DNA of 64,000 nucleotides from positions 1-64,000 of the forward strand of contig NZ_QPKJ02000004.1 in the NCBI RefSeq assembly GCF_003344625.1. The letters are read 5' to 3'. The notes under the pieces were generated by a model. The model did no database searches, was not told the DNA's origin, and was given only the letters and a program-made list of their open reading frames with translations. The DNA is from Solirubrobacter deserti. Lineage in GTDB: Bacteria > Actinomycetota > Thermoleophilia > Solirubrobacterales > Solirubrobacteraceae. Positions 1 to 64,000 of the stretch are shown piece after piece; within the stretch, counting starts at the first letter, position 1; the number at the start of each line of letters is the position of its first letter. The translations under genes and the position numbers were made by a program.

Positions 1-126
1 TGGGCGCGGTCTCGACCGGGGCCTCGGCGGCCGGCTCGGGCGTGGGCGCGGTCTCGACCGGGGCCTCGGCGGCCGGCTCGGGCGTGGGCGCGGTCTCGAC
101 CGGGGCCTCGGCGACCGGCTCAGGCA
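1..126 (-). repeat. 42-bp tandem repeat in the hydrolase tail
   Basis: Positions 1-42 and 43-84 are identical 42-bp units and 85-126 is a diverging third copy. Read on the minus strand each unit encodes 14 residues, PVETAPTPEPAAEA. Further decayed copies follow to about 165. The array runs off the left edge, so the total copy number is unknown. Confidence 0.9.
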
Positions 127-1669
127 CCGTCTCGACGGGGGCCTCGGCGACCGGCGCGGCCTCGGACGGCGCGGCGGCCTCGACGGCCGCGGCCGGCTCC
201 GTCGCGGCCGGATCCGTCGTGGCGGCGGGGTCCGTGGCCGGCGCGGTCGTGGCGGCCGGGTCCGTCGCCGGGGCCGTGGCGGGGGCGCCGTAGGCCGGGG
301 TGGTGGCCGTGTCCGTCACGGCCAGCGCGGACGGGGCGGTGGCGGCGGCCTGGGCGGCGGGCGTGCTGGCCTCGGCTTCGGCGGCCCAGGCGGCGGCGAG
401 CGTGGCCTCGACCTGGGCGGAAGTGGCAGGGGTCGCTTCGCCCCAGGCGGCCTCGGAGCCGGCCTGGTTGACGGCGAGCTGGGCGTTCGTGGACTTGCCG
501 GCCTTGGGGGCGGCGCCGGCGATCGTCTTGGAGCCGTTCAGGTAGTTGTCGGGGTTGACGGCCTTGCCGTTCTCGCGGACCTCGAAGTGGAGGTGCGGCC
601 CGGTGGAGCGGCCGGTCGAGCCGACCTTGCCGATGACGTCGCCGACGTGGACGTAGGTGCCGACCTTGGTGTCCACGGTCGAGAGGTGGGCGTAGCACGT
701 GCTGACGCCGCCCTCATGCTCGATGCAGACGAGGTTGCCGTAGCCGCCGTTGTCCCAGCCGGCCTTGGTCACGGTGCCGCACTGGGCGGCGCGGACGGCG
801 GTGCCGGTCGGCGCGGAGATGTCTTTGCCGGCGTGGGCGTGCGAGCCGCGGTCCTCGCCGAACGCGCCGGTCGCCGTGCCCGCGACGGGCGTCGCGATCC
901 GGCCCGCGCCGCAGCCGGCGCCCTGGCTGACCGGCGCGGGAGCCGGGGCGGGGGCGTTGACGGCCTGCGTGTTGGTGATCGCGTTGCGGTTGGTCTCGGG
1001 ATCGGTCGAGGTGGCCGGGGTGGTCGAGCGCGGCGTCGTGGCCGCCTTCTTCTTCGTGCCCGACTTCTTCTTGACCGCCGGCTTGGTCGCCTCGGCCGGA
1101 GCGACCTCCACCTCGCCGGCGGGAGCCTCGGCCCCGCCGCCGCGGTGCTTGATCGTCACCGACGTCGACCCGTCCTTGCCCACGTAGGACACCTGCGAGC
1201 GGAACATCGCCGCCCACGTCTTGGCGTCCACCTGCCCCGTCACAGGCAGCCCGGCGCGGGACTGGAAGCGCTCGACGCCGCCCCGGGTGACCGGCCCGAA
1301 GATCCCGTCGTCGTCCACGCCGACGGCCTGCTGCACGGCCGCGACGGCCGCGCCCGTGTCCCCGTACTCGACCAGCGCGCCCGAGGGGAGCGCGATCGCG
1401 GAGCGCTGCGTGTCAGCCGTCTTGGTGGCCACCGCGCGTGGACCCCCAGCCGACGCGACGGCCGCGAACGGTGCGGCGACCGGCCCGGCGGCCATCGACG
1501 CCGTCACGGCCACGGCGGCGCTCTTGCGCCGCATGGCGTGCTTGCGCGCCGCCTCCGTGATCTCGCGCCGGTGCACGGAGCGCCGCAGCGACCGTGCCCA
1601 CAGCTCCGCGTCGCTCAGATCGCGGTTACGGGATGATTCATACGGGAACGACAACTCGTGAGCCGACAA
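1..1669 (-). CDS. Secreted M23-family peptidoglycan endopeptidase with peptidoglycan-binding domain (3' end outside window)
   Basis: Cell-wall hydrolase. A TTG start at 1669 follows AGGAG by 6 nt; the frame stays open to the left edge. After about 35 residues comes a signal-like hydrophobic stretch (MRRKSAAVAVTASMAAG...), then a PG_binding_1-like domain near residues 90-145 (DDGIFGPVTRGGVERFQ), an Ala/Pro/Thr linker, and an M23 (LytM) domain with Zn motifs HAGKD near residue 280 and PHLHFEV near 360. The last 170 or more residues are an Ala/Pro/Glu/Thr-rich tail with 14-residue repeats, probably wall-spanning. A c-di-AMP riboswitch lies directly upstream, which fits control of wall hydrolases in Actinobacteria. 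The C-terminus is not visible. Confidence 0.93.
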   Translation of the reverse strand, partial: MSAHELSFPYESSRNRDLSDAELWARSLRRSVHRREITEAARKHAMRRKSAAVAVTASMAAGPVAAPFAAVASAGGPRAVATKTADTQRSAIALPSGALVEYGDTGAAVAAVQQAVGVDDDGIFGPVTRGGVERFQSRAGLPVTGQVDAKTWAAMFRSQVSYVGKDGSTSVTIKHRGGGAEAPAGEVEVAPAEATKPAVKKKSGTKKKAATTPRSTTPATSTDPETNRNAITNTQAVNAPAPAPAPVSQGAGCGAGRIATPVAGTATGAFGEDRGSHAHAGKDISAPTGTAVRAAQCGTVTKAGWDNGGYGNLVCIEHEGGVSTCYAHLSTVDTKVGTYVHVGDVIGKVGSTGRSTGPHLHFEVRENGKAVNPDNYLNGSKTIAGAAPKAGKSTNAQLAVNQAGSEAAWGEATPATSAQVEATLAAAWAAEAEASTPAAQAAATAPSALAVTDTATTPAYGAPATAPATDPAATTAPATDPAATTDPAATEPAAAVEAAAPSEAAPVAEAPVETVPEPVAEAPVETAPTPEPAAEAPVETAPTPEPAAEAPVETAP

Positions 1670-1681
1670 CTCTCACTCCTT

Positions 1682-1840
1682 AGGGCCTCGTGCCTACGGG
1701 GTTAGCTGTCGGGCTCGCGCAAAGGCCTGCGCTACGCCGCCAAGCAGGCGGCGATTCGCCCCAGTCGGCCTGACCAAAGCCGCAACACTGGGTCCCCCGT
1801 TCCTCCCGTCCAGGGGACGGAAGAACTCGGCGTTACTCGA
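1682..1840 (-). promoter_or_regulatory. ydaO-yuaA (cyclic di-AMP) riboswitch
   Basis: Read on the minus strand, the leader of the M23 gene has the conserved blocks of the ydaO-yuaA class in order: GCCGAG near 1831, a hairpin CGTCCCCTGGACG, CGGGGGACCCA near 1799, GGGGCGAATCGCCGCC near 1760, and the strongest block, GAGCCCGACAGCTAACCCC, followed by GTAGGC (about 1715-1691). In Actinobacteria this c-di-AMP aptamer commonly precedes NlpC/P60, M23 and Rpf wall-hydrolase genes and usually turns them off. Boundaries are approximate; the assignment rests on recognised consensus, not a covariance search. Confidence 0.9.
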
Positions 1841-1892
1841 TTTCTGGCCGGGAAGCCTACACGAAGCCCGAGCGGACTTCTGTAAACCTGAG

Positions 1893-3413
1893 TTACTCGG
1901 CCGGAATCGTCACGTTTCGGCCGGACGACTTCGCCGCCGCCAGCGCTTCCTGGGCACGGGCGATCAGCAGCTCGGCCGGCTCCTCGCCGTCCCAGCGCGC
2001 CACTCCCGCCGAAGCCGTCTGCCCGCGCGGCGTCGCGCCGCGCACGCGGTCCACGACCTCGACCGCCTCGCTCAGCCCGCAGCTCGGCAGCACCAGCGCG
2101 AACTCGACGCCGTCCAGCCGCGCCAGCACGTCCACCTCGCGCAGCTCCGAACGCCAGCGCGCCGCCGTCTCCTTGACGAGCCGGTCGCCCTCGCCCTCGC
2201 CGCGCATCATGTTGAACGCGCTCATGTGGTCGAGATCGAGCACGGCCACCGAGACCGGCGTGTCGCCGCGACGGGCGCGCGCGAGCTCCCGCGGCAGCTC
2301 CTCGTCGAACACGCGCCGGGTCACGAGCCCGGTCAACGCGTCCGTCAGAGCCAGGGCCGCGACCCGCGCCCGCAGGCCCGCGTGCTCGATCGCGATCGCC
2401 GCCTGGGCCGCGACCAGCTTGAGCATCCCGCCCGACGCCTCGGGCAGCTTGTCGAGCGGCCGCTGCCAGATCACGATCAGCACCCCGCAGACGTCCCCGT
2501 CGCGCAGCACCGGCTCGAACACGGCGGACCGAGCCGACGTCGCCTCCACCAGCGGCGCGGCCAGCGCCGGATGGTTGCGGGCGTCGGCGACGAAGTAGGC
2601 CTCCTTGGCGGTGAACGCCTTGCCGCCCCCGGAGCCGTCGCCACGCGGTTGGATCGTCACGGGCTGCACGTTCGCGCCGGCCATCGCCGTGGACGCGAAG
2701 TCGCGGCCCGACGGCTCCAGCAGGAACGCGACCGGCGCGTCCATGACCTCGCAGGCCGCCTCGCAGATCGCCTGGCGGGCATCGTCACCCGCCGCGAGCG
2801 CCTTGGCCACCCGGCCGATCGCACCCATTCCCTTGGCCTGATCTCGAAGCATGTCGTTGAACCTGCGCAAATCTCGTGCGTTGGACTCTCGTTCAAGCTC
2901 GCCCGCCAGCACCCGGGCCAGCATCACGAACAGCTGCTCGTCGGCAGCTACAAAGGCATTGCGGCGACGGGACACCGCCGCCAAGGACCCGACCCGCGTC
3001 CCGTCGGAGAGCTCCAGCGGCACACCGACGTAGGACCGCGCCCCGGTGCGCTGGCGCATCGCCAGCCCCGCGTACTCCTCGACGCCGCCGACGTCACCCG
3101 TCAACCGCGGCCCACGGCCCTCGGCCATGTGCGAGCAGAACGCGTCGCCCAGGGGCAGCGCCTGATTCGAGCGCAGTCCGTAGTCTGCGCCCCGGCGTAC
3201 ATCCACGATCCGGTGGATGAACTGGCCCCGGTCCAGGTGCGCCATGAACACCGCGGCATCGGGCACGTGGCGCTCGAGCAGGTCGAGCACGGAGCGCGTC
3301 GCGTCCGCGAACGAGCGGTAGGTCGTCGAGGTGGCCGCCGCGGCAGCCTGAATCGCGCTCACATCCACGTCCGACATCATCGACAAAGGAACGCCGTTCC
3401 CATAGCCGGTCAT
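1893..3413 (-). CDS. GAF-GAF-GGDEF protein with degenerate active-site motif
   Basis: About 506 residues. Two GAF-like segments (roughly 35-180 and 190-345) are followed by a GGDEF domain to the C-terminus (DALTGLVTRRVFDEEL, then AVLDLDHMSAFN). The signature reads RLDGVEFALVLP where active diguanylate cyclases have R-GGDEF, so the metal-binding acid is Val. It is therefore probably not an active cyclase and may act as a sensor or binding protein. The start is uncertain: ATG 3413 is used; GTG 3434 has GGAGG at 7 nt but overlaps the divergent FAH gene; ATG 3380 is a shorter option. The same frame extends to 3638, but that part lies antisense to the FAH gene. Confidence 0.85.
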   Translation of the reverse strand: MTGYGNGVPLSMMSDVDVSAIQAAAAATSTTYRSFADATRSVLDLLERHVPDAAVFMAHLDRGQFIHRIVDVRRGADYGLRSNQALPLGDAFCSHMAEGRGPRLTGDVGGVEEYAGLAMRQRTGARSYVGVPLELSDGTRVGSLAAVSRRRNAFVAADEQLFVMLARVLAGELERESNARDLRRFNDMLRDQAKGMGAIGRVAKALAAGDDARQAICEAACEVMDAPVAFLLEPSGRDFASTAMAGANVQPVTIQPRGDGSGGGKAFTAKEAYFVADARNHPALAAPLVEATSARSAVFEPVLRDGDVCGVLIVIWQRPLDKLPEASGGMLKLVAAQAAIAIEHAGLRARVAALALTDALTGLVTRRVFDEELPRELARARRGDTPVSVAVLDLDHMSAFNMMRGEGEGDRLVKETAARWRSELREVDVLARLDGVEFALVLPSCGLSEAVEVVDRVRGATPRGQTASAGVARWDGEEPAELLIARAQEALAAAKSSGRNVTIPAE

Positions 3414-3420
3414 TTGTCCA

Positions 3421-4206
3421 ATGAAACTCGCCACGTTCATTCCTCCAGGCGGCACCTCGGGTCTCACGGGTGAGGTTCGCGGCAGCCGCATCGTGACCTT
3501 CACCACCGGCGCGTCGCTGCTCGAAACCCTCCAGGACGCCGACCGCGCCCCCGCCACCGGCCCCGACCACGCGCTCAGCGAGGTCTCGCTGCTGGCGCCG
3601 ATCCCCCGCCCGCCCGCGATCTTCTGCGTCGGCCGCAACTACGCCGAGCACATCGCCGAGCTCGGGTCTGAGCGGCCCGAGAAGCCGCTGATCTTCCTCA
3701 AGCTGCCGCTCTCCAGCGCGGCGCCCAACCAGCTGGTCTCACCGCCCGCGGCCACGCAGGCGCTCGACTACGAGGCCGAGCTCGTGCTCGTCATCGGCGA
3801 CGAGAACCAGATCATCGGCTACGCCGTCGCCAACGACCTCTCCGCGCGCGACCTCCAGCGCTCGGAGAAGCAGTGGGCGCGCGCCAAAGCGTTCGACGGC
3901 TCCTGCCCGTGGGGCCCGTGGATCACGACCGCGGACGAGATCCCCGACGCCCTCGGCCTGCGGATCACGACCCACGTCAACGACGAGATCCGTCAGGACG
4001 GCAACACGCGGGCGATGATCTTCAACCCGCGCGAGATCGTCGACTTCATCGCCGAGACGTGCACCCTCGAGCCCGGCGCGATCGTGCTGACGGGCACGCC
4101 GAGCGGCGTCGGCGAGGCGTTCGATCCGCCTCGCTACCTGCAGCCCGGCGACAAGGTCCGCTGCGAGATCGAAGCCCTAGGCGTGATCGAGCACTCAGTG
4201 CTGTGA
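3421..4206 (+). CDS. Fumarylacetoacetate hydrolase (FAH) family protein
   Basis: A 261-residue FAH-superfamily enzyme of the bacterial HpcE/YcgM-like size class, acting on C-C bonds of acylpyruvates or as a decarboxylase/isomerase in aromatic catabolism. The core is clear: [15 protein letters not shown], then the metal-binding acids in [20 protein letters not shown], and the closing [14 protein letters not shown]. The MKLATF start is typical for the family. It starts head-to-head with the GGDEF-like gene, with almost no room for a promoter, and its last 12 bases overlap the convergent clpP. The substrate cannot be read from the sequence; no other aromatic-pathway gene is adjacent. Confidence 0.92.
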
Positions 4207-4776
4207 GATGACCCGGTCGATGAGGCCGTACTCCGCGGCCTCATCCGCCTTGAAGAAGCGGTCGCGCTCCATGTCGCGGTGCACCTGCTCCTCGGGCTGC
4301 CCCGTGTGCTTGGCGTAGATCTCGTCGATCCGCTTGCGCGTCTTGATGATCTCTCGCGCGTGGATCTCGATGTCCGTGGACTGGCCCTCGAACCCGGCGC
4401 TCGGCTGATGGATGAGGATGCGCGAGTTCGGCAGCGAGAACCGCTTGCCCTTCGCGCCGCCGGCCAACAGCAACGACCCCATCGACATCGCGATCCCGAC
4501 GCACATCGTCGCCACGTCGGGCTTGATGAAGTTCATCGTGTCGTAGATCGCAAGGCCCGCGTAGATCGACCCGCCCGGCGAGTTGATGTACAGCGAGATG
4601 TCCTTGTCGGGGTCCTGAGACTCCAGGTGGAGCATCTGGGCGACGATCAGATTGGCGATCTGGTCGTCGACGGGCTGGCCGAGGAAGATGATCCGCTCGT
4701 TCAGCAGCCGCGAGAAGATGTCGAACTCGCGCTCGCCGCGGGCGGTGCGCTCGATGACCATGGGGACGAGAGGCAT
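4195..4776 (-). CDS. clpP: ATP-dependent Clp protease proteolytic subunit
   Basis: A 193-residue serine peptidase forming the ClpP barrel that works with ClpX/ClpC-type unfoldases. The catalytic triad is visible: Ser in VGIAMSMGS (about residue 98), His in [10 protein letters not shown] (about 123) and Asp in [12 protein letters not shown] (about 172). The substrate-binding INSPGGSI segment is intact and the length is normal. No clpX lies beside it, which is common for actinobacterial clpP paralogues outside the clpP1P2X operon. The stop overlaps the convergent FAH gene by 12 bp. Confidence 0.97.
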
Positions 4777-4795
4777 TACGCCCCACGATAGTGCG

Positions 4796-5386
4796 CTAGA
4801 CGGCGTGGGGGCGCGCCGGGCGTAGCCGCGCCAGCAGGCGCTCGATCCGCCGCGCCAGCTTGCGCGGGTTCAGCCGCAGCGTCGCCGCGACCTCGGAGGG
4901 CTCCGTCCGGTCCACGAGCATCGCCAGCAGCGCGAGGTCCTCGGGCTCCACACGGTGCGCGGCGGCGTCCATCGCGGCGCGGTCCAGCGCCGGCAGCGCG
5001 GTGCCGCCGCGGCCCACGGCACGCAGCGCGGCGTACAGCACCTCGGCGTCGGCCTCCTTGGAGACCAGGCCGTCGGCGCCCGCGACGCGGGCGGTCACGA
5101 CGAGCGTCGGGTCCTCGAAGGCGGCGTAGAGCACGACGCGCGGCGCGGGGTCGAGCGCGCGCAGCTTGCGGACCAGGCCGAGGTCACCGGCATCGAGCAG
5201 CACGACGTCCGGGCGCTGGCGCTCGACGAGCTCCAGTCCGTCCTTGGCTCCCAGGGCCACACCCACCGGAACCAGGCCCGGCTCGGTGCGCAGCATCATC
5301 GCGAGTCCGGCGCGAACGGCCGGCTGCGGATCGATGACCACGATGCGCGTCATGTCCGGAAGCATTTCTAAGCCGAATGAACTCAC
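4796..5386 (-). CDS. NarL-type response-regulator-like protein
   Basis: 196 residues from the GTG at 5386, which begins one base after the stop of the upstream CNNM gene and so is probably translationally coupled; ATG 5353 ([10 protein letters not shown]) is a shorter alternative. The first 120 residues form a receiver fold with a likely phospho-acceptor Asp in [11 protein letters not shown] and a late Lys in GLVSKEAD. The C-terminal 55 residues ([27 protein letters not shown]) resemble a shortened helix-turn-helix but not a standard LuxR HTH. No histidine kinase is adjacent. Its target is unknown. Confidence 0.8.
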
Positions 5387-5387
5387 C

Positions 5388-6623
5388 CTAAAGGGAGGCT
5401 CGGAGCTTGGTGATACGCAGGCCGTCGACGTCCTCGATCCGGAGCGTCACGCCGTCGAAGGCGGCCTCGTCGCCCGGCTGGGGGCGCCGCCCGAGCGCGT
5501 CGAAGACCAACCCGGCGAGCGTGCGCGGTCCCTCCTGGGGAAGCTCGGTGCCCAGTTCCTCATTGAAGTCGTCGATGCTCATGGACCCGGACACCTCGAC
5601 GGTACGGTCGTCGATGCGCTCGAGCTCGTTGTTGGGGAGGTCGAACTCGTCCTCGATCTCGCCCACGATCTCCTCGAGCACGTCGTGCACGGTCACGATC
5701 CCGGCCGTCGAGCCGTACTCGTCGACCACGACGGCCATCGCCTGCCGGCCCTCGCGCATCTCGCGCAGCAGCGCGCCGAGGTCCTTGGTCTCCGGCACGA
5801 TCGGCGGCTGGCGCGCCAGGGCGCCCACCAGCTCCCCGCGCGAGGCGAGCAGGTCACGGAAATGCACGACGCCGACCAGGTGGTCCAGCGACTCGCGGCC
5901 GACCGGGTAGCGCGAGTGCCCGTGCTCGACGACCAGCCCGAGTGCCTCGTCGCCGGTCAGCGACGCCTCGATCCACACCACGTCCGGCTGCGGGACCATC
6001 ACGTCCCGCACCTCGCTGCTGGCGAAGTCGAAGACGTTGTGGAGCATCTCTTCCTGGGCGCGCGGGATCACGCCCTGGCCCTCGGCCTCATCGACGAGCG
6101 CGCGCAGCTCGTCGGCGGATTGGATCGACTCGCCGGCCATCACCTCGGTGATCCCGAACGGCCGCAGCAGGTAGCTCGCGGTGCCCTGCAACACCCACAC
6201 CACCGGCCGCAGCACGCGCGCGAGCAGCTCGATCGGGCGCGCCACCAGTGACGCCAGCAGTTCGGCCTTCTCCAGGGTCAGCGCCTTGGGCACGAGCTCG
6301 CCGAGCACGACGCTGAGGTAGGTGACGACGCTGAACGCGATCAGGAACGCCAGCCATGACGGCACGGCGTCGCCGAGCAGGTTGCGGATCGCGGTCTCGC
6401 CGACGATGCCGCTGAGCACCCCGATCGCCGTGATCCCGACCTGCACCGTGGAGATCACCCGCACGGGGTCCTCCATCAACCGCAGCGCCGCCTGCGCCCC
6501 CTTGCCGGTGCGCTGGCGCAGCGCCGAGCGGCGTGCGGTGACGATCGAGTACTCGCCGACCACGAAGAAGGCGTTGCCGGCGATCAGCGCCAGCAACGCG
6601 AGCATGCGTAAGAGATCGTCCAC
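5388..6623 (-). CDS. CNNM/CorC-family (hemolysin-type) membrane protein
   Basis: 411 residues. It has an N-terminal DUF21/CNNM transmembrane domain (about 1-165, with FFVVGEYSIVTARRSAL and a conserved GELVPKALTLEKAE), a CBS pair (about 190-310, VRDVMVPQPDVVWIEAS and MAVVVDEYGSTAGIVT) and a C-terminal CorC_HlyC domain (EIEDEFDLPNNELERIDD onward). Family members are Mg2+/Co2+ transporters or transport modulators in the inner membrane; the old name hemolysin is historical. It ends one base before the receiver-like gene, suggesting a two-gene operon. Confidence 0.93.
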   Translation of the reverse strand: MDDLLRMLALLALIAGNAFFVVGEYSIVTARRSALRQRTGKGAQAALRLMEDPVRVISTVQVGITAIGVLSGIVGETAIRNLLGDAVPSWLAFLIAFSVVTYLSVVLGELVPKALTLEKAELLASLVARPIELLARVLRPVVWVLQGTASYLLRPFGITEVMAGESIQSADELRALVDEAEGQGVIPRAQEEMLHNVFDFASSEVRDVMVPQPDVVWIEASLTGDEALGLVVEHGHSRYPVGRESLDHLVGVVHFRDLLASRGELVGALARQPPIVPETKDLGALLREMREGRQAMAVVVDEYGSTAGIVTVHDVLEEIVGEIEDEFDLPNNELERIDDRTVEVSGSMSIDDFNEELGTELPQEGPRTLAGLVFDALGRRPQPGDEAAFDGVTLRIEDVDGLRITKLRASL

Positions 6624-6658
6624 GTGGTTCGGCTACCCAGGCTAACGTTCAGCCCCGG

Positions 6659-7213
6659 TTGTTCGAGCTCAATGTCCCGAACGTCCTGACGCTTCTGCGC
6701 ATCCTGCTGGTGCCCGTGCTCGTCGCGGCGCTCGTGCAGGAGGGCGGGGGGTTGGACGGAGTCGCCGCTGCGGTGTTCGCATTCGCGTCGTTCACGGACG
6801 CCCTCGACGGCTGGATCGCCCGCCGCCAGAAGAGCATCACGACGTTCGGCAAGCTGATGGACCCGCTGGCGGACAAGCTCCTGGTCACGGCCGCGCTGGT
6901 GAGCCTGGTCTCCCTGGACCGGGTCAGCGCCTGGGTGGCGATGGTGATCATCGCGCGCGAGTTCGCGGTGACCGGGCTGCGGCAGCTGGCGATGGAGCAC
7001 GGCGAGGTCATCCCCGCGAGCATCTGGGGCAAGATCAAGACCGCCTTCCAGGTCGCGATGGTGATGGTGCTGATCCTCGTCGACGGCTCGCCCTTGTGGG
7101 TCGACGGTCTCGTGTGGGTGACGACGATCATCACCGTCATCTCCGGCGCGGACTACTTCTTCGGCTTCAGGACGCTCGTGCAGGCCCGCCAGGCCCGTCG
7201 CGCTCCAAGCTGA
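6659..7213 (+). CDS. pgsA: CDP-diacylglycerol--glycerol-3-phosphate 3-phosphatidyltransferase
   Basis: A 184-residue integral membrane enzyme making phosphatidylglycerol phosphate, the committed step to phosphatidylglycerol and cardiolipin. The CDP-alcohol phosphotransferase signature is complete: DALDGWIARRQKS followed by TTFGKLMDPLADK, giving the D-G-x2-A-R-x8-G-x3-D-x3-D pattern with the metal-binding Asp residues. The start is TTG at 6659 with no clear ribosome-binding site, giving the family-typical MFELNVPNVLTLLRI. The last 47 bases overlap the convergent 7167-8285 gene. Other CDP-alcohol transferases (PgsA2/PgsA3 types) are possible but less likely. Confidence 0.93.
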   Translation: MFELNVPNVLTLLRILLVPVLVAALVQEGGGLDGVAAAVFAFASFTDALDGWIARRQKSITTFGKLMDPLADKLLVTAALVSLVSLDRVSAWVAMVIIAREFAVTGLRQLAMEHGEVIPASIWGKIKTAFQVAMVMVLILVDGSPLWVDGLVWVTTIITVISGADYFFGFRTLVQARQARRAPS

Positions 7214-8285
7214 GCTCCTCCTCCTTGAACGGGACGTCGTCCACGCGCAGCGGGCCGACGTCGGCGAGCCCGTCGCAGACGACGCCGCGGAAGAACGTGT
7301 CCAGCCACGCGCACGCGCCGGTCGGCGCCCACGCGCTCCACGAGCGCGCGAAGCGGGCGGCGAAGCCGACGCGCACGAGGGCGAGCAGCACCCAGGTCGT
7401 CTCGATGTCGGACGACAGCGTCAGCGCGTCGACGGCCTGCGCGAGCCCCATCCGCTCGCGCTCGCCGAAGTCGTCGAGCAGGAACGGGAGCGCGGCCGTC
7501 CAGGTGATGTGCGGCTGGTCGCGGAAGTAGCCGTCGTGCAGGAACTTCGCCGCGACGGCGTCGCGCAGGTCGCCGCCGCCGAGCGAGCGCACCATGCCCC
7601 AGTGCCAGACGGCCTGGTCGAGCCGGGTGGGGACGGCGCTAAACCCGCCGCGCGCGAGCACCGCGTCCAGCGCCGCCTCCCGCGCGGCGAACAGCGACAC
7701 CTGGTGGTGCTCGCCGAGCTCGATCGCGGGCGTGTACGGGTCGCCGGCGCCGTCCCAGACCGCGAGCCGGGCCTCGGCGCCGCTCAGCGCGCGCATCCAG
7801 CGCAGCTCCCGCAGCTTGAGCGCGAGCGGGCCCGGCCCGTCGGCGTACAGCGCGAACCATTGGGCCGCGTAGCGCTCGGCCAGCGCGGCCGAGTCCGTGG
7901 TCAGCCGCGGCGCGTGGCGCGCCAGCCAGGCCGCGAACGGCCGCTCGTCCAGCGAAGCGCCGAGCGGGGACCCGCCGCGCAGCGGGATCCGCAGGCCGGT
8001 CGCGGGCCCGCCCTCGACCTTCACGCGCCCCGATCCCTCGTAGGACCAGTCCGCGCACAGCACGTCGCCGCGGATGCCGCGGCGCTCGTGCAGCCGCAGC
8101 GCGTCCGTGAGCGCATACACGGTCTCCGTGAGGTCGGGGTCCCAGCGGTGCGCGACCACGCGCGGCTCCACCGGGACGCCGTCCACGAGGAACGTCACGC
8201 GCGAGCGCGAGAACCCGGGGACGAGCCCCGGGTCGATGCTCACCCCCGGCCCGACGAGATCAGTGCGCGCCGTCGAGCCACTCAC
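7167..8285 (-). CDS. Uncharacterised 372-residue protein downstream of folE2
   Basis: No family recognised. The protein is soluble, with Trp-rich patches (LDQAVWHWGMVRSLGG, ITWTAALPFLLDDF) and an N-terminal beta-rich part (VTFLVDGVPVEPRVVAHRWDP). The GTG start at 8285 lies 26 bp inside the end of folE2; GTG 8243 is a shorter alternative just after the folE2 stop. Coupling to folE2 suggests co-expression. The 3' end overlaps pgsA by 47 bp on the other strand. Codon use matches the neighbours, so it is a real gene. Confidence 0.75.
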   Translation of the reverse strand: MSGSTARTDLVGPGVSIDPGLVPGFSRSRVTFLVDGVPVEPRVVAHRWDPDLTETVYALTDALRLHERRGIRGDVLCADWSYEGSGRVKVEGGPATGLRIPLRGGSPLGASLDERPFAAWLARHAPRLTTDSAALAERYAAQWFALYADGPGPLALKLRELRWMRALSGAEARLAVWDGAGDPYTPAIELGEHHQVSLFAAREAALDAVLARGGFSAVPTRLDQAVWHWGMVRSLGGGDLRDAVAAKFLHDGYFRDQPHITWTAALPFLLDDFGERERMGLAQAVDALTLSSDIETTWVLLALVRVGFAARFARSWSAWAPTGACAWLDTFFRGVVCDGLADVGPLRVDDVPFKEEELSLERDGPGGPARAS

Positions 8286-9243
8286 GGAGCGACACGTGGT
8301 GCGACGAGTGGTCGCCCGTGGCGATCTCGTTGCGCAGCTCGCCCATGAGCCCGAAGCGCTCGGCGGTGACGTTGTGCTGGTGGATCGTCTCCAGGTTCTC
8401 CTGGCGGGCCGAGACGAAGTGCCGGTCGCTGAGGTCGCCGAAGCGCTCGACGGTCCCGCGGATCATCTCGCGCACGCAGTCCTCGACGAAGCGCGGCCGG
8501 CGGTGCGCCTTCTCCACCACGGCGCCCTCGTCGGAGCGCTTCATCAGCTCGTAGATCTCCGAGGACATCGACTCCTCGACGATCTGGACGAGCCACTGGG
8601 CGTCGATGTCGGTGTCGCAGTCCTCGGGGCAGCCGATGTGCAGCGTGCCGAGCCCGCGCTGGTTGTGGGTCGCGACCGGCACGGCCTCGAAGATGCGCGC
8701 GATCTCGTCGTCGGAGAAGCCGTCCTCGAGCAGGCGCTCGTGGGAGCGGGCCTGGACGGCGGTCTGCGCGCACGGGCACGCGGTCATCCCCTGGGCGCGG
8801 ACGCCGATCAGCCGGCGCGTGCCGGCCCCACTGGCGACGGCGGCGCCGAGCAGCGAGTAGATCTCCTGGGTCTGGATGCCGGAGACTGGGGCCGGCTTGT
8901 GCTCGGGATAGCGCGCCTCGATGTGGACCTCGGCGCGCAGGGCTTCCTGGCGGTCGCGGACCTTCTCTGCGATGTGCGCGGCGAGCGTCTCGGCGCGGAA
9001 GGCGGCCTCACCGAGCACGACCTCCCCGATGGCGTCGTTGACGACCTCCTCGAAGCGGCTCATGTGCGCACCTTTCTGATGCGGGCCGAGGTCGACGAAG
9101 CAGTCCAGTTTCGCGTAGAAGAGCTGTTCGGCGCCGTTCGCAGCGATGCGGATGACCTTCTCGACGTTGGTCACGCCCACGCGCGAGAGGGAGAGCGAGA
9201 GCGTCGGAGCCTGGCTCTGAACGTCCTCGAAAGGCAGAGTCAT
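8260..9243 (-). CDS. folE2: GTP cyclohydrolase, FolE2/MptA family
   Basis: 327 residues. FolE2/MptA (COG1469) enzymes open GTP to dihydroneopterin triphosphate or a cyclic phosphate for folate/pterin synthesis without being homologous to FolE. Family marks seen are RVGVTNVEKVI near the N-terminus, a core with ARYPEHKPAPVSG, the metal-site Cys motif MTACPCAQTAVQARSHER, and the HNQRGLGTLHIGCPED segment. ATG 9243 is a clean start. No other folate gene lies in the window. The unknown gene downstream overlaps its 3' end and may form an operon with it. Confidence 0.9.
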   Translation of the reverse strand: MTLPFEDVQSQAPTLSLSLSRVGVTNVEKVIRIAANGAEQLFYAKLDCFVDLGPHQKGAHMSRFEEVVNDAIGEVVLGEAAFRAETLAAHIAEKVRDRQEALRAEVHIEARYPEHKPAPVSGIQTQEIYSLLGAAVASGAGTRRLIGVRAQGMTACPCAQTAVQARSHERLLEDGFSDDEIARIFEAVPVATHNQRGLGTLHIGCPEDCDTDIDAQWLVQIVEESMSSEIYELMKRSDEGAVVEKAHRRPRFVEDCVREMIRGTVERFGDLSDRHFVSARQENLETIHQHNVTAERFGLMGELRNEIATGDHSSHHVSLREWLDGAH

Positions 9244-9261
9244 GACACCCAGCGTACGGGT

Positions 9262-9897
9262 TCAGCGTGCGAGCCAGGCGAAGGCGGCGTCCGCGAGCGC
9301 GGGCGGGACGACGTGCCCGCCGTCGAACTCCTCGTAGCGGACGTCGTAGTCGGCGCCGTGCAGCCGCCACGCGACCCGTCGACCGCAGCGGTCGATCGGC
9401 AGCACCCGGTCCTCGGTCCCGTGCGTGATGAGCACCTTGGGCCACCCGACCGCTGAGCCGCCCGTCGCGAAGCCGGGCGAGAACGCGATCAAGTGCGTCG
9501 CGAGGTCGCCGTTGCGCAGGCCCAGCGACAGCGCATAGGAGGCACCGTCGGAGAAGCCGGCGAGGGCGATCCGCGCCGGGTCGACGGCGAACGAGGCGAA
9601 CACGTGCGCGAGGGCTGAGTCGATGGTCGCGACGTCCGGGCCGAAGTCACGCTCGATCATGTCCCACGTCCGGCCGGCCGACTGCGGCGCGAGGACCGCG
9701 ACCTGGTGCGCTTCGGCGGCCTCGCGGACGAGCTGGAGCGCGCTCGCGGCCGAGCCGCCGGCGCCGTGCAGCATCACCGCCAGCGCCGTCGGGGAGGGAG
9801 CGTCGGCCGGTACGTGCACGAGCGTTCCGGGCGGCAGCGGAGCCGGTCCGAGCGCGGCGTCGGGGCGCGCGTGCAATCGGGCCAGGGCGGCACTCAC
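9262..9897 (-). CDS. Alpha/beta-hydrolase (phospholipase/carboxylesterase-like)
   Basis: A 211-residue serine hydrolase of the poly(3HB)-depolymerase/carboxylesterase-like type. The oxyanion segment AVMLHGAGGSAASA, nucleophile motif LAGFSDGASYAL (Ser about residue 122), acid in THGTEDRVLPI and His in DGGHVVPP make a complete triad. No signal peptide is seen, so it is probably cytoplasmic. The GTG start lies at 9897. It sits 19 bp upstream of folE2 on the same strand and may share its transcript. Its substrate is unknown. Confidence 0.87.
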   Translation of the reverse strand: MSAALARLHARPDAALGPAPLPPGTLVHVPADAPSPTALAVMLHGAGGSAASALQLVREAAEAHQVAVLAPQSAGRTWDMIERDFGPDVATIDSALAHVFASFAVDPARIALAGFSDGASYALSLGLRNGDLATHLIAFSPGFATGGSAVGWPKVLITHGTEDRVLPIDRCGRRVAWRLHGADYDVRYEEFDGGHVVPPALADAAFAWLAR

Positions 9898-10126
9898 GGA
9901 ACTGGGCTACCCCGGTCCGGGGATGCCCGCGGGTCCTGAAGCTGACGCGGTTCGGGCGTATACCGACAAACCTGGACGAATGGACCAAGGTTTTGCCAAA
10001 GACAGACCACGTATCCCGTGCTACAAAGCCGGGACGGCGCAGACAGGTTCCCCAGGATCACAAGGGGTAAACCACGAACTCGGCGCCCATTGCGACAACT
10101 CGTCGCGGACAGACGGATAGGCACGG

Positions 10127-11314
10127 ATGGGAGCGGCCCCGGGGGCGGGGATCGCTCAAGTTACGTCCCGAAGGACTAGAGGGTTGGGCACCAAGACCGA
10201 CGCATTGCTGGTGGACGAGGCTCCGATCAGCGAGATCGACGAGCTGAAGCCGCTCATCGCCGAAGGCCAGGAACGGGGGATCCTGACCGTCGAGCAGATC
10301 GCCACTTCACTGGAAGAGGTGGAGGTCACCAAGGAGCAGATCGCAGAGCTTCACGCGTACCTGCTGGACCAGGGGATCGAGATCGTCACGGCCGATGGCA
10401 AGCCGGTGACCAACTCGGAGCCCGAGGCGCGCCGGGAGAAGGATGCTCCCGAGGGTGCCCGCAAGCCCGAGATCGACCTCACGGTCGAGCCCAGCCTGGA
10501 TTCGCTGCGGCTCTACCTGCGCTCGATCGGCAAGGTGCAGTTGCTCACGGCCGACCGCGAGGTCGAGCTGGCGCGGCGCATCGAGCGCGGCGACCTCGTC
10601 GCCAAGCAGGAGATGGTCGAGGCCAACCTGCGCCTCGTCGTCTCGATCGCCAAGGGCTATCTCGGCCGCGGCCTGTCGTTCCTGGACCTGATCCAGGAGG
10701 GCTCGCTGGGCCTCATCCGCGCGGTGGAGAAGTTCGACTACCGCCGCGGCTACAAGTTCTCGACGTACGCCACCTGGTGGATCCGTCAGGCCGTCACGCG
10801 CGCGATCGCGGACAAGGGCCGGACCATCCGCATCCCGGTGCACATGGTCGAGAAGCTCAACAAGGTGGTGCACGTCGAGCGCCAGCTCGTCCAGCAGCTC
10901 GGCCGCGAGCCGCTGCCGGAGGAGATCGCGAACGAGCTGGAATGCTCGGTGCGCGAGGTGCGCGACATCCTGCGCATGGCCCAGCAGCCCGTCTCGCTCG
11001 AGAAGCCGATCGGCGAGGAAGAGGAATCCGAGCTGGGCGACTTCGTCGAGGACGAGGCCGCCGAGTCGCCCTTCGAGGTGGCCTCGGAGAACCTGCGCAA
11101 GGAGAACGTGCGGCGGGCGCTGGACGCGCTTCCGCAGCGCGAGCGCGAAGTCATCGAGATGCGCTTCGGCCTCACCGGCGCGCGTCCGTACACGCTGGAG
11201 GAGGTCGGGCGGGCGTTCAACGTCACGCGCGAGCGCATCCGGCAGATCGAGAACCACACGCTCAAGAAGCTCGAGTCGCTCCCCGAGGCCCAGCGCCTCC
11301 GCGACGCGACCTGA
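10127..11314 (+). CDS. sigA: Primary RNA polymerase sigma factor (RpoD/SigA)
   Basis: 395 residues with the full set of group 1 regions: region 1.1-like N-terminus ([22 protein letters not shown]), region 1.2 ([16 protein letters not shown]), region 2 with the -10 recognition helix ([26 protein letters not shown]), region 3, and region 4 helix-turn-helix ([21 protein letters not shown]). ATG 10127 gives the longest form; TTG 10184, with AAGGA about 8 nt upstream and protein LGTKTDALL, is a strong alternative. The 229 bp upstream (9898-10126) holds no gene and should carry the promoter, but I see no convincing -35/-10 pair. Confidence 0.97.
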
Positions 11315-11336
11315 CCGTGGTCTGGGCCGCGGCGTC

Positions 11337-11969
11337 CTACGCCGCGGCTCGCACCGCCACCGCCTTCGAGTCGAAGCTGACCGCGCGGACCAGCCGGCGG
11401 CGCTCGAACAGATACACCGACCACACCTCGCCCGCGCCGGTGAAGTGCACGAGCACGTGCTCGCCGATGGACTCGACTCGCACGGGCTGCGGCACCGGCC
11501 CGCCCGGCGGCCGCTCGGCCAGGAACGCCCGCAGCTCATGCGTCCCGCGCAGCACGCGGCCCTCGGCGATGCGCGGGATCCACTCGACGTCGTCCGGGAT
11601 CAGCTCGGCGAGCGCGTCCACACCGCCGCGCACGTACGCCGCGCACAGATCCCGCACGTAGGCCACGTTGTCGGCGGTCTCCTTGTCGCGCCGCGCGCCG
11701 TCGGCGAGCGCGCGCCCGCAGCGGGCGCAGCGGAACCCGACGACGCTCGCCGCCCCGTCCCAGCGGCAGTCCCACACCAGCCCGAGCCGGCGGATGATCA
11801 CGTCGTAGCCGACGGCGACGTCCTCGCCGAAGCGCTCGCGATAGAGGTCCAGCAGCGCCGCCGAGGTCAGGACCGCGTGGTGGGTCCGGCGGGTCGTGTC
11901 GTCGAACGCCGGGTCGGGCCCGCTCACGACGGCCCACGGGGGATACGCAGCGTCCGACCTTCGCGCCAT
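11337..11969 (-). CDS. SnoaL/NTF2-like domain protein with N-terminal Cys-containing segment
   Basis: 210 residues. The C-terminal half (VRDLCAAYVRGGVDALAELIPDDVEWIPR...) has the pattern of SnoaL-like/NTF2-fold proteins, small cones that bind or isomerise hydrophobic ligands. The N-terminal part has DCRWDG...FRCARCGRAL, which resembles a short metal-binding ribbon. It converges with sigA, 22 bp away. The specific function is unknown. Confidence 0.72.
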   Translation of the reverse strand: MARRSDAAYPPWAVVSGPDPAFDDTTRRTHHAVLTSAALLDLYRERFGEDVAVGYDVIIRRLGLVWDCRWDGAASVVGFRCARCGRALADGARRDKETADNVAYVRDLCAAYVRGGVDALAELIPDDVEWIPRIAEGRVLRGTHELRAFLAERPPGGPVPQPVRVESIGEHVLVHFTGAGEVWSVYLFERRRLVRAVSFDSKAVAVRAAA

Positions 11970-11982
11970 CGCTGGAAAAAGG

Positions 11983-12702
11983 CTAGAGCCGCTCGCGGAT
12001 CTCCGTCCACAAGTCGGCGTATGCGCGCGCGGCCCGGCTGCGCGGCGCGAAGTCGACCAGCGCGGCCCGTTCAGCGCCCATGCGCTCGACGTCCGCCGAA
12101 TTCGGGATCACCGTCTCGAGCACGTCGTGCTCGCGCCCCAGCTCCTCCATCAGCTCGCGGTGCAGCTTCTTGCGCCGGTCGGCCATCGAGAAGAAGCCGA
12201 GCACCTTGGCGTCGCTGTTGAGCACCTCGTGCAGCTGGTCGAGCGTCCGCGAGCTGAGCGTCGCCGGGATGATCGGGACCAGCAGCGCGTCGGCCGCCTC
12301 GAAGACGTTCTCGGACACGAGGCTGATGCTCGGCGGACAGTCGAGGAAGACGTAGCGGTACTCGCTGAGCGGCTTGATGACGCGGTCGAGGCGGTTGGTC
12401 TTGGCGCCGTCGAGCGCCAGGTCCATGTGGCGGTAGGAGAAGTCCGCGGGCAGCAGGTCCAGGCCCTCGGTGTCGGTGCCCTTGATCTGGCCGTCGGCGT
12501 CCGTCTTGCCGCGCACGAGCTTCGCGCCGCCGCCCTTGATCTTGGGCTTGACGCGGAACAGGTACGTGCTCGCGCCCTGGGGATCGAGGTCCCACAGCAG
12601 CGTCTGGTCGCCGCCGTGGGCGGCGAGCGTCGCGAGGTTGACCGCGGCCGACGTCTTGCCGACGCCGCCCTTGATGTTGTACGTCGCCAGGACCTGGCTC
12701 AC
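11983..12702 (-). CDS. ParA-family ATPase coupled to CYTH-CHAD gene
   Basis: A 239-residue ParA/MinD-superfamily ATPase. The deviant Walker A motif NIKGGVGKTS (residues 9-18) includes the signature Lys; LLWDLDPQGAST is the A' motif and YVFLDCPPS the Walker B. Start GTG 12702 overlaps the TGA of the CYTH-CHAD gene (GTGA, 12702-12699), so translation is coupled. No ParB or parS-like gene is nearby, so this is an orphan ParA that more likely positions a protein or granule cargo than a chromosome. The partner and cargo are inferred. The same frame extends upstream to 13167 but only as antisense of CHAD codons. Confidence 0.93.
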   Translation of the reverse strand: MSQVLATYNIKGGVGKTSAAVNLATLAAHGGDQTLLWDLDPQGASTYLFRVKPKIKGGGAKLVRGKTDADGQIKGTDTEGLDLLPADFSYRHMDLALDGAKTNRLDRVIKPLSEYRYVFLDCPPSISLVSENVFEAADALLVPIIPATLSSRTLDQLHEVLNSDAKVLGFFSMADRRKKLHRELMEELGREHDVLETVIPNSADVERMGAERAALVDFAPRSRAARAYADLWTEIRERL

Positions 12703-14174
12703 CCGAAGTGCTCCTTGACGACGTCGCGCTGCGCCTTCGACGCGAAGACCGCGAACCGGTCGGCGAACTCGGCCCGCGCCGCGATCTCCTCCTGCATGAA
12801 GCGCTCGATCAGCACGCCCATGGCCATCAGCGTGAACGGATGCCCCTTGACCGCAGGCGCCAGGTCGCGCAGCGCGTTGGCCTGCACCTCGCGGTCCTGG
12901 AAGCGGCCGAGCTGGTCCTGCAGGCCCTTGAGCGTCTTCACGAACGGCTTGACGATCTCCGGCGGGTACAGGCTGGCGAAGAACTCGAGCAGGTAGCGCA
13001 GCTCCTTGCCGACCTTGCGCAACTCGTGCAGGTCGTAGGCGGGCGAGTCGTCGTCGATCGCCCGGCCCATCTTGACCATCTTGCGGTAGACCCGCGTGAT
13101 CCGGTGCGACGCGAGGTCGGAGACCGTGCGGTCGGACGGGCGGCGGCTCGTGACGAACTCGTTCCACTCGGCGAGCGCGTCGCCCGTGCGCTGCGCGCGC
13201 AGGGCCCGGCGCGTGGCCGTGAGCGCCTTGACCCGGCGCTGTTCGAGCACGTCGCGCAGCGGGTCCAGGTCGGCGCGCATCTTCTCCGGCAGCGAGTCGC
13301 GCAGCTCGGGGAAGTCGAGCAGGTAGACGTCGAGGTCGCGCAGGTCGCCGGTCACGGCCTGCAGGCGCTTGAACTCGTCGCGGAAGTGCTGCAGGCGCTC
13401 GGGGTAGACGCCCTTGAACTGGCGCTGCAGGCTGCGCGTGCGGCGGATGGCGACGCGCAGGTCGTGCAGGAACTCGGAGTCGACGTCGTCGAGCGTGCCG
13501 GGCAGGTTGAGGTCGATCACCTCGAGCAGGCGGCCGAATACAGTCGCCGCGGCGAGGCTGGCGGGCTCGTCCGGGTCCAGCGTGAGCGCGAGCTTGGAGC
13601 TCGTGCCCGCGGGGTCGCCGCCGGCGGCCGCGATCGCCTCGTCGACGAGCGGGACCGTCGCCTCCGGCAGCGCGAGCGTCTCGGCCAGCGTGGCGCGGAC
13701 GCGCTCGATCTCGGCCTCGTAGCCGCGCACCGCGGTGGCGGTGACGCGCCCGCGGGTGCCGTTGTCGGCGGTGGTCAGCTCCAGCCGGACCACCGTCTTG
13801 GCGTCCCCGTTGAGCACGGCGAGCGGCAGCCGGTGGGTGCGGACCTTCGCCACCGGCAGCAGCGCGCGCATCTCCATCTCGGGTGCGAGCCGGGCGCGCA
13901 GCGCCTCGGGCAGGTCGCGGTCGAACAGGCGCTTGGCGGCGGGTGCGGCGGCGCTGGCGAGCGTCGCGCCGGTCTCCCGGTCGAGCAGGACCAGCTCCGT
14001 GCCGCTGTGGCGCAGCGTCAAACCGGCCGCGTGCAGGCGGCCGTCGAACGTGTCGTAGAAGGTCGTCGTCCCGCTCGTCGCGCGGTCCGCGCGCACGTCG
14101 AGATGCTCGGCCAGCGAGGCCTTCGCCGAGGGCAGGTCGGCCCCCTCCGGTAACACGTGAGTAACAACTTCCAT
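12699..14174 (-). CDS. CYTH-CHAD domain protein
   Basis: 491 residues. Residues 1-200 form a CYTH-like triphosphate-tunnel domain (MEVVTHVLPEG..., TTFYDTFDGRLHAAGLTLR, MEMRALLPVAKVRTHRLP). Residues 215-490 form a CHAD alpha-helical domain with the conserved basic helices FLHDLRVAIRRTRSLQRQF and YDLHELRKVGKELRYLLEFF. CHAD domains bind polyphosphate and localise to polyphosphate granules in studied bacteria. ATG 14174 is chosen because codons further upstream are of poor quality. The gene is first in a two-gene operon with the ParA ATPase. The 214 bp to the divergent 14389 gene should hold both promoters. Confidence 0.93.
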   Translation of the reverse strand: MEVVTHVLPEGADLPSAKASLAEHLDVRADRATSGTTTFYDTFDGRLHAAGLTLRHSGTELVLLDRETGATLASAAAPAAKRLFDRDLPEALRARLAPEMEMRALLPVAKVRTHRLPLAVLNGDAKTVVRLELTTADNGTRGRVTATAVRGYEAEIERVRATLAETLALPEATVPLVDEAIAAAGGDPAGTSSKLALTLDPDEPASLAAATVFGRLLEVIDLNLPGTLDDVDSEFLHDLRVAIRRTRSLQRQFKGVYPERLQHFRDEFKRLQAVTGDLRDLDVYLLDFPELRDSLPEKMRADLDPLRDVLEQRRVKALTATRRALRAQRTGDALAEWNEFVTSRRPSDRTVSDLASHRITRVYRKMVKMGRAIDDDSPAYDLHELRKVGKELRYLLEFFASLYPPEIVKPFVKTLKGLQDQLGRFQDREVQANALRDLAPAVKGHPFTLMAMGVLIERFMQEEIAARAEFADRFAVFASKAQRDVVKEHFG

Positions 14175-14388
14175 CGGACGCGGCAGTCTCGCAGAACCGG
14201 CGTTAACATTCCCAAGTGCGGCGATTTCTCTCTCGCCGGACTCCCTGAGCCGCCGTCCACACCGGTCGCCTACGCGGGAGCAAAGGGGATCCTTGTCCTC
14301 GGGATGAACAGTTGTCGTGATCCGCGTTCCCGCACCCGGCGGGCGCTGCGTCGTGTGGAGGCCGGCGCCGGCCGTCCGGAGACCGATC

Positions 14389-15561
14389 ATGACCGCTCGC
14401 AAGCACTTCAAGCAGCTCGTCCGCGACCGCATGGCGCGCACCGGCGAGGCCTACACCGTGGCCCGCCGGCACGTCGAGGCCGGGGCGCCCGTCCACTGGG
14501 AGCTCCGCGGCGGCGTCGAGGGTGAGACGGCCGCGTTCGCCAACGTCCTCGCGAACCTCGGCGTCGAGCACGACGGCGCGCCGTTGAGCGAGGCGATGAT
14601 CCTGGGGATCGGCGGCGGGCTCGGGGCCGGCTACATCCTGTGGGAGTTCGACGCGTGGGGTTACCGCGCGCTGACGCTCGGCTTCCGGCGCCAGTGGCAG
14701 TACCCCGCCCGCTGGGCGTCCGGGCTGGCCGAGCGGCTCGGGCTGCAGGCGGTGCTGCACGAGACGGGCGGGCGCAAGGCCGCGGCGGCGGCGCTCGACG
14801 CCCAGCTGGAGCAGGGACTGCCGGCGATCGCGTGGATCGACCCGTACCAGCTCGGGCACCGCGGGCTGCCGGAGAGCCGCGACGGGTTCGGCGGCTCACC
14901 GGTGGTGGTCTACGGGCGCTCGGGCGACTCGTACCTGATCGACGACCGCTCGACCGAGCGCGAGGTCGTCAGCGCGGAGCGCGTCGCGGACGCGCGGGCG
15001 CGCGTGAGCTCCTACAAGCACCGGCTGATCACGATCGACCCCGCGCGCGTCGACGTGGGCGACCTGCGCGCCGCGATCGAGGAGGGCCTGCGCCTGCAGG
15101 TCGAGCATCTGAGCGAGAAGTCGGACTCGTTCTCGCTGCCGGCCTGGCGCAAGTGGGCGCGGATGATCACCGACACGCGCCACAAGAAGGGCTGGCCGAC
15201 GGTGTTCGCCGACGGCCGCGGCACCGCGAGCGCGCGCGGCTCGATCTACGCGGGCGCGTCCGGCGGCGCGCATCTGCGCGGGCTCTACGCCGACTTCCTC
15301 GACGAGGCGAGCGCGCTGCTCGGCCGCGAGCTGCCGTCGGCCCCGTGGCGCGAGGCCGCGGCGCGCTGGGAGGCGATCGTCGACGCCGCGCTGGAGCCGG
15401 GCGACGAGCTGCGCGAGCTCATCGACCGCGAGGACCCGGCGCGCTGGAGCGTGCAGGCCGAGCGCGACGTGGCGGGCGAGATGCCGCCGCTCGCCGACGA
15501 GGTGACCGCGATGTACGAGGCCGAGGTGGCCGCGCTGGACCGGCTGAGGGCCGCGCTCTGA
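14389..15561 (+). CDS. BtrH N-terminal/DUF4872-like protein
   Basis: 390 residues, start ATG 14389 with CCGGAG upstream. The opening MTARKHFKQLVRDRMARTGE is a short basic segment often seen in actinobacterial proteins. The rest matches the architecture of proteins with a BtrH N-terminal domain (about 30-170; the papain-like BtrH transfers an acyl group in butirosin synthesis) followed by DUF4872 (about 185-385). Candidate catalytic residues are His in APVHWELRGG and the Asp/Tyr of IAWIDPYQLGH. I see no biosynthetic cluster around it, so its substrate is open. Confidence 0.75.
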   Translation: MTARKHFKQLVRDRMARTGEAYTVARRHVEAGAPVHWELRGGVEGETAAFANVLANLGVEHDGAPLSEAMILGIGGGLGAGYILWEFDAWGYRALTLGFRRQWQYPARWASGLAERLGLQAVLHETGGRKAAAAALDAQLEQGLPAIAWIDPYQLGHRGLPESRDGFGGSPVVVYGRSGDSYLIDDRSTEREVVSAERVADARARVSSYKHRLITIDPARVDVGDLRAAIEEGLRLQVEHLSEKSDSFSLPAWRKWARMITDTRHKKGWPTVFADGRGTASARGSIYAGASGGAHLRGLYADFLDEASALLGRELPSAPWREAAARWEAIVDAALEPGDELRELIDREDPARWSVQAERDVAGEMPPLADEVTAMYEAEVAALDRLRAAL

Positions 15562-15568
15562 CGCGTGC

Positions 15569-15607
15569 GTGGCGGGTTGAGCCGCGTCACAGGGCTCAAC
15601 CCGCCAC
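15569..15607. terminator. Bidirectional hairpin between convergent genes
   Basis: A perfect 15-bp inverted repeat, GTGGCGGGTTGAGCC at 15569-15583 and its complement at 15593-15607, separated by a 9-nt loop. It lies exactly between the stop at 15561 and the convergent stop at 15608, so it probably terminates both transcripts. There is no long T tract. Confidence 0.85.
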
Positions 15608-16000
15608 CTACCCGCGTTTGAGCTCGATCTCGGCGTGGCCGGACGCGCCGCTGTCCTCCTGCCAGCTCAGCTTCGCGCGCTCGGCGCGCGAGCCCGGCGG
15701 CAGGGGCAGCGCGTACCGCATCGTCCGCGCGCCCGGCAGCGCGTACGGCGCGCTGCCGACCTTCTCGCCGAGCTCGATCGTCATCACGCCGCGGCAGCCG
15801 CCGGCGGCCGGGCAGACGAGGTCGAGCATCGCCATCTCACCGCGCACGCGCACCTCACGCTCGAGCAGCCGCGGCGCGGTCGCACCCGTCTGCTCGTTCG
15901 CGTCGGCCATCACCGCCATGCCCATCTCGTGTGCCGAGCTCAACAACGAGTACGCGCCGAGCCCCACCAGGAGCAAGGCGACGAGGACAACCCATCTCAT
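15608..16000 (-). CDS. Small membrane-anchored or secreted protein of unknown function
   Basis: 130 residues. An N-terminal hydrophobic segment (WVVLVALLLVGLGAYSLL) looks like a signal anchor, followed by an extracellular beta-rich part with two Cys residues (DLVCPAAGGCRGV) that could form a disulfide. No family recognised. It lies 19 bp downstream of the 16020-16721 gene on the same strand and could be co-transcribed. Confidence 0.72.
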   Translation of the reverse strand: MRWVVLVALLLVGLGAYSLLSSAHEMGMAVMADANEQTGATAPRLLEREVRVRGEMAMLDLVCPAAGGCRGVMTIELGEKVGSAPYALPGARTMRYALPLPPGSRAERAKLSWQEDSGASGHAEIELKRG

Positions 16001-16019
16001 GCCCGCCAGTCTGGACTGC

Positions 16020-16721
16020 TCAGGCGTCCCTTCCCATTCCGTTCGTCCTGGGGTCCAGGCCCCAACCGTGCAGTGGCGCCCGCCCGCGCTTGCCCGCGTC
16101 GGCGAAGACCTCGAGCGCGCGGCAGCACGCGGCGGCCTTCTGCGCCAGCGGCAGCGGCACCTTCATGGCCGCGGCGAGCTCGCGCGTGGTGAACGGCGCC
16201 TGGAGCTCCGGCAGCAGGGTGGCGAGATCCGCCGGGCCGCGCAGCTCGACGCGCTCGAGCACCTCGCGCAGGACGCGCTGTCCGGGGTCGCGCAGGTAGC
16301 GGCGGCCACGGACGGGCGCCGGCGCGCGCACGTGGTCCTCGCGGCACAGCAGGACCTCGATCGTCAGGTGCGGGTGGCTGAGCAGCGTGGGGAAGGAGAC
16401 GAGCCCTTCGAAGATCGTCGCCGCGCCCGGCTTCTTCGGTGAGGGCCGCGTCGAGAGCACTTCGCCGTGTTCGTCCACCCGCACGATCCGTCGCTCCGTC
16501 GGGACGGGGTGCACGATCCGCATGCGATGGCGATCCAGCAGCGCGTCCAGCTTCGTTCGCAGCGCGGAGAAACCGCCCGTCTGGACCTCGACGAGTTCCC
16601 CGTCCGCCCGCACGAGGTCGATCACGAAGCCGTCCACCCGGACCTCGAACGCGTCGCCGGGCGCGGCCAGACGCCGCTTGAGCTCGCGGTGGAGCGGACC
16701 TTCGCGCAGCTCGCCGATCAC
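16020..16721 (-). CDS. Uncharacterised nuclease-fold-like protein
   Basis: About 233 residues from GTG 16721. The N-terminal part (FEVRVDGFVIDLVRADGELVEVQTGGFSALRTKL) has the D...ExQ-like pattern of PD-(D/E)XK nuclease-fold proteins, with VDG/VIDLV strands and EVQT. The C-terminal part (FTTRELAAAMKVPLPLAQKAAACCRAL) looks like a winged helix. I infer a DNA-binding or nuclease-like role but cannot name it. The open frame continues to 16886 across the lacI promoter and start, which is unlikely to be coding. It is divergent from lacI. Confidence 0.68.
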   Translation of the reverse strand: MIGELREGPLHRELKRRLAAPGDAFEVRVDGFVIDLVRADGELVEVQTGGFSALRTKLDALLDRHRMRIVHPVPTERRIVRVDEHGEVLSTRPSPKKPGAATIFEGLVSFPTLLSHPHLTIEVLLCREDHVRAPAPVRGRRYLRDPGQRVLREVLERVELRGPADLATLLPELQAPFTTRELAAAMKVPLPLAQKAAACCRALEVFADAGKRGRAPLHGWGLDPRTNGMGRDA

Positions 16722-16748
16722 GCCGTCCAGTTTCGCGCAGAAAGTTCC

Positions 16749-16777
16749 TTGACCTTTGCTCGGACTCCGTGCATACT
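16749..16777 (+). promoter_or_regulatory. Promoter of the lacI-type gene
   Basis: A -35 box TTGACC at 16749-16754 and a -10 box CATACT at 16772-16777 are separated by 17 bp. Transcription would begin near 16784, just before the operator-like palindrome at 16791. Confidence 0.7.
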
Positions 16778-16790
16778 GCCGCCCACGGTT

Positions 16791-16807
16791 TCCGAAACCG
16801 TTTTTGG
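16791..16807. promoter_or_regulatory. Putative LacI-family operator (autoregulatory)
   Basis: The sequence CCGAAACCGTTTTTGG lies between the promoter and the regulator's start codon. It shares 12 bp (AAACCGTTTTTG) with the site at 17893-17908 in front of the transport operon. The central CG dyad is typical of LacI-family operators. Confidence 0.72.
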
Positions 16808-16809
16808 AG

Positions 16810-17841
16810 ATGGAGGAGAGAGTCACTATCCGCGAGCTCGCGCGGCGGTCCGGCGTGTCGGTCGGCACCGTATCGCGAGCCCTCAACGGCTACGCCGACG
16901 TGCGTCCCGAGACGCGCGAGCGCATCATGCGCCTCGCGTCCGAGCTCGACTACACGCCGGCCGCCGCGGCGCGCTCGCTGGTCACCCAGCGCTCGCACGT
17001 CATCGGCGTGTTCATGGAGACGGGCGAGGGTCATCCGGATCTCCAGCACCCCTTCTTCCACGAGGTCCTCGGTGGTCTCAAGCAGCGCGTCGGCCGTGAG
17101 GGCTTCGACCTGTTGCTGTTCGCCTCCGAGCGCCCCGGCGGCGGCTACGGCCCGCACGACTACCTCAAGCGGGCCCGCCACCACAACGTCGATGGCTGCG
17201 CGCTGATCGGGCTCGACCCCGACGACGACGAGGTCCGCCGGCTCGTGCGCGGGGAGATCCCGTGCGTCGCGATCGACATGCAGCTCGAGGGCCCGCGCAC
17301 CGAGGTCGTGATGAGCGACAACGAGGCCGGCGCGGCCGCCGCCGTGCGCCATCTGCACGAGCTGGGCCACCGCCGGATCGCGACGGTCACCGGCATGATC
17401 GACTCGCGCCCGGGCGTGGACCGGCTGCGCGGATACCGCGCCGCGATCCAGGCGCTCGGGCTCGCCTACCGTGACGAGTACGTGCGGTACGGCGACTTCT
17501 ACGCGGAGTCCGCGCGCGAGCAGACCGCTCAGCTGCTCGCCCTCGACGAGCCCCCGACCGCGATCTTCGCCGCCGCCGACATGATGGCCATCGGCGCCAT
17601 CCGGGCCGCCGCCGAAGCCGGCGTGCGCGTGCCCGAGCAGCTTTCCATCGTCGGGTTCGACGACATCCAGCTCGCCCCTCACGTGAACCCGCCCCTCACC
17701 ACGCTGCGCCAGGACAAGCTCGGCCTCGGCGCAGCGGCCGGCGACGCCCTCGTGGCGCGCATCGCCGGCGACCCGGACCGCCCCTCGCTCCGGACGCTCC
17801 CCGTCGAGCTGGTCGTACGCGGTTCCACCGCGGCTCCTTAG
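16810..17841 (+). CDS. LacI-family transcriptional regulator of the beta-glucoside operon
   Basis: 343 residues: N-terminal LacI helix-turn-helix (VTIRELARRSGVSVGTVSRALNG, residues 4-26), hinge, and a periplasmic-binding-protein-like effector domain (HVIGVFMETG to VVRGSTAAP). It probably represses the sugar uptake genes that start 97 bp downstream and its own gene, through the two matching operator-like sites. Its position before a binding-protein/permease/GH1 operon mirrors cebR of Streptomyces, which responds to cellobiose; the effector here is inferred to be a beta-glucoside. ATG 16810 is chosen; the GGAG directly before it is close-spaced. Confidence 0.93.
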   Translation: MEERVTIRELARRSGVSVGTVSRALNGYADVRPETRERIMRLASELDYTPAAAARSLVTQRSHVIGVFMETGEGHPDLQHPFFHEVLGGLKQRVGREGFDLLLFASERPGGGYGPHDYLKRARHHNVDGCALIGLDPDDDEVRRLVRGEIPCVAIDMQLEGPRTEVVMSDNEAGAAAAVRHLHELGHRRIATVTGMIDSRPGVDRLRGYRAAIQALGLAYRDEYVRYGDFYAESAREQTAQLLALDEPPTAIFAAADMMAIGAIRAAAEAGVRVPEQLSIVGFDDIQLAPHVNPPLTTLRQDKLGLGAAAGDALVARIAGDPDRPSLRTLPVELVVRGSTAAP

Positions 17842-17859
17842 GAGGCTCCACCCAACCCC

Positions 17860-17879
17860 GCGGCCGCCCCGGCCGCTTT
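17860..17879 (+). terminator. Rho-independent terminator after the lacI-type gene
   Basis: A 7-bp GC stem (GCGGCCG at 17860-17866, CGGCCGC at 17870-17876) with a CCC loop is followed by TTT. It lies 19 bp after the regulator's stop, separating it from the transport operon. Confidence 0.7.
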
Positions 17880-17892
17880 CGTTCGCGCCGTA

Positions 17893-17908
17893 CCAAAACC
17901 GTTTTTGT
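17893..17908. promoter_or_regulatory. Putative LacI-family operator of the sugar transport operon
   Basis: CCAAAACCGTTTTTGT lies 30 bp before the binding-protein start and repeats the core seen at 16791-16807. It is well placed for the upstream regulator to block transcription of the transport genes. Confidence 0.75.
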
Positions 17909-17937
17909 CAGCATCGCAATGGAGGAGGGAGAACCCC

Positions 17938-19293
17938 ATGCCGAAGAGGCTTGCGGTCGCCGTGGCGGCGACCGCGCTCGCGCTCGCCGCGTGCGGCGGC
18001 GAGGACAACAGCAGCACGGACAACACCAAGGCCGCGCAGGGAGAAGCGCTGCAGAAGGGCGTCACGTTGACGCTGTGGACGATGCCCAACTCGCCGCAGC
18101 CGAAGGAGGACCTGCAGAAGATGGTCGCCCCCTTCACGGCCAAGACGGGCGTGAAGGTCGACGTGCAGGAGGTCGGCTGGGACGTCCAGTTCGACCGCAT
18201 CCGCAACGCAGCCGTCGCCGGCGAGGGCCCCGACATCACGCAGGCCGGCACGACCCAGGTGCCGTTCTTCGCCGCGCTCGGCGGGTTCATGGACCTGAGC
18301 GACCGCGTCGAGGAGATCGGCGGCAAGGCGGCCTACGCCGAGGGCATCTGGAACACCACGCAGGTGCAGGGCCAGGAGGGCACGTGGGCCGTGCCGTGGT
18401 TCACGGAGGCGCGCTCGATCTACTACCGCAAGGACGTGCTCGAGAAGGCCGGCGTCGATCCGGCCACGGCGTTCCAGGACCTGGACTCCTTCAAGGCCAC
18501 GCTGCAGGCCATCAAGGACAAGGTGCCGGACATCGAGCCGTTCGGCGCGCCCGGCAAGAAGGCCTACGACCTCGTGCACCAGGTCATGCCGTTCGTGTGG
18601 GACAACGGCGGTGCGGAGCTGTCCGCGGACGCCAAGCAGTCGACGATCAACTCGCCCGAGTCGCAGGCGGGCGTGGAGTTCATGGGCGACCTGATCACGT
18701 CCGGCCTGTTCGACAAGTCCCAGCTCGAGCGTGACGGCACGCAGGTCGAGAACCAGTTCAAGGGCGGCCGGCTCGCGGTCTGGATCGGCGGTCCGTGGGT
18801 GCTCGGCTCGATCGATCGGGCCGAGGACGACACGTGGTCCGAGGAGGCGCGCGCCAACGTCGGCGTGGCCCCGATGCCGACCGGCCCGGGCGGCAAGGCC
18901 TACACGTTCGTCGGCGGCTCGGACCTGATGGTGTTCAAGAACACCAAGTACCCGAACGAGGCGTGGGCGCTGGTGAAGTTCCTCAGCTCCGACCAGACCC
19001 AGATCGACTACGCGAAGCTCCTCGGCATGTTCCCGGCGCGGCTGGATCCCCAGCAGCAGGTCGGCGACAGCTCCGAGAACCACAAGGCGTTCTTCCAGGC
19101 CATCCAATCCGGGCGCACCTACGCCCCGATCCCGCAGTGGGGCCAGATCGAGAACGCGTACAAGACGCGCTTCGGGAACATTCTCGACAGCGCGGCAGGC
19201 GTCGGCACGGACTACAGCGCGGCGACCGTGAAGTCCCAGCTCGACGCCGCGGCGAAGGAGGCCGACGGGCTCTTGGCCCAGTCGGCGGGGTAG
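17938..19293 (+). CDS. Sugar ABC transporter substrate-binding lipoprotein
   Basis: A 451-residue extracytoplasmic solute-binding protein (family 1). The signal peptide ends in lipobox LALAAC, so the mature protein is lipid-anchored at Cys about 20. Typical features are VTLTLWTMPNSPQ after the linker, a DITQAGTTQVPFFAALGGFMDLS segment, and WAVPWFTEARSIYYRKD. ATG 17938 follows GGAGGAGGGAG. It is the first gene of a tightly overlapping operon with two permeases, a GH1 glucosidase and an ATPase, so the ligand is probably cellobiose or another beta-glucoside. Confidence 0.95.
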   Translation: MPKRLAVAVAATALALAACGGEDNSSTDNTKAAQGEALQKGVTLTLWTMPNSPQPKEDLQKMVAPFTAKTGVKVDVQEVGWDVQFDRIRNAAVAGEGPDITQAGTTQVPFFAALGGFMDLSDRVEEIGGKAAYAEGIWNTTQVQGQEGTWAVPWFTEARSIYYRKDVLEKAGVDPATAFQDLDSFKATLQAIKDKVPDIEPFGAPGKKAYDLVHQVMPFVWDNGGAELSADAKQSTINSPESQAGVEFMGDLITSGLFDKSQLERDGTQVENQFKGGRLAVWIGGPWVLGSIDRAEDDTWSEEARANVGVAPMPTGPGGKAYTFVGGSDLMVFKNTKYPNEAWALVKFLSSDQTQIDYAKLLGMFPARLDPQQQVGDSSENHKAFFQAIQSGRTYAPIPQWGQIENAYKTRFGNILDSAAGVGTDYSAATVKSQLDAAAKEADGLLAQSAG

Positions 19294-20282
19294 TGGCACC
19301 CACGACCCTCCAGCCGCCCCCCGAGGCCCGCTCCGCACGCGTTCTCCCCTCGCGTGCGGGGCGGCCTCGCCGCCCGCGCCGGCGCCGGAACTGGTTCGCC
19401 TACGGGCTGATCGCCCCCGCCGTCACGTTCATGGTGCTGGTGCACCTGATCCCCACGACGGGCGGGATCCTCCTCTCCTTCAAGCGGCTCAACACCTTCA
19501 CGTTCTCGCGCCTCTTCGACGCCCCCTGGAGCGGGCTCGAGAACTACCGCGGCATCCTCTTCGACACCGCGAACCCGCTGCACGACGGCTTCTTCGGCGC
19601 CGTCCAGAACACGTTCGTCTACACGTTCTGGACCGTCGGCGGCACGATCGTCGGCGGCCTGGCGATCGCGCTGCTGCTCAACCGGCCGATGCGCGGCCAG
19701 CGGCTCGTGCGCACGCTGATGCTCACCCCGTGGATCGTGCCGAGCTTCGTCGTCGCGGTGCTGTGGGGCTTCATGTGGCAGAGCGACGTCGGGATCGTCA
19801 ACAAGATCCTGGTCGACTACACCGGGCTGCTCGGCGAGCGTCCGATCTGGCTGCTGGGCGAGAACTCGATGTGGGCGATCGTGATCCCGTCGATCTGGCG
19901 GGGGCTGCCGTTCGCGATGATCTTCTTCCTCGCCGGCCTGCAGGCGATGCCGCAGGAGCTCCACGAGGCCGCCGCGATCGACGGCGCCGGCCCGCTGCGG
20001 CGCTTCCGCTACATCACCCTGCCGCTGCTGCGGCCGCTGATCGCCGTGCAGCTGCTGTTCTGCGTGATCTACGCCGCGTACCAGTTCGCGATCCCGTACA
20101 TCATGCTCGGCTCGAACCCGGGCCCGGACGCCGACCTGATGATGACGCTGATCGTCCGGCAGTCCTTCTCCAACAACCTGTTCGGCTTCGGCGCCGCGGC
20201 CTCGGTCCTGCTCACGCTCGCCATGTGCGTGTGGGTGGCCGTCTGGTACCGCGCGTTCAAGCGAGATCTGGAGGCGACATGA
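19293..20282 (+). CDS. Sugar ABC transporter permease (MalF-like)
   Basis: A 329-residue inner-membrane permease with six predicted membrane segments and the EAA loop EAAAIDGAGPLRRFRYITLP that contacts the ATPase. GTG 19293 shares its G with the TAG stop of the binding-protein gene (1-bp overlap). The basic Pro/Arg-rich first 40 residues are a cytoplasmic lead. It pairs with the next gene to form the channel. Confidence 0.94.
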   Translation: MAPTTLQPPPEARSARVLPSRAGRPRRPRRRRNWFAYGLIAPAVTFMVLVHLIPTTGGILLSFKRLNTFTFSRLFDAPWSGLENYRGILFDTANPLHDGFFGAVQNTFVYTFWTVGGTIVGGLAIALLLNRPMRGQRLVRTLMLTPWIVPSFVVAVLWGFMWQSDVGIVNKILVDYTGLLGERPIWLLGENSMWAIVIPSIWRGLPFAMIFFLAGLQAMPQELHEAAAIDGAGPLRRFRYITLPLLRPLIAVQLLFCVIYAAYQFAIPYIMLGSNPGPDADLMMTLIVRQSFSNNLFGFGAAASVLLTLAMCVWVAVWYRAFKRDLEAT

Positions 20283-21115
20283 GTGCTCGCTTGGTGAACC
20301 GGGGCCTGGATGCCCTGACGTGGCTCGTGCTGGCGTTGATGCTCTCGCCGATCCTGTGGCTGGTGCTGTCCTCGTTGCAGACGGACGGCCAGCTCTCCCG
20401 CGGGGCCTATGACCTGCTGTCGCCGACGTTCGACGCGTTCACGCGCATGTGGCAGAGCGTCGACTTCGAGCGCTACCTGTTGAACTCGTTGATCATCTGC
20501 ACGGCCGCGGCGTTGTGCGCGACGGCGTTCGCGGCGTGCGCCGGCTACGCGCTCGCGCGCTTCCAGTTCCGCGGCGGGAAGGCGCTCTCGCTCGGCGTGG
20601 TCGGCACGCAGCTGATCCCCGGCTCCCTGTTCCTGCTGCCCGTGTTCATGGGCTTCGTGTGGCTCAAGCAGAACACGCCGATCGCGCTGTTCGACACGCA
20701 CCTCGGGATGGTGCTGGTCTACACCGCGTTCTTCACGCCGGTGGCGATCTACTTCATGCGGTACTTCTTCATCGCGATCCCGCGGGATCTCGAGGAGGCC
20801 GCGATGGTCGACGGGTGCAACCGCTTCGGCGCGTTCGTGAAGATCGTGCTGCCCGCCGCGGCGCCCGGGCTGGTCGCCACGTTCGTGTACGCCTTCCTGT
20901 TCGCGTGGGACGAGCTGCTGTTCGTCGCCGCCTTGACGCAGGAGAACGCCGAGACGATCCCGATCGGCATCCGCAACTTCATCGGTAACTATCAGGAAAG
21001 GACGGCCCAGCTGATGGCGGCCGGTGTGGTTTCGACGTTGCCCGTTCTGATCGCGTTCTTCGCGACGCAGCGCTGGCTGGTGAAGGGCATCACCGCCGGG
21101 GCGGTGAAGGGATGA
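20279..21115 (+). CDS. Sugar ABC transporter permease (MalG-like)
   Basis: 278 residues with six membrane segments and the EAA loop EEAAMVDGCNRFGAFVKIVLP. It starts at ATG 20279, overlapping the previous stop by 4 bp (ATGA), and its own stop overlaps the GH1 start the same way. It forms the heterodimeric channel with the preceding permease. Confidence 0.95.
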   Translation: MSARLVNRGLDALTWLVLALMLSPILWLVLSSLQTDGQLSRGAYDLLSPTFDAFTRMWQSVDFERYLLNSLIICTAAALCATAFAACAGYALARFQFRGGKALSLGVVGTQLIPGSLFLLPVFMGFVWLKQNTPIALFDTHLGMVLVYTAFFTPVAIYFMRYFFIAIPRDLEEAAMVDGCNRFGAFVKIVLPAAAPGLVATFVYAFLFAWDELLFVAALTQENAETIPIGIRNFIGNYQERTAQLMAAGVVSTLPVLIAFFATQRWLVKGITAGAVKG

Positions 21116-22470
21116 CGGCGACCGCTCCCCAGCCGTGGCTTGCCGCGGCCGACGGACTGCCCGCCGGCTTCCGCTTCGGCGCGGCGACTGCCTCCTATCA
21201 GGTGGAAGGTGCCGCGCGCGAGGACGGCCGCGGCGAGTCCATCTGGGATCGGTTCAGCCACCTGCCCGGGAATGTGGTCAACGGCGACACCGGTGACGTC
21301 GCGTGCGACCACTACCACCGGTGGACCGACGACCTGGACCTGATGGTGTCGCTCGGGCTGGAGTCCTACCGCTTCTCGATCGCCTGGCCGCGCGTGCAGC
21401 CGGACGGGCGCGGGCCGCTGAACGCCCGGGGCGTCGCCTGGTACCGGAGATTGGTGGAAGGGCTGCTGGAGCGCGGGATCGAGCCGGTCGCGACGCTCTA
21501 CCACTGGGACCTGCCGCAGGCGCGGCAGGAGGCCGGTGGCTGGGCCGTGCGGGACACCGCGCTGCGCTTCGCCGAGTACGCGGACTCGATGGCGTCCGTG
21601 CTCGGCGACGTGGTCGAGGGCTGGATCACCCACAACGAGCCGTGGGTGGTGGCGTTCCTCGGCCACGCGCACGGGCGCAAGGCGCCCGGCATCCGCGACT
21701 GGCCGACGGCGCTGGCCGTGTCGCACAACCTGCTGCTCTCGCACGGGCTGGCGGTGGACGCGCTGCGCGCGCGGGTGCCGGACACGCCCGTCGGGATCAC
21801 GCTCAACCTGAACCCCATGCGCGGGGAGCCGGAGGCCGCCGCGCTGATGGACGCGCACCAGAACCGCTGGTTCCTGGACCCCGTGCTGCGCGGGACGTAC
21901 CCCGCCGAGATGATCGAGGCCTACGAGCGCGTCTTCGGCGCGCTGCCGGTCAATCCCGAGGACCTGGACGTGATCTCGCGCCCGATCGACTTCCTCGGCG
22001 TCAACTACTACAACCCGACCTACGTGCGGGCGTCTTCGGAGGCGCCGCTGGGCGCTTCCACCTACGCGCCGCGCGGCGCGCTGACCGCGATGGGCTGGCC
22101 GGTCGACGCGAGCGGCTTGCACGAGCTGCTGGTCCGACTGCGCGCCGACTACGGCGACCTCGAGATCTGGATCACCGAGAACGGGGCCGCGTTCGACGAC
22201 GAGAAGCTGGTCGACGGCGTGGTCGAGGACCCGTCGCGCGTGGCGTACCTCTCGTCCCATCTCGAGGCGTTGCGGCGCGCGGCGCGCGAGGGCGTGAACG
22301 TCAAGCGCTACCACGCGTGGTCGCTGCTGGACAACTTCGAGTGGGAGCACGGCTACGACAAGCGCTTCGGGATCGTGCGCGTCGACTACGAGACGCAGGA
22401 GCGGATTCTGAAGCGGAGCGCGCTCTGGTACCGGGATCACATCGCGGCGACGCGGGGAGGGGGTGCGTGA
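21112..22470 (+). CDS. Beta-glucosidase, glycoside hydrolase family 1
   Basis: 452 residues, normal for GH1. The FRFGAATASYQVEGAARED opening, the acid/base Glu in THNEPW (about residue 175), the YYNPTYV region and the nucleophile Glu in WITENGAAF (about residue 360) are intact. No signal peptide is seen, so it cleaves imported oligosaccharides in the cytoplasm. It overlaps the permease upstream (ATGA) and the ATPase downstream (TGATG). It is equivalent in position to bglC of the Streptomyces ceb operon. Confidence 0.96.
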   Translation: MTATAPQPWLAAADGLPAGFRFGAATASYQVEGAAREDGRGESIWDRFSHLPGNVVNGDTGDVACDHYHRWTDDLDLMVSLGLESYRFSIAWPRVQPDGRGPLNARGVAWYRRLVEGLLERGIEPVATLYHWDLPQARQEAGGWAVRDTALRFAEYADSMASVLGDVVEGWITHNEPWVVAFLGHAHGRKAPGIRDWPTALAVSHNLLLSHGLAVDALRARVPDTPVGITLNLNPMRGEPEAAALMDAHQNRWFLDPVLRGTYPAEMIEAYERVFGALPVNPEDLDVISRPIDFLGVNYYNPTYVRASSEAPLGASTYAPRGALTAMGWPVDASGLHELLVRLRADYGDLEIWITENGAAFDDEKLVDGVVEDPSRVAYLSSHLEALRRAAREGVNVKRYHAWSLLDNFEWEHGYDKRFGIVRVDYETQERILKRSALWYRDHIAATRGGGA

Positions 22471-23588
22471 TGGCGTCGATCGCCTTTGAGGGCGTGTCCA
22501 AGGTCTTCGACGACGGCACGAGGGCCGTGGACGAGCTGGACCTGCAGATCCCCGACGGCGAGTTCACGATCCTCGTCGGCCCGTCCGGCTCGGGCAAGTC
22601 GACCGCGCTGCGGATGCTCGCGGGCCTGGAGGAGACGACGTCAGGCGAGATCTCGATCGGCTCCCGGGTCGTCACCGACGTGGCGCCGAAGGACCGCGAC
22701 ATCGCGATGGTCTTCCAGTCCTACGCGCTGTACCCGCACATGAGCGTGGCCGAGAACATGGGCTTCGCGCTGAAGCTGCAGAAGGTGCCCAAGGACGACG
22801 TGCGCGCGCGCGTCGCCTCGGCCGCCTCCCGCCTCGGGATCGGCGAGCTGCTCGAGCGCCGGCCGAAGGCGCTGTCCGGCGGCCAGCGCCAGCGCGTGGC
22901 GCTGGGCCGCGCGATCGTCCGCTCGCCCGAGGCGTTCCTGATGGACGAGCCGTTGTCGAACCTGGACGCGAAGCTCCGGGTGGAGATGCGCGCGTACATC
23001 GCGCGGCTGCACCAGGAGCTCGGAACGACGACCCTGTACGTCACCCACGACCAGACCGAGGCCATGACCATGGGCGACCGGGTCGCGGTCATGCGCGACG
23101 GGCGCCTGGAGCAGGTCGACACGCCGCAGGCGTTGTACGAGCGGCCCGCGAACGTGTTCGTGGCCGGCTTCATCGGCTCCCCCGCGATGAACCTGCTGCG
23201 CGGCGTCGCCTCCGAGGCCGGGGTGATGCTCGGCACCCAACGGCTCGCGGTTCGCACGCCGCACCGCGGCGAGGTGATCGTCGGCATCCGGCCGGAGGCG
23301 CTCGAGCCGGCGGGTGAGGACGGCCCGGACGTGCTGTCGCTGCGCGTGGTGCTGAGCGAGATGCTGGGCAGCGACGTGCTCCTGCATCTGGAGGCCCCCA
23401 CCTCGTCCGTGCTGACCGGCGACATGCTCGACACGCCGGACGAGGAGCTCGTCGACGACACGACGCGCTTCGTCGCGCGCGTCCCGCCGTCCTTCCGCGC
23501 GGACCCGGGGGTGCACGTGCACCTGCGCGTCGATCTCGACCGCGTCCACCTGTTCGACCCGGAAACGGAGCGGGTCATCCCGCGTTGA
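22470..23588 (+). CDS. ABC transporter ATP-binding protein (MsiK/UgpC type)
   Basis: 372 residues. Walker A GPSGSGKST, signature LSGGQRQRVALGRA, Walker B FLMDEPLSNLDAKLR, switch His in LYVTHDQTEAMTMGD, and a C-terminal TOBE/OB regulatory domain (GIRPEALEPAG...) as in MalK-type ATPases. ATG 22470 overlaps the GH1 stop (TGATG); GTG 22467 is a one-codon longer option. Streptomyces usually shares one MsiK among many importers; here the ATPase is inside the operon. Confidence 0.95.
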   Translation: MASIAFEGVSKVFDDGTRAVDELDLQIPDGEFTILVGPSGSGKSTALRMLAGLEETTSGEISIGSRVVTDVAPKDRDIAMVFQSYALYPHMSVAENMGFALKLQKVPKDDVRARVASAASRLGIGELLERRPKALSGGQRQRVALGRAIVRSPEAFLMDEPLSNLDAKLRVEMRAYIARLHQELGTTTLYVTHDQTEAMTMGDRVAVMRDGRLEQVDTPQALYERPANVFVAGFIGSPAMNLLRGVASEAGVMLGTQRLAVRTPHRGEVIVGIRPEALEPAGEDGPDVLSLRVVLSEMLGSDVLLHLEAPTSSVLTGDMLDTPDEELVDDTTRFVARVPPSFRADPGVHVHLRVDLDRVHLFDPETERVIPR

Positions 23589-23688
23589 CGACCGTCGGTC
23601 GAACCGGATTCGGCCCGCATGTCCATGTTCGTCCGCACAACATGCTCACAGAATGCCCCTCGGCAACGAGGGACGGGGGGCGTTCAGT

Positions 23689-25308
23689 ATGCAGGAGGGC
23701 ATGAAGCGTCGGGATTTCCTGACGCGGGTGGGGCTCGTCGGCGGAGCGGGCGCGATGTACGGGACGATGGATGCGCTCGGGCTCATCGCGTCTCCGACCA
23801 ACGCGCCGGCCGCCTGGGCCGGTGAGCAGGCGGCCTGGCGACCGCCGCACAAGGCCGACTTCGACTACGCCGGTCACCACGGCCGGCCCAGCGTGGTCGT
23901 GCTCGGCGCCGGCGTGGCCGGGCTCGTCACGGCCTACGAGCTCGGCAAGGCCGGGTACCGCTGCACCGTGCTCGAGGCGCGCGGGCGGCCCGGCGGCCGC
24001 AACTGGACCGTGCGCGGCGGGACGGAGGAGACCGAGATCGGCGGCGTCCGCCAGCGCGCGGACTTCAGCAAGGGCCAGTACCTGAACGCCGGCCCCGCGC
24101 GCATCGCCGGCCACATGGTGACGCTCGACTACTGCCGCGAGCTCGGCGTGCCGATCGAGGTCTTCACGAACGCCAACGCCGACGCCTACTACTACAACGA
24201 AGGCGTCGGCCCGCTCAGCGGCAAGCCGATCCGCCACCGCACCGGCAAGGCGGACATGTACGGCTACGTGTCCGAGCTGCTCGCCAAGGCGACCGATCAG
24301 GGCGCGCTCGACGGGCGCCTGAACGAGGCCGACCAGGCGCGGCTGATCAGCTTCCTGCGCTCGTTCGGCGCGATCAACGCCCAGAACGCGTACACGGGCG
24401 GCTCGCGGCGCGGGTACTCCGTCGAGCCGGGCGCCGGAACCGAGGCCGGCACGCCGCTGGGACCGCCCTTCGCGCTGGAGGAGCTGCTGCAGAGCCAGAT
24501 CGGCAACAACTTCTCGTTCGAGTTCGGCTGGGATCAGGCGATGCTGATGTTCCAGCCCGTCGGCGGCATGGACCGGATCCCGTACGCGCTGGCCGAGGCC
24601 GTCCGGCGGACGGGCGGCCGGATCGTCTCCGACGCGCCGGTCGTCGAGGTGCTCAACGTGGGCGGCGGGGTCCGCGTCGCCTACCGCGACGGCTGGCGCA
24701 CGCGCGTGGCCGAGGGCGACTTCGCCGTCTGCACGATCCCGCCGCAGGTCATGAAGGGCGTCGCCAGCAACCTCGCGCCGGCGACCAAGGACGCGCTCGC
24801 CTACGCCGTCGGCGTCGCGACGGGCAAGATCGGGCTCGAGTACAAGCGCCGCTTCTGGGAGGAAGACGAGCAGATCTTCGGCGGCATCACCAACACCAAC
24901 ATGGACCTGTCCACGATCTGGTACCCGTCCTACGGCTACCTCGGGGACCGCGGGCTCGTCGTCGGCTACTACAACTTCGGCGCCAACGCGGTGTCCTACG
25001 GCGACGCGCCGTTGCCCGAGCGGTTGTCGCGCGCGCTCGCGCAGGGCCGCAAGATCCACGGTGACGCCTACGCGCGCGAGCTGCGCACGTCCTTCTCGGT
25101 GGCCTGGCAGAAGATCCGCTACAGCGAGGGCGGCTGGGTCTCCTGGCCATCGCGCACCAGCGGCCAGTACACCCGGTTGCTCGAGCCCGACGGCAACGTC
25201 TACTTCGCCGGCGACCACCTCAGCTACTACATCGCCTGGCAGTCAGGCGCGATCGAGTCGGCCCGCAAGGTCGTCATGCAGATCCACGACCGAGTCAGGA
25301 GCGCCTGA
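23689..25308 (+). CDS. Tat-exported flavin amine oxidase (L-amino-acid oxidase-like)
   Basis: About 539 residues. A twin-arginine signal (MKRRDFLTRVGLVGG) predicts folded export. The FAD-binding dinucleotide fold VVVLGAGVAGLVTAYELGKAGYRCTVLEARGRPGGR and the C-terminal GNVYFAGDHLSYYIAWQSGAIESA motif place it in the flavin monoamine oxidase/LAAO family, which converts amines or amino acids to imines plus H2O2. ATG 23689 is chosen; ATG 23701 has AGGAGG very close and ATG 23653 is longer. The next gene, a RidA-like protein, overlaps by 1 bp (TGATG). The substrate is unknown. Confidence 0.92.
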   Translation: MQEGMKRRDFLTRVGLVGGAGAMYGTMDALGLIASPTNAPAAWAGEQAAWRPPHKADFDYAGHHGRPSVVVLGAGVAGLVTAYELGKAGYRCTVLEARGRPGGRNWTVRGGTEETEIGGVRQRADFSKGQYLNAGPARIAGHMVTLDYCRELGVPIEVFTNANADAYYYNEGVGPLSGKPIRHRTGKADMYGYVSELLAKATDQGALDGRLNEADQARLISFLRSFGAINAQNAYTGGSRRGYSVEPGAGTEAGTPLGPPFALEELLQSQIGNNFSFEFGWDQAMLMFQPVGGMDRIPYALAEAVRRTGGRIVSDAPVVEVLNVGGGVRVAYRDGWRTRVAEGDFAVCTIPPQVMKGVASNLAPATKDALAYAVGVATGKIGLEYKRRFWEEDEQIFGGITNTNMDLSTIWYPSYGYLGDRGLVVGYYNFGANAVSYGDAPLPERLSRALAQGRKIHGDAYARELRTSFSVAWQKIRYSEGGWVSWPSRTSGQYTRLLEPDGNVYFAGDHLSYYIAWQSGAIESARKVVMQIHDRVRSA

Positions 25309-26018
25309 TGAACCTGCATCGCGCGGCCGTGCTGGCGGTGGCGTTCGTGCTGGTGTTCGCGGGCGGCGTGGCCGCCTCCGGGCGCCTGGCCCCGGGCTGG
25401 GACTTCTCGAAGTTCCCGCCGCGCCCGGACTCGCCCCCGACTCGCCCGGACCAGGCCATCCACAACATCGACACGTCCGTGCCCGACCCGTTCATCGCCA
25501 GCGGCGTGAGCGTGGGCGACGGCGTCGAGCTCTACTACTCGAGCGGGATCGGCCCGGGCGCGCTGAACCCGGCCGCGCCGAACGGCACGCCCGAGCGGTA
25601 CGTCGACCCCGCGCACTTCCCCGGCGGCGTCCTCTCACCCGGCGTCACGATCACCGAGGCCCAGGGCATGAACGCGCTCGCGCGGATCGCCGACAACCTC
25701 GCGTCGGTCGGCCTGACGATGCGCGACGTGCTGACCCTGCGCGTGTATATGGACAACGCTCCGGGCTCAAACACGATGGACTTCGCGGGCTTCAACCGCG
25801 CCTACCGCCAGTTCTTCGCCAACGTCAATTTGCACACGGGCGCCGTGATCCCACAGCGTCGCGGTACGGGCGAACCCGCGCCGCCGCTGGTGGTCAACCC
25901 GGTACGGCCCTCGCGCACGGCGCTGGAAGTCGCGGGCCTGCCGGTCGCGGGGTGGCTCGTCGAGATCGAGGCGGTCGCGAAGCGGCCCTCGGACAAACGG
26001 GGCCGTCACGACGATTGA
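25308..26018 (+). CDS. Exported RidA (YjgF/UK114) family protein
   Basis: 236 residues: an N-terminal signal peptide or anchor (VLAVAFVLVFAGGVAA) then a RidA domain in the second half. Features are VLTLRVYMDNAPGSNTMDF, FNRAYRQFF, and the closing SRTALEVAGLP...VEIEAVA with the ligand-binding Arg and Glu positions retained. RidA proteins hydrolyse reactive imines/enamines to keto acids and ammonia. The start ATG overlaps the amine oxidase stop, so the two are coupled. An imine hydrolase outside the membrane beside an imine-producing oxidase suggests one pathway. The first 100 residues before the core are longer than normal. Confidence 0.88.
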   Translation: MNLHRAAVLAVAFVLVFAGGVAASGRLAPGWDFSKFPPRPDSPPTRPDQAIHNIDTSVPDPFIASGVSVGDGVELYYSSGIGPGALNPAAPNGTPERYVDPAHFPGGVLSPGVTITEAQGMNALARIADNLASVGLTMRDVLTLRVYMDNAPGSNTMDFAGFNRAYRQFFANVNLHTGAVIPQRRGTGEPAPPLVVNPVRPSRTALEVAGLPVAGWLVEIEAVAKRPSDKRGRHDD

Positions 26019-26042
26019 GGGTCGCTAAACTAGCCGCCGCCC

Positions 26043-26124
<82 letters not shown>

Positions 26125-26131
26125 TCTGAAG

Positions 26132-26156
26132 GTCCGGCGCGTCTTTCGTGCCGGAC
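26132..26156 (+). terminator. Hairpin after tRNA-Tyr
   Basis: GTCCGGC at 26132-26138 pairs with GCCGGAC at 26150-26156, with further partial pairing inward and a TCTTT loop. It starts 8 bp after the tRNA and probably ends its transcript. Confidence 0.65.
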
Positions 26157-26207
26157 ATCGTGTTTCGGGGGCGTTTGGCGATCACCCGTCGTGCGCATCC
26201 TCAGCGC

Positions 26208-26303
26208 GTGACGGCCACTGTCATCGACGTAATCGAGCGGGTGCTCGGCCCGCTCGACCCGCAGTTGATCGACCGAGCCGAGAGGCTACGATCGACGAGC
26301 TGA
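26208..26303 (+). pseudogene. Probable 5' part of a frameshifted gene
   Basis: A GTG-started frame of 31 codons (VTATVIDVIERVLGPLDPQL...) ends in TGA at 26301. The adjacent frame from about 26291 continues smoothly (IDELSALDAEYRQYAKAF...) into the 26426-27253 frame but has no start codon upstream. One lost base near 26288 would join the two. This could be a true frameshift, a sequencing error, or two separate ORFs. Confidence 0.5.
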
Positions 26304-26425
26304 GCGCACTCGACGCCGAGTACCGGCAGTACGCGAAGGCGTTCGAATCACGGTGCGCGCCGCCGGATGAGTTCTGGCCCGCCGCCCGCTCGCTGGTCCG
26401 CAACAACTTCAGGCGGGACCGCGAG

Positions 26426-27253
26426 GTGGCGGAAGCGGCGCTGCAGCGCGTGCTGAGGCAGCTGCTGTACGCGCACGGCGCGTACGGCAACGACTCGTTG
26501 GGTCGCATCCTGAGCAGGGCGCTGAATCCCAAGTACGTCGCGGGATCGGGAACGCCACGCTGGCTGGCGTGCGACTCCGACAAGGCATGGCTGACCAACT
26601 ACCTGGAGACGCTCGCCTACCTGCGTCCTCTCATCGAGGCGGGGATTCTCGTCCTTGTCCCGCGCGCCGTCGAGATGCTGCCCGGTCCGATGGGACAGGT
26701 GGTGTCCGAGGACGCCGGAACGCATCCGGACTCGGTCGCGTGTGCCATCGAGTGGGCTCTGGGTCGCGCGGCACGCGCGGACTACGAGCGGTGGCAGGCG
26801 CTCGAATCCGGGCAGCGAGGAACGTACTCCCACGGCGTCACGGAAAGTCGGATGTTCCAACCCTTCGGCTCGGTCCTCGACAAGTTGCTCGCCGTGGAGG
26901 CCGGCGAGCCGGGGGACCTCGTGGTGGAGAGCCACGAGGAGGACATCGCGCTGCAGTGGCTGGTCGCGCAGAGCGTCGCCTCGCCGCCGGGTCGGGATTC
27001 GAGCAACGCGGCGGCGTTGAATCGCCTCGCCCTCCCCGGGCTCGCTCGGGTCGGAGCCGAAGACGTGCTGGCTCTCCGAGGGCAGGACGCCTGGGTCGAC
27101 TACCGCCTTGCCCTCAGCCGCGGTCTCGATCGCGTGCGTGGCGAATCCCCGGAGGACATGGCGCGGGTCCTGCGGGAGGAGGTGCAGTCGATCCAGCGAT
27201 CCGCCGCGCGGACCTCCAAGACGAGCAAGCTCGTGAGGCGCAGAGCAAGGTGA
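26426..27253 (+). CDS. Uncharacterised protein next to tRNA-Tyr (probably 5'-frameshifted)
   Basis: 275 residues from GTG 26426, but in-frame coding quality extends back to about 26291 (EYRQYAKAFESRCAPPDEFWPAARSLVRNNF), so the displayed start is probably internal. No family recognised. The protein is soluble, with a helical N-terminal part (AEAALQRVLRQLLYAHGAYG), a LETLAYLRPLIEAGILVLVP segment and a basic C-terminus (KTSKLVRRRAR). Codon bias is less GC3-extreme than in the flanks. The position just after a tRNA hints at an acquired accessory gene. Confidence 0.6.
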   Translation: MAEAALQRVLRQLLYAHGAYGNDSLGRILSRALNPKYVAGSGTPRWLACDSDKAWLTNYLETLAYLRPLIEAGILVLVPRAVEMLPGPMGQVVSEDAGTHPDSVACAIEWALGRAARADYERWQALESGQRGTYSHGVTESRMFQPFGSVLDKLLAVEAGEPGDLVVESHEEDIALQWLVAQSVASPPGRDSSNAAALNRLALPGLARVGAEDVLALRGQDAWVDYRLALSRGLDRVRGESPEDMARVLREEVQSIQRSAARTSKTSKLVRRRAR

Positions 27254-27438
27254 AAGCCGACGTCGGGATGGTGTTGCGGCAGCGTACGCGGGCTGGTTGG
27301 CGGCGAAACACGGCGGGTGCGTTGATCGGGCTCGGGGGGGTCACCGCCAAGACGGCGACGGATTTGACCCGCGCGTGGCTCAAGGCGCGCAGCGCCGACG
27401 ACCCCGCCGCGGCGCGCTGCTACGGGATCTTCACGTGA
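27250..27438 (+). CDS. Small basic protein coupled to the preceding gene
   Basis: 62 residues from GTG 27250, which overlaps the previous stop by 4 bp (GTGA). Sequence features are an Arg/Lys-rich start (RQRTRAGWRR) and a short amphipathic middle (LIGLGGVTAKTATDL). No family recognised. The overlap suggests it is translated with the upstream gene; otherwise there is little support. Confidence 0.5.
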   Translation: MKADVGMVLRQRTRAGWRRNTAGALIGLGGVTAKTATDLTRAWLKARSADDPAAARCYGIFT

Positions 27439-27565
27439 CCAGTTGTCCCTTGCGTCAAGCGACGCAGTCGAGCCGCCGAGCCGGCAGCGCGCGGAGCATC
27501 AGCGCGCACTGTGGCGGGCGCGTCGCGCGTTAGTCGCGCTCACGCTGAGGGGACCTCGTCGTCTG

Positions 27566-28321
27566 ATGAGCGACCGGTGGGTGCCCGCACTGTTGCGCCC
27601 GCGGCCGTCCGGGCCGGCCGCGCGGGTGGTGGCGTGGCTGCCGGCGTGGCCGCCGGCGGCGGTGTTCGTGGTCGCGCTGCTCGCCGGCTTCGTCGCGTTC
27701 GCCGCGGTCTCGGTGCTGCTCGGGACGCTGGTCACCGAGGTGGTGTTGGGCAGCGGCGGTATCCGGGATGCAGACGAGGGCGTGGTCGACGAGCTCGCCG
27801 CCGGGCGCACGCCGCTGCTCGACGACGTCTCGTCCGTGGTGTCGTGGATCGGCGGCGGTCCGGCACTGGCCTCGCTGGCGGGGCTGGTCGCGCTCGTGGC
27901 CGCCGTGCGCCGCAACTGGCTGATCGCCGTGTTCGTCGCGTGCCTGCTGCCGGTCGAGACGGCGGCGTACCGGCTGACGCTGAACCTGGTCGCGCGCGAC
28001 CGGCCCGGGGTCGAACGGCTCGACGGCCTGCCTCTGGGCGGCAGCTACCCGTCCGGGCACAGCGCCGCCTCGGTCGCGGTCTACGCGGGCCTGATGCTGC
28101 TCGTGATTCCGGCGGTGCGGAGCCGCCACACGCGGGCGATCGCCTGGACGATCGCCGTCGCGGTGCCGATGCTGGTCGCGCTCTCCCGCCTGTACCGGGG
28201 GATGCACCATCCGCTGGACGTGGTCGGTGGGGTGGTCGTCGGCCTCGGCACGCTGACCGTCGTCGTCTTCGCGTGCCGAGCCGCCGCATCCGTCACGCGG
28301 CCACGGCCTGCGGATCGCTGA
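27566..28321 (+). CDS. PAP2-family membrane phosphatase
   Basis: 251 residues from ATG 27566 (MSDRWVPALLRP); TTG 27443 would add 41 low-quality residues. Membrane segments are at about 25-60, 95-120, 125-150 and 170-240. The phosphatase signature is complete: NLVARDRPGVERL (motif 1), YPSGHSAAS (motif 2) and SRLYRGMHHPLDVVGG (motif 3, His nucleophile). Family members dephosphorylate lipid phosphates such as undecaprenyl-PP or phosphatidate at the outer membrane face. The substrate is not determined. Confidence 0.88.
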   Translation: MSDRWVPALLRPRPSGPAARVVAWLPAWPPAAVFVVALLAGFVAFAAVSVLLGTLVTEVVLGSGGIRDADEGVVDELAAGRTPLLDDVSSVVSWIGGGPALASLAGLVALVAAVRRNWLIAVFVACLLPVETAAYRLTLNLVARDRPGVERLDGLPLGGSYPSGHSAASVAVYAGLMLLVIPAVRSRHTRAIAWTIAVAVPMLVALSRLYRGMHHPLDVVGGVVVGLGTLTVVVFACRAAASVTRPRPADR

Positions 28322-28511
28322 CGGTCTTCACATCCCGCGGCGCGACCAGCGCGCAGACGATCGCGGCCAGCGCGGCGAACCCCGCCGCGACCAGCAGCGC
28401 GACCTGGTGGACGCCGACGCGCAGTCGCTCGGGCCGGACGAGCAGCGCGTCGTCGCGAACTACCTGCAGCGCGTTATCGAGGCGATGGGGCGCCCGCGGG
28501 ACGTCACCTGA
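28293..28511. pseudogene. Gene remnants: MFS-like C-terminus (-) and MarR-like C-terminus (+)
   Basis: On the minus strand, ending in TGA at 28295-28293, a frame encodes a hydrophobic helix and tail (VALLVAAGFAALAAIVCAL, then VAPRDVK) like the last segment of an MFS permease. On the plus strand, ending at 28511, another encodes AQSLGPDEQRVVANYLQRV, like a MarR C-terminus. Neither has a start. I read this as debris from a lost regulator/transporter pair; one of the two frames could be chance. Confidence 0.4.
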
Positions 28512-29922
28512 GCGCGCTGCGGCGCAGCTTGCCGCTGACCGTGCGCGGCAGCGCGTCGACGAAGTCGACCCGCCGGGGGTACTTGTACGGCGCCGTGATG
28601 CCCTTGACGTGCTCCTGCAGCTCGCGCGCGAGATCCGGCCCAGCGGCGAACCCGTCGCGCAGGACGACGACCGCGCGGACGATGCTGCCCCGCTCGGAGT
28701 CGGGCGCCGCGACGGCCGCCGCGTCGGCGACGGCGGGATGCTCGAGCAGCGCGGACTCGACCTCGAACGGGCCGATCCGGTAGCCGGCGGAGACGATCAC
28801 GTCGTCCGCTCGCCCCTCGAAGTACAGGTAGCCGTCCTCGTCGGCGTGCACGCGGTCGCCCGTGCGCCACGGCCCGACGGGCGCCGGGTGGTCGTGGTAG
28901 CCGAGGAAGAAGGTCGGCACCGTGCTCGGGTCGAGCACCAGCTCGCCGTCCTCGATCCAGCAGCGCACGCCCGGGAGCGGCCGGCCCATGCTGCCGGGGC
29001 GCGCCGGGACGCCGGCCGGCATCGCCGTGATCTGGCCGGTCTCGGTCTGGCCGTAGCCGTCGCGGATCTCGACGCCGGTCGTCTCGCTCCAGACGCGCAG
29101 GATCTCGGGGTTGAGCGCCTCACCGGCGGCGAGGCAGCTGCGCAGCGTCGGCGTGGGCCGCAGCGCGTCGCGCTTGACGATCACGCGGTACTCGGTCGGC
29201 GCCATGCACAGCACGTCGACGCGCTCCTCGGCGAGCAGGTGCATGCGCTCCTGCGCGTCGAAGCGCCCGTCGTGCAGGACGGCGGCGGCGCCCTGCAGCC
29301 ACGGGGCGATGAACGCGTTGCGGGCCGACTTCGACCAGCCGGAGGCGGCGGTGCACCAGACGCGGTCGCCCGAGCGGACGTCCATCCAGTGCCGGCCCTG
29401 CAGGCGCTGCCCCCACAGGTAGCGGTGTGCGTGCACGACGCACTTCGGCAGGCCGCTGGTGCCGGACGTGAACGTCATCAGCGCCGGCTCGTCCAGGCCG
29501 GTCGCGACGACCGCCGGAGCGGCGTCGGTGTGCTCGGGCAGCTCGTCCGTCCACAGAACCGGGCAGTCGACCCGCGCGGCCTCGAGCTCCGCCCGGTTGC
29601 GCGGGTCGGCGACCACGGCGCAGACCGGCACCGTGCCCAGGCGCTGGCGTAGGTCCTTCGCGCGCAGCTGCTCGTTGCACGGCAGGACGACGTACCCCTG
29701 CCGGAACGCGGCCAGCATCGTGAACACCCACGCCGGGCGGTTGCCGATCAACGTCAGCACGACGTCGCCGCCCCGCAGGCCGAGGTCGTCGAGCGCGCGG
29801 GCGAGCGCCTCGACCCGCTCGCGCACCTGCGGGAACGTCCACTCGCGACGCTCGCCGGAGCGGGTTCGCTCGATCAGCGCGAGCCCGTCCGCCTGCAGGA
29901 TGCGGGCCGCGAAATTGCTCAT
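28504..29922 (-). CDS. AMP-dependent acyl-CoA synthetase
   Basis: 472 residues, ANL superfamily. The P-loop-like motif MTFTSGTSGLPKCVVH (about 150-165), DGYGQTETGQI (about 290), WRTGDRVHADEDGYLYFEGRADDVI and the catalytic Lys in RTVSGKLRRSAL near the C-terminus are intact. Compactness and layout resemble benzoate/aromatic or medium-chain CoA ligases, but the acid cannot be assigned. ATG 29922 overlaps the decarboxylase beta stop (ATGA), making it the third gene of a coupled operon running away from the FadR-type regulator. Confidence 0.92.
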   Translation of the reverse strand: MSNFAARILQADGLALIERTRSGERREWTFPQVRERVEALARALDDLGLRGGDVVLTLIGNRPAWVFTMLAAFRQGYVVLPCNEQLRAKDLRQRLGTVPVCAVVADPRNRAELEAARVDCPVLWTDELPEHTDAAPAVVATGLDEPALMTFTSGTSGLPKCVVHAHRYLWGQRLQGRHWMDVRSGDRVWCTAASGWSKSARNAFIAPWLQGAAAVLHDGRFDAQERMHLLAEERVDVLCMAPTEYRVIVKRDALRPTPTLRSCLAAGEALNPEILRVWSETTGVEIRDGYGQTETGQITAMPAGVPARPGSMGRPLPGVRCWIEDGELVLDPSTVPTFFLGYHDHPAPVGPWRTGDRVHADEDGYLYFEGRADDVIVSAGYRIGPFEVESALLEHPAVADAAAVAAPDSERGSIVRAVVVLRDGFAAGPDLARELQEHVKGITAPYKYPRRVDFVDALPRTVSGKLRRSALR

Positions 29923-30470
29923 CGCGCGGTCGCGGCCGCCTCGAAGCGCCAGCGCACCACGGGCGCGTCGACGAACGGCGACGGGCCGGGCCAGGCGCGG
30001 TCCTCGTAGCGGACCTCCAGCAGGCCCGGGCGCGGCAGGTTCGCCACGTGCTCGGCGACCTCGTCGGCGGTCCGCGCGGTCGCCGTGTGCAGGCCGAGCG
30101 CCGCGGCGACGCCGGCGAAGACGTCCGGGACGCCGAGCGCCTGGCCGCCCGTGATCGAGTAGTGGCCGTCGACGAGCACGATCGCGAGCAGGTTGCGCGG
30201 CGCGAGCCCCGCCAGCGACCACAGCGAGCCGGCGCCCATCAAGGTCTCCCCGTCGCCGAGCAGGGCGAGCACGGTGCGGTCGGGTCGCTTCTCGGCCACG
30301 CCGAGCGCCGCCGCGAGCGCGGTGCCCATGGAGCCGCCCATGTACAGGTGCGGGCCGTCGTCGCTGGCCGCGCGCAGCGCTGAAGTGGCGGTGCCGAGCG
30401 AGGAGACCGCGAGCGCGTCGGGCGCCGCCTCGAGGATTGCGCGGACGATGTCGGTCGGGTTCAGGCTCAC
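29919..30470 (-). CDS. Thiamine-diphosphate-dependent decarboxylase, catalytic (beta) subunit
   Basis: 183 residues, similar in size and layout to ComE, the beta subunit of sulfopyruvate decarboxylase, and to C-terminal halves of phosphonopyruvate decarboxylases. The ThDP/Mg motif GDGETLMGAGSLWSLAG...VLVDGHYSITGGQ is clear; where homologues have D-N the sequence has V-D, so the Mg-binding Asn is Asp. GTG 30470 overlaps the alpha stop (GTGA). With the alpha subunit it should decarboxylate a 2-oxo acid; the identity of the acid is unknown. Confidence 0.87.
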   Translation of the reverse strand: MSLNPTDIVRAILEAAPDALAVSSLGTATSALRAASDDGPHLYMGGSMGTALAAALGVAEKRPDRTVLALLGDGETLMGAGSLWSLAGLAPRNLLAIVLVDGHYSITGGQALGVPDVFAGVAAALGLHTATARTADEVAEHVANLPRPGLLEVRYEDRAWPGPSPFVDAPVVRWRFEAAATAR

Positions 30471-30970
30471 AGCTCCAGCTCCGCCTCGAGGAGGATCGGG
30501 GCGAGCACGCGCGCGCCCTCGGCGACCGCCACCGCCCCCTTGACGATCCTGGCCGCGTCGTCGGGGTCGCGCAACGGGAAGGCCTGGACGCCGAGCGCAT
30601 CCAGCGTCGCGACCGTCGTGCGGCCGAGCGGCATCTGCGCCGGGTTGCGCTCGCCCAGCGTGCCGCGCATCGAGAGGACGACGGGAAACGCGAGGCCGTA
30701 GGGGATGACGAGCGAGCCGATGGCGTTGAGCGAATTGCCCAGGCCCGAGCACTGCGCCAGCACGACGGGCAGCCCGCCGGCGGCGCGGTACCCCGCGGCG
30801 TAGCCGAAGCACTCCTCCTCGCGGGTCAGCGTGCGCAGCGGGACGCCGCGCTCGGCGAGGCGGCGGCCGATCGGCGCCAGGCGCTTGTCGGGAACCCAGG
30901 CCGCCACTTCGACGCCCGCCTCGAGCAGGGCGTCGGCCAGCGTCTGCTGCCATGTCGGTGACGTGAGCAC
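30467..30970 (-). CDS. Thiamine-diphosphate-dependent decarboxylase, alpha subunit
   Basis: 167 residues, ComD-like N-terminal (PYR) domain. The conserved activator Glu lies in TLTREEECFGYAAGYRAAG (about residue 48), followed by VVLAQCSGLGNSLNAIGSL and SMRGTLGERNPAQ. The GTG start at 30970 is only 5 bp from the FadR-type operator at 30975, so regulator binding would sit at the start of the transcript. It is the first gene of the leftward operon decarboxylase alpha, beta, acyl-CoA synthetase. Confidence 0.86.
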   Translation of the reverse strand: MLTSPTWQQTLADALLEAGVEVAAWVPDKRLAPIGRRLAERGVPLRTLTREEECFGYAAGYRAAGGLPVVLAQCSGLGNSLNAIGSLVIPYGLAFPVVLSMRGTLGERNPAQMPLGRTTVATLDALGVQAFPLRDPDDAARIVKGAVAVAEGARVLAPILLEAELEL

Positions 30971-30974
30971 TTAT

Positions 30975-31011
30975 TGGTCATACCACAAATGGCCCAAAGC
31001 TGGTACAACCT
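30975..31011. promoter_or_regulatory. Paired FadR/GntR-type operators in the divergent promoter
   Basis: TGGTCATACCA at 30975-30985 fits the FadR-subfamily consensus TNGTNNNACNA perfectly as a palindrome. TGGTACAACCT at 31001-31011 is a second, one-mismatch copy 26 bp away. Both lie between the divergent decarboxylase and regulator genes. Confidence 0.75.
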
Positions 31012-31018
31012 CGACGTG

Positions 31019-31756
31019 ATGAGCGAGACCCGTGCCTCGCGGTCGTTCGACGACGTCGTCGAGCAGCTGCGCGAAGCGATCTACTCGGGACGAATCCGCC
31101 CGGGGCAGCGGCTGCCGGTCGAGCGTCAGCTGTCCGAGGAGCTCGGCGTCGGCCGGCCGACCCTGCGCGAGGCGCTGCGGGCGCTGGAGGCGGTCGGGCT
31201 GATCGAGGTCCGCCCGGGCAAGGGCGGCGGCTCCTACGCGGCCGCGCCGCCGGCCTCGACGGTCGGTGAGGCGCTCGCCGCGGTCGTCAACCTGCGCGGC
31301 GCCTCGCTCGAGGACCTGGCCGAGTACCGGCTCGACTTCGAGAGCGAGAACGCGGCGTGGGCGGCGCGCCGCGCGAACGCCGATGACATCGCCGAGCTGC
31401 GCGCGCTCGTCAGCGAGGCCAAGGCGGCCGCCGGGGACCCTGAGACGCTCGCGGCGGTCGTGGAGGTCGACGTTCGCTGGCACGAGGCGCTCGCCCGCGC
31501 CACCAAGAACCGGCTGCGGATCGGGATCGCGCTCGGCATCCACGAGGCGGTGCTGCGGCGCCACCGGGCGGCGACCCGGCCGCATACGGTGGAGCTCGTG
31601 CCCACGGTCCCCGGCGACATGGCGGCGATCACCCAGGCCGTGGCGGACGGCGACGCCGAGGCCGCCCGGCGCCTGATGCGCGCGCACCTGGAGAGCTGGA
31701 ACCGGCGCGGGCTCGGAGATATTGGTATGACCGAAGCGGTGGAGCACGCGCAATGA
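31019..31756 (+). CDS. FadR-subfamily GntR transcriptional regulator
   Basis: 245 residues from ATG 31019. A winged helix-turn-helix (DDVVEQLREAIYSGRIRPGQRLPVERQLSEELGVGRPTLREALRALEAVGLIEVRPGKGGG) is followed by an all-helical FCD ligand domain (about 90-225), with candidate metal ligands in VDVRWHEALARAT and VPGDMAAITQAV. It divides two operons and has consensus operators on its own 5' side and a further weaker copy before hyuA. It probably represses both until a pathway acid binds. Its stop overlaps the hyuA start (ATGA). Confidence 0.93.
   Translation: MSETRASRSFDDVVEQLREAIYSGRIRPGQRLPVERQLSEELGVGRPTLREALRALEAVGLIEVRPGKGGGSYAAAPPASTVGEALAAVVNLRGASLEDLAEYRLDFESENAAWAARRANADDIAELRALVSEAKAAAGDPETLAAVVEVDVRWHEALARATKNRLRIGIALGIHEAVLRRHRAATRPHTVELVPTVPGDMAAITQAVADGDAEAARRLMRAHLESWNRRGLGDIGMTEAVEHAQ
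31723..31733. promoter_or_regulatory. Possible third FadR-type operator before hyuA
   Basis: TGGTATGACCG matches TNGTNNNACNA except at the last base. It lies inside the last codons of the regulator gene, 20 bp before the hyuA start. Confidence 0.4.
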
Positions 31757-33792
31757 GAGCAGGAGTCGACATCGGAGGGACGTTCACGGACCTCTGCATC
31801 GCCGGCCCGGACGGGATCGTCGCGATCGGCAAGGCGCTCGGCACGCCCGCGGCACCCGCCGACAGCGTCGAGACGGTGCTGCGCGACGCGCTCGAAGACC
31901 AGCCGTTCGACGGCGGCGACCTCACGCGGGTGGTCCACGCGACGACGCTGGTGACGAACGCGCTGATCGAGCGCAAGGGCGCGAAGATCGCGCTGCTGGC
32001 CACGGCTGGGTTCCGCGACGTGATCGAGCTCGCGCGCGAGCGGCGGCCCGACATCTACCGGCTCGACGTCTGGCGTCCCGACCCGCTCGTCCCGCGGCAC
32101 CTGCGCTTCGACGTCCCGGAGCGCACGCTCGCCGACGGCACCGTCGAGCTCGAGGTCGACGTCGAGGACGTCGCGGCGCTGGCGGCCGAGCTGGCCGAGC
32201 GCGGCGTGGAGGCGGTTGCCATCTGCTTCCTGCACAGCTTCACCAACCCCGCCAACGAGCGCGCCGCGCGCGACGCCGTCCGGCGCGCCGCGCCCGACCT
32301 GCGCGTCGCCCTCTCCAGCGACATCGCGCCGGAGATCCGCGAGTACGAGCGCACCCAGACGACCGCGGCGAGCGTGTTCGTGCAGGACCGCGTCGTGCGC
32401 TATCTCGACGACCTGGAGGCGCGGCTGAGCGCGCTCGGCGCCGGCGACCGCCTGCGCGTGATGCTCTCCAACGGCGGCGTGGCCACCGCGCGCGACGCGG
32501 CCGACCGCCCGATCCGGATGCTCGAGTCCGGGCCGGCCGCCGGCGCGCTGGCCGCCGCCCGCTTCGCCGCCTTCAACGGCTTCCGCGACCTGATGTCGTT
32601 CGACATGGGCGGCACGACGGCCAAGCTGTGCCTGATCGAGGACGGCCGCCCGCTCGTCACGCACGAGTTCGAGGCCGCGCGCACCGACCGCTTCACGCGC
32701 GGGTCGGGGCTGCCGATCAAGACGCCGACGATCGACATGATCGAGATCGGGGTGGGCGGCGGGTCGCTCGCGCACGTCGACACGCTCGGGCTGCTGGCCT
32801 GCGGACCGCAGTCCGCGGGCGCCGATCCCGGACCCGCGTGCTACGGCGGCGGAGGCACCCGGCCGACGGTCACGGACGCCGACCTCGTGCTCGGCTATCT
32901 GGACGCCGGGTTCTTCCTCGGCGGCGAGATGGCGCTGGACGTCGAGGCCGCGCGCACCGCGATCAAGACCCACATCGCCGACCCGCTCGGCCTGAGCGTC
33001 GAGGAGGCGGCGTGGGGCATCCACCGCCTCGTCAACGAGGACATGGCGAGCGCCGCGCGCGTGCACGCCGCCGAGCGCGGCCACGACGCGACCGGGCTGC
33101 CGCTGTTCGCGTTCGGCGGGGCCGGCCCGGTGCACGCGTTCGGCGTCGGCGCCGCACTCGGCACCACCACCGTGATCGTGCCCGCCGCCGCGGGAGTGAT
33201 GAGCAGCGTCGGCGTGCTCGCCGCGCCGCTCGCGACCGACGGGGTGCGCAGCAAGCTCGAGCCGGTCGACGAGAGCACGCTCGAGCGCGCCGAGCCGCTG
33301 TTCGCCGAGCTGGAGGCCCAGGGCGCGGAGATCCTGTCCTCCTCCGGCCTCGCCGACGAGGACATCACGCACGAGCGCTCGATCGACATGCGCTACGTCG
33401 GCCAGGGCTTCGAGGTGACGGTGCCGATCGCGCCGGGCGAGGACCTGCGGGCGGCGTTCGAGGCCGCGTACGTCCGCGCGCACGGCCGCACGGGGCCGGA
33501 CGTGCCGATCGAGGCCATCAGCTGGCGCGTGCTCAGCCGCGGGCCGGACCCGGACCTGCGGCTCGTGGCCGCCCCCGCCGGTGACGGCGACGCCCGCAAG
33601 GGCACGCGCGACGTGTGGTTCGAGGACGGCTACCGCGAGACGCCGATCTTCGACCGCTACCGGATGGCGGTCGGCACGCAGGTGGAGGGCCCCGCGATCG
33701 TCGAGGAGCGCGAGTCCACCACCGTCGTCGGCCCGGGCGCGACCGCCCGGGTCGCCGAGGACGGCAGCCTGATCATCGAGGGGGACGCATGA
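31753..33792 (+). CDS. hyuA: Hydantoinase/oxoprolinase family, subunit A
   Basis: 679 residues, normal for HyuA. The ASKHA-type ATP-binding start RAGVDIGGTFTDLCI, FDMGGTTAKLCLIE, the GPQSAGADPGPACYGGGG segment and GGAGPVHAFGVGAALG are all present. HyuA pairs with HyuB to perform ATP-driven ring opening of N-methylhydantoin or 5-oxoproline, or, in relatives, carboxylation of acetophenone/acetone. The neighbours (SDR, DAO-type oxidase, acyl-CoA synthetase, ThDP decarboxylase) do not settle which. It overlaps the regulator by 4 bp. Confidence 0.93.
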   Translation: MRAGVDIGGTFTDLCIAGPDGIVAIGKALGTPAAPADSVETVLRDALEDQPFDGGDLTRVVHATTLVTNALIERKGAKIALLATAGFRDVIELARERRPDIYRLDVWRPDPLVPRHLRFDVPERTLADGTVELEVDVEDVAALAAELAERGVEAVAICFLHSFTNPANERAARDAVRRAAPDLRVALSSDIAPEIREYERTQTTAASVFVQDRVVRYLDDLEARLSALGAGDRLRVMLSNGGVATARDAADRPIRMLESGPAAGALAAARFAAFNGFRDLMSFDMGGTTAKLCLIEDGRPLVTHEFEAARTDRFTRGSGLPIKTPTIDMIEIGVGGGSLAHVDTLGLLACGPQSAGADPGPACYGGGGTRPTVTDADLVLGYLDAGFFLGGEMALDVEAARTAIKTHIADPLGLSVEEAAWGIHRLVNEDMASAARVHAAERGHDATGLPLFAFGGAGPVHAFGVGAALGTTTVIVPAAAGVMSSVGVLAAPLATDGVRSKLEPVDESTLERAEPLFAELEAQGAEILSSSGLADEDITHERSIDMRYVGQGFEVTVPIAPGEDLRAAFEAAYVRAHGRTGPDVPIEAISWRVLSRGPDPDLRLVAAPAGDGDARKGTRDVWFEDGYRETPIFDRYRMAVGTQVEGPAIVEERESTTVVGPGATARVAEDGSLIIEGDA

Positions 33793-33868
33793 CTCGCGCT
33801 GGGCGCTCGCATGCTTCGGCGAGAACTCGCCTGGCGGCTCGCTCCCGCGTGGCGCGGAAGGAGCGGAT
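33793..33868. other. 76-bp palindromic spacer between hyuA and hyuB
   Basis: This operon otherwise has overlapping or nearly touching genes, but hyuA and hyuB are separated by 76 bp rich in nested inverted repeats, for example GGCGA-GAAC-TCGCC around 33826-33839. It could be an extragenic palindromic repeat or an RNA processing site. A 27-codon frame from ATG 33789 to 33872 crosses it but has Arg/Ala-rich, low-quality codons. Confidence 0.45.
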
Positions 33869-35536
33869 GTGACACTGGACCCCGTCACCGTCGGGATCGC
33901 CGCGGGCCGGCTGACGTCGATCCTGGACGAGCAGCAGGCGACGCTCGTGCGGACCGCCTTCAGCACGATCGTGCGCGAGTCCGAGGACCTCGCGTGTGGC
34001 GTGTTCGACCGCGCGGGCCGGATGCTCGGCCAGTCGCACAGCGGGACGCCGGGGCACATCAACGCCATGGCCACGGGCCTCGAGCACGTCGTCAACGCCT
34101 ACCCGGCCGACACGCTCGACCCCGGCGACGTGCTGATCACCAACGACCCGTGGATGACCGCGGGCCAGATCAACGACCTGACCGTCGTCACGCCCGTCTT
34201 CCGGGGCGAGCGGACGGTGGGCTTCTTCGCCTCCACCTGCCATGCGCCGGACATCGGCGGGCGGCTGCTCTCGGCGGAGGCGTCCGACGTCTTCGAGGAA
34301 GGGCTGCGGCTGCCGATCCTCAAGCTCGCCCGCGGCGGCGAGATGAACGAGGACCTGCTGGCGCTGATCCGCGCCAACGTGCGCACGCCGCGCGAGACCG
34401 TCGGCGACCTCTACGCGCAGATGGCCGCCAACGACGTCGGCGCCCGCTCGCTGCTGCGCTGCCTCGACGATCTGGGGCTGGAGGACCTCGAGGCGGTCGG
34501 CGCCGAGATCCGCCGGCGGTCCGAGGACGCGATGCGCGCGGCGATCGCCAAGCTCCCCGACGGGCGCTACGAGGCCACCGGGTACAGCGACGGGTTCGGC
34601 GAGCGGATCGTGCTGCAGCTCGCGGCGATCATCGACGGCGACGAGATCACGCTCGACTTCGCGGGCTCCTCGCCGCAGAGCGAGCACGGCATCAACGTCG
34701 TCCTCAACTACACCCACGCCTACGCGTCCTTCGCGCTCAAGGCGGCGGTCGCGCCGGGCGTCCCGCACAACGACGGCTCGTTCACGCCGGTGCACGTGAC
34801 CGCGCCGGAGGGGTCGATCCTCAACTGCCGCCCGCCCGCGCCGGTCGCCTCCCGGCACGCCGTCGGCCACTTCCTGCCGGGCGTCGTGCTGGCGGCGCTC
34901 GCGCCCGTGCTCGAGCGCCACGCCGCGGGCAGCTCCGACGCGCTCTGGATCACGGTCTGGAGCCCGTTCAACCTCACGCTGTTCCAGTCCGGGGGCGCCG
35001 GGGCGTGGAGCGGGCGCGACGGGCGCAACAGCAGCGGCTTCCCGTCCGCGGTGGCCTCGGTCCCGACCGAGGTGTTCGAGCTGTCGGCGCCGGTCGTGCA
35101 GCGGGAGCGCTCGCTGCGCACCGATTCGGGCGGCGCGGGCCGGTGGCGGGGCGGGCTCGGCCAGACGTCGATCATGAGCCTGCGCGAAGGCGACGCGTGG
35201 CGCGTGTCGGCGCTCGGGGACCGCACGACGGTCCCCGCGCCCGGTGCCGACGGCGGCCACGACGGCGCGGTCGGCGAGATCACCGTCGACGGCTCCGCGC
35301 TGCCGACCAAGCGCCTCACCTCGCTCGCGCCCGACGCGCACGTGCGCCTCGACCTGCCGGGCGGCGGCGGCGTGGGTGACCCGCGGGAGCGCGACCCGCA
35401 GGCCGTGCTGCGCGACGTCGTCGACGGCTACGTCAGCGTCGAGGCCGCCAAGACGCTCTACGGCGTCACCGTCCGGCAAACCCGTGAGGGCCGTGTGCTG
35501 GGGCCCGAGGACTTCGAGATCGAGGAGAACGCATGA
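33869..35536 (+). CDS. hyuB: Hydantoinase/oxoprolinase family, subunit B
   Basis: 555 residues, normal for HyuB. Family marks are the N-terminal LTSILDEQQATLVRTAFSTIVRESEDLACGVFD, TPGHINAMATGLEHV, DVLITNDPWMTAGQINDLTVVTPVF and the late SGGAGRWRGGLGQ. GTG 33869 is preceded by AAGGAG. It forms the active complex with HyuA. Its stop overlaps the SDR start (ATGA). Confidence 0.94.
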   Translation: MTLDPVTVGIAAGRLTSILDEQQATLVRTAFSTIVRESEDLACGVFDRAGRMLGQSHSGTPGHINAMATGLEHVVNAYPADTLDPGDVLITNDPWMTAGQINDLTVVTPVFRGERTVGFFASTCHAPDIGGRLLSAEASDVFEEGLRLPILKLARGGEMNEDLLALIRANVRTPRETVGDLYAQMAANDVGARSLLRCLDDLGLEDLEAVGAEIRRRSEDAMRAAIAKLPDGRYEATGYSDGFGERIVLQLAAIIDGDEITLDFAGSSPQSEHGINVVLNYTHAYASFALKAAVAPGVPHNDGSFTPVHVTAPEGSILNCRPPAPVASRHAVGHFLPGVVLAALAPVLERHAAGSSDALWITVWSPFNLTLFQSGGAGAWSGRDGRNSSGFPSAVASVPTEVFELSAPVVQRERSLRTDSGGAGRWRGGLGQTSIMSLREGDAWRVSALGDRTTVPAPGADGGHDGAVGEITVDGSALPTKRLTSLAPDAHVRLDLPGGGGVGDPRERDPQAVLRDVVDGYVSVEAAKTLYGVTVRQTREGRVLGPEDFEIEENA

Positions 35537-36327
35537 GCAAGTTGGCCGGCAAGGTCGCGGTGATCACCGGTTCGGGGCGTGCCATCGGCGCCGCGATCGC
35601 GATCCGCTACGCGCAGGAGGGCGCAAAGGTGGTCGTGGCCGACATCAACGGCGACAACGCGAGCTCGGTCGCGGAGCGCATCAAGGCCGAGGGCGGCGAG
35701 GCGATCGCGGTCACGATGGACGTCTCCGACCCCGCGCAGGTCGACGCGCTCGTCGCCACCGCGGTCGACACGTTCGGCGGCCTGCACGTGATGCTCAACA
35801 ACGCCGGGCGCGTGCGCGACGCCGTCAAGCACGTCTTCGAGGCCGACATCGAGTTCTTCGACTCGGTGATCGCCGCCAACCTGCGCGGCCACTACCTGTG
35901 CGCGGTCGCGGCCGCGCGCCACATGGCCCGCAACGGCGGCGGCGTGATCATCAACACCTCCTCGGGCGGCGCGACCCGCGCGCACCGCGGCATGACCGCC
36001 TACGACGCCTCCAAGGGCGGCATCGAGGCGCTCACCCGCGCGCTCGCGCTGGACCTGGCGCCGTACGGCATCCGCGTCTGCTGCCTCGTGCCCGGCTTCA
36101 TCGCCCCCGACGACGCGCCGCAGGAGGCGCTGGACCGCAGCGCCGCGACGGTCCCGCTCCAGCGCGCCGGGCGCTCGGAGGACATGGCCGGCCCCGCCGT
36201 CTTCCTCGCCTCCGACGACGCCGCCTACGTCACGGGCAGCAAGGTGGTCGTCGACGGCGGCGTGCTGTTCCAGCAGCGCTCGCCCGAGGTCGAGACCTTC
36301 CCCGTCGAGAACTTCCCGAAGGTCTGA
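35533..36327 (+). CDS. Short-chain dehydrogenase/reductase
   Basis: 264 residues. Classical SDR features: the cofactor-binding VAVITGSGRAIGAAIAIRYAQEG (TGxxxGxG-like), acidic DI after strand 2 (VVVADINGDN) suggesting NAD(H), NNAG, the catalytic Ser in INTSSGG and YDASKGG (Tyr/Lys). It oxidises or reduces an alcohol/ketone in the HyuAB pathway; the substrate is unknown. It starts within the hyuB stop. Confidence 0.93.
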   Translation: MSKLAGKVAVITGSGRAIGAAIAIRYAQEGAKVVVADINGDNASSVAERIKAEGGEAIAVTMDVSDPAQVDALVATAVDTFGGLHVMLNNAGRVRDAVKHVFEADIEFFDSVIAANLRGHYLCAVAAARHMARNGGGVIINTSSGGATRAHRGMTAYDASKGGIEALTRALALDLAPYGIRVCCLVPGFIAPDDAPQEALDRSAATVPLQRAGRSEDMAGPAVFLASDDAAYVTGSKVVVDGGVLFQQRSPEVETFPVENFPKV

Positions 36328-36331
36328 CGCC

Positions 36332-37495
36332 ATGGCCCGGCCTCGCGCTCCGCTGCCGTCCGGTGCCGACGTCGTCGTCGTGGGCGGCGGCGTGGTCGGC
36401 GCCAGCGCCGCGTTCCACCTCGCGGAGGCGGGCGCGGAGGTCGTGCTGCTCGAGCGCGACCAACTCGCGGGCGGGTCCACGTCGAAGGCCGCCGGCGGGC
36501 TGCGCGCGCAGTTCTCCGACGCGCTCAACATCCAGATCGCCAAGCGCAGCCTGGAGGCGTGCAAGGCGTTCGGGGAGCGGCCGGGCTGGGAGATCGACTT
36601 CGAGGAGATCGGCTACCTGTTCGTGCTCACCACCGAGGCCGAGGTGGAGGCGTTCGGGCGCAGTGTGGCGCTGCAGAACGAGCTCGGCGTGCCGTCCCGG
36701 ATCGTCGGCCCGGAGGAGGCGCTGGAGCTCTGCCCGCTGCTCACCGGACAGGACATCCTGGCCGCCAGCTACTGCCCGACCGACGCCCACGCCACGCCCG
36801 AGGCGGTCGTGCAGGGCTACGCGTTCGGCGCGCGCGAGCACGGCGCGCACCTCGCCGTCGCCACGCCGGTCGAGGGCATCGACGTGGTCGACGGGACGAT
36901 CACGGGCGTGCGCACGCCGCACGGGAACGTCACCACCGGCACCGTGATCTGCGCGGCCGGGGCCTGGTCGCGCGCGTGCGGCGCGTTGGCCGGGGTGCAC
37001 CTCGACGTCACCCCCTTGCGCCGCCAGGTGCTGTTCACCGCCCCGCTGCCCGACCTGCCGGCCAAACTCCCGCTGACGATCGACTTCGCGTCCGGCTTCT
37101 ACTTCCACCGCGAGGGTCGCGGGCTGCTGATGGGGATGGGCGATCCGGACGAGCTGCCGGGCTTCTCGACCGAGCGCACCGACGACTGGATCCCGGCGCT
37201 GCTGGAAGTCGCCGAGCGGCGCGTGCCGGCGATCGTCTCCGCGCCGATCCAGGGCGGCTGGGCCGGGCTCTACGACATGAGCCCGGACCACAACGCGATG
37301 ATCGGCGAGGCCGAGGACGTCTCGCGCTTCCTGTACGCGACCGGGTTCTCCGGCCACGGGTTCCTGCAAGGGCCCGCGACGGGCGAGATCCTGCGCGACC
37401 TCGTGCTCGGGCGCGAGCCGTTCGTGGACGTCGCGCCGCTGAGCGCCAAGCGCTTCGAGCGCGGCGAGCTCGCGCCGGAGCTGCACATCGTCTGA
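36332..37495 (+). CDS. FAD-dependent oxidoreductase (sarcosine oxidase beta/DAO family)
   Basis: 387 residues. The Rossmann motif DVVVVGGGVVGASAAFHLAEAGAEVVLLERDQLAGGSTSKAAGGLRAQF and C-terminal YDMSPDHNAMIGE...GFSGHGFLQGPATGEILRDLVLG define the DAO superfamily, close in layout to the sarcosine oxidase beta subunit and DadA. It oxidises a secondary amine or amino acid. Beside a hydantoinase this recalls N-methylhydantoin to sarcosine degradation, but the N-carbamoylsarcosine amidohydrolase that path needs is not seen here. Confidence 0.9.
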   Translation: MARPRAPLPSGADVVVVGGGVVGASAAFHLAEAGAEVVLLERDQLAGGSTSKAAGGLRAQFSDALNIQIAKRSLEACKAFGERPGWEIDFEEIGYLFVLTTEAEVEAFGRSVALQNELGVPSRIVGPEEALELCPLLTGQDILAASYCPTDAHATPEAVVQGYAFGAREHGAHLAVATPVEGIDVVDGTITGVRTPHGNVTTGTVICAAGAWSRACGALAGVHLDVTPLRRQVLFTAPLPDLPAKLPLTIDFASGFYFHREGRGLLMGMGDPDELPGFSTERTDDWIPALLEVAERRVPAIVSAPIQGGWAGLYDMSPDHNAMIGEAEDVSRFLYATGFSGHGFLQGPATGEILRDLVLGREPFVDVAPLSAKRFERGELAPELHIV

Positions 37496-37508
37496 GCCAC
37501 CGGTGCGC

Positions 37509-38012
37509 CTACGAGGCGTGCCTGCGGCGGCGCGGTGCGGCCGAGCGGGGCGGGATCGCGCGCATGTGGTCGCGCACCGGCTCCAGCAGCGCGGCGAGCG
37601 CCTTGACGTCGGCGCCCGAGAGCGGCTCGAACAGCAGCTGCTGGACGATCTCGATGTGGCCGGGGAACACCCGCGCGAGCCGCTCGCGGCCGGCGTCGGT
37701 GATGGTGACCGTGGTGCCGCGCTCGTCGTCTTCGGCCTGTGCGCGGGTGACCAGGCCCGCCTTCTCGAGCAGGCCGGCCTGGTAGGTCAGCGCGCTGCGG
37801 CTGTAGACGACGCCGTCGGCGAGGTCGGTCATGCGGTGGCTGCCCGTGGGCGCGTCGCCGAGACGGGCCAGCAGCTGGAACTGGACGTAGCTGAGGTCGC
37901 CGGCCTCGCGCAGCTGCTGCTCGACGGCGTGGCGCAGCAGGCTCGTCACCTCGATCAGCGCGAAGTAGGCGCCGAGCTGGACGGGGTCGAGGGACGGTGG
38001 CGGATCGGGCAT
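37509..38012 (-). CDS. MarR-family regulator of the adjacent oxidoreductase
   Basis: 167 residues with a MarR winged helix (LSYVQFQLLARLGDAP...RMTDLADGVVYSRSALTYQAGLLEKAGLVTRAQAEDDERGTTVTITDAG). It is divergent from the quinone oxidoreductase gene, with two identical 18-bp palindromes in the shared region, so it very likely represses both genes. MarR proteins of this kind often respond to phenolic or electrophilic compounds. Confidence 0.92.
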   Translation of the reverse strand: MPDPPPSLDPVQLGAYFALIEVTSLLRHAVEQQLREAGDLSYVQFQLLARLGDAPTGSHRMTDLADGVVYSRSALTYQAGLLEKAGLVTRAQAEDDERGTTVTITDAGRERLARVFPGHIEIVQQLLFEPLSGADVKALAALLEPVRDHMRAIPPRSAAPRRRRHAS

Positions 38013-38027
38013 GCCCAGAAGTCTACT

Positions 38028-38083
38028 TGCTTCAAATTCGAAGCAGTGCTACGGTGGTCGACAGATGCTTCAAATTCGAAGCA
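38028..38083. promoter_or_regulatory. Two identical 18-bp palindromic operators (MarR type)
   Basis: TGCTTCAAATTCGAAGCA occurs at 38028-38045 and again at 38066-38083, start-to-start spacing 38 bp. Each is an inverted repeat with TGCTTC/GAAGCA arms. They fill the promoter region between the MarR gene and the oxidoreductase. Confidence 0.9.
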
Positions 38084-38111
38084 CACACCGAACACAGAAG
38101 CGAGGCGCGAC

Positions 38112-39053
38112 ATGAAGGCAGTGCGATTCCACGAGTACGGCGACGCCGATGTCCTCCGTTACGAGGACGTCGAGCAGCCGGTCCCCGGCGCCGGCGAGGT
38201 GCGGATCCGCGTCGCGGGCACGTCGTTCAACGGCGTCGACGCGAACATCCGCGCCGGCAACATGCGCGGCCCGATCCCGGTGGAGCTGCCGCACACGCCG
38301 GGCATCGACGTCGCCGGCACGGTCGACGCGGTCGGCGAGGGCGTGACCCAGGTCAAGGTCGGCGACGACGTCGTCGGCTTCCTGCCGATGAACGCGCCGG
38401 GCGCGTCGGCCGAGTACGTCCTGGCGCCGGCCGAGATCCTGGCGCCGGCGCCGGCGAGCCTCCCGCTGGCCGACGCGGCGGCGCTGCCGGTGGTCGGCCT
38501 CACGGCGTGGCAGGCGCTGTTCGAGCACGGCGGGCTCACCTCCGGGCAGCGCGTGCTCATCAACGGCGCCGGCGGTGCGGTCGGCGGCTACGCCGTGCAG
38601 CTGGCCAAGCGGGGCGGCGCGCACGTGATCGCCACGGCCAGCGCGCGCAGCCGGGACCGGGTCACGGCGGCGCGCGCCGACGAGGTGATCGACCACACCG
38701 GCACGGACGTGACCGCGGCGGTGACCGAGCCGGTCGACGTCCTGCTCAACCTGGCGCCGATCGACCCGGAGCAGTTCGCCGCGCTGGCCGGCCGAGTCCG
38801 CGACGGCGGCGTCGTCGTCAGCACGACGGTCTGGATGCGGGCGCCCGCCGACGAGGCCCGCGGTGTGCGCGGCGTCGACGTCTTCGTCCGCAGCGACGCC
38901 GCGCTGCTCGCCCGCCTGGTCGAGCTGATCGACGGCGGCGAGCTGCGGGTCGAGGTCGCCCAGCGGGTGCCGCTGGCCGAGCTGCCCGCGCTGCACGCGC
39001 AGGCGGCCGCGGGCGAGCTGCCCAGCGGCAAGGTCGTCGTCCAGGTGAGCTAG
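38112..39053 (+). CDS. NADPH:quinone oxidoreductase-like (zinc-independent MDR) protein
   Basis: 313 residues of the medium-chain dehydrogenase/reductase family, quinone oxidoreductase branch. MKAVRFHEYGDADVLRYEDVEQP start, PHTPGIDVAGTVDAVGEGV, and the nucleotide-binding GQRVLINGAGGAVGGYAVQLAKRGGA are present; no structural zinc Cys cluster is seen. It probably reduces quinones or enals when its divergent MarR regulator is released. The stop TAG shares CTAG (39050-39053) with the convergent terC stop. Confidence 0.92.
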   Translation: MKAVRFHEYGDADVLRYEDVEQPVPGAGEVRIRVAGTSFNGVDANIRAGNMRGPIPVELPHTPGIDVAGTVDAVGEGVTQVKVGDDVVGFLPMNAPGASAEYVLAPAEILAPAPASLPLADAAALPVVGLTAWQALFEHGGLTSGQRVLINGAGGAVGGYAVQLAKRGGAHVIATASARSRDRVTAARADEVIDHTGTDVTAAVTEPVDVLLNLAPIDPEQFAALAGRVRDGGVVVSTTVWMRAPADEARGVRGVDVFVRSDAALLARLVELIDGGELRVEVAQRVPLAELPALHAQAAAGELPSGKVVVQVS

Positions 39054-40246
39054 GCGGCCATGGCGTTCTGCTCGGCGTGCTCGGCGTGGGCACGCCGCAG
39101 CAGACCCATCAGCTCCTGCTCCTCACGGATGCGCTTGCGGTACTTCTCGGGCAGCGCCTTGAGCTCGTTCTCCTCGGCGCACAGCGCGGCGAAGATCCGC
39201 TCGCGGTGCGCGTGGTCGGTCTCGATCTCGATGTACTCCTTGGCGTGGCGGCGGGCGGCGGCGATCGTGTTCTGCGCCCGCCCCCACGGACTCAGCAGCG
39301 ACGCGATCACGGTGATGACCAGCACGCCGAGGATCACGGTGAGCGAGAGCCCGGTGCTGATCTCGGTGACGTCGACGTGCTCGCCGTTGTTGATGAACGG
39401 CACGTTGTTCTCGTGCAGGGCGTGCAGGATGAGCTTGACGCCGATGAAGCCGAGGATCGCAGCGAGGCCATAGCCGAGGTAGACCAGGCGGTCGAGCAGG
39501 CCGTCGATCAGGAAGTACAGCTGGCGCAGGCCCAGCAGCGAGAAGGCGGTCGCGGTGAACACGATGAACGTGTTCTGCGTGAGGCCGAAGATCGCCGGGA
39601 TCGAGTCCAGCGCGAACAGGATGTCGGTGCCGCCGATCGCGACCATGACCAGCAGCATCGGGGTCAGCACGCGCTTGCCGTTCTCGACCGTGAACAGCTT
39701 GTCGCCGTCGAACTCCTTGGTGGTCGGGAACAGGCGGCGGGCGAGCCGGACGACGATGTTCTCGCCCGAGTGGCTGTCCGAGCCGCTCGGGCGCAGCATG
39801 TTGCCCGCGGTGATGAGCAGGATCAGCCCGAACAGGTAGAAGACCCAGGCGAACGAGTTCAGCAGCGCGGCGCCGAGGAAGATGAACCCGGTGCGCGCGA
39901 TCAGCGAGAACACGATGCCGAACAGCAGGACCTTCTGCTGGTCCGCGCGGGGCACCGCGAAGCTCGACATGATGATCAGGAAGACGAACAGGTTGTCGAC
40001 CGAGAGCGCCTTCTCGGTCACGTAGCCCGCGAAGTACTCGGTGCCCATGGTCGTGTCGCCGAGGACCATCACGCCGACGCCGAACAGCAGCGCGATCCCG
40101 ATGTAGAGGGCCGACCAGGTGCCGGCCTCCCGCAGCGTTGGCACGTGCGCCTTGCGCACGTGGAAGATGAAGTCGAACGCGAGCAGGCCGGCGATGCCGA
40201 CCAGGGTCAGGGCCCAGACGAGAGGAGAGACGTCCACGGTCGGCAT
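39050..40246 (-). CDS. TerC-family integral membrane protein
   Basis: 398 residues with about nine membrane segments. TerC marks are FAGYVTEKALSVDNLFVFLIIMSSFAVP with its acidic metal-site residues and IGGTDILFALDSIPAIFGLTQ. Family members (Alx, MeeY/TerC) export Mn2+ and support metalation of secreted proteins. The charged C-terminal tail (HAHRERIFAALCAEENELKALPEKYRKRI) is cytoplasmic. No yybP-ykoY Mn riboswitch is seen upstream. The stop overlaps the convergent gene by 4 bp. Confidence 0.92.
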   Translation of the reverse strand: MPTVDVSPLVWALTLVGIAGLLAFDFIFHVRKAHVPTLREAGTWSALYIGIALLFGVGVMVLGDTTMGTEYFAGYVTEKALSVDNLFVFLIIMSSFAVPRADQQKVLLFGIVFSLIARTGFIFLGAALLNSFAWVFYLFGLILLITAGNMLRPSGSDSHSGENIVVRLARRLFPTTKEFDGDKLFTVENGKRVLTPMLLVMVAIGGTDILFALDSIPAIFGLTQNTFIVFTATAFSLLGLRQLYFLIDGLLDRLVYLGYGLAAILGFIGVKLILHALHENNVPFINNGEHVDVTEISTGLSLTVILGVLVITVIASLLSPWGRAQNTIAAARRHAKEYIEIETDHAHRERIFAALCAEENELKALPEKYRKRIREEQELMGLLRRAHAEHAEQNAMAA

Positions 40247-40282
40247 GCTCGCAGTTCCGCGCCGCGAGGCCGACCGTGGGGT

Positions 40283-40627
40283 CTACACGCTGCCCGTCCA
40301 GTCGAAGAGATCGCGCGGCACGCCGGTCAACGCGAGCAGACGGGTCACAGCGGGCGACCCGTCGACGAGCACCATTGTCCAGCCCTCGGCCCGCGCGGCG
40401 CGGGACGTGCGGACCAGCCAGGCGAGTCCCGTCGACCCGATGACCTCGACCCGGTGCAGGTCGAGGACGATCTCCATCCAGGAGACGCCGCGCAGCTCGC
40501 GGACGGCCGCGTCGAGATCGTCGATCGTGGCGACGTCGATCTCGCCGCCCACCGTGACGACGACACGGCTGCGGTCGGGCCGGACGCTCAGCGCGAGCGA
40601 CGGCCGACGTAGGGTGGAGGACAACAC
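40283..40627 (-). CDS. STAS-domain anti-anti-sigma factor-like protein
   Basis: 114 residues, a single STAS fold (VVVTVGGEIDVATIDDLDAAVREL, then VLDLHRVEVIGSTGLAWLV). The Ser in VIGSTGLAWL is at the position phosphorylated by RsbW/SpoIIAB-type kinases in anti-sigma antagonists. No anti-sigma kinase or sigma gene is adjacent, so its partner is encoded elsewhere. The 203 bp upstream (40628-40830), shared with the divergent 40831 gene, holds no recognisable gene. Confidence 0.85.
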   Translation of the reverse strand: MLSSTLRRPSLALSVRPDRSRVVVTVGGEIDVATIDDLDAAVRELRGVSWMEIVLDLHRVEVIGSTGLAWLVRTSRAARAEGWTMVLVDGSPAVTRLLALTGVPRDLFDWTGSV

Positions 40628-40830
40628 GGCTCCCTTCTCTCGGACAGGACGTTCGGGAGCGACTGCAAGGCCAAGGGAACCGCTCGAGGTACAGCGTAGG
40701 GTGGGCGCGCGCTCGCGCCGGAACGATGATCAGCGCGCTGACCGTGACGACGCGCGGGTCGGCCGTCCGCCTGCGCGCCCACCGCGGCCGACGCGTTCGA
40801 CCGCGAGTCCGTCCGCGTAGGGTGAAGCGA

Positions 40831-43379
<2,549 letters not shown>

Positions 43380-43391
<12 letters not shown>

Positions 43392-44570
43392 GCGCCGCCG
43401 GGTGCCCGCGAGCGTGATCGCGCACGCCACCGCGGCGAGCACGCCGTAGCCGAGCGCGACGTGGAACAGGCTCGCGCTGCGTGACAATTGGCCCGCGACG
43501 AAGTTCGGCAGCGCCGCGCCCGAGTAGGAGATGAGGTAGATCGCCGACAGCAGGCCGGCGCGCTCGGCGGCGGTCGCCCGGCTGAGCAGCGCGCGCATCG
43601 ACGCGGCGAAGGCGGCGCCCTGCGCGATGCCGGCGACCGCGCTCGCGACCAGGAACCCGGCCACCGCGCCGGCGCTGAGCGAGGCGAGCGCGCCGATCAC
43701 CGCCAGCACGAACACGACCATCCCGGCGCGCTGGCTCGTCTCCGGCAGCGCGCGGCCGGCGCAGGCGGCGCCCACCGCGGCCGGCGCGTTGAAGGACGCG
43801 AACACCGCGGCGGCGACGAACGGGCTGGCGGTGCCCAGCTCGTCCGCGGTCACCGACGGGCCGAACGCCTGGTAGAAGCCGCCGAAGGCCCAGGTCGCAA
43901 CGAAGATCGAGCACGCGACGGGCAGCAGCGGGCGCGCGCGGGACGGGACGGCCACGCGCGGGCGCAGGGAGGCGAGCAGCCCCGGCACGCGGGCCACGGT
44001 CTCCCGGCTCGCGACGATGAGCACCGCGCACACGGCGAGGGCGACGACGAGCAGCTCGTAGACGAGCGTGCGCGGTGCCGGGCCGTACTCCGCCAATGCG
44101 CCGGAGCCGAGGGCGCCGATGGTCAGGCCGGCCATCGGCGAAGCGGTGGTTACCACGCTGCCCAGCCAGCCGGGGGACCGCGGTGCGCTGTCGACCACGA
44201 AGGCCGCGATCGCGCTCGAGGCCAGCCCGCAACCGAACCCCTGCAGCGCGCGGCCCGCGATCAGCGGCAGGACGCTGTGGACGTCGGTCAGCACGAGCGT
44301 CCCGGCCGCCGCCAGCGCGAGCGCGACCAGCGCGGCCGGGCGGCGTCCCACGTGGTCGGACACGCGCCCGAACACCAGCAGCGCGACGATCACGGCGAGA
44401 AAGTACGCGACCGCGGTCATCGCCAGGTCGGCGTGCGTCAGGCCGTCCGCGCGCCGGTAGTACTCATACAGCGGGATCGCCGCCGCCGACGCGGCGAACA
44501 CGACCACCAGCGACGCGGCCGCGCCGGCGAACCCGACGCGCGCACGCACCCCGTCCAGACGAGCTCCCAC
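43380..44570 (-). CDS. MFS transporter
   Basis: About 396 residues with twelve membrane segments. MFS marks are ALLVFGRVSDHVGRRPAALVAL (motif A, loop 2-3) and the repeated-half counterpart near FASFNAPAAVGAACAGRALPE. The GTG 44570 start has GGAGG only 2 nt away; GTG 44550 is an alternative. The substrate is unknown; drug/metabolite efflux is the usual role. It converges on and overlaps the TetR gene. The 178-bp gap to the DeoR gene holds no intact gene. Confidence 0.88.
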
Positions 44571-44748
44571 CGCCTCCAGGCTACGGCGACGGGAGTTCCG
44601 CGAGCGTCTGGCGCAGGTGGCCGGCCAGGTCGCCCGACCGCCCAGACCTGACGAGCTCTTATACGACGCGCCCGAAGGATGGGGGTTCCTCTGATGCGAA
44701 CCCGCCCCGCGCTCGTGTAGATCTCTCTGCGGTCGATGAGGAGGGCGC

Positions 44749-45597
44749 GTGGGTGAGACGAACGGGCGGCTGCGCTCAGCCGCCGTGACGGCCACGGCCC
44801 TCGCGGGCGGCGGCCGGTCGCCGCTGCTCTCGGAGGAGCGGCGGCGGCTGATCGCGGAGCAGCTGCAGGCGGCGGGCGCAGTGACGATCACCGAGGTGCA
44901 GGCGCGCTTCGGGGTGTCGCCGATGACGGCACGGCGGGACCTGACGGTCCTGGCGGAGCGCGGCGTCGCGCGGCGCACGCACGGCGGCGCGGTGCTGCCG
45001 TCGCTCGCGGCGACCGAGAACTCGTTCGCGCAGCGGCTGCGCGACGCGCCGGAAGCCAAGACGCGGCTGGCGGAGGCGGCGTTCGCGCTGCTCACGCCGG
45101 GCGAGACGGTGTTCCTGGACGCGTCCTCGACCACGTACTTCCTCGCGCGGCTGATCGCCCAGCGGGCGCTGCCGCTGCGGGTGATCACCAACAGCCTGCC
45201 CGTGCTGCAGGAGCTGTCCGGGGCCGAGCAGGCCGAGGTGATCGCGATCGGCGGCACGTTCCGACGCCTGACGTGCTCCTACGTCGGGCCGGCGGCGGTC
45301 CGGGCGGCGCGCGACCACTTCGCCGACCGGCTGCTCATGAGCATCACCGGCATCACGGCGACCGGGGTGATGACCGACGCCGACGTGCTCGAGGCCGAGA
45401 TCAAGCGAACGATGCTGGCCCAGGCCGAGCAGTCCGTGCTCCTGCTCGACGACTCCAAGCTCAGCGCGCGCGGGCGCCAGGCCGTGGCGCCGGTGGCGCG
45501 CGTCTCGCTCGTGCTCGTGGACGGGCTCGCGCGCACGGACGCGGCGCGGCTGAGCGACCTCGGCGCGCTCGTGCTGGGGACGCGTCAGTCGCTGTGA
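44749..45597 (+). CDS. DeoR-family transcriptional regulator
   Basis: 282 residues from GTG 44749, preceded by GAGGAGG. DeoR helix-turn-helix (SEERRRLIAEQLQAAGAVTITEVQARFGVSPMTARRDLTVLAERGVARRTHGGAV) and the DeoRC sugar-phosphate sensor domain (FLDASSTTYFLARLI, VITNSLPVLQEL, DDSKLSARG). Regulators of this class normally sit by sugar or polyol genes; none is adjacent here, so its targets lie elsewhere. The first 25 residues before the HTH are an Ala/Gly-rich extension. Confidence 0.92.
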   Translation: MGETNGRLRSAAVTATALAGGGRSPLLSEERRRLIAEQLQAAGAVTITEVQARFGVSPMTARRDLTVLAERGVARRTHGGAVLPSLAATENSFAQRLRDAPEAKTRLAEAAFALLTPGETVFLDASSTTYFLARLIAQRALPLRVITNSLPVLQELSGAEQAEVIAIGGTFRRLTCSYVGPAAVRAARDHFADRLLMSITGITATGVMTDADVLEAEIKRTMLAQAEQSVLLLDDSKLSARGRQAVAPVARVSLVLVDGLARTDAARLSDLGALVLGTRQSL

Positions 45598-45664
45598 ACA
45601 CGCTTGCCGCGTGCGGTTCGTCAACCGTCGCAAGGCGGAGCCGGACGGGGAGCGGCGGCGCTCG

Positions 45665-48346
45665 TCAGGCGAGGAGGGCGCGCAGCTCGCCGCGTGAAGT
45701 CACCCCGAGCTTGGGGAAGACGCGGTACAGGTGCGAGCCGACCGTGCGGTGCGAGAGGTAGAGCGTCGCGCCGATCTCGCGGTTGCTGAGGCCGTCGGCC
45801 GCCAGCCGGGCGATCTGCAGCTCCTGCGGTGTGAGCAGCTGCGACGCGTCGACCGGGCCGGCGTGCACGGACTCGCCGGCGGCCCGCAGCTCCTGGCGGG
45901 CGCGCTCCGCGAACGCCGTCATCCCGAGCGCCTGGAACGTCTCCCGCGCCCCGCGCAGCAGCGGGCGCGCTTCGTTGGTGCGCCGCCGGCGGTGCAGCCG
46001 CGCGCCGTGGGCGAGCTGGACGCGGGCGCGCAACGCGGGGAGGCCGGCGCACGCGGGCAGGGCCGCTTCGGCGGGCGCGTCTTCGTCGGCGAGCAGCGCG
46101 GCGTAGGCGGTCGCGGCGTGCAGGTGCGCGCTCGCGGCGGCCGCGCAGCCGAAGCGGACGATCGCGGCGAGCGCGTCGCGGTCGCCGGCGCGGTGCGCCG
46201 CTTCCGCGGCGTCGGCGACGACCCAGCGCGCGACGAACGCGCTGTGCCACGGCTGCGCGGGGTCGAGAATGGCGGTGAAGTGGACGAGCGCCTCGTCGGG
46301 GCGTTCGGCCGCCAGGTGCGCGGTGGCACGGGCCAGCTCCACGAGCGCGCGCATGCCGTCCGCGGCACCCGGCGGGAGCAGGGCGAGAGCCGCTTCGGCG
46401 AGCTCCGCGCCGCGCTCGGGGTCGCCGCGCAGGGCGGTCAGCGTGGCCTGGGCGGCCGTGGCCGAGACGGTCCACAGCGGCTGGGCCGTCTCGCGTGAGA
46501 TCGCGGCGGCCTCGGTCGCCGCGGCCAGCGCCGCGCCCCAGTCGCCGGCGTAGACACCGCTCCAGGCGCGGCCGGCCAGCGCGGGGGCGAGCAGCCCGTA
46601 GCGGCCGCGCGCTCGCAGCCGCTCGATCGCGCGGTCGGCGATCACGACGCCGCGGTCGAACTCGCCGACCACGGCGGCCGAGACCGCGGCCAGGCGCAGC
46701 AGCTCGCTGGGGACGGCCTCCAGGTCCAGCGTGCGCAGCGCGTCGGCGACTTGCGCGCGGCTTCCCACCGGGTCGACGAGCGACTCCACGATGGTCCGCA
46801 CGAGCGCCCCGGAGGCAAGCGTCCGGGCCAGCGCGACGATGCGCGCGCGGGTGGCGGCCGGGACGTCCGCCCACCAGCATCGGAACGCGACGGTCAGCAG
46901 CGCCTGGCCGCCGCGGACTGCGTCCCCCGCGGCCAGCAGCCCCTCGGTGCGCTCGAGGTAGACCTCGAACCACGCCGGGCTCGGCGCCTGCACGCGGGCG
47001 GCGTCGTGCAGCCAGCGCCGGCGCGCCTGGTCGGCCGGCCCGAGCGGGAGCAGGTCGGCGTCGGACAGCAGCTGCTCGACGAGGTCGCCGCGGCCGACCT
47101 CCAGCGCGATCTCCGCCGCGTCCAGCAGCCGGCCGCCGCGCCGGATCGGGTCCGAGGTGAGCGTGCCCGCGCGGCCGAGCGTCTCGGCGGCGCTGATGAC
47201 CGACCCGCGCGCGATCGCCGACCGGGCGAGCGTCGCGAGCTCGTCCGCGAGCGCGTCGTCGGGGGCCTCGACGCCGGCGACGCGGTGCCAGATCGCGCGC
47301 CCGGGTGACGCGGCGAGGGTGTCGGCCAGCGCGGCGTGGACGGCGCGCCGGAGGCCGTCGGTGGCGCGCTGCGCGACCGCGGTGCGCACGAGCGGATGCG
47401 CGAACGCGACGCGCAGCTCGTCGACCTCCAGCAGGCCCGCTTCGACCGCCGGGGTGAAGGCGGCGAGCGTGATCGGCTCCCCGGCGACCTCGCGCGCGGC
47501 CGCGAGCACCTCGTCGAGCGCGGCCGGATCGCTGAGCGCCGCGACGAGCAGCGCGACGCGGGTGGTCGGCGGCAGGTCGGCGACGCGGGCGGAGAACGTC
47601 CGCTCCAGCCGGGTGGTGAGCGGCAGCCAGGCCGGGAGCGCCGGTTGGCCGACGCCGCGCGCCGCCTCCGACAGCAGCTCGACCAGCCCCAGCGGGTTGC
47701 CCGCCGCCTGCTCGAAGATCTGCCGCCGGACGGCCGGTGCGAGCGCCGGGTCGAGCGCGTGCAGCAGCGCGTCGGCGGCCTCGGGCGTGAGCGGCTGCAG
47801 CCGCCGCATCGGCAGGCCGGCGCCGCGGATGCTGCGCGGGATCTCCTCGCGCGAGGTGATCAGCATGGCCACGGCGTCGGCTTCGATCCGCCGCGCGACG
47901 AACGCGAGCACCTCGCACGTCGGCGCGTCGACCCAGTGGGCGTCCTCGGCGACGACCACCACGGGGGAATGCTCGGCGACGTCGCCAAGCAGCGTCAGCA
48001 GCGCGAGGCCGGCGCGGTAGGCATCGACGGGGCCTTCGTCGGCGCCGAGCGCCGCCTCCAGCGCGGACCGCTGGGGACCGGGCAGCCGCGCGAGCTCCCC
48101 CAGCACCGGCCACACGAGCTGGTGCAGGCCTGAGTACGGGAACGCCGCATCGGTGCGGACGCCGGTCGTGGTCAGCACGGTCGAGCCCAGCTCCCGGGCG
48201 TGCCGGATCGTCGCTTTCGCGAGCGTGCTCTTGCCGATGCCCGGCTCTCCGTGGAAGACGAGCGCGCCGCCCCGCTCCTGTGCTGACACGAGCAACTCGG
48301 TGATGAGCGCGAGCTCCGTCTCGCGACCGAGCAAACGGTCAGCCAT
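45665..48346 (-). CDS. Large LuxR-family ATPase regulator (LAL type)
   Basis: 893 residues from ATG 48346 (MADRLLGRETELALI). An AAA_16-type ATPase follows, with Walker A FHGEPGIGKSTLA (about 33-45) and Walker B-like VVVVAEDAHWVDAP (about 120), a long helical TPR-like middle (about 300-820), and a C-terminal LuxR helix-turn-helix (LTPQELQIARLAADGLSNREIGATLYLSHRTVGSHLYRVFPKLG). LAL (MalT-like) proteins activate transcription on sensing a ligand with ATP. It is divergent from a second LAL gene with start codons 22 bp apart. Its targets are unknown. Confidence 0.93.
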   Translation of the reverse strand: MADRLLGRETELALITELLVSAQERGGALVFHGEPGIGKSTLAKATIRHARELGSTVLTTTGVRTDAAFPYSGLHQLVWPVLGELARLPGPQRSALEAALGADEGPVDAYRAGLALLTLLGDVAEHSPVVVVAEDAHWVDAPTCEVLAFVARRIEADAVAMLITSREEIPRSIRGAGLPMRRLQPLTPEAADALLHALDPALAPAVRRQIFEQAAGNPLGLVELLSEAARGVGQPALPAWLPLTTRLERTFSARVADLPPTTRVALLVAALSDPAALDEVLAAAREVAGEPITLAAFTPAVEAGLLEVDELRVAFAHPLVRTAVAQRATDGLRRAVHAALADTLAASPGRAIWHRVAGVEAPDDALADELATLARSAIARGSVISAAETLGRAGTLTSDPIRRGGRLLDAAEIALEVGRGDLVEQLLSDADLLPLGPADQARRRWLHDAARVQAPSPAWFEVYLERTEGLLAAGDAVRGGQALLTVAFRCWWADVPAATRARIVALARTLASGALVRTIVESLVDPVGSRAQVADALRTLDLEAVPSELLRLAAVSAAVVGEFDRGVVIADRAIERLRARGRYGLLAPALAGRAWSGVYAGDWGAALAAATEAAAISRETAQPLWTVSATAAQATLTALRGDPERGAELAEAALALLPPGAADGMRALVELARATAHLAAERPDEALVHFTAILDPAQPWHSAFVARWVVADAAEAAHRAGDRDALAAIVRFGCAAAASAHLHAATAYAALLADEDAPAEAALPACAGLPALRARVQLAHGARLHRRRRTNEARPLLRGARETFQALGMTAFAERARQELRAAGESVHAGPVDASQLLTPQELQIARLAADGLSNREIGATLYLSHRTVGSHLYRVFPKLGVTSRGELRALLA

Positions 48347-48368
48347 CGAACCGGTAGATTCGCGCCCC

Positions 48369-51300
48369 GTGACAGGACGATTTCGCGGGCGCGACGACGA
48401 GCTGGCGGGCCTGTCCGGGTTGATCGCCGACGCGGTCGCCGGGCACGGTGCGGTCGTCGCGATCGAAGGCGTCGCGGGCATCGGCAAGTCGCGCCTGGTC
48501 TTCGAGGCCGTGGCCATCGCGCGCCGCAACGGCGTGCGCGTCGCGGCCGCGGCGGCGGCCTTCCCGGGCGAGCCGACGCCGCTCGGCGTCCTGCTGCGCG
48601 CACTCGGCGAGGTGATCGAGCCTGGCGAGCTCGACGCGCACCGCGGCCGTCCCGACGAGCGCCTGTGGGTGCTGCAGGAGCTCGAGGCCCGGCTCGAGGC
48701 GGCAGCTCTGGAGGCGCCGCTGCTGATCGCGCTCGACGACGTGCACTGGGCCGACCCGCAGAGCCTCGACGCCGTCGCGCGGCTCGCCGCCGCGCTGGCC
48801 GCGCTGCCGGTCGTCTGGCTCGTCGCCTACCGCCCCACGGAGCTGGACGGGCGGCTGGAGCAGCTGCGCGGCGACCGCATCCGCCTGCAGCCGCTCGCGC
48901 CCGAAGCGGTCGCCGCGATCGTGCGCGACACGGTGCGCGCGGAGCCCGGCCCGCGCCTGCTCAGCGGCGCGCACGGCACCGGCGGCAACCCGCACGCGCT
49001 CGCCGAGTTCCTCGCGGGCGCGCTCGAGGAGGACCTGCTGACCCGCGCCGACGGCACCGCCGAGCTGGCGTCCGCCGCGCTGCCCGCCCGCGTCCGCGAC
49101 CACATGCGTGACCGCCTCGCCCGCTTGTCGCCGCCGGCCCGCGAGGTGGTGGAGGCCGCGGCCGTGCTCGGCCGGCGCAGCGAACCGGGCGCGGTGGCCG
49201 CGCTGGTCGGCGATGCGGAGGCGGTGGGGCGCGGCGAGGTCGCGGCGGCGGGCGGCCGCGAAGCGGTGGGCGGCGGCGATGCGGCCGGCCGCGACGCGGC
49301 GGACGGCGACCACGGCCTCGTGGCGGCGCTCGACGAGCTCGCGCGGGCGGATCTGTTGCGCGTCGAGGGCGAAGCGCTCACGTTCGGGCACGACCTGGTG
49401 CACGCAGCCGTGCTGGACACGCTCGACGGCGAGCGGCGCCGGGCGCTCGAGCGGCGTGCGGTGGACGTGATGCTCGCGCGCGGCGCGACGCCCGCCGCGG
49501 TCGGGTCGCGGCTCGCGGCGGCCGCCACGGCCGGGGACGCGCGCGCCACCGCGCTCCTGCTCGACGCGGCGCGTGAGCTCGGGCCCACCGACCCTGCCGG
49601 CGCGGCCGATCTCAGCCGGCGCGGGTACGAGCTGTGCGCGGACGACGATCCGTCCCGCGCCGGGCTCGCGGCCGAGACGACGCTGCTGCTCAACGCCGCC
49701 AACCGCGGGCACGAGGCGCGGGAGTTCGCGGCGACGACGCTGGACGGGTTGCTCTCGCCGGTCGACCAGGCCGAGCTGCTGCTGCAGGTGGCATGGATGT
49801 TCACCATCTCGCCCGCCGATCAGGTGGCAGCGGCCGAGCAAGGGCTCGCGCTCGACGGCATCCCGGACCCGTTGCGGGCGCGGCTGTACGCGGCGCTGAT
49901 CGTCGGGCTCGGCACCGCGGGCCGCCCGGAGGACGCGGCCGACGTGCTGCCCGAGGCGCTCGCGGTCGGCCGGCGGGTCGGGGGCGCGCAGGCCGAGTAC
50001 GACAACGCCACGGCCGAGGGCTTCGTGCTGATCGCGACGGGCCGCTACGCCGAGACGATGGAGCTGATCGAGGCCGGGACCGCCGCGGCGGCGGGCGACC
50101 CGATGAAGCTGTGGCTGTGGCAGCACTGGCGCAGTGACATCCTCGTGCTGCTCGACCGCATCGACGAGGCGATGCCGCTGCTCGTCCAGGAGGTGGCGAA
50201 CGCGCTGCGCACGGGGCAGGCGTGGGACGCGCAGCTCTACGAGCAGCGCCGTGGCCGGCTGCTGTTCCTCACCGGCCAGACGCTGGAGGCCCTGGCCGTG
50301 CTGGAAGGGCTCTACGACGCGGGCGACGGCACCGACGTGCCGGGCCCCGACGCGACCGCGATCGTCGGCCTCGGCCGCGCCGCGATCCACGCCGGCGACA
50401 GCGAGCAGACGCGCGTCGCCACGCAGCTCGCGCGCAAGATGCTGGGCGCGTCGGTGCCCGAGGTATGCCGCCAGGGCGCGCTGCTGCTCGCGCTGCTCGG
50501 CCTCGCCGAGGACGACGAGGACCAGCTTCGGGCCGGGCTCGGCGCGCTCACCGGCGACGGCGGCGCGCTGCACATGCCCACCGTGCTCGTCGACCCGGCG
50601 ATCGGCCCGTATGTCGTGCGCGCGGCGCTGCGCGCGGACGACACGGCGCTCGCGCGGCGGGCCGTCGAGTGGCAGGAGCGCCTCGCGCGGCTGAACCCCG
50701 GCGTCGTCTCGATCGCGGGCGCGGTCCTGCACGCTCGCGCGCTCCTCCACGGCGCGCCGGTCCAGGCGCTCGCCGAAACCGTCGCCACCCTGCGCGAGAG
50801 CCCGCGCCCGCCGCTGCTCGCCTCCGCCGTCGAGGACCTGGGCGTCGCGCACGCCCGCGCGGGGGACGACACAGCCGCCATCGCCGCGCTCGACGAGGCC
50901 CTGCGGCTGTGGAGCGCGTTCGACTCGAGCTGGGACGCCGCGCGGGTGCGACGGCGCCTGCGCCGGCTCGGCGTCCAGCGCCGGCCCGCCGCCGGCGCCC
51001 GCACCGACGGATGGGAGCAGCTGACCGAGTCCGAGATGGCGGTCGCGCGGCTGGTCGCGTCCGGACTCACCAACCGCGAGGCGGCCGGGCGGCTGTTCGT
51101 CTCCCCGCACACGGTCAGCACGCACCTGCGGCGGGCGTTCGCCAAGCTCGGCATCCGCTCGCGGGTCGAGCTCGTGCACCTGGTGGCCGAGCAGTCGCCC
51201 GCGCTGCCGTGGGACAAGCTGACGCCGGCCGAGACCCGCGTGGCCGAGCTGGTCGCCGCTGGCCTGAGCAACCAGGCCGTCGCGCAGCGGCTCGTGGTCT

Positions 51301-51410
51301 CGACCAACACCGTCACCACGCACCTGCGGCGCATCTACGCGAAGCTCGGGGTCCGCACCCGCACGGAGCTCGCCGCCGCAAGATCGAATGGCCATCACGG
51401 CCGACCTTGA
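48369..51410 (+). CDS. Large LAL-type regulator with two tandem LuxR HTH domains
   Basis: 1013 residues from GTG 48369 (VTGRFRGRDDELAGL). AAA_16-like ATPase with IEGVAGIGKSRLVFEA (about 30-45) and LLIALDDVHWADPQS (about 120), then a helical-repeat middle with a Gly/Ala-rich insert near residues 285-315 (VGRGEVAAAGGREAVGGG). The C-terminus has two complete LuxR helix-turn-helix modules, LTESEMAVARLVASGLTNRE (from about 888) and LTPAETRVAELVAAGLSNQA (from about 951). One HTH is the norm. It is divergent from the other LAL gene, possibly through an ancient duplication. Confidence 0.93.
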   Translation: MTGRFRGRDDELAGLSGLIADAVAGHGAVVAIEGVAGIGKSRLVFEAVAIARRNGVRVAAAAAAFPGEPTPLGVLLRALGEVIEPGELDAHRGRPDERLWVLQELEARLEAAALEAPLLIALDDVHWADPQSLDAVARLAAALAALPVVWLVAYRPTELDGRLEQLRGDRIRLQPLAPEAVAAIVRDTVRAEPGPRLLSGAHGTGGNPHALAEFLAGALEEDLLTRADGTAELASAALPARVRDHMRDRLARLSPPAREVVEAAAVLGRRSEPGAVAALVGDAEAVGRGEVAAAGGREAVGGGDAAGRDAADGDHGLVAALDELARADLLRVEGEALTFGHDLVHAAVLDTLDGERRRALERRAVDVMLARGATPAAVGSRLAAAATAGDARATALLLDAARELGPTDPAGAADLSRRGYELCADDDPSRAGLAAETTLLLNAANRGHEAREFAATTLDGLLSPVDQAELLLQVAWMFTISPADQVAAAEQGLALDGIPDPLRARLYAALIVGLGTAGRPEDAADVLPEALAVGRRVGGAQAEYDNATAEGFVLIATGRYAETMELIEAGTAAAAGDPMKLWLWQHWRSDILVLLDRIDEAMPLLVQEVANALRTGQAWDAQLYEQRRGRLLFLTGQTLEALAVLEGLYDAGDGTDVPGPDATAIVGLGRAAIHAGDSEQTRVATQLARKMLGASVPEVCRQGALLLALLGLAEDDEDQLRAGLGALTGDGGALHMPTVLVDPAIGPYVVRAALRADDTALARRAVEWQERLARLNPGVVSIAGAVLHARALLHGAPVQALAETVATLRESPRPPLLASAVEDLGVAHARAGDDTAAIAALDEALRLWSAFDSSWDAARVRRRLRRLGVQRRPAAGARTDGWEQLTESEMAVARLVASGLTNREAAGRLFVSPHTVSTHLRRAFAKLGIRSRVELVHLVAEQSPALPWDKLTPAETRVAELVAAGLSNQAVAQRLVVSTNTVTTHLRRIYAKLGVRTRTELAAARSNGHHGRP

Positions 51411-51484
51411 CGGCCCGGCGGCTCGGCGTCATCGCACGATCTGGTGACGTCGACGCCTCAGGCGGCGCGGTCAGCGCTTGAACA

Positions 51485-51520
51485 CGGTGGGCCGGGTCTG
51501 TCCAGGAGCCCGGCCCACCG
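51485..51520. terminator. Hairpin between convergent LAL and HxlR genes
   Basis: A perfect 12-bp inverted repeat, CGGTGGGCCGGG at 51485-51496 and its complement at 51509-51520, with a 12-nt loop. It lies in the 239-bp gap between two convergent genes; the rest of the gap (51411-51649) shows no gene. Confidence 0.7.
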
Positions 51521-51649
51521 CATCAATGCCCGTCGGCCGCCGCGGGAGGAGAGAGTTCGCGACGAGCGACGAGGACCATGATGTCCGCAAACGCTTGCGG
51601 CGACCATCGACCCGTGGTCGGTAATGAAGCGACCGGCGGTCGACTCGGA

Positions 51650-52144
51650 TCAGGAGAGCGGCGTGAGCAGCCGGTGCGGGCGCCGCAGCGCGACGCTGAT
51701 CGGGTCCGTGCGGACGACGACCGGCGTCCCGCTGCCCGGCCGCGTCTCGATGTCCGTCGGTGGCGGCGCGGTGCCGCACGTCGGACAGGCGCCGTCGTGT
51801 GCGAGCTCGGTCCCGCAGGTGGCATGCGCGAACAGGCGGACGGGACCGTCGGCGACGAGGTGGCGCTCGCCCCACTGCATGAGCTGGTGGACGATCGGCC
51901 ACAGCTCGCGGCCGGCGTCGGTGAGCGCGTAGGGATCGCGCTGCACGATGCCGGCCTCCGCAAGCCGCGCGAGGCGCTGCGTCAGGACCGCGCGCGGGAT
52001 GTCCAGGTGCGCCTGCAGGTCCGTGAAGCGCGTCACGCCGAAGAACAGGTCACGGACGATCAGCAACGTCCAGCGCTCGCCGACGACCTCGAGGGAGCGG
52101 GCGAGCGCGCAGGCCTGGGTCTCGTACTCGCGGGGAAGGGCCAT
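51650..52144 (-). CDS. HxlR-family transcriptional regulator with C-terminal zinc-ribbon motif
   Basis: 164 residues. HxlR winged helix (CALARSLEVVGERWTLLIVRDLFFGVTRFTDLQAHLDIPRAVLTQRLARLAEAGIV) followed by a tail with CGTEL...CPTCG, a likely Zn ribbon or redox-sensitive Cys set. It is divergent from an MFS transporter with a palindrome between them and probably regulates it. Confidence 0.92.
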   Translation of the reverse strand: MALPREYETQACALARSLEVVGERWTLLIVRDLFFGVTRFTDLQAHLDIPRAVLTQRLARLAEAGIVQRDPYALTDAGRELWPIVHQLMQWGERHLVADGPVRLFAHATCGTELAHDGACPTCGTAPPPTDIETRPGSGTPVVVRTDPISVALRRPHRLLTPLS

Positions 52145-52162
52145 CGCGCAACCACCCTACCG

Positions 52163-52177
52163 GTTCAGTCAATGAAC
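52163..52177. promoter_or_regulatory. Putative HxlR operator
   Basis: GTTCA-GTCAA-TGAAC, a 5+5+5 palindrome, lies between the HxlR and MFS start codons, 16 bp before the MFS ATG. Confidence 0.65.
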
Positions 52178-52193
52178 TGATAGCGTCGCGGCC

Positions 52194-53414
52194 ATGTCCA
52201 CGAGCCGGCCCTGGTGGCGCAGCCCGACCGTCATCGTCGTCGCGGGCTGTCTGATCGCGATCATCACGTTCGGCGTGCGGACGAGCTTCGGCTTGTTCAC
52301 GGCGCCGCTGACCGACCTGCGCGGCTGGGACCGCGAGGCCTTCGCGCTCGCGATCGCGATCCAGAATCTGCTCTGGGGCCTCGGCCAGCCGTTCGCGGGC
52401 GCCGTTGCCGACCGCTACGGCGCCGGCCGTGTGCTCGCCACCGGCGGGCTCGTGTACGCGCTCGGCGTGGCGTTGATGGCGTTCAGCACGTCGCCGGGCG
52501 CGCTGACGGTGACGGGCGGCGTGCTCGTCGGCCTGGGCGTCGCGGGCGGCTCGTTCACGATCGTGATCGCCGCCTTCGCGCGGCTGGTCGAGCCGTCCCG
52601 GCGCTCGTGGGCGATGGGCCTCGCGACCGCCGCGGGCTCGATGGGCCAGTTCCTGTTCGCCCCGCTCGGCCAGGGCTTCATCGACGCCTACGGCGCGGAG
52701 ACGGCGCTGATCCTGCTCTCGTGCACGTTGCTGGTGGTGCCGCTGCTGGCGCGCTCGCTGACCGGGCGCGGCGACGACGTCGACGAGCCGGGCTCCGAGC
52801 ACCTGTCCGCGCGCGGGGCGCTCAGCGCCGCCGTCCGGCACCCGAGCTACCTGCTGCTCACCAGCGGCTTCTTCGTCTGCGGCTTCCACATCGCGTTCAT
52901 CACCACGCACCTGCCGCCGTACCTCACCGACCAAGGGCTGAGCAAGGGCCTGGCCGCCTGGTCGCTGTCGCTGATCGGCCTGTTCAACGTGATCGGGGCG
53001 TACTCGTCCGGCATCCTCGGCGGCCGCCACCCGCGCCGGCTGCTGCTGAGCGGGATCTACCTCGGGCGCGGCGTCGCCTTCGCGATCTTCCTGCTGATGC
53101 CGCCCACCACGGGGAGCGTGCTGCTGTTCTCGGCGCTGATCGGGCTGCTGTGGCTCTCGACCGTGCCGCTCACCTCCGGCCTGGTGGCGCTGATGTTCGG
53201 GACGCGCCACGTGGGCATGCTGTTCGGCGTGGTCTTCCTCTCGCACCAGGTCGGAGCGTTCATCGGCGCGCTGCTGGGCGGGACCATCTACGAGGCCAGC
53301 GGCAGCTACGACGTGATGTGGATCATCTGCATCGCGCTGAGCGTCGCGGCGGCGCTCGTCCACCTCCCGATCCGCGAGCGCAGCGCGGGGGCGCTCGCAC
53401 CGAGCGCGGCGTGA
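52194..53414 (+). CDS. MFS transporter (monocarboxylate/oxalate-formate type)
   Basis: 406 residues, twelve membrane segments. The opening FGVRTSFGLFTAPLTDLRGWDREAFALAIAIQNLLWGLGQPFAGAVADRYGAGRVLATGGLVYALG is typical of the OFA/MCT-like MFS branch that carries small organic acids. It is divergent from HxlR, with the operator-like palindrome in between. The stop overlaps a 47-residue membrane ORF by 4 bp (GTGA). Confidence 0.92.
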   Translation: MSTSRPWWRSPTVIVVAGCLIAIITFGVRTSFGLFTAPLTDLRGWDREAFALAIAIQNLLWGLGQPFAGAVADRYGAGRVLATGGLVYALGVALMAFSTSPGALTVTGGVLVGLGVAGGSFTIVIAAFARLVEPSRRSWAMGLATAAGSMGQFLFAPLGQGFIDAYGAETALILLSCTLLVVPLLARSLTGRGDDVDEPGSEHLSARGALSAAVRHPSYLLLTSGFFVCGFHIAFITTHLPPYLTDQGLSKGLAAWSLSLIGLFNVIGAYSSGILGGRHPRRLLLSGIYLGRGVAFAIFLLMPPTTGSVLLFSALIGLLWLSTVPLTSGLVALMFGTRHVGMLFGVVFLSHQVGAFIGALLGGTIYEASGSYDVMWIICIALSVAAALVHLPIRERSAGALAPSAA

Positions 53415-53554
53415 CGCGCGAGCGCGTCATGTACCTGCTCGTCGGCCTGCTGCTGACCGGCGTGAGCTTCCTCGGCGTGCTCTACCAGGTGAACGAGTCG
53501 ATGGGCGCCTCGGCTGACGGCTCGGTGCCGCAGCTGATGTGCCCGCTGCACTAG
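53411..53554 (+). CDS. 47-residue single-span membrane protein coupled to the MFS gene
   Basis: GTG 53411 overlaps the MFS stop (GTGA). The product has a basic N-terminus (TRERV), one membrane helix (MYLLVGLLLTGVSFLGVLYQV) and a short outside tail with one Cys (PQLMCPLH). Size and coupling suggest an accessory subunit or regulator of the transporter. The stop TAG shares CTAG (53551-53554) with the convergent gene. Confidence 0.7.
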   Translation: MTRERVMYLLVGLLLTGVSFLGVLYQVNESMGASADGSVPQLMCPLH

Positions 53555-54735
53555 TAGCGCCAGCGGATCAGCCGGTGGTCGGTGACCGCGACCAGCTCCC
53601 GCTCGGGCACGTGCTGGTGGGTCGGGGCGAAGCCGTCGATCCGGTGCACGCGGGCGCCGTCCCGGACGTCCCACACCTCGAGGCCCGCGGGCGCAGCGGC
53701 GAACAAGCGCTCGCCGTCGCCGAAGAAGCGGCCGGCGGGGCCGGCGAACGCGGTGAGCTCGCTGCCGTCGGCGGCGTCGAACACCCGCGCCCCGTCGACC
53801 ATCCAGTCCTCGTCCTCGCCGATGCCGCTGATCGCCACACGCTCGGCGTCGAGCCAGCACAGGCTGCGGTTCCAGTAGTGGGCGCGCCAGGCGAGCCGGC
53901 GCAGCTGCGGCTCGGCCTCGAGATCGACGTCCCACACGCTGGGCACGCCGTGCGGGTGCCATACCCAGCCGTCGTCGAGCACCCGCGCGCCGTCCGGGCT
54001 GACGAGCAGCCGGCCGTGGAAGTAGTCCAGCTGCGGGCGTCCGCCGGACATGAGCGCGTCACCGGTGTGCAGGTCGAGCGCTTCGAGCCGGTTCCAGCCC
54101 GTGCGGTGCAGGGCGACGGTCCGCCCTTGGTGCTCGACGAACGCGAACGAGAACGGGACGGTCTCGGCGTGGTAGTCGCCGCCGTCCAGCTCCGCGACGG
54201 ATGCGCCCGAGCTGAGGTCGTAGACGCGGCCGACATGGCCGAAGTCGTGGACGATCGCGGCGAACGCGCCGTCACGGGAGGCGTGCAGGCGCGCCGTGAG
54301 CGCGTGGCCCGCCCACGGCTCGCGCGGCGGCTCGGCCGGCGGGCGCTCGACCACGCACACCGGCTCGACCGCCTCGCCGGTCAGCCGGAACAACGCGCCG
54401 TCGGTGCGCGCGATCAACCACCCGCCGCCGACCGACGCCAGGTCGAGCACCTCGTCCGCGGGCCACGGCAGCGGCGTCTCGCGCAAATCCACCTCGAACG
54501 GCTCGGGCCGCGCCTTGACCTCCGGCGCGCCGTATCCGCCGTCGAGGTCGGCCTCCTCCTGGATCCAGGCGCGTTGCTCGTCGGAGACGGAGACGAGCTC
54601 GACCGGCTGCCCCGCCCGGCTGCGCGCGGAGCAGCTGACGCACAGCCACTTGGCCTCCAGGCCCACGCCCGTGTACCAGCGGTGATAGGCGACGTCCGTC
54701 GGCGCCGCGGCGAGATGGGGACAGACGTCGGCCAC
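53551..54735 (-). CDS. Beta-propeller-like (WD40-type) protein of unknown function
   Basis: 394 residues from GTG 54735 (VADVCPHLAAAPTDVAYHRW). The N-terminal 35 residues carry a CPH...LCVSCSA Cys/His cluster that may bind metal. The rest is repeating beta strands ending in D/W motifs (VGRVYDLSSGASVAEL, RLEALDLHTGDAL, VPSVWDVDLEAEPQL, GLEVWDVRDGARVHRI), consistent with a seven-bladed propeller. No signal peptide is seen. The open frame continues upstream to 56043 but that part is antisense to other genes. Confidence 0.75.
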   Translation of the reverse strand: MADVCPHLAAAPTDVAYHRWYTGVGLEAKWLCVSCSARSRAGQPVELVSVSDEQRAWIQEEADLDGGYGAPEVKARPEPFEVDLRETPLPWPADEVLDLASVGGGWLIARTDGALFRLTGEAVEPVCVVERPPAEPPREPWAGHALTARLHASRDGAFAAIVHDFGHVGRVYDLSSGASVAELDGGDYHAETVPFSFAFVEHQGRTVALHRTGWNRLEALDLHTGDALMSGGRPQLDYFHGRLLVSPDGARVLDDGWVWHPHGVPSVWDVDLEAEPQLRRLAWRAHYWNRSLCWLDAERVAISGIGEDEDWMVDGARVFDAADGSELTAFAGPAGRFFGDGERLFAAAPAGLEVWDVRDGARVHRIDGFAPTHQHVPERELVAVTDHRLIRWRY

Positions 54736-54760
54736 GGCCGCCGATGCTAGTCGTAGGCGG

Positions 54761-55276
54761 ATGGACGTCCGGCCGCTCGTGCTCACCGCCACCCTGCCGG
54801 CACCCGAGCAGGCCTGGCTGAACGCCTGGCGGGAGGCGTACTTCCCGCCCGAGCGCAACCACCTCGCCGCCCACCTGACGCTCTTCCACGCGCTGCCCGG
54901 GGCCGAGCGGGCGGCGATCGAGGCCGAGTTGGAGGCCGTCGCGGCGCGCACGCCGCCGCCCGCGGCGCGGGCCGACCGCCTGCGCTTCCTCGGGGCCGGC
55001 GTGGCGGTCGACATCCACGCGCCCGCGCTCGTGACGCTGCGGGCGGAGCTGGCCTCGGCGTGGGCGGGCCGGCTGACGCGCCAGGACGAGCAGCCGCTGC
55101 GTCCGCACGTGACGGTCTGCAACAAGGTCACGCCCGAGCGCGCCCGCGCCGTCGAGCGCGAGCTGACCGCGCGCTTGGTGCCGCGCGCGTTCGCGCTCCC
55201 CGGCCTGGCGCTGTTCGAGTACGCGGGCGGCCCGTGGGTGCCGCTGCGCGCGTTCGAGTTCCGCGTCAGGGGCTGA
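54761..55276 (+). CDS. 2H phosphoesterase (2'-5' RNA ligase/LigT-like)
   Basis: 171 residues with the two HxT/S motifs of the 2H superfamily: AAHLTLFHAL (about residue 46) and RPHVTVCNK (about residue 119). Members hydrolyse 2',3'-cyclic nucleotide or 2'-5' phosphodiester bonds. It is divergent from the propeller-like gene by 25 bp and overlaps the convergent hydrolase by 11 bp. Confidence 0.88.
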   Translation: MDVRPLVLTATLPAPEQAWLNAWREAYFPPERNHLAAHLTLFHALPGAERAAIEAELEAVAARTPPPAARADRLRFLGAGVAVDIHAPALVTLRAELASAWAGRLTRQDEQPLRPHVTVCNKVTPERARAVERELTARLVPRAFALPGLALFEYAGGPWVPLRAFEFRVRG

Positions 55277-56135
55277 GCAGCGGCCGCCAGTGGTCGGCGG
55301 TGAGCGTGGCGGGTGGCGTGTTCGCGCAGAACTCGGTCAGCACGGCGGCGAAGCGCTCGGGGTCGTGGTGATGAGGCATGTGGCCCGCGCCCTCGAACAC
55401 CTCGAGCCGGCTTCCCGGCATCGCTTCGTGCGCGGCGTGGCCGTGCGCGATAGGGATGATCGAGTCGCGCTCGCCCCACACGATCAGCGTCGGGAGGACC
55501 GCCGCCAGATGCAGCCGGTCGTTGGCGCTCACGCGCTGACCGCCCGTGTCGATGACCGCGCGCACCGTGTGCAGGAACGCGCTGCGCGAGCCCGCGCTGT
55601 CGAGCGACGCGAAGCCCTTCGCCAGCACGCCGACGTCGCCCTTGGGCGCGAGGTGGCCCTGACGCAGCGCTGCAGCGATCCCGGAGCCGATCGTGCGCAC
55701 GCCGCGCGAGGTCAGGACGGGCAGCACCCAGTCGGCGCCGGGAATCGTCGCGGCCCGCAGCAGCAGGTGCACCTCGCGGCCGAGCCCGCCGCTGGAGACG
55801 AGCACGAGCCGCTCGCAGCGCTCGGGGAACTGGTAGGCGAACTGCATCGCCACGCCTCCGCCGAGGGAATGGCCGACGACCGTGACCCGATCGTGACCGA
55901 GGGCGCTCAGCAGGTCGCGCACGCCGCTGGCGTGCGCGCCGAGCGAGTAGTCGCCGCGCGGGGTCGCGGAGTGGCCGTGGCCGAGCAGGTCCGGCGCGAC
56001 GATGGTGAACCGGCCGGCCAGCGCGTGCACGATCGGCTCCCACGTCTCCGACGAGTTCGTCACGCCGTGCAGCAGCAGCAGGACGGGCCCTTCACCGGCG
56101 GTGCGGTAGGTGACCGTATGCCCATGGACGGCCAT
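55266..56135 (-). CDS. Alpha/beta-fold hydrolase
   Basis: 289 residues from ATG 56135 (MAVHGHTVTYRTAG), with GTG 56159 as an alternative. Oxyanion motif LLLLHGVTNSSETW, nucleophile VVGHSLGGGVAMQ (about residue 95), acid in IVWGERDSIIP and His in GAGHMPHHHDP complete the triad. Layout resembles the MhpC/haloperoxidase-like hydrolases that act on diverse esters or C-C bonds. The substrate is unknown. Confidence 0.9.
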   Translation of the reverse strand: MAVHGHTVTYRTAGEGPVLLLLHGVTNSSETWEPIVHALAGRFTIVAPDLLGHGHSATPRGDYSLGAHASGVRDLLSALGHDRVTVVGHSLGGGVAMQFAYQFPERCERLVLVSSGGLGREVHLLLRAATIPGADWVLPVLTSRGVRTIGSGIAAALRQGHLAPKGDVGVLAKGFASLDSAGSRSAFLHTVRAVIDTGGQRVSANDRLHLAAVLPTLIVWGERDSIIPIAHGHAAHEAMPGSRLEVFEGAGHMPHHHDPERFAAVLTEFCANTPPATLTADHWRPLLSP

Positions 56136-56247
56136 CTCCCGGCACTCGAGCTCCACGCAGAGAAGTACACCCGGGCGGCAGGAGGTGACGCGGAGCCGTC
56201 GGACCCCGGACCGTGAGCGGGGTCTGCCCGCTAGCTTCGACGTCGAG

Positions 56248-56859
56248 ATGCGCGGGGCATGGCGGCTGATCACGCCGGGCCGGAGATACCACCCGCCGGT
56301 GGCGGCAGACGATCCGGTGGCGCGCGAGCTGCGCGCGCTGGCCGAGCGCGACCGCGCCGCCGGGACGACGATCGGCGACTGGTCCCAGCAGGAGCGGGAG
56401 CGCTGGCTGAAGGGGTTCGCCGGCTGGCGGCTGGTGAGGGCCCACTACGACCCGGTGCGCCACCCGGAGAAGCTGGATGCTCCGCCCGCCTGGACGGACG
56501 AGCTCGTGCTGCTGCTCGTCGTGACGCTGGTGGCCGCGTACACCGACCGGCTTCCGGACGCCGCTTGGACGATGGTGGTCTTCGGCCCGCTCTGGCACGC
56601 GATGACGGCGCTCGAGGAGGCGGCGCGCCGGCGCAGCGCGCGGCGGCTCGGGCTGACGCCGGAGACCTTGCCGCGGGCCGCCACGGTCTCCGGCGCGGCG
56701 TTCTTGGTGCCGCTGACGTTGGGGCCGTGGACGTGGCGCAAGCTCCGTGGCGAGTCCACACGGCGCGACCGCCAGACGTGGGCGTTCTATCTGGCCGCGC
56801 GGGTCATCGCCGTCGTCAACGAGCGTCGCTCGTGGCGTCAGGCGACGCGCCCGCGGTGA
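56248..56859 (+). CDS. Uncharacterised membrane protein
   Basis: 203 residues from ATG 56248 (MRGAWRLITPGRRYHPPV). A charged N-terminal half with GTTIGDWSQQERERWLKGFAGWRLVRAHYD is followed by probable membrane segments (LVLLLVVTLVAAYT, AWTMVVFGPLWHAMTAL, AAFLVPLTLGPW). No family recognised. It ends 44 bp inside the convergent MarR gene. Confidence 0.65.
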   Translation: MRGAWRLITPGRRYHPPVAADDPVARELRALAERDRAAGTTIGDWSQQERERWLKGFAGWRLVRAHYDPVRHPEKLDAPPAWTDELVLLLVVTLVAAYTDRLPDAAWTMVVFGPLWHAMTALEEAARRRSARRLGLTPETLPRAATVSGAAFLVPLTLGPWTWRKLRGESTRRDRQTWAFYLAARVIAVVNERRSWRQATRPR

Positions 56860-57256
56860 GCCGCGCGAGCGCGGACAGCAGCGTCTCCCGCTCGTCCGCG
56901 CCGAGGACGCTCAAGATCTCGTCCTCGACGCGCCGCACGTCCCGCTGGATGGCGGCGTGCTTGGCGCGGCCCTCCGGCGTGAGCTCGATCACCCGCGCGC
57001 GGCGGTCCGCGGGATCGGGCGCGCGGGAGATCAGGCCGTCGGCCTCCAGGCCGTCGAGGATCTTGATCAGCCGCGACTTGTCGTAGCCCATCGCCTCGGC
57101 GAGCGCGAGCTGCGTCGGCGCCGAGCCGCGCGCGAGCAGCGTGAGCGCCACGTAGGCCCACATGCTCACGCCGTGCGCCGCCAGCAGCGGCCGCTCGGCC
57201 TCCATCATCCGCCGGGCGCCGCGGGCGAACAGCGCACCGAGATCCTCACGATCCAT
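56816..57256 (-). CDS. MarR-family transcriptional regulator
   Basis: 146 residues with the MarR fold: GVSMWAYVALTLLARGSAPTQLALAEAMGYDKSRLIKILDGLEADGLISRAPDPADRRARVIELTPEG. It is divergent from an SRPBCC protein, with CGTATG/CATACG repeats in the 51-bp gap. It overlaps the convergent 56248-56859 gene by 44 bp. Confidence 0.92.
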   Translation of the reverse strand: MDREDLGALFARGARRMMEAERPLLAAHGVSMWAYVALTLLARGSAPTQLALAEAMGYDKSRLIKILDGLEADGLISRAPDPADRRARVIELTPEGRAKHAAIQRDVRRVEDEILSVLGADERETLLSALARLTAGASPDATSDAR

Positions 57257-57281
57257 GCGCTGAGAGTACGCGTGGACAAAT

Positions 57282-57316
57282 CGTATGTAACTGCTTATGA
57301 TCTACGAATGCATACG
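57282..57316. promoter_or_regulatory. Inverted CGTATG/CATACG repeat, possible MarR operator
   Basis: CGTATG at 57282-57287 and CATACG at 57311-57316 form inverted arms 23 bp apart, each inside a longer ATNCGTATG-like context. They span the region between the divergent MarR and SRPBCC start codons and overlap the latter. Confidence 0.45.
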
Positions 57317-57700
57317 AATCGGTCGGTCACCAGCTCGATCTCCATCCGCGCGACGCCGGAGGCGGTGCTGGATCTGGTGGGCGACGCGCACGCGCTGCCG
57401 CGCTGGGCGCCGGGCTTCGCCCGGTCGGTACGCGCGGCCGGCGAGCACTGGGTGGTCGACACGGGCGCCGGGGAAGCGCTCATCGACCTGCGCGTGTCAC
57501 GCGAGCGCGGCACGGTGGACATCGTGTCGGTCGATCAGCCCGCACGTGCCGTCTTCACGCGCGTGCTCGCCAACGGCGAGGGCGCCGAGTACCTGTTCAC
57601 CCAGTTCTTCCCCGAGTCGGTGAGCGAAGCCGACCTGCGGCGCCAGGTCGGCGTCGTCGAGGGCGAGCTGGAGACGGTCCGGCGCCTCGCCGAGGCCTGA
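57308..57700 (+). CDS. SRPBCC-family (polyketide cyclase-like) protein
   Basis: 130 residues from ATG 57308. The START/SRPBCC pattern SISIRATPEAVLDLVGDAHALPRWAPGFARSVRAAGEHWVV is clear; the C-terminal helix is EADLRRQVGVVEGELETVRRLAEA. Such proteins bind or modify hydrophobic ligands. It is divergent from and probably regulated by the MarR gene. Confidence 0.85.
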   Translation: MHTNRSVTSSISIRATPEAVLDLVGDAHALPRWAPGFARSVRAAGEHWVVDTGAGEALIDLRVSRERGTVDIVSVDQPARAVFTRVLANGEGAEYLFTQFFPESVSEADLRRQVGVVEGELETVRRLAEA

Positions 57701-57705
57701 GGCGG

Positions 57706-59133
57706 CTACTCGAACAGCTGGCGGCCCTCTTCGATCAGCGTGATCACCGACAGCACGCCGAAGAACCCGGCGGAGAAGAGCAGGACCACGACGCGGGCGC
57801 CGCGCACGCGGATCGCCTCGGGCAGCGAGCGCCGGTTCATGATCAGCAGCAGGATCGAGTAGACGAACATCATCACGCCGCCGACGCAGGCCGAGATCAC
57901 GAGCAGGATCAGCGGCTGGTCGAGCCCGACGAGCAGGATCAGGCAGCCGATGATCACCAGGCCCCAGACGAGCCCGAAGTACAGGCGGCTCTCGCTGAGC
58001 CCCGAGTTGCGGAAGTAGTTGACCTTGAGCGTGTCGGCGGCGACGCGGCTCGTGTAGTCGACGATGCCCATCGACGCCGCGAGCAGCGAGAACGCGCCGA
58101 TGCCCCAGAACAGCGGCCCCATCCACGAGCCCGCGAGCTCGTTGAGGCGGTTGCCCTCGACCTCGAGGAAGCTGATGTCGTCGGTCAGCCCTTCCTGGCC
58201 GAACACGGTCGAGTAGGCGAGCATCGACGTGAACGTGATCGTGATCACCGTGATGGCCACGAACGTGCACAGCTGCTCGAGGTTCGCGAACCGCCACCAC
58301 GCGCGCCAGCGGGAGAGGTTGCGCTCGGTCGGCTCGAACACGAAGCCCGTGCTCGGCGCCGCCTCCTCCTGGCCCGTGACCGGGCTGACCAGGCGCGGGA
58401 CGTACTTGCCCATGCCGAAGCCCTTGTCGCGGATCCAGTTCGACTGGCACAGGTTCTGCCCGCCGCCGGCGCCGGCGAAGGCGAGGGCGCCCAGCAGGAC
58501 CGCGAAGTCGAGCTCGCCCGGGAACGTGCCGAAGCTCGTCACCACGTTGCTGACCTCGCCGGCGGCCTCGCCCGAGATGGCGGTGAAGGCCGCGACGCCG
58601 AAGAAGATCACGATCAGCGCGACCTTGAGGAAGATCACGCGCTCGACCGCGTCATAGACGACCGGGGCGAGCGTCAGCGACAGGCCGACGAGGACGAGGA
58701 TGCCGATCGCGATCGGCACGGGATCTCCGCCGCCGAACAGGTAGGTCATCAGCGTCGCCGAGCTCGTCGACCAGCCCGGCCACAGGTTCGCGAAGTAGAT
58801 GAGGATCACGAAGAACAGGCCCCAGTGCCGCCAGAGGCGGCTGAAGCCGGTCAGCGCCGTCTCGCCGGTCGCGAGCGTGTAGCGCTCGATCTCCATGTTC
58901 AGGAAGAACTGGACGATCACGCCCACGAACGCGGCCCACAGGAACACGAGGCCGACCTGCGAGGAGATGTACGGCCACAGGATGAACTCGCCGGACGCGA
59001 GGCCGACGCCGGCGCCGACGACGCCCGGGCCGATGATCCGCCACATCGACTTCGGCGGCTCGGGCAGCTCGCGGACCTCGACCTCGGGCAGGTGCGCGCT
59101 GGCGGGCGGGGAGGTGAAGGCGCGATCGCTCAT
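57706..59133 (-). CDS. Nramp-related transporter without the canonical metal-site motif
   Basis: 475 residues from ATG 59133 (MSDRAFTSPP), with eleven or so membrane segments. Overall pattern is Nramp-like (IIGPGVVGAGVGLASGEFILWPY in segment 1; LGALAFAGAGGGQNLCQ in segment 6), but the DPGN of segment 1 and the MPH of segment 6, which bind Mn2+/Fe2+ in true Nramps, are absent. It may carry another substrate. A soluble loop (SPVTGQEEAAPSTGFVFEPTERNLSRWR) is inserted mid-protein. It converges with the SRPBCC gene, 5 bp apart. Confidence 0.8.
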   Translation of the reverse strand: MSDRAFTSPPASAHLPEVEVRELPEPPKSMWRIIGPGVVGAGVGLASGEFILWPYISSQVGLVFLWAAFVGVIVQFFLNMEIERYTLATGETALTGFSRLWRHWGLFFVILIYFANLWPGWSTSSATLMTYLFGGGDPVPIAIGILVLVGLSLTLAPVVYDAVERVIFLKVALIVIFFGVAAFTAISGEAAGEVSNVVTSFGTFPGELDFAVLLGALAFAGAGGGQNLCQSNWIRDKGFGMGKYVPRLVSPVTGQEEAAPSTGFVFEPTERNLSRWRAWWRFANLEQLCTFVAITVITITFTSMLAYSTVFGQEGLTDDISFLEVEGNRLNELAGSWMGPLFWGIGAFSLLAASMGIVDYTSRVAADTLKVNYFRNSGLSESRLYFGLVWGLVIIGCLILLVGLDQPLILLVISACVGGVMMFVYSILLLIMNRRSLPEAIRVRGARVVVLLFSAGFFGVLSVITLIEEGRQLFE

Positions 59134-59152
59134 CGCCTTCGCATACCCGGGA

Positions 59153-60232
59153 TCACGCAGAGAGAACGTCCATGAGGTCGAACGGCTCCGGGCGATCGAG
59201 CTGCGCGTAGCCGCACGTCTGCGGGTCGCGGTCCGGGCGCCAGCGCACGAACTGCGGCGGATGCCGGAAGCGCGCGCCCTCGAGGTAGTCGTAGCGGACC
59301 TCGACCACCCGCTCGGGGCGCAGCGGCACGAACGACAGGTCCTTCTTCGGGTTCCAGCGGCTGCCGCCCTCCGGTGCGACGGCCAGCTCGGCGGCCCAGT
59401 GCCACGGGTGCTCGGCGAAGTCGACCACCAGCGGCTGGAGCTCGGCGAACAGCGCCCGCCGGCGGGCCATCGGGAACGCACCGATGACGCCGACCGAGGC
59501 GAGCCGGCCGTACTCGCTGCTCCAGGGCGAGGGCGGCGCGGCCTCGTCGATGTAGAGGCCGAGCAGCAGCGAGCCGATCGCGTCCTCGGCGCGCTTGTGC
59601 ACGCGGTAGCCGGCGAGCACGCAGTCCGCGGTGCGCACGTGCTTGACCTTGGTCATCACGCGCTTGTCGGGCTGGTAGGTGAGGTCGGGATGCTTGGCGA
59701 TCAGCCCGTCGAGCCCGGCGCCTTCGAAGCGCTCGAACCAGGCGTGCGCCGTGGCCTCGTCGGCCGTGATCGGGGTGACGTAGACCGGCGGCGCGGCGTC
59801 CGCCAGAGTCGCTTCCAGCCGCGCGCGGCGCTGCGCGAACGGCTCGCCGGTCAGGTCTTCGTCGCCGAGCGCGAGCAGGTCGAAGGCGATGAAGCTCGCC
59901 GGCGTCTCGCCCGCCAGGCGGGTGACGCGGCTCGCGGCGGGATGGATGCGCTGCTGCAGCGCCCAGAAGTCGAGCCCGCCCTCACCCGCGATCACGATCT
60001 CGCCGTCGATGATCGCGCGCGACGGGAAGTTGGCCTTGACCGCCTCGACGATCTCCGGGAAGTAGCGCGTCATCGGCCGCTCCTTGCGGCTGCCGATCTC
60101 CACCTCGTCGCCGTCGCGGAACACGATCGAGCGGAAGCCGTCCCACTTGGGCTCGTAGAAGTGGCCCGGCGGGATCGTCGCCGCCGGCTTGGCGAGCATC
60201 GGCGCGACGGGCGGCGTCAGCGGCAGCTGCAC
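59153..60232 (-). CDS. ATP-dependent DNA ligase (LigC-like)
   Basis: 359 residues, the usual LigC size. Nucleotidyltransferase motif I with the AMP-Lys is EPKWDGFRSI (about residue 28); further motifs are AIIDGEIVI, FIAFDLLALG, GLDGLIAKHPD and KVKHVRTADCVLAGY, and an OB-fold C-terminus follows. It seals nicks in repair, often in NHEJ or base-excision pathways; no Ku or LigD-type polymerase gene is visible here. GTG 60232 immediately follows the stop of the upstream small gene. Confidence 0.93.
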   Translation of the reverse strand: MQLPLTPPVAPMLAKPAATIPPGHFYEPKWDGFRSIVFRDGDEVEIGSRKERPMTRYFPEIVEAVKANFPSRAIIDGEIVIAGEGGLDFWALQQRIHPAASRVTRLAGETPASFIAFDLLALGDEDLTGEPFAQRRARLEATLADAAPPVYVTPITADEATAHAWFERFEGAGLDGLIAKHPDLTYQPDKRVMTKVKHVRTADCVLAGYRVHKRAEDAIGSLLLGLYIDEAAPPSPWSSEYGRLASVGVIGAFPMARRRALFAELQPLVVDFAEHPWHWAAELAVAPEGGSRWNPKKDLSFVPLRPERVVEVRYDYLEGARFRHPPQFVRWRPDRDPQTCGYAQLDRPEPFDLMDVLSA

Positions 60233-60631
60233 CTAGCGACGCCGATGACGGCGCAGCTGCTCGGCCTGAGCCCGCAGCGCCTGCGCATCCGAGCGGCGCT
60301 CGGCGGCGGCCTCGCGGGTCATCCACAAGTCCGCGCGCCGTATGTCGAGCACCATCCGGTGCATCGAGAGGCCGCTGAGGATCGCTCGGCGATGCGCGAG
60401 GATGCTCGGCGGGCCGTCCGGGGCACCGCGCATGGCCCGTGCCTGCTCTCGCAGAAGGGCGGCAGCCCGACGCGTCTCGGTCGTGCGCAGGCGCAGCTCC
60501 AGGACGCGGCGGGCGGGGCGGCCGGCGGCGAAATCGGCCGCGTCGGCGGTCTCGGCGGCGTCGGCCAGGCAGCGCAGCATGATCTCGCGGTCGAGCAGCG
60601 CGCGGGCGGGGAGCGGCTCGGTGACAGGCAC
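60233..60631 (-). CDS. Small Arg/Ala-rich helical protein upstream of the DNA ligase
   Basis: 132 residues from GTG 60631 (VPVTEPLPARALLDREIML). Predicted mostly helical with many Arg and Ala (RRVLELRLRTTETRRAAALLREQARAM). It ends directly before the ligase start, so the two are likely co-expressed. No family recognised. Confidence 0.55.
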   Translation of the reverse strand: MPVTEPLPARALLDREIMLRCLADAAETADAADFAAGRPARRVLELRLRTTETRRAAALLREQARAMRGAPDGPPSILAHRRAILSGLSMHRMVLDIRRADLWMTREAAAERRSDAQALRAQAEQLRRHRRR

Positions 60632-60690
60632 GTGACTGACGCTAGGACGGGCGCGCGTGCCGTTCAACCCGGGTGGGGAGGAATCGGACC

Positions 60691-61035
60691 ATGGCATCAC
60701 AGCTGAGCGCCGAGCGCGCGGCCCGGAACGAATCAGTCTTCCGCAACGCGAACGAGCGGATCGAGCAGCGGCTCGGCGAGCTCTCGCTGCTCGACGGCCG
60801 CTCACCGTTCCTGTGCGAGTGCGAGGACCCGTTGTGTGCGAGCCCGGTGCGGCTCTCGGCGGAGGAGTACGAGGCGGTCCGCGCGCACCCGCAGCGCTTC
60901 ATCGTCGTGCCGGGCCACGGTGCGGGTGAGGCCAAGGTCACGCGCTCCGAGGGGTACGACATCATCGAGAAGCACGGCGCCGAGGGCCGTGTGGCCGCGG
61001 ACCTGGATCCACGCCAAGGAGGAGCCGATGAGTGA
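60691..61035 (+). CDS. Small Cys-motif protein (first of two paralogues)
   Basis: 114 residues from ATG 60691, preceded by GGGGAGG. An N-terminal helix (RAARNESVFRNANERIEQRLGEL) is followed by FLCECEDPLCASPVRLSAEEYEAVRAHPQRFIVVPGH. The C-E-C-x4-C motif could bind metal or disulfide-bond. The next gene encodes a paralogue and overlaps by 8 bp. No function is known to me. Confidence 0.8.
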   Translation: MASQLSAERAARNESVFRNANERIEQRLGELSLLDGRSPFLCECEDPLCASPVRLSAEEYEAVRAHPQRFIVVPGHGAGEAKVTRSEGYDIIEKHGAEGRVAADLDPRQGGADE

Positions 61036-61330
61036 CCGCGCACGCCGGATCGCCGACAACGAGCGACGCTTCCGCGTCTTCAACGAGCAGGTGCGCGAAG
61101 TGGGGGCGCAGCTGCGGACCGCGCCCGCCTTCATGTGCGAGTGCGGGGACCCGCAGTGTCAGGCGGCCGTCACGCTCAGCGCCGAGGAGTACGCGCGCGT
61201 GCGAGCGGACCCACGCTGGTTCGTCGTCCTGCCCGAGCACGAGCGGCTCGGCGTCGAACGCGTGGTCGCGTGCCACGACCACTTCCGGATCGTGGAGAAG
61301 ATCGGCGAGGGCGCGAAGCTCGTCACGTGA
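61028..61330 (+). CDS. Small Cys-motif protein (second paralogue)
   Basis: 100 residues from ATG 61028, with AAGGAGGAG upstream. It repeats the first paralogue's plan: helix NERRFRVFNEQVREVGAQL, then FMCECGDPQCQAAVTLSAEEYARVRADPRWFVVLPEH. The shared core is F-x-CEC-x-DP-x-C-(x)-V-x-LSAEEY-x-x-VRA-x-P-x-x-F-x-V-x-P. It overlaps the upstream gene by 8 bp and the convergent ATP-grasp gene by 8 bp. Confidence 0.82.
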   Translation: MSDRARRIADNERRFRVFNEQVREVGAQLRTAPAFMCECGDPQCQAAVTLSAEEYARVRADPRWFVVLPEHERLGVERVVACHDHFRIVEKIGEGAKLVT

Positions 61331-62543
61331 CCCACACGGCCTTGATGCCGCCGCCCGCGGACGTGTTGACGATCGCGGCGCGCGGGTCCGTCGGGTAGCG
61401 GCTGACGCCGCCGGGCGGGACGACCCAGCCGGCCGGGGTGCGGACGGCGAACGCCCGCAGGTCGACGGGCCGGAGCTCGAGCGCCGGGCCGGTCGGGTGC
61501 AGCGACAGCGGCAGGTAGCGCTGCGCGACCCAGCGGTGCGGCGCGCGCCGGAGCTCGGCGGTCACGGTGGCGATCGCCTCTGACGACGCGGCCGGGCCGA
61601 CCACGACGCCGCGGCCGCCCGCGCCGTGGCTGGGCTTGAAGACGAGCTCGCGCGGGTCCAGCTCGAGGGCGTCGGGGCCGAGGAACGTCTCCGCGGTGGC
61701 GAGCCTCGGTGTCTCGCCGAGGAGGTCGCGGATGAGCGGCTCGGCGTCGGCGAGCAGCCGCTTGTCCTCGACGACGCCGCAGCCCGGGCGGTTGAGCACG
61801 CGGACCTCGCCCGCGAGCAGCGGCTCGAGCAGCCGGTCGCCGAGCGGGGTGCGGTGGCCGGCGTCGTCGAACACGCGGTCCTCGGCGGTGCGGTACCAGA
61901 CCGTGCGCGGGAGCGGGTCGTGGGGCTCGAGCAGCGGGAGGCCGAGGAAGCGCGCGAGCCACGCGGTCTCCCAGCTCGGCGGGTCATTGGGCAGGATCGC
62001 GGCGTCCTCCCCGAGTGCCGCCTTCAGCGCATCACGCAAGGGCGCCGCCGTGTCGCGCGGCGCGTGCGCGACGTGCTCCCACAGGCGCGCGACCTCACGC
62101 GCGGCGGGCAGGGCGACGTGGCCCGGCGTGAGGACGTTGGCCTCGAGCAGGACGAACGCCCCGTCCGGGCCGCGCGCGACGTCGAAGCCGACGACCGCGA
62201 GCGGTGGCCCGGGCAGCTCGACGCCTTCGAGCAGGCGCTCGCGGTAGTGCGACGTGGCGGTCACGGGGTGCGCGCCCGGGCCGGCGAGCAGCAGCGCTTC
62301 CAGCAGGCGCGCGCGCTGTTCCAGGCCGGCCGCGAGCGGCTCCCACTCGGCCGCGGTGAGGATGCGCGGAAGGCCGTCCACCGGAAGCGGGCGCGCCTGG
62401 GCACCGCCGCCGATCGCGATGCTGGTGTCGTGCAGGCACGGGCCGTGCTCGGCGAACGCGTCCAGGGCGGGCGCGTAGGCGGCGCGAGGGGAGCCGTCGG
62501 GCGCGAACGCCTCGTCGTAGGCGGCGGTGGCGAGCGCGGTCAC
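61323..62543 (-). CDS. Circularly permuted ATP-grasp-type protein (second of two)
   Basis: 406 residues from GTG 62543 (VTALATAAYDEAFAPDG), a start typical of the CP_ATPgrasp (DUF404/DUF407) family. Marks are VVGFDVARGPDGAFVLLEANVLTPGH, ELVFKPSHGAGGRGVVVGP (glycine-rich ATP loop), WVAQRYLPLSLHP, VDLRAFAVRTPAGW and the closing NTSAGGGIKAVWV. ATP-grasp enzymes make amide or related bonds through acyl-phosphates. Overlaps the upstream paralogue (GTGA). Confidence 0.88.
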   Translation of the reverse strand: MTALATAAYDEAFAPDGSPRAAYAPALDAFAEHGPCLHDTSIAIGGGAQARPLPVDGLPRILTAAEWEPLAAGLEQRARLLEALLLAGPGAHPVTATSHYRERLLEGVELPGPPLAVVGFDVARGPDGAFVLLEANVLTPGHVALPAAREVARLWEHVAHAPRDTAAPLRDALKAALGEDAAILPNDPPSWETAWLARFLGLPLLEPHDPLPRTVWYRTAEDRVFDDAGHRTPLGDRLLEPLLAGEVRVLNRPGCGVVEDKRLLADAEPLIRDLLGETPRLATAETFLGPDALELDPRELVFKPSHGAGGRGVVVGPAASSEAIATVTAELRRAPHRWVAQRYLPLSLHPTGPALELRPVDLRAFAVRTPAGWVVPPGGVSRYPTDPRAAIVNTSAGGGIKAVWVT

Positions 62544-63820
62544 GCCGGGACCCAGGTGTCCTTGCCGCCGCCGCCCTGGGAGGCGTTGACGATCAGGTTG
62601 TCGCGCTCGAGCGCCACGCGCGTGAACGCGACCGGGAGGACGACGTGTCGCTCGCCGTCCCAGCAGGCGAACGGGCGCAGGTCGACGTGCCGCGGCTCCA
62701 GCCGCCCGCCGACCACCGTGGGGTGCGTGGAAAGCGCGACCGGCTCCTGCGCGATCCACTCGCCGGGGTCGCGTTCGACCGCGGCGCGGACCTCGTCCAG
62801 CTGGTCGCGCGTGGCGTGCGGGCCGATGCACACGCCGTAGCCGCCGGAGCCCGAACGCGGCTTGAGGACGAGCTCGTGCGCGCGCTCGAGCGTTGAGGCG
62901 GCGTCGAAGGTCGGTACCGAGCGCAGCAGCGGCTCCTCGCACAGGAAGAAGCGGATCACGTCCTCGACGTAGGGGAAGACGCGCTTGTCGTCGGCGATGC
63001 CCGCGCCGAACGCGTTCACGACGGCGAGCGTCCCGGCTTCGATGGGACCCAGCAGCGCGCGGCCGAGCGCGTTGAGCTCGCCGGCGTCGTCGCGCAGGCG
63101 TTCCTCGGACGTGCGCCGCCACAGCACGTCGATGGCCCGACCGTCGGGGCCGATCAGACGATCGCGTTCGGTGCGGACGTCGTCGAGCTCGAGCAGCGGG
63201 ACGCCGAGCAGCTCGGCGGTCGCACGCAGCTCCCACCGCAGCGCGCTCCGGCCCAGGTCGCCGAGCACCGCGACGTTCGGATCCGGCGCGGGCGACGCCG
63301 CCCGCAGCATCCGCCACAGCGTCTCGCGCACGCGGGTGGCGAGCGCCTGCGGGTCGGGGCCGCCGTCGACGTGGCGTGCGACGAGTCGCCGCAGCGCGAG
63401 CGCGAACAGCACCATCGTCGGTGTGCGCACGTTGTCCTCGAGCACGACGAGCCGTCCCTCGCCGTCGCGCACGACGTCCGGGCCGGCGAAGCCGATGTAC
63501 CGGTGCGGGACGGGCAGCGCGGGCTCGAGATAGCGGCTCGTCGCCAGCACGTCCGCGGGCACCACGCCGGCGTGGACCGCGTGGCGCCCGCCGTGCGCGT
63601 CCGCCGCGAACGCCTCCAGCGCCCGGACGCGCTGGACCATGCCCCGGCTGAGCGTCTCCCACTCGTCCACGGCGAACGCGCGCGGGACCGGGTCGACGTG
63701 GAACAGGTGCTCGTCGGGGCCGGCGCCGTGCACGATTCGCTCGCGGGCGACGTCGGCGCGGAGCGCTGCCGCCGCGGCGAGTGCCCGCCGCGGCTCGACG
63801 GCCGAGGGCTCGGCGATCAC
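62540..63820 (-). CDS. Circularly permuted ATP-grasp-type protein (first of two)
   Basis: 426 residues from GTG 63820. The same family layout: YIGFAGPDVVRDGEGRLVVLEDNVRTPT, ELVLKPRSGSGGYGVCIGP, WIAQEPVALSTHP, VDLRPFACWDGERHVVLP and closing NASQGGGGKDTWV. Its N-terminus differs from the second copy. It overlaps the upstream ATP-grasp gene (GTGA at 63820-63817) and the downstream paralogue, so three ligase-like genes are co-translated. Confidence 0.88.
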   Translation of the reverse strand: MIAEPSAVEPRRALAAAAALRADVARERIVHGAGPDEHLFHVDPVPRAFAVDEWETLSRGMVQRVRALEAFAADAHGGRHAVHAGVVPADVLATSRYLEPALPVPHRYIGFAGPDVVRDGEGRLVVLEDNVRTPTMVLFALALRRLVARHVDGGPDPQALATRVRETLWRMLRAASPAPDPNVAVLGDLGRSALRWELRATAELLGVPLLELDDVRTERDRLIGPDGRAIDVLWRRTSEERLRDDAGELNALGRALLGPIEAGTLAVVNAFGAGIADDKRVFPYVEDVIRFFLCEEPLLRSVPTFDAASTLERAHELVLKPRSGSGGYGVCIGPHATRDQLDEVRAAVERDPGEWIAQEPVALSTHPTVVGGRLEPRHVDLRPFACWDGERHVVLPVAFTRVALERDNLIVNASQGGGGKDTWVPA

Positions 63821-64000
63821 GCGGCGACGCGGGCTCGTCGCAGGGCCGCGGCGGCGACGAACTCGCCCTGGGCGGGATCGGTGACGTCGAACCCGAACGG
63901 CGCGTTGGCTTCCAGCGCGAGCAGCCGCCCGTCCTCGGCGATCAGCACGTCCACGCCCATCAGGCCGCCGCCGAGCGTCTCGACCATCCGCTGCGCCAGC
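63817..64000 (-). CDS. ATP-grasp (RimK-like) protein, C-terminal part only
   Basis: Only the last 60 codons lie in the window. ETLGGGLMGVDVLIAEDGRLLALEANAPFGFDVTDPAQGEF matches the end of the ATP-grasp fold, with the Mg-binding Glu/Asn in LEANAPFGF. The stop (63819-63817) overlaps the next gene's GTG. The N-terminus lies beyond the right edge, so the enzyme class is provisional. Confidence 0.75.
   Translation of the reverse strand, partial: LAQRMVETLGGGLMGVDVLIAEDGRLLALEANAPFGFDVTDPAQGEFVAAAALRRARVAA

Follow-up and report, generated by a model that had tools for sequence, protein, structure and literature searches.

The described ATPase systems closest to the gene pair considered here are McdA/McdB of carboxysomes, which belongs to the ParA/MinD family, and the chromosomal partition system ParABS (Soj/Spo0J), and on the polyphosphate (polyP) side the nearest counterparts are the CHAD phosins, such as CtCHAD (6qv7/6qva). 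In regard to the positioning of polyP granules, Table 1 of a 2025 review gives AlgP of Pseudomonas aeruginosa as the only factor and marks the spacing component with a question mark, with ATP dependence called unknown, and the available part of the same review calls the Caulobacter polyP positioning proteins unidentified (PMC13052382). AlgP is described as a histone-H1-like DNA-binding protein without ATPase (PMC9239181, PMC13052382); it is like the present pair in the role proposed and unlike it in having no counterpart of ParA.

A parA gene near a CYTH-CHAD gene and ppk is already in print as the folD-ppk-parA-CHAD cluster of Acidithiobacillus, where CYTH was interpreted as an adenylyl cyclase and ParA as a plasmid/chromosome partition protein, and no positioning role is proposed in the available parts of these papers (PMC10892726, PMC6416229). 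The likeness to our locus is one of gene neighbourhood, and the CHAD-ParA neighbourhood was found in print for Acidithiobacillus alone. The initial annotation knew of no such system, which does not hold for the neighbourhood and does hold, within these sources, for the positioning role. Likewise, no proposal of ParA-driven polyP positioning was found in the open-licence PMC literature, and both "polyphosphate" and "CHAD" are missing from the main text of PMC10241942.

The window, by which we mean the whole stretch of 64,000 nucleotides of Solirubrobacter deserti DNA that was analysed, holds the following features.

12699..14174, minus strand: CHAD gene with ATG start, 491 aa, a pseudo-CYTH/CHAD protein (Pfam CHAD at residues 214-436, E 7e-53)
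13605..14174, minus strand: its N-terminal domain, residues 1-190, with a predicted CYTH/TTM fold
12702..13601, minus strand: its CHAD domain, residues 192-491, with polyP-binding residues H237, R240, R244, R279, R393 and Y394
12699..12702, minus strand: 4-nt stop/start overlap GTGA (ParA GTG 12702-12700, CHAD TGA 12701-12699)
11983..12702, minus strand: ParA-family ATPase gene, 239 aa, of the CHAD-linked ParA clade (Pfam AAA_31, E 5e-27)
12652..12672, minus strand: ParA deviant Walker A motif KGGVGKT, residues 11-17
12526..12555, minus strand: family-specific basic loop of ParA, residues 50-59, where HpParA has its ParB-docking loop L23
11337-11969: SnoaL-like gene, 13 nt past ParA
10127-11314: gene convergent with the pair, for a sigma-70 factor that has regions 1.1 to 4

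Compared with McdA/McdB, to which the ParA shows 18% identity, the pair has a CHAD protein in place of McdB, and the cargo would be polyP, an inorganic polymer granule. Compared with chromosomal ParABS, there is no adjoining ParB, the ATPase falls in a separate clade, and its partner loop and two DNA-contact positions are rewritten. The polyP-binding residues are common to CtCHAD and to our protein, but in the latter the CHAD domain is fused to a TTM-fold domain without the strand-1 ExExK and is genetically coupled to ParA. The overlap of the ParA GTG with the CHAD stop, noted in the initial annotation, is there at 12702-12699, and the two genes are probably translationally coupled through it. 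A search of the whole genome gave a single CHAD match, five ParA-like matches and one PPK1-domain match, the last on a contig other than the window's; no ppk is present in the window itself.

The pair is conserved across several bacterial phyla. Among 112 distinct loci of ParA relatives (pooled and deduplicated, with 5 duplicates and L163, which has no CHAD, left out), in 95 the gene just upstream, read from the same strand, encodes a CHAD protein, so the adjacency claimed initially for one strain extends well beyond it; one of the 112, L075, encodes a ParA identical to that of the window. Three of the 17 loci without adjacent CHAD (L078, L116 and L151) lie at contig edges, and therefore 95 of 109 testable loci have the neighbour. 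The remnant of CHAD at the contig edge in L151 counts as "without" in this survey and as "with" in a search of genome contigs, where CHAD was directly upstream on the same strand in 72 of the best 80 of at least 575 relatives. The 4-nt overlap recurs in 66 of the 95 CHAD-linked loci, overlap lengths depending on start codons set by rule. Furthermore, a clear ParA orthologue (E 2e-79 at worst, vs E 9e-28 for the match that follows) was present in 8 of 41 relatives, the window's included, and all eight have CHAD immediately upstream, while no CHAD was found within 1.5 kb of any of 26 other ParA loci used as controls. The closest named ParAs among the matches listed are those of S. deserti (100%) and S. 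pauli (93%). Record titles of the best 80, which for MAGs may be wrong as taxon labels, name Solirubrobacterales, Acidimicrobiia, Geodermatophilaceae, Sedimenticola, Nitrosomonas, Thiodiazotropha, SAR324, Deltaproteobacteria and Acidobacteria, and the labels of the 112 relatives, in part class and phylum names assigned by us, span Actinomycetota, Gamma- and Deltaproteobacteria, SAR324, Acidobacteria and others.

Two samples were searched for the family at E 1e-60. Of 185 genomes from the class to which Nitrosomonas marina belongs, 25 have it, 18 of them with CHAD, and of 296 genomes from the window's phylum, 10 have it, seven of them with CHAD (centre included in both cases). In 14 genomes without the adjacency that were searched, a CHAD match lies elsewhere in 11 (one a weak fragment) and is absent in three. 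With a model of the linked family, the separately placed CHADs of six of these genomes (L225-L230) score E 2e-83 or better, five of the six having a long N-terminal part, and the best unlinked CHADs of relatives reach E 1e-63. Since the pair is conserved in this way, a chance adjacency of CHAD and ParA is very unlikely.

A conserved ParA together with a conserved partner that grips polyP is best explained by cargo positioning, and we put the probability that the two genes form a positioning module for polyP granules at roughly 0.6. In the mechanism that we infer, CHAD localises to granules and binds ParA, the ATPase is stimulated and binds the nucleoid, and the granules are positioned. The CHAD half would grip the surface of the polyP granule, and the N-terminal TTM-fold domain, its catalytic signature mostly lost, may be kept for phosphate binding or as an adaptor. 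ParA would alternate between two forms, one an ATP-bound dimer on a matrix that is most probably the nucleoid, the other released. The CHAD protein on the granule, or polyP carried by it, would dock on the partner loops of ParA, and this docking would trigger ATP hydrolysis, with the outcome that granules are spaced apart and divided between daughter cells, as carboxysomes are by McdA/McdB. Against positioning speak the rarity of ppk at these loci and the 17 of 112 ParAs, and likewise L163, that have no adjacent CHAD. As it stands, the first reading of the locus as such a system is partly supported, and the phylum-spanning two-gene module offers a named, testable and energy-dependent candidate for polyP-granule positioning. 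If this is true, the ParA/MinD family would gain polyP as a further cargo, and a likely partner would be assigned to a large group of ParAs that at present go under the names BcsQ or chromosome partitioning protein in the sources.

The link to polyP turned out stronger than first claimed, although neighbours of polyP metabolism occur in a minority of loci. Eight of the 112 loci have a ppk gene close to the module, always on the same strand, vs about 0.36 expected if every 4 Mb held one ppk and the loci were independent, an independence that relatedness breaks. It directly precedes CHAD-ParA in L094, L115, L141 and L222 and lies 5 to 12 kb from the module in L194, L197 and L070. In L209 (4853-7673, genome G215), a basal ParA of the family has PPK1 immediately upstream and no adjoining CHAD, the only CHAD match of that genome being a weak fragment, and this PPK-ParA order is possibly the older arrangement. 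ParA has a separate CYTH gene downstream in L071, L094, L115, L207 and L222 (confirmed by Pfam in four of the five), and a phoU-like gene is close to three loci. CHAD-ParA-CYTH-NUDIX is found on four Paracoccus plasmid records, with ParA relatives of 42-45% identity; on the Paracoccus marcusii plasmid pCP157_03 (L241, 1-7246), pstB-phoU-phoB is followed at a distance of 1.5 kb by CHAD-ParA-CYTH-NUDIX-CYTH, possibly a portable phosphate/polyP island. At the level of whole genomes, the PPK1 domain was present in 15 of 15 genomes with the family ParA (14 with adjacent CHAD), picked from the best 80 of at least 575, vs 7 of 14 controls, and in Acidobacteria Mor1, one of the genomes searched that have no adjacency, the separate CHAD domain is 2.7 kb from a ppk domain.

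The same neighbourhoods sustain the main rival, in which ParA would act as an ATPase regulating polyP metabolism, one that switches or scaffolds PPK/CHAD according to ATP status and leaves the granules unmoved. Parallels exist in BcsQ for cellulose and FleN for flagella. The PPK1-ParA pair of L209, where CHAD is missing, the presence of CYTH and NUDIX genes beside ppk-CHAD-ParA in L094, L115 and L222, and the partial loss of the canonical DNA-contact residues all agree with such a role, which we hold to be the less probable one, cargo positioning being the better fit to a conserved ParA with a polyP-gripping partner, but still a serious competitor.

The initial annotation's description of a ParA with an intact deviant Walker A motif is borne out by the ATPase site, as K11, K16, D40 and D121 are present in the window's ParA, invariant in 46 aligned members and at frequency 1.0 in 113. 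The basic loop reads R50-x-K52-x-K54-x-K56-G-G, and positions 50, 52, 54 and 56 hold three or four basic residues in 87 of the 96 members linked to CHAD and also in 11 of the 17 that lack this neighbour; in 23 of the 26 ParAs outside the family they hold none. By our own mapping, an ungapped numbering from the catalytic Asp, this loop is equivalent to L23, which in HpParA clamps the N-terminal peptide of ParB (PMC11229316, available part). Among 23 CHAD-protein N-termini, no ParB-like basic N-terminal peptide in common was evident by eye. The basic loop at the ParB-clamp site and a TTM domain of a polyP-cutting type, now apparently non-cutting, suggest, tentatively and at rather long odds, that polyP itself docks on ParA and triggers or attracts it, with CHAD as a presenting coat and the polymer, not a protein peptide, as the cargo signal of a ParA system spread over several phyla. 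Predicted structure models, being single chains, do not reach the ParA-CHAD interface.

Of the DNA-contact residues reported for CcParA, R195, R221 and R224 (PMC7229837, available part), a mapping based on alignment and residue spacing shows the first retained as R177 (94% of the family) and the other two replaced by N201 and D204 in the window's ParA, with basic residues at these positions in 0% and 3% of the family vs 92% and 96% of the 26 ParAs outside it. Additional basic positions are K178 (99%) and R212 (96%). With two canonical contact positions replaced, attachment on the nucleoid is not secured. On the other hand, the family is net basic, with a mean charge of +5.4 vs -8.8 for the 26 other ParAs, which would suit a simple nucleoid tether of granules or polyP, whose ATP state governs attachment only, in the manner of AlgP and PhaM, described as DNA-binding granule proteins (PMC13052382, available part). 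A plain anchor would not need an intact ATPase site, however, and the net charge of the window's ParA is -3, so that we regard such a tether as improbable, clearly more so than a regulatory ATPase.

As for the CHAD protein, the six residues mapped to the polyP-binding ones of CtCHAD are invariant in all 92 aligned sequences (91 full-length CHADs and the window's). Its structure is predicted with a pLDDT of 95.4, and in this model the N-terminal domain takes the TTM tunnel fold. The Pfam CYTH model at E 0.01 matched none of 46 family members, hence the CYTH/TTM label for this half derives from the predicted fold; the initial designation as a CYTH-CHAD protein is correct in its CHAD part and, in its CYTH part, limited to the fold. 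ExEx[KR] before D41 in strand 1 is absent in 88 of 92 CHAD proteins, the window's among them, and anywhere before residue 195 the pattern occurs in 14 of 92, including EMEMR near residue 100 of the window's protein. The N-terminal motif is present in the unlinked CYTH-CHADs L047, L049, L224 and L231, and most other unlinked CHADs also have no ExExK, many being short or CHAD-only frames that make a thin control. The basic residues R103, K126, R130 and R150 of the TTM-fold domain are kept.

That this CHAD subfamily binds another polyanion or cargo, such as nucleic acid or an envelope polymer, which ParA then positions, is conceivable from the binding of heparin by CtCHAD and from the minority of loci with adjoining polyP genes. 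It is very unlikely in view of the invariance of all six mutationally tested polyP residues and the enrichment of ppk near the module, and according to the available part of PMC6537752, which also reports the heparin binding, two CHADs assayed did not bind ssDNA or RNA.

The genome of the window has three ParB_N matches (E 0.001), on contigs C200 and C416, the window being on C378, and the sole match adjoining a ParA is a separate locus (C200:312274-313369), in agreement with the initial remark that no ParB is nearby. Ten neighbour genes scanned included neither ParB nor carboxysome genes. In a midpoint-rooted FastTree phylogeny with deep support of 0.84-0.88, from which the Paracoccus ParAs are absent, 113 family members separate from 26 other ParAs with a split support of 0.88, these 26 being neither all proven chromosomal nor one clade. 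The window's ParA groups neither with the ParB-linked ParA of its genome nor with the 25 others; some members without CHAD form a basal group and some are scattered. An ordinary chromosome- or plasmid-partition ParA that sits beside CHAD by happenstance, for which the Soj-like predicted model and sequence and the plasmid-borne Paracoccus relatives might be cited, is strongly disfavoured, the least probable of the explanations, and was rejected on the ParAB locus on another contig, the ParA clade of its own, the CHAD adjacency across phyla and the lack of ParB in the ten neighbours scanned.

Among the best 80 of at least 575 loci, no other neighbour is as widespread as the pair; in a ranking that omits clusters overlapping it, and in which representatives only were identified, an ABC transporter (10 loci), peptidase M1 (8) and sigma-70 (7) come next. 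A BtrH_N gene, divergent from the pair, is also among the window's neighbours. The sigma-70 gene adjoins CHAD-ParA in five other examined genomes of the same genus, and in L065-L068 it comes, convergent, right after ParA or within about 100 nt. The SnoaL-like gene was considered as a third member of the operon and rejected, as nothing in loci L065-L074 of the relatives matched it at E 1e-10; it was perhaps inserted at 11337-11969 in one strain only. An apparent CHAD-ParA fusion, P0102, was likewise set aside, as by eye its CHAD end is out of frame, which suggests a frameshift or an error of assembly. Two further plasmid matches lie at record edges, one in an unannotated Halomonas record and one in Pontibacter, where no CHAD is visible beside ParA. 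In Paracoccus liaowanqingii (L243, 3998-4764), the ATPase gene of the CHAD-ParA operon is annotated in two pieces. A homologous group of genes occurs near the pair in L094, L109, L115, L128, L133 and L143, and its member in L109 combines histidine-phosphatase and NUDIX domains.
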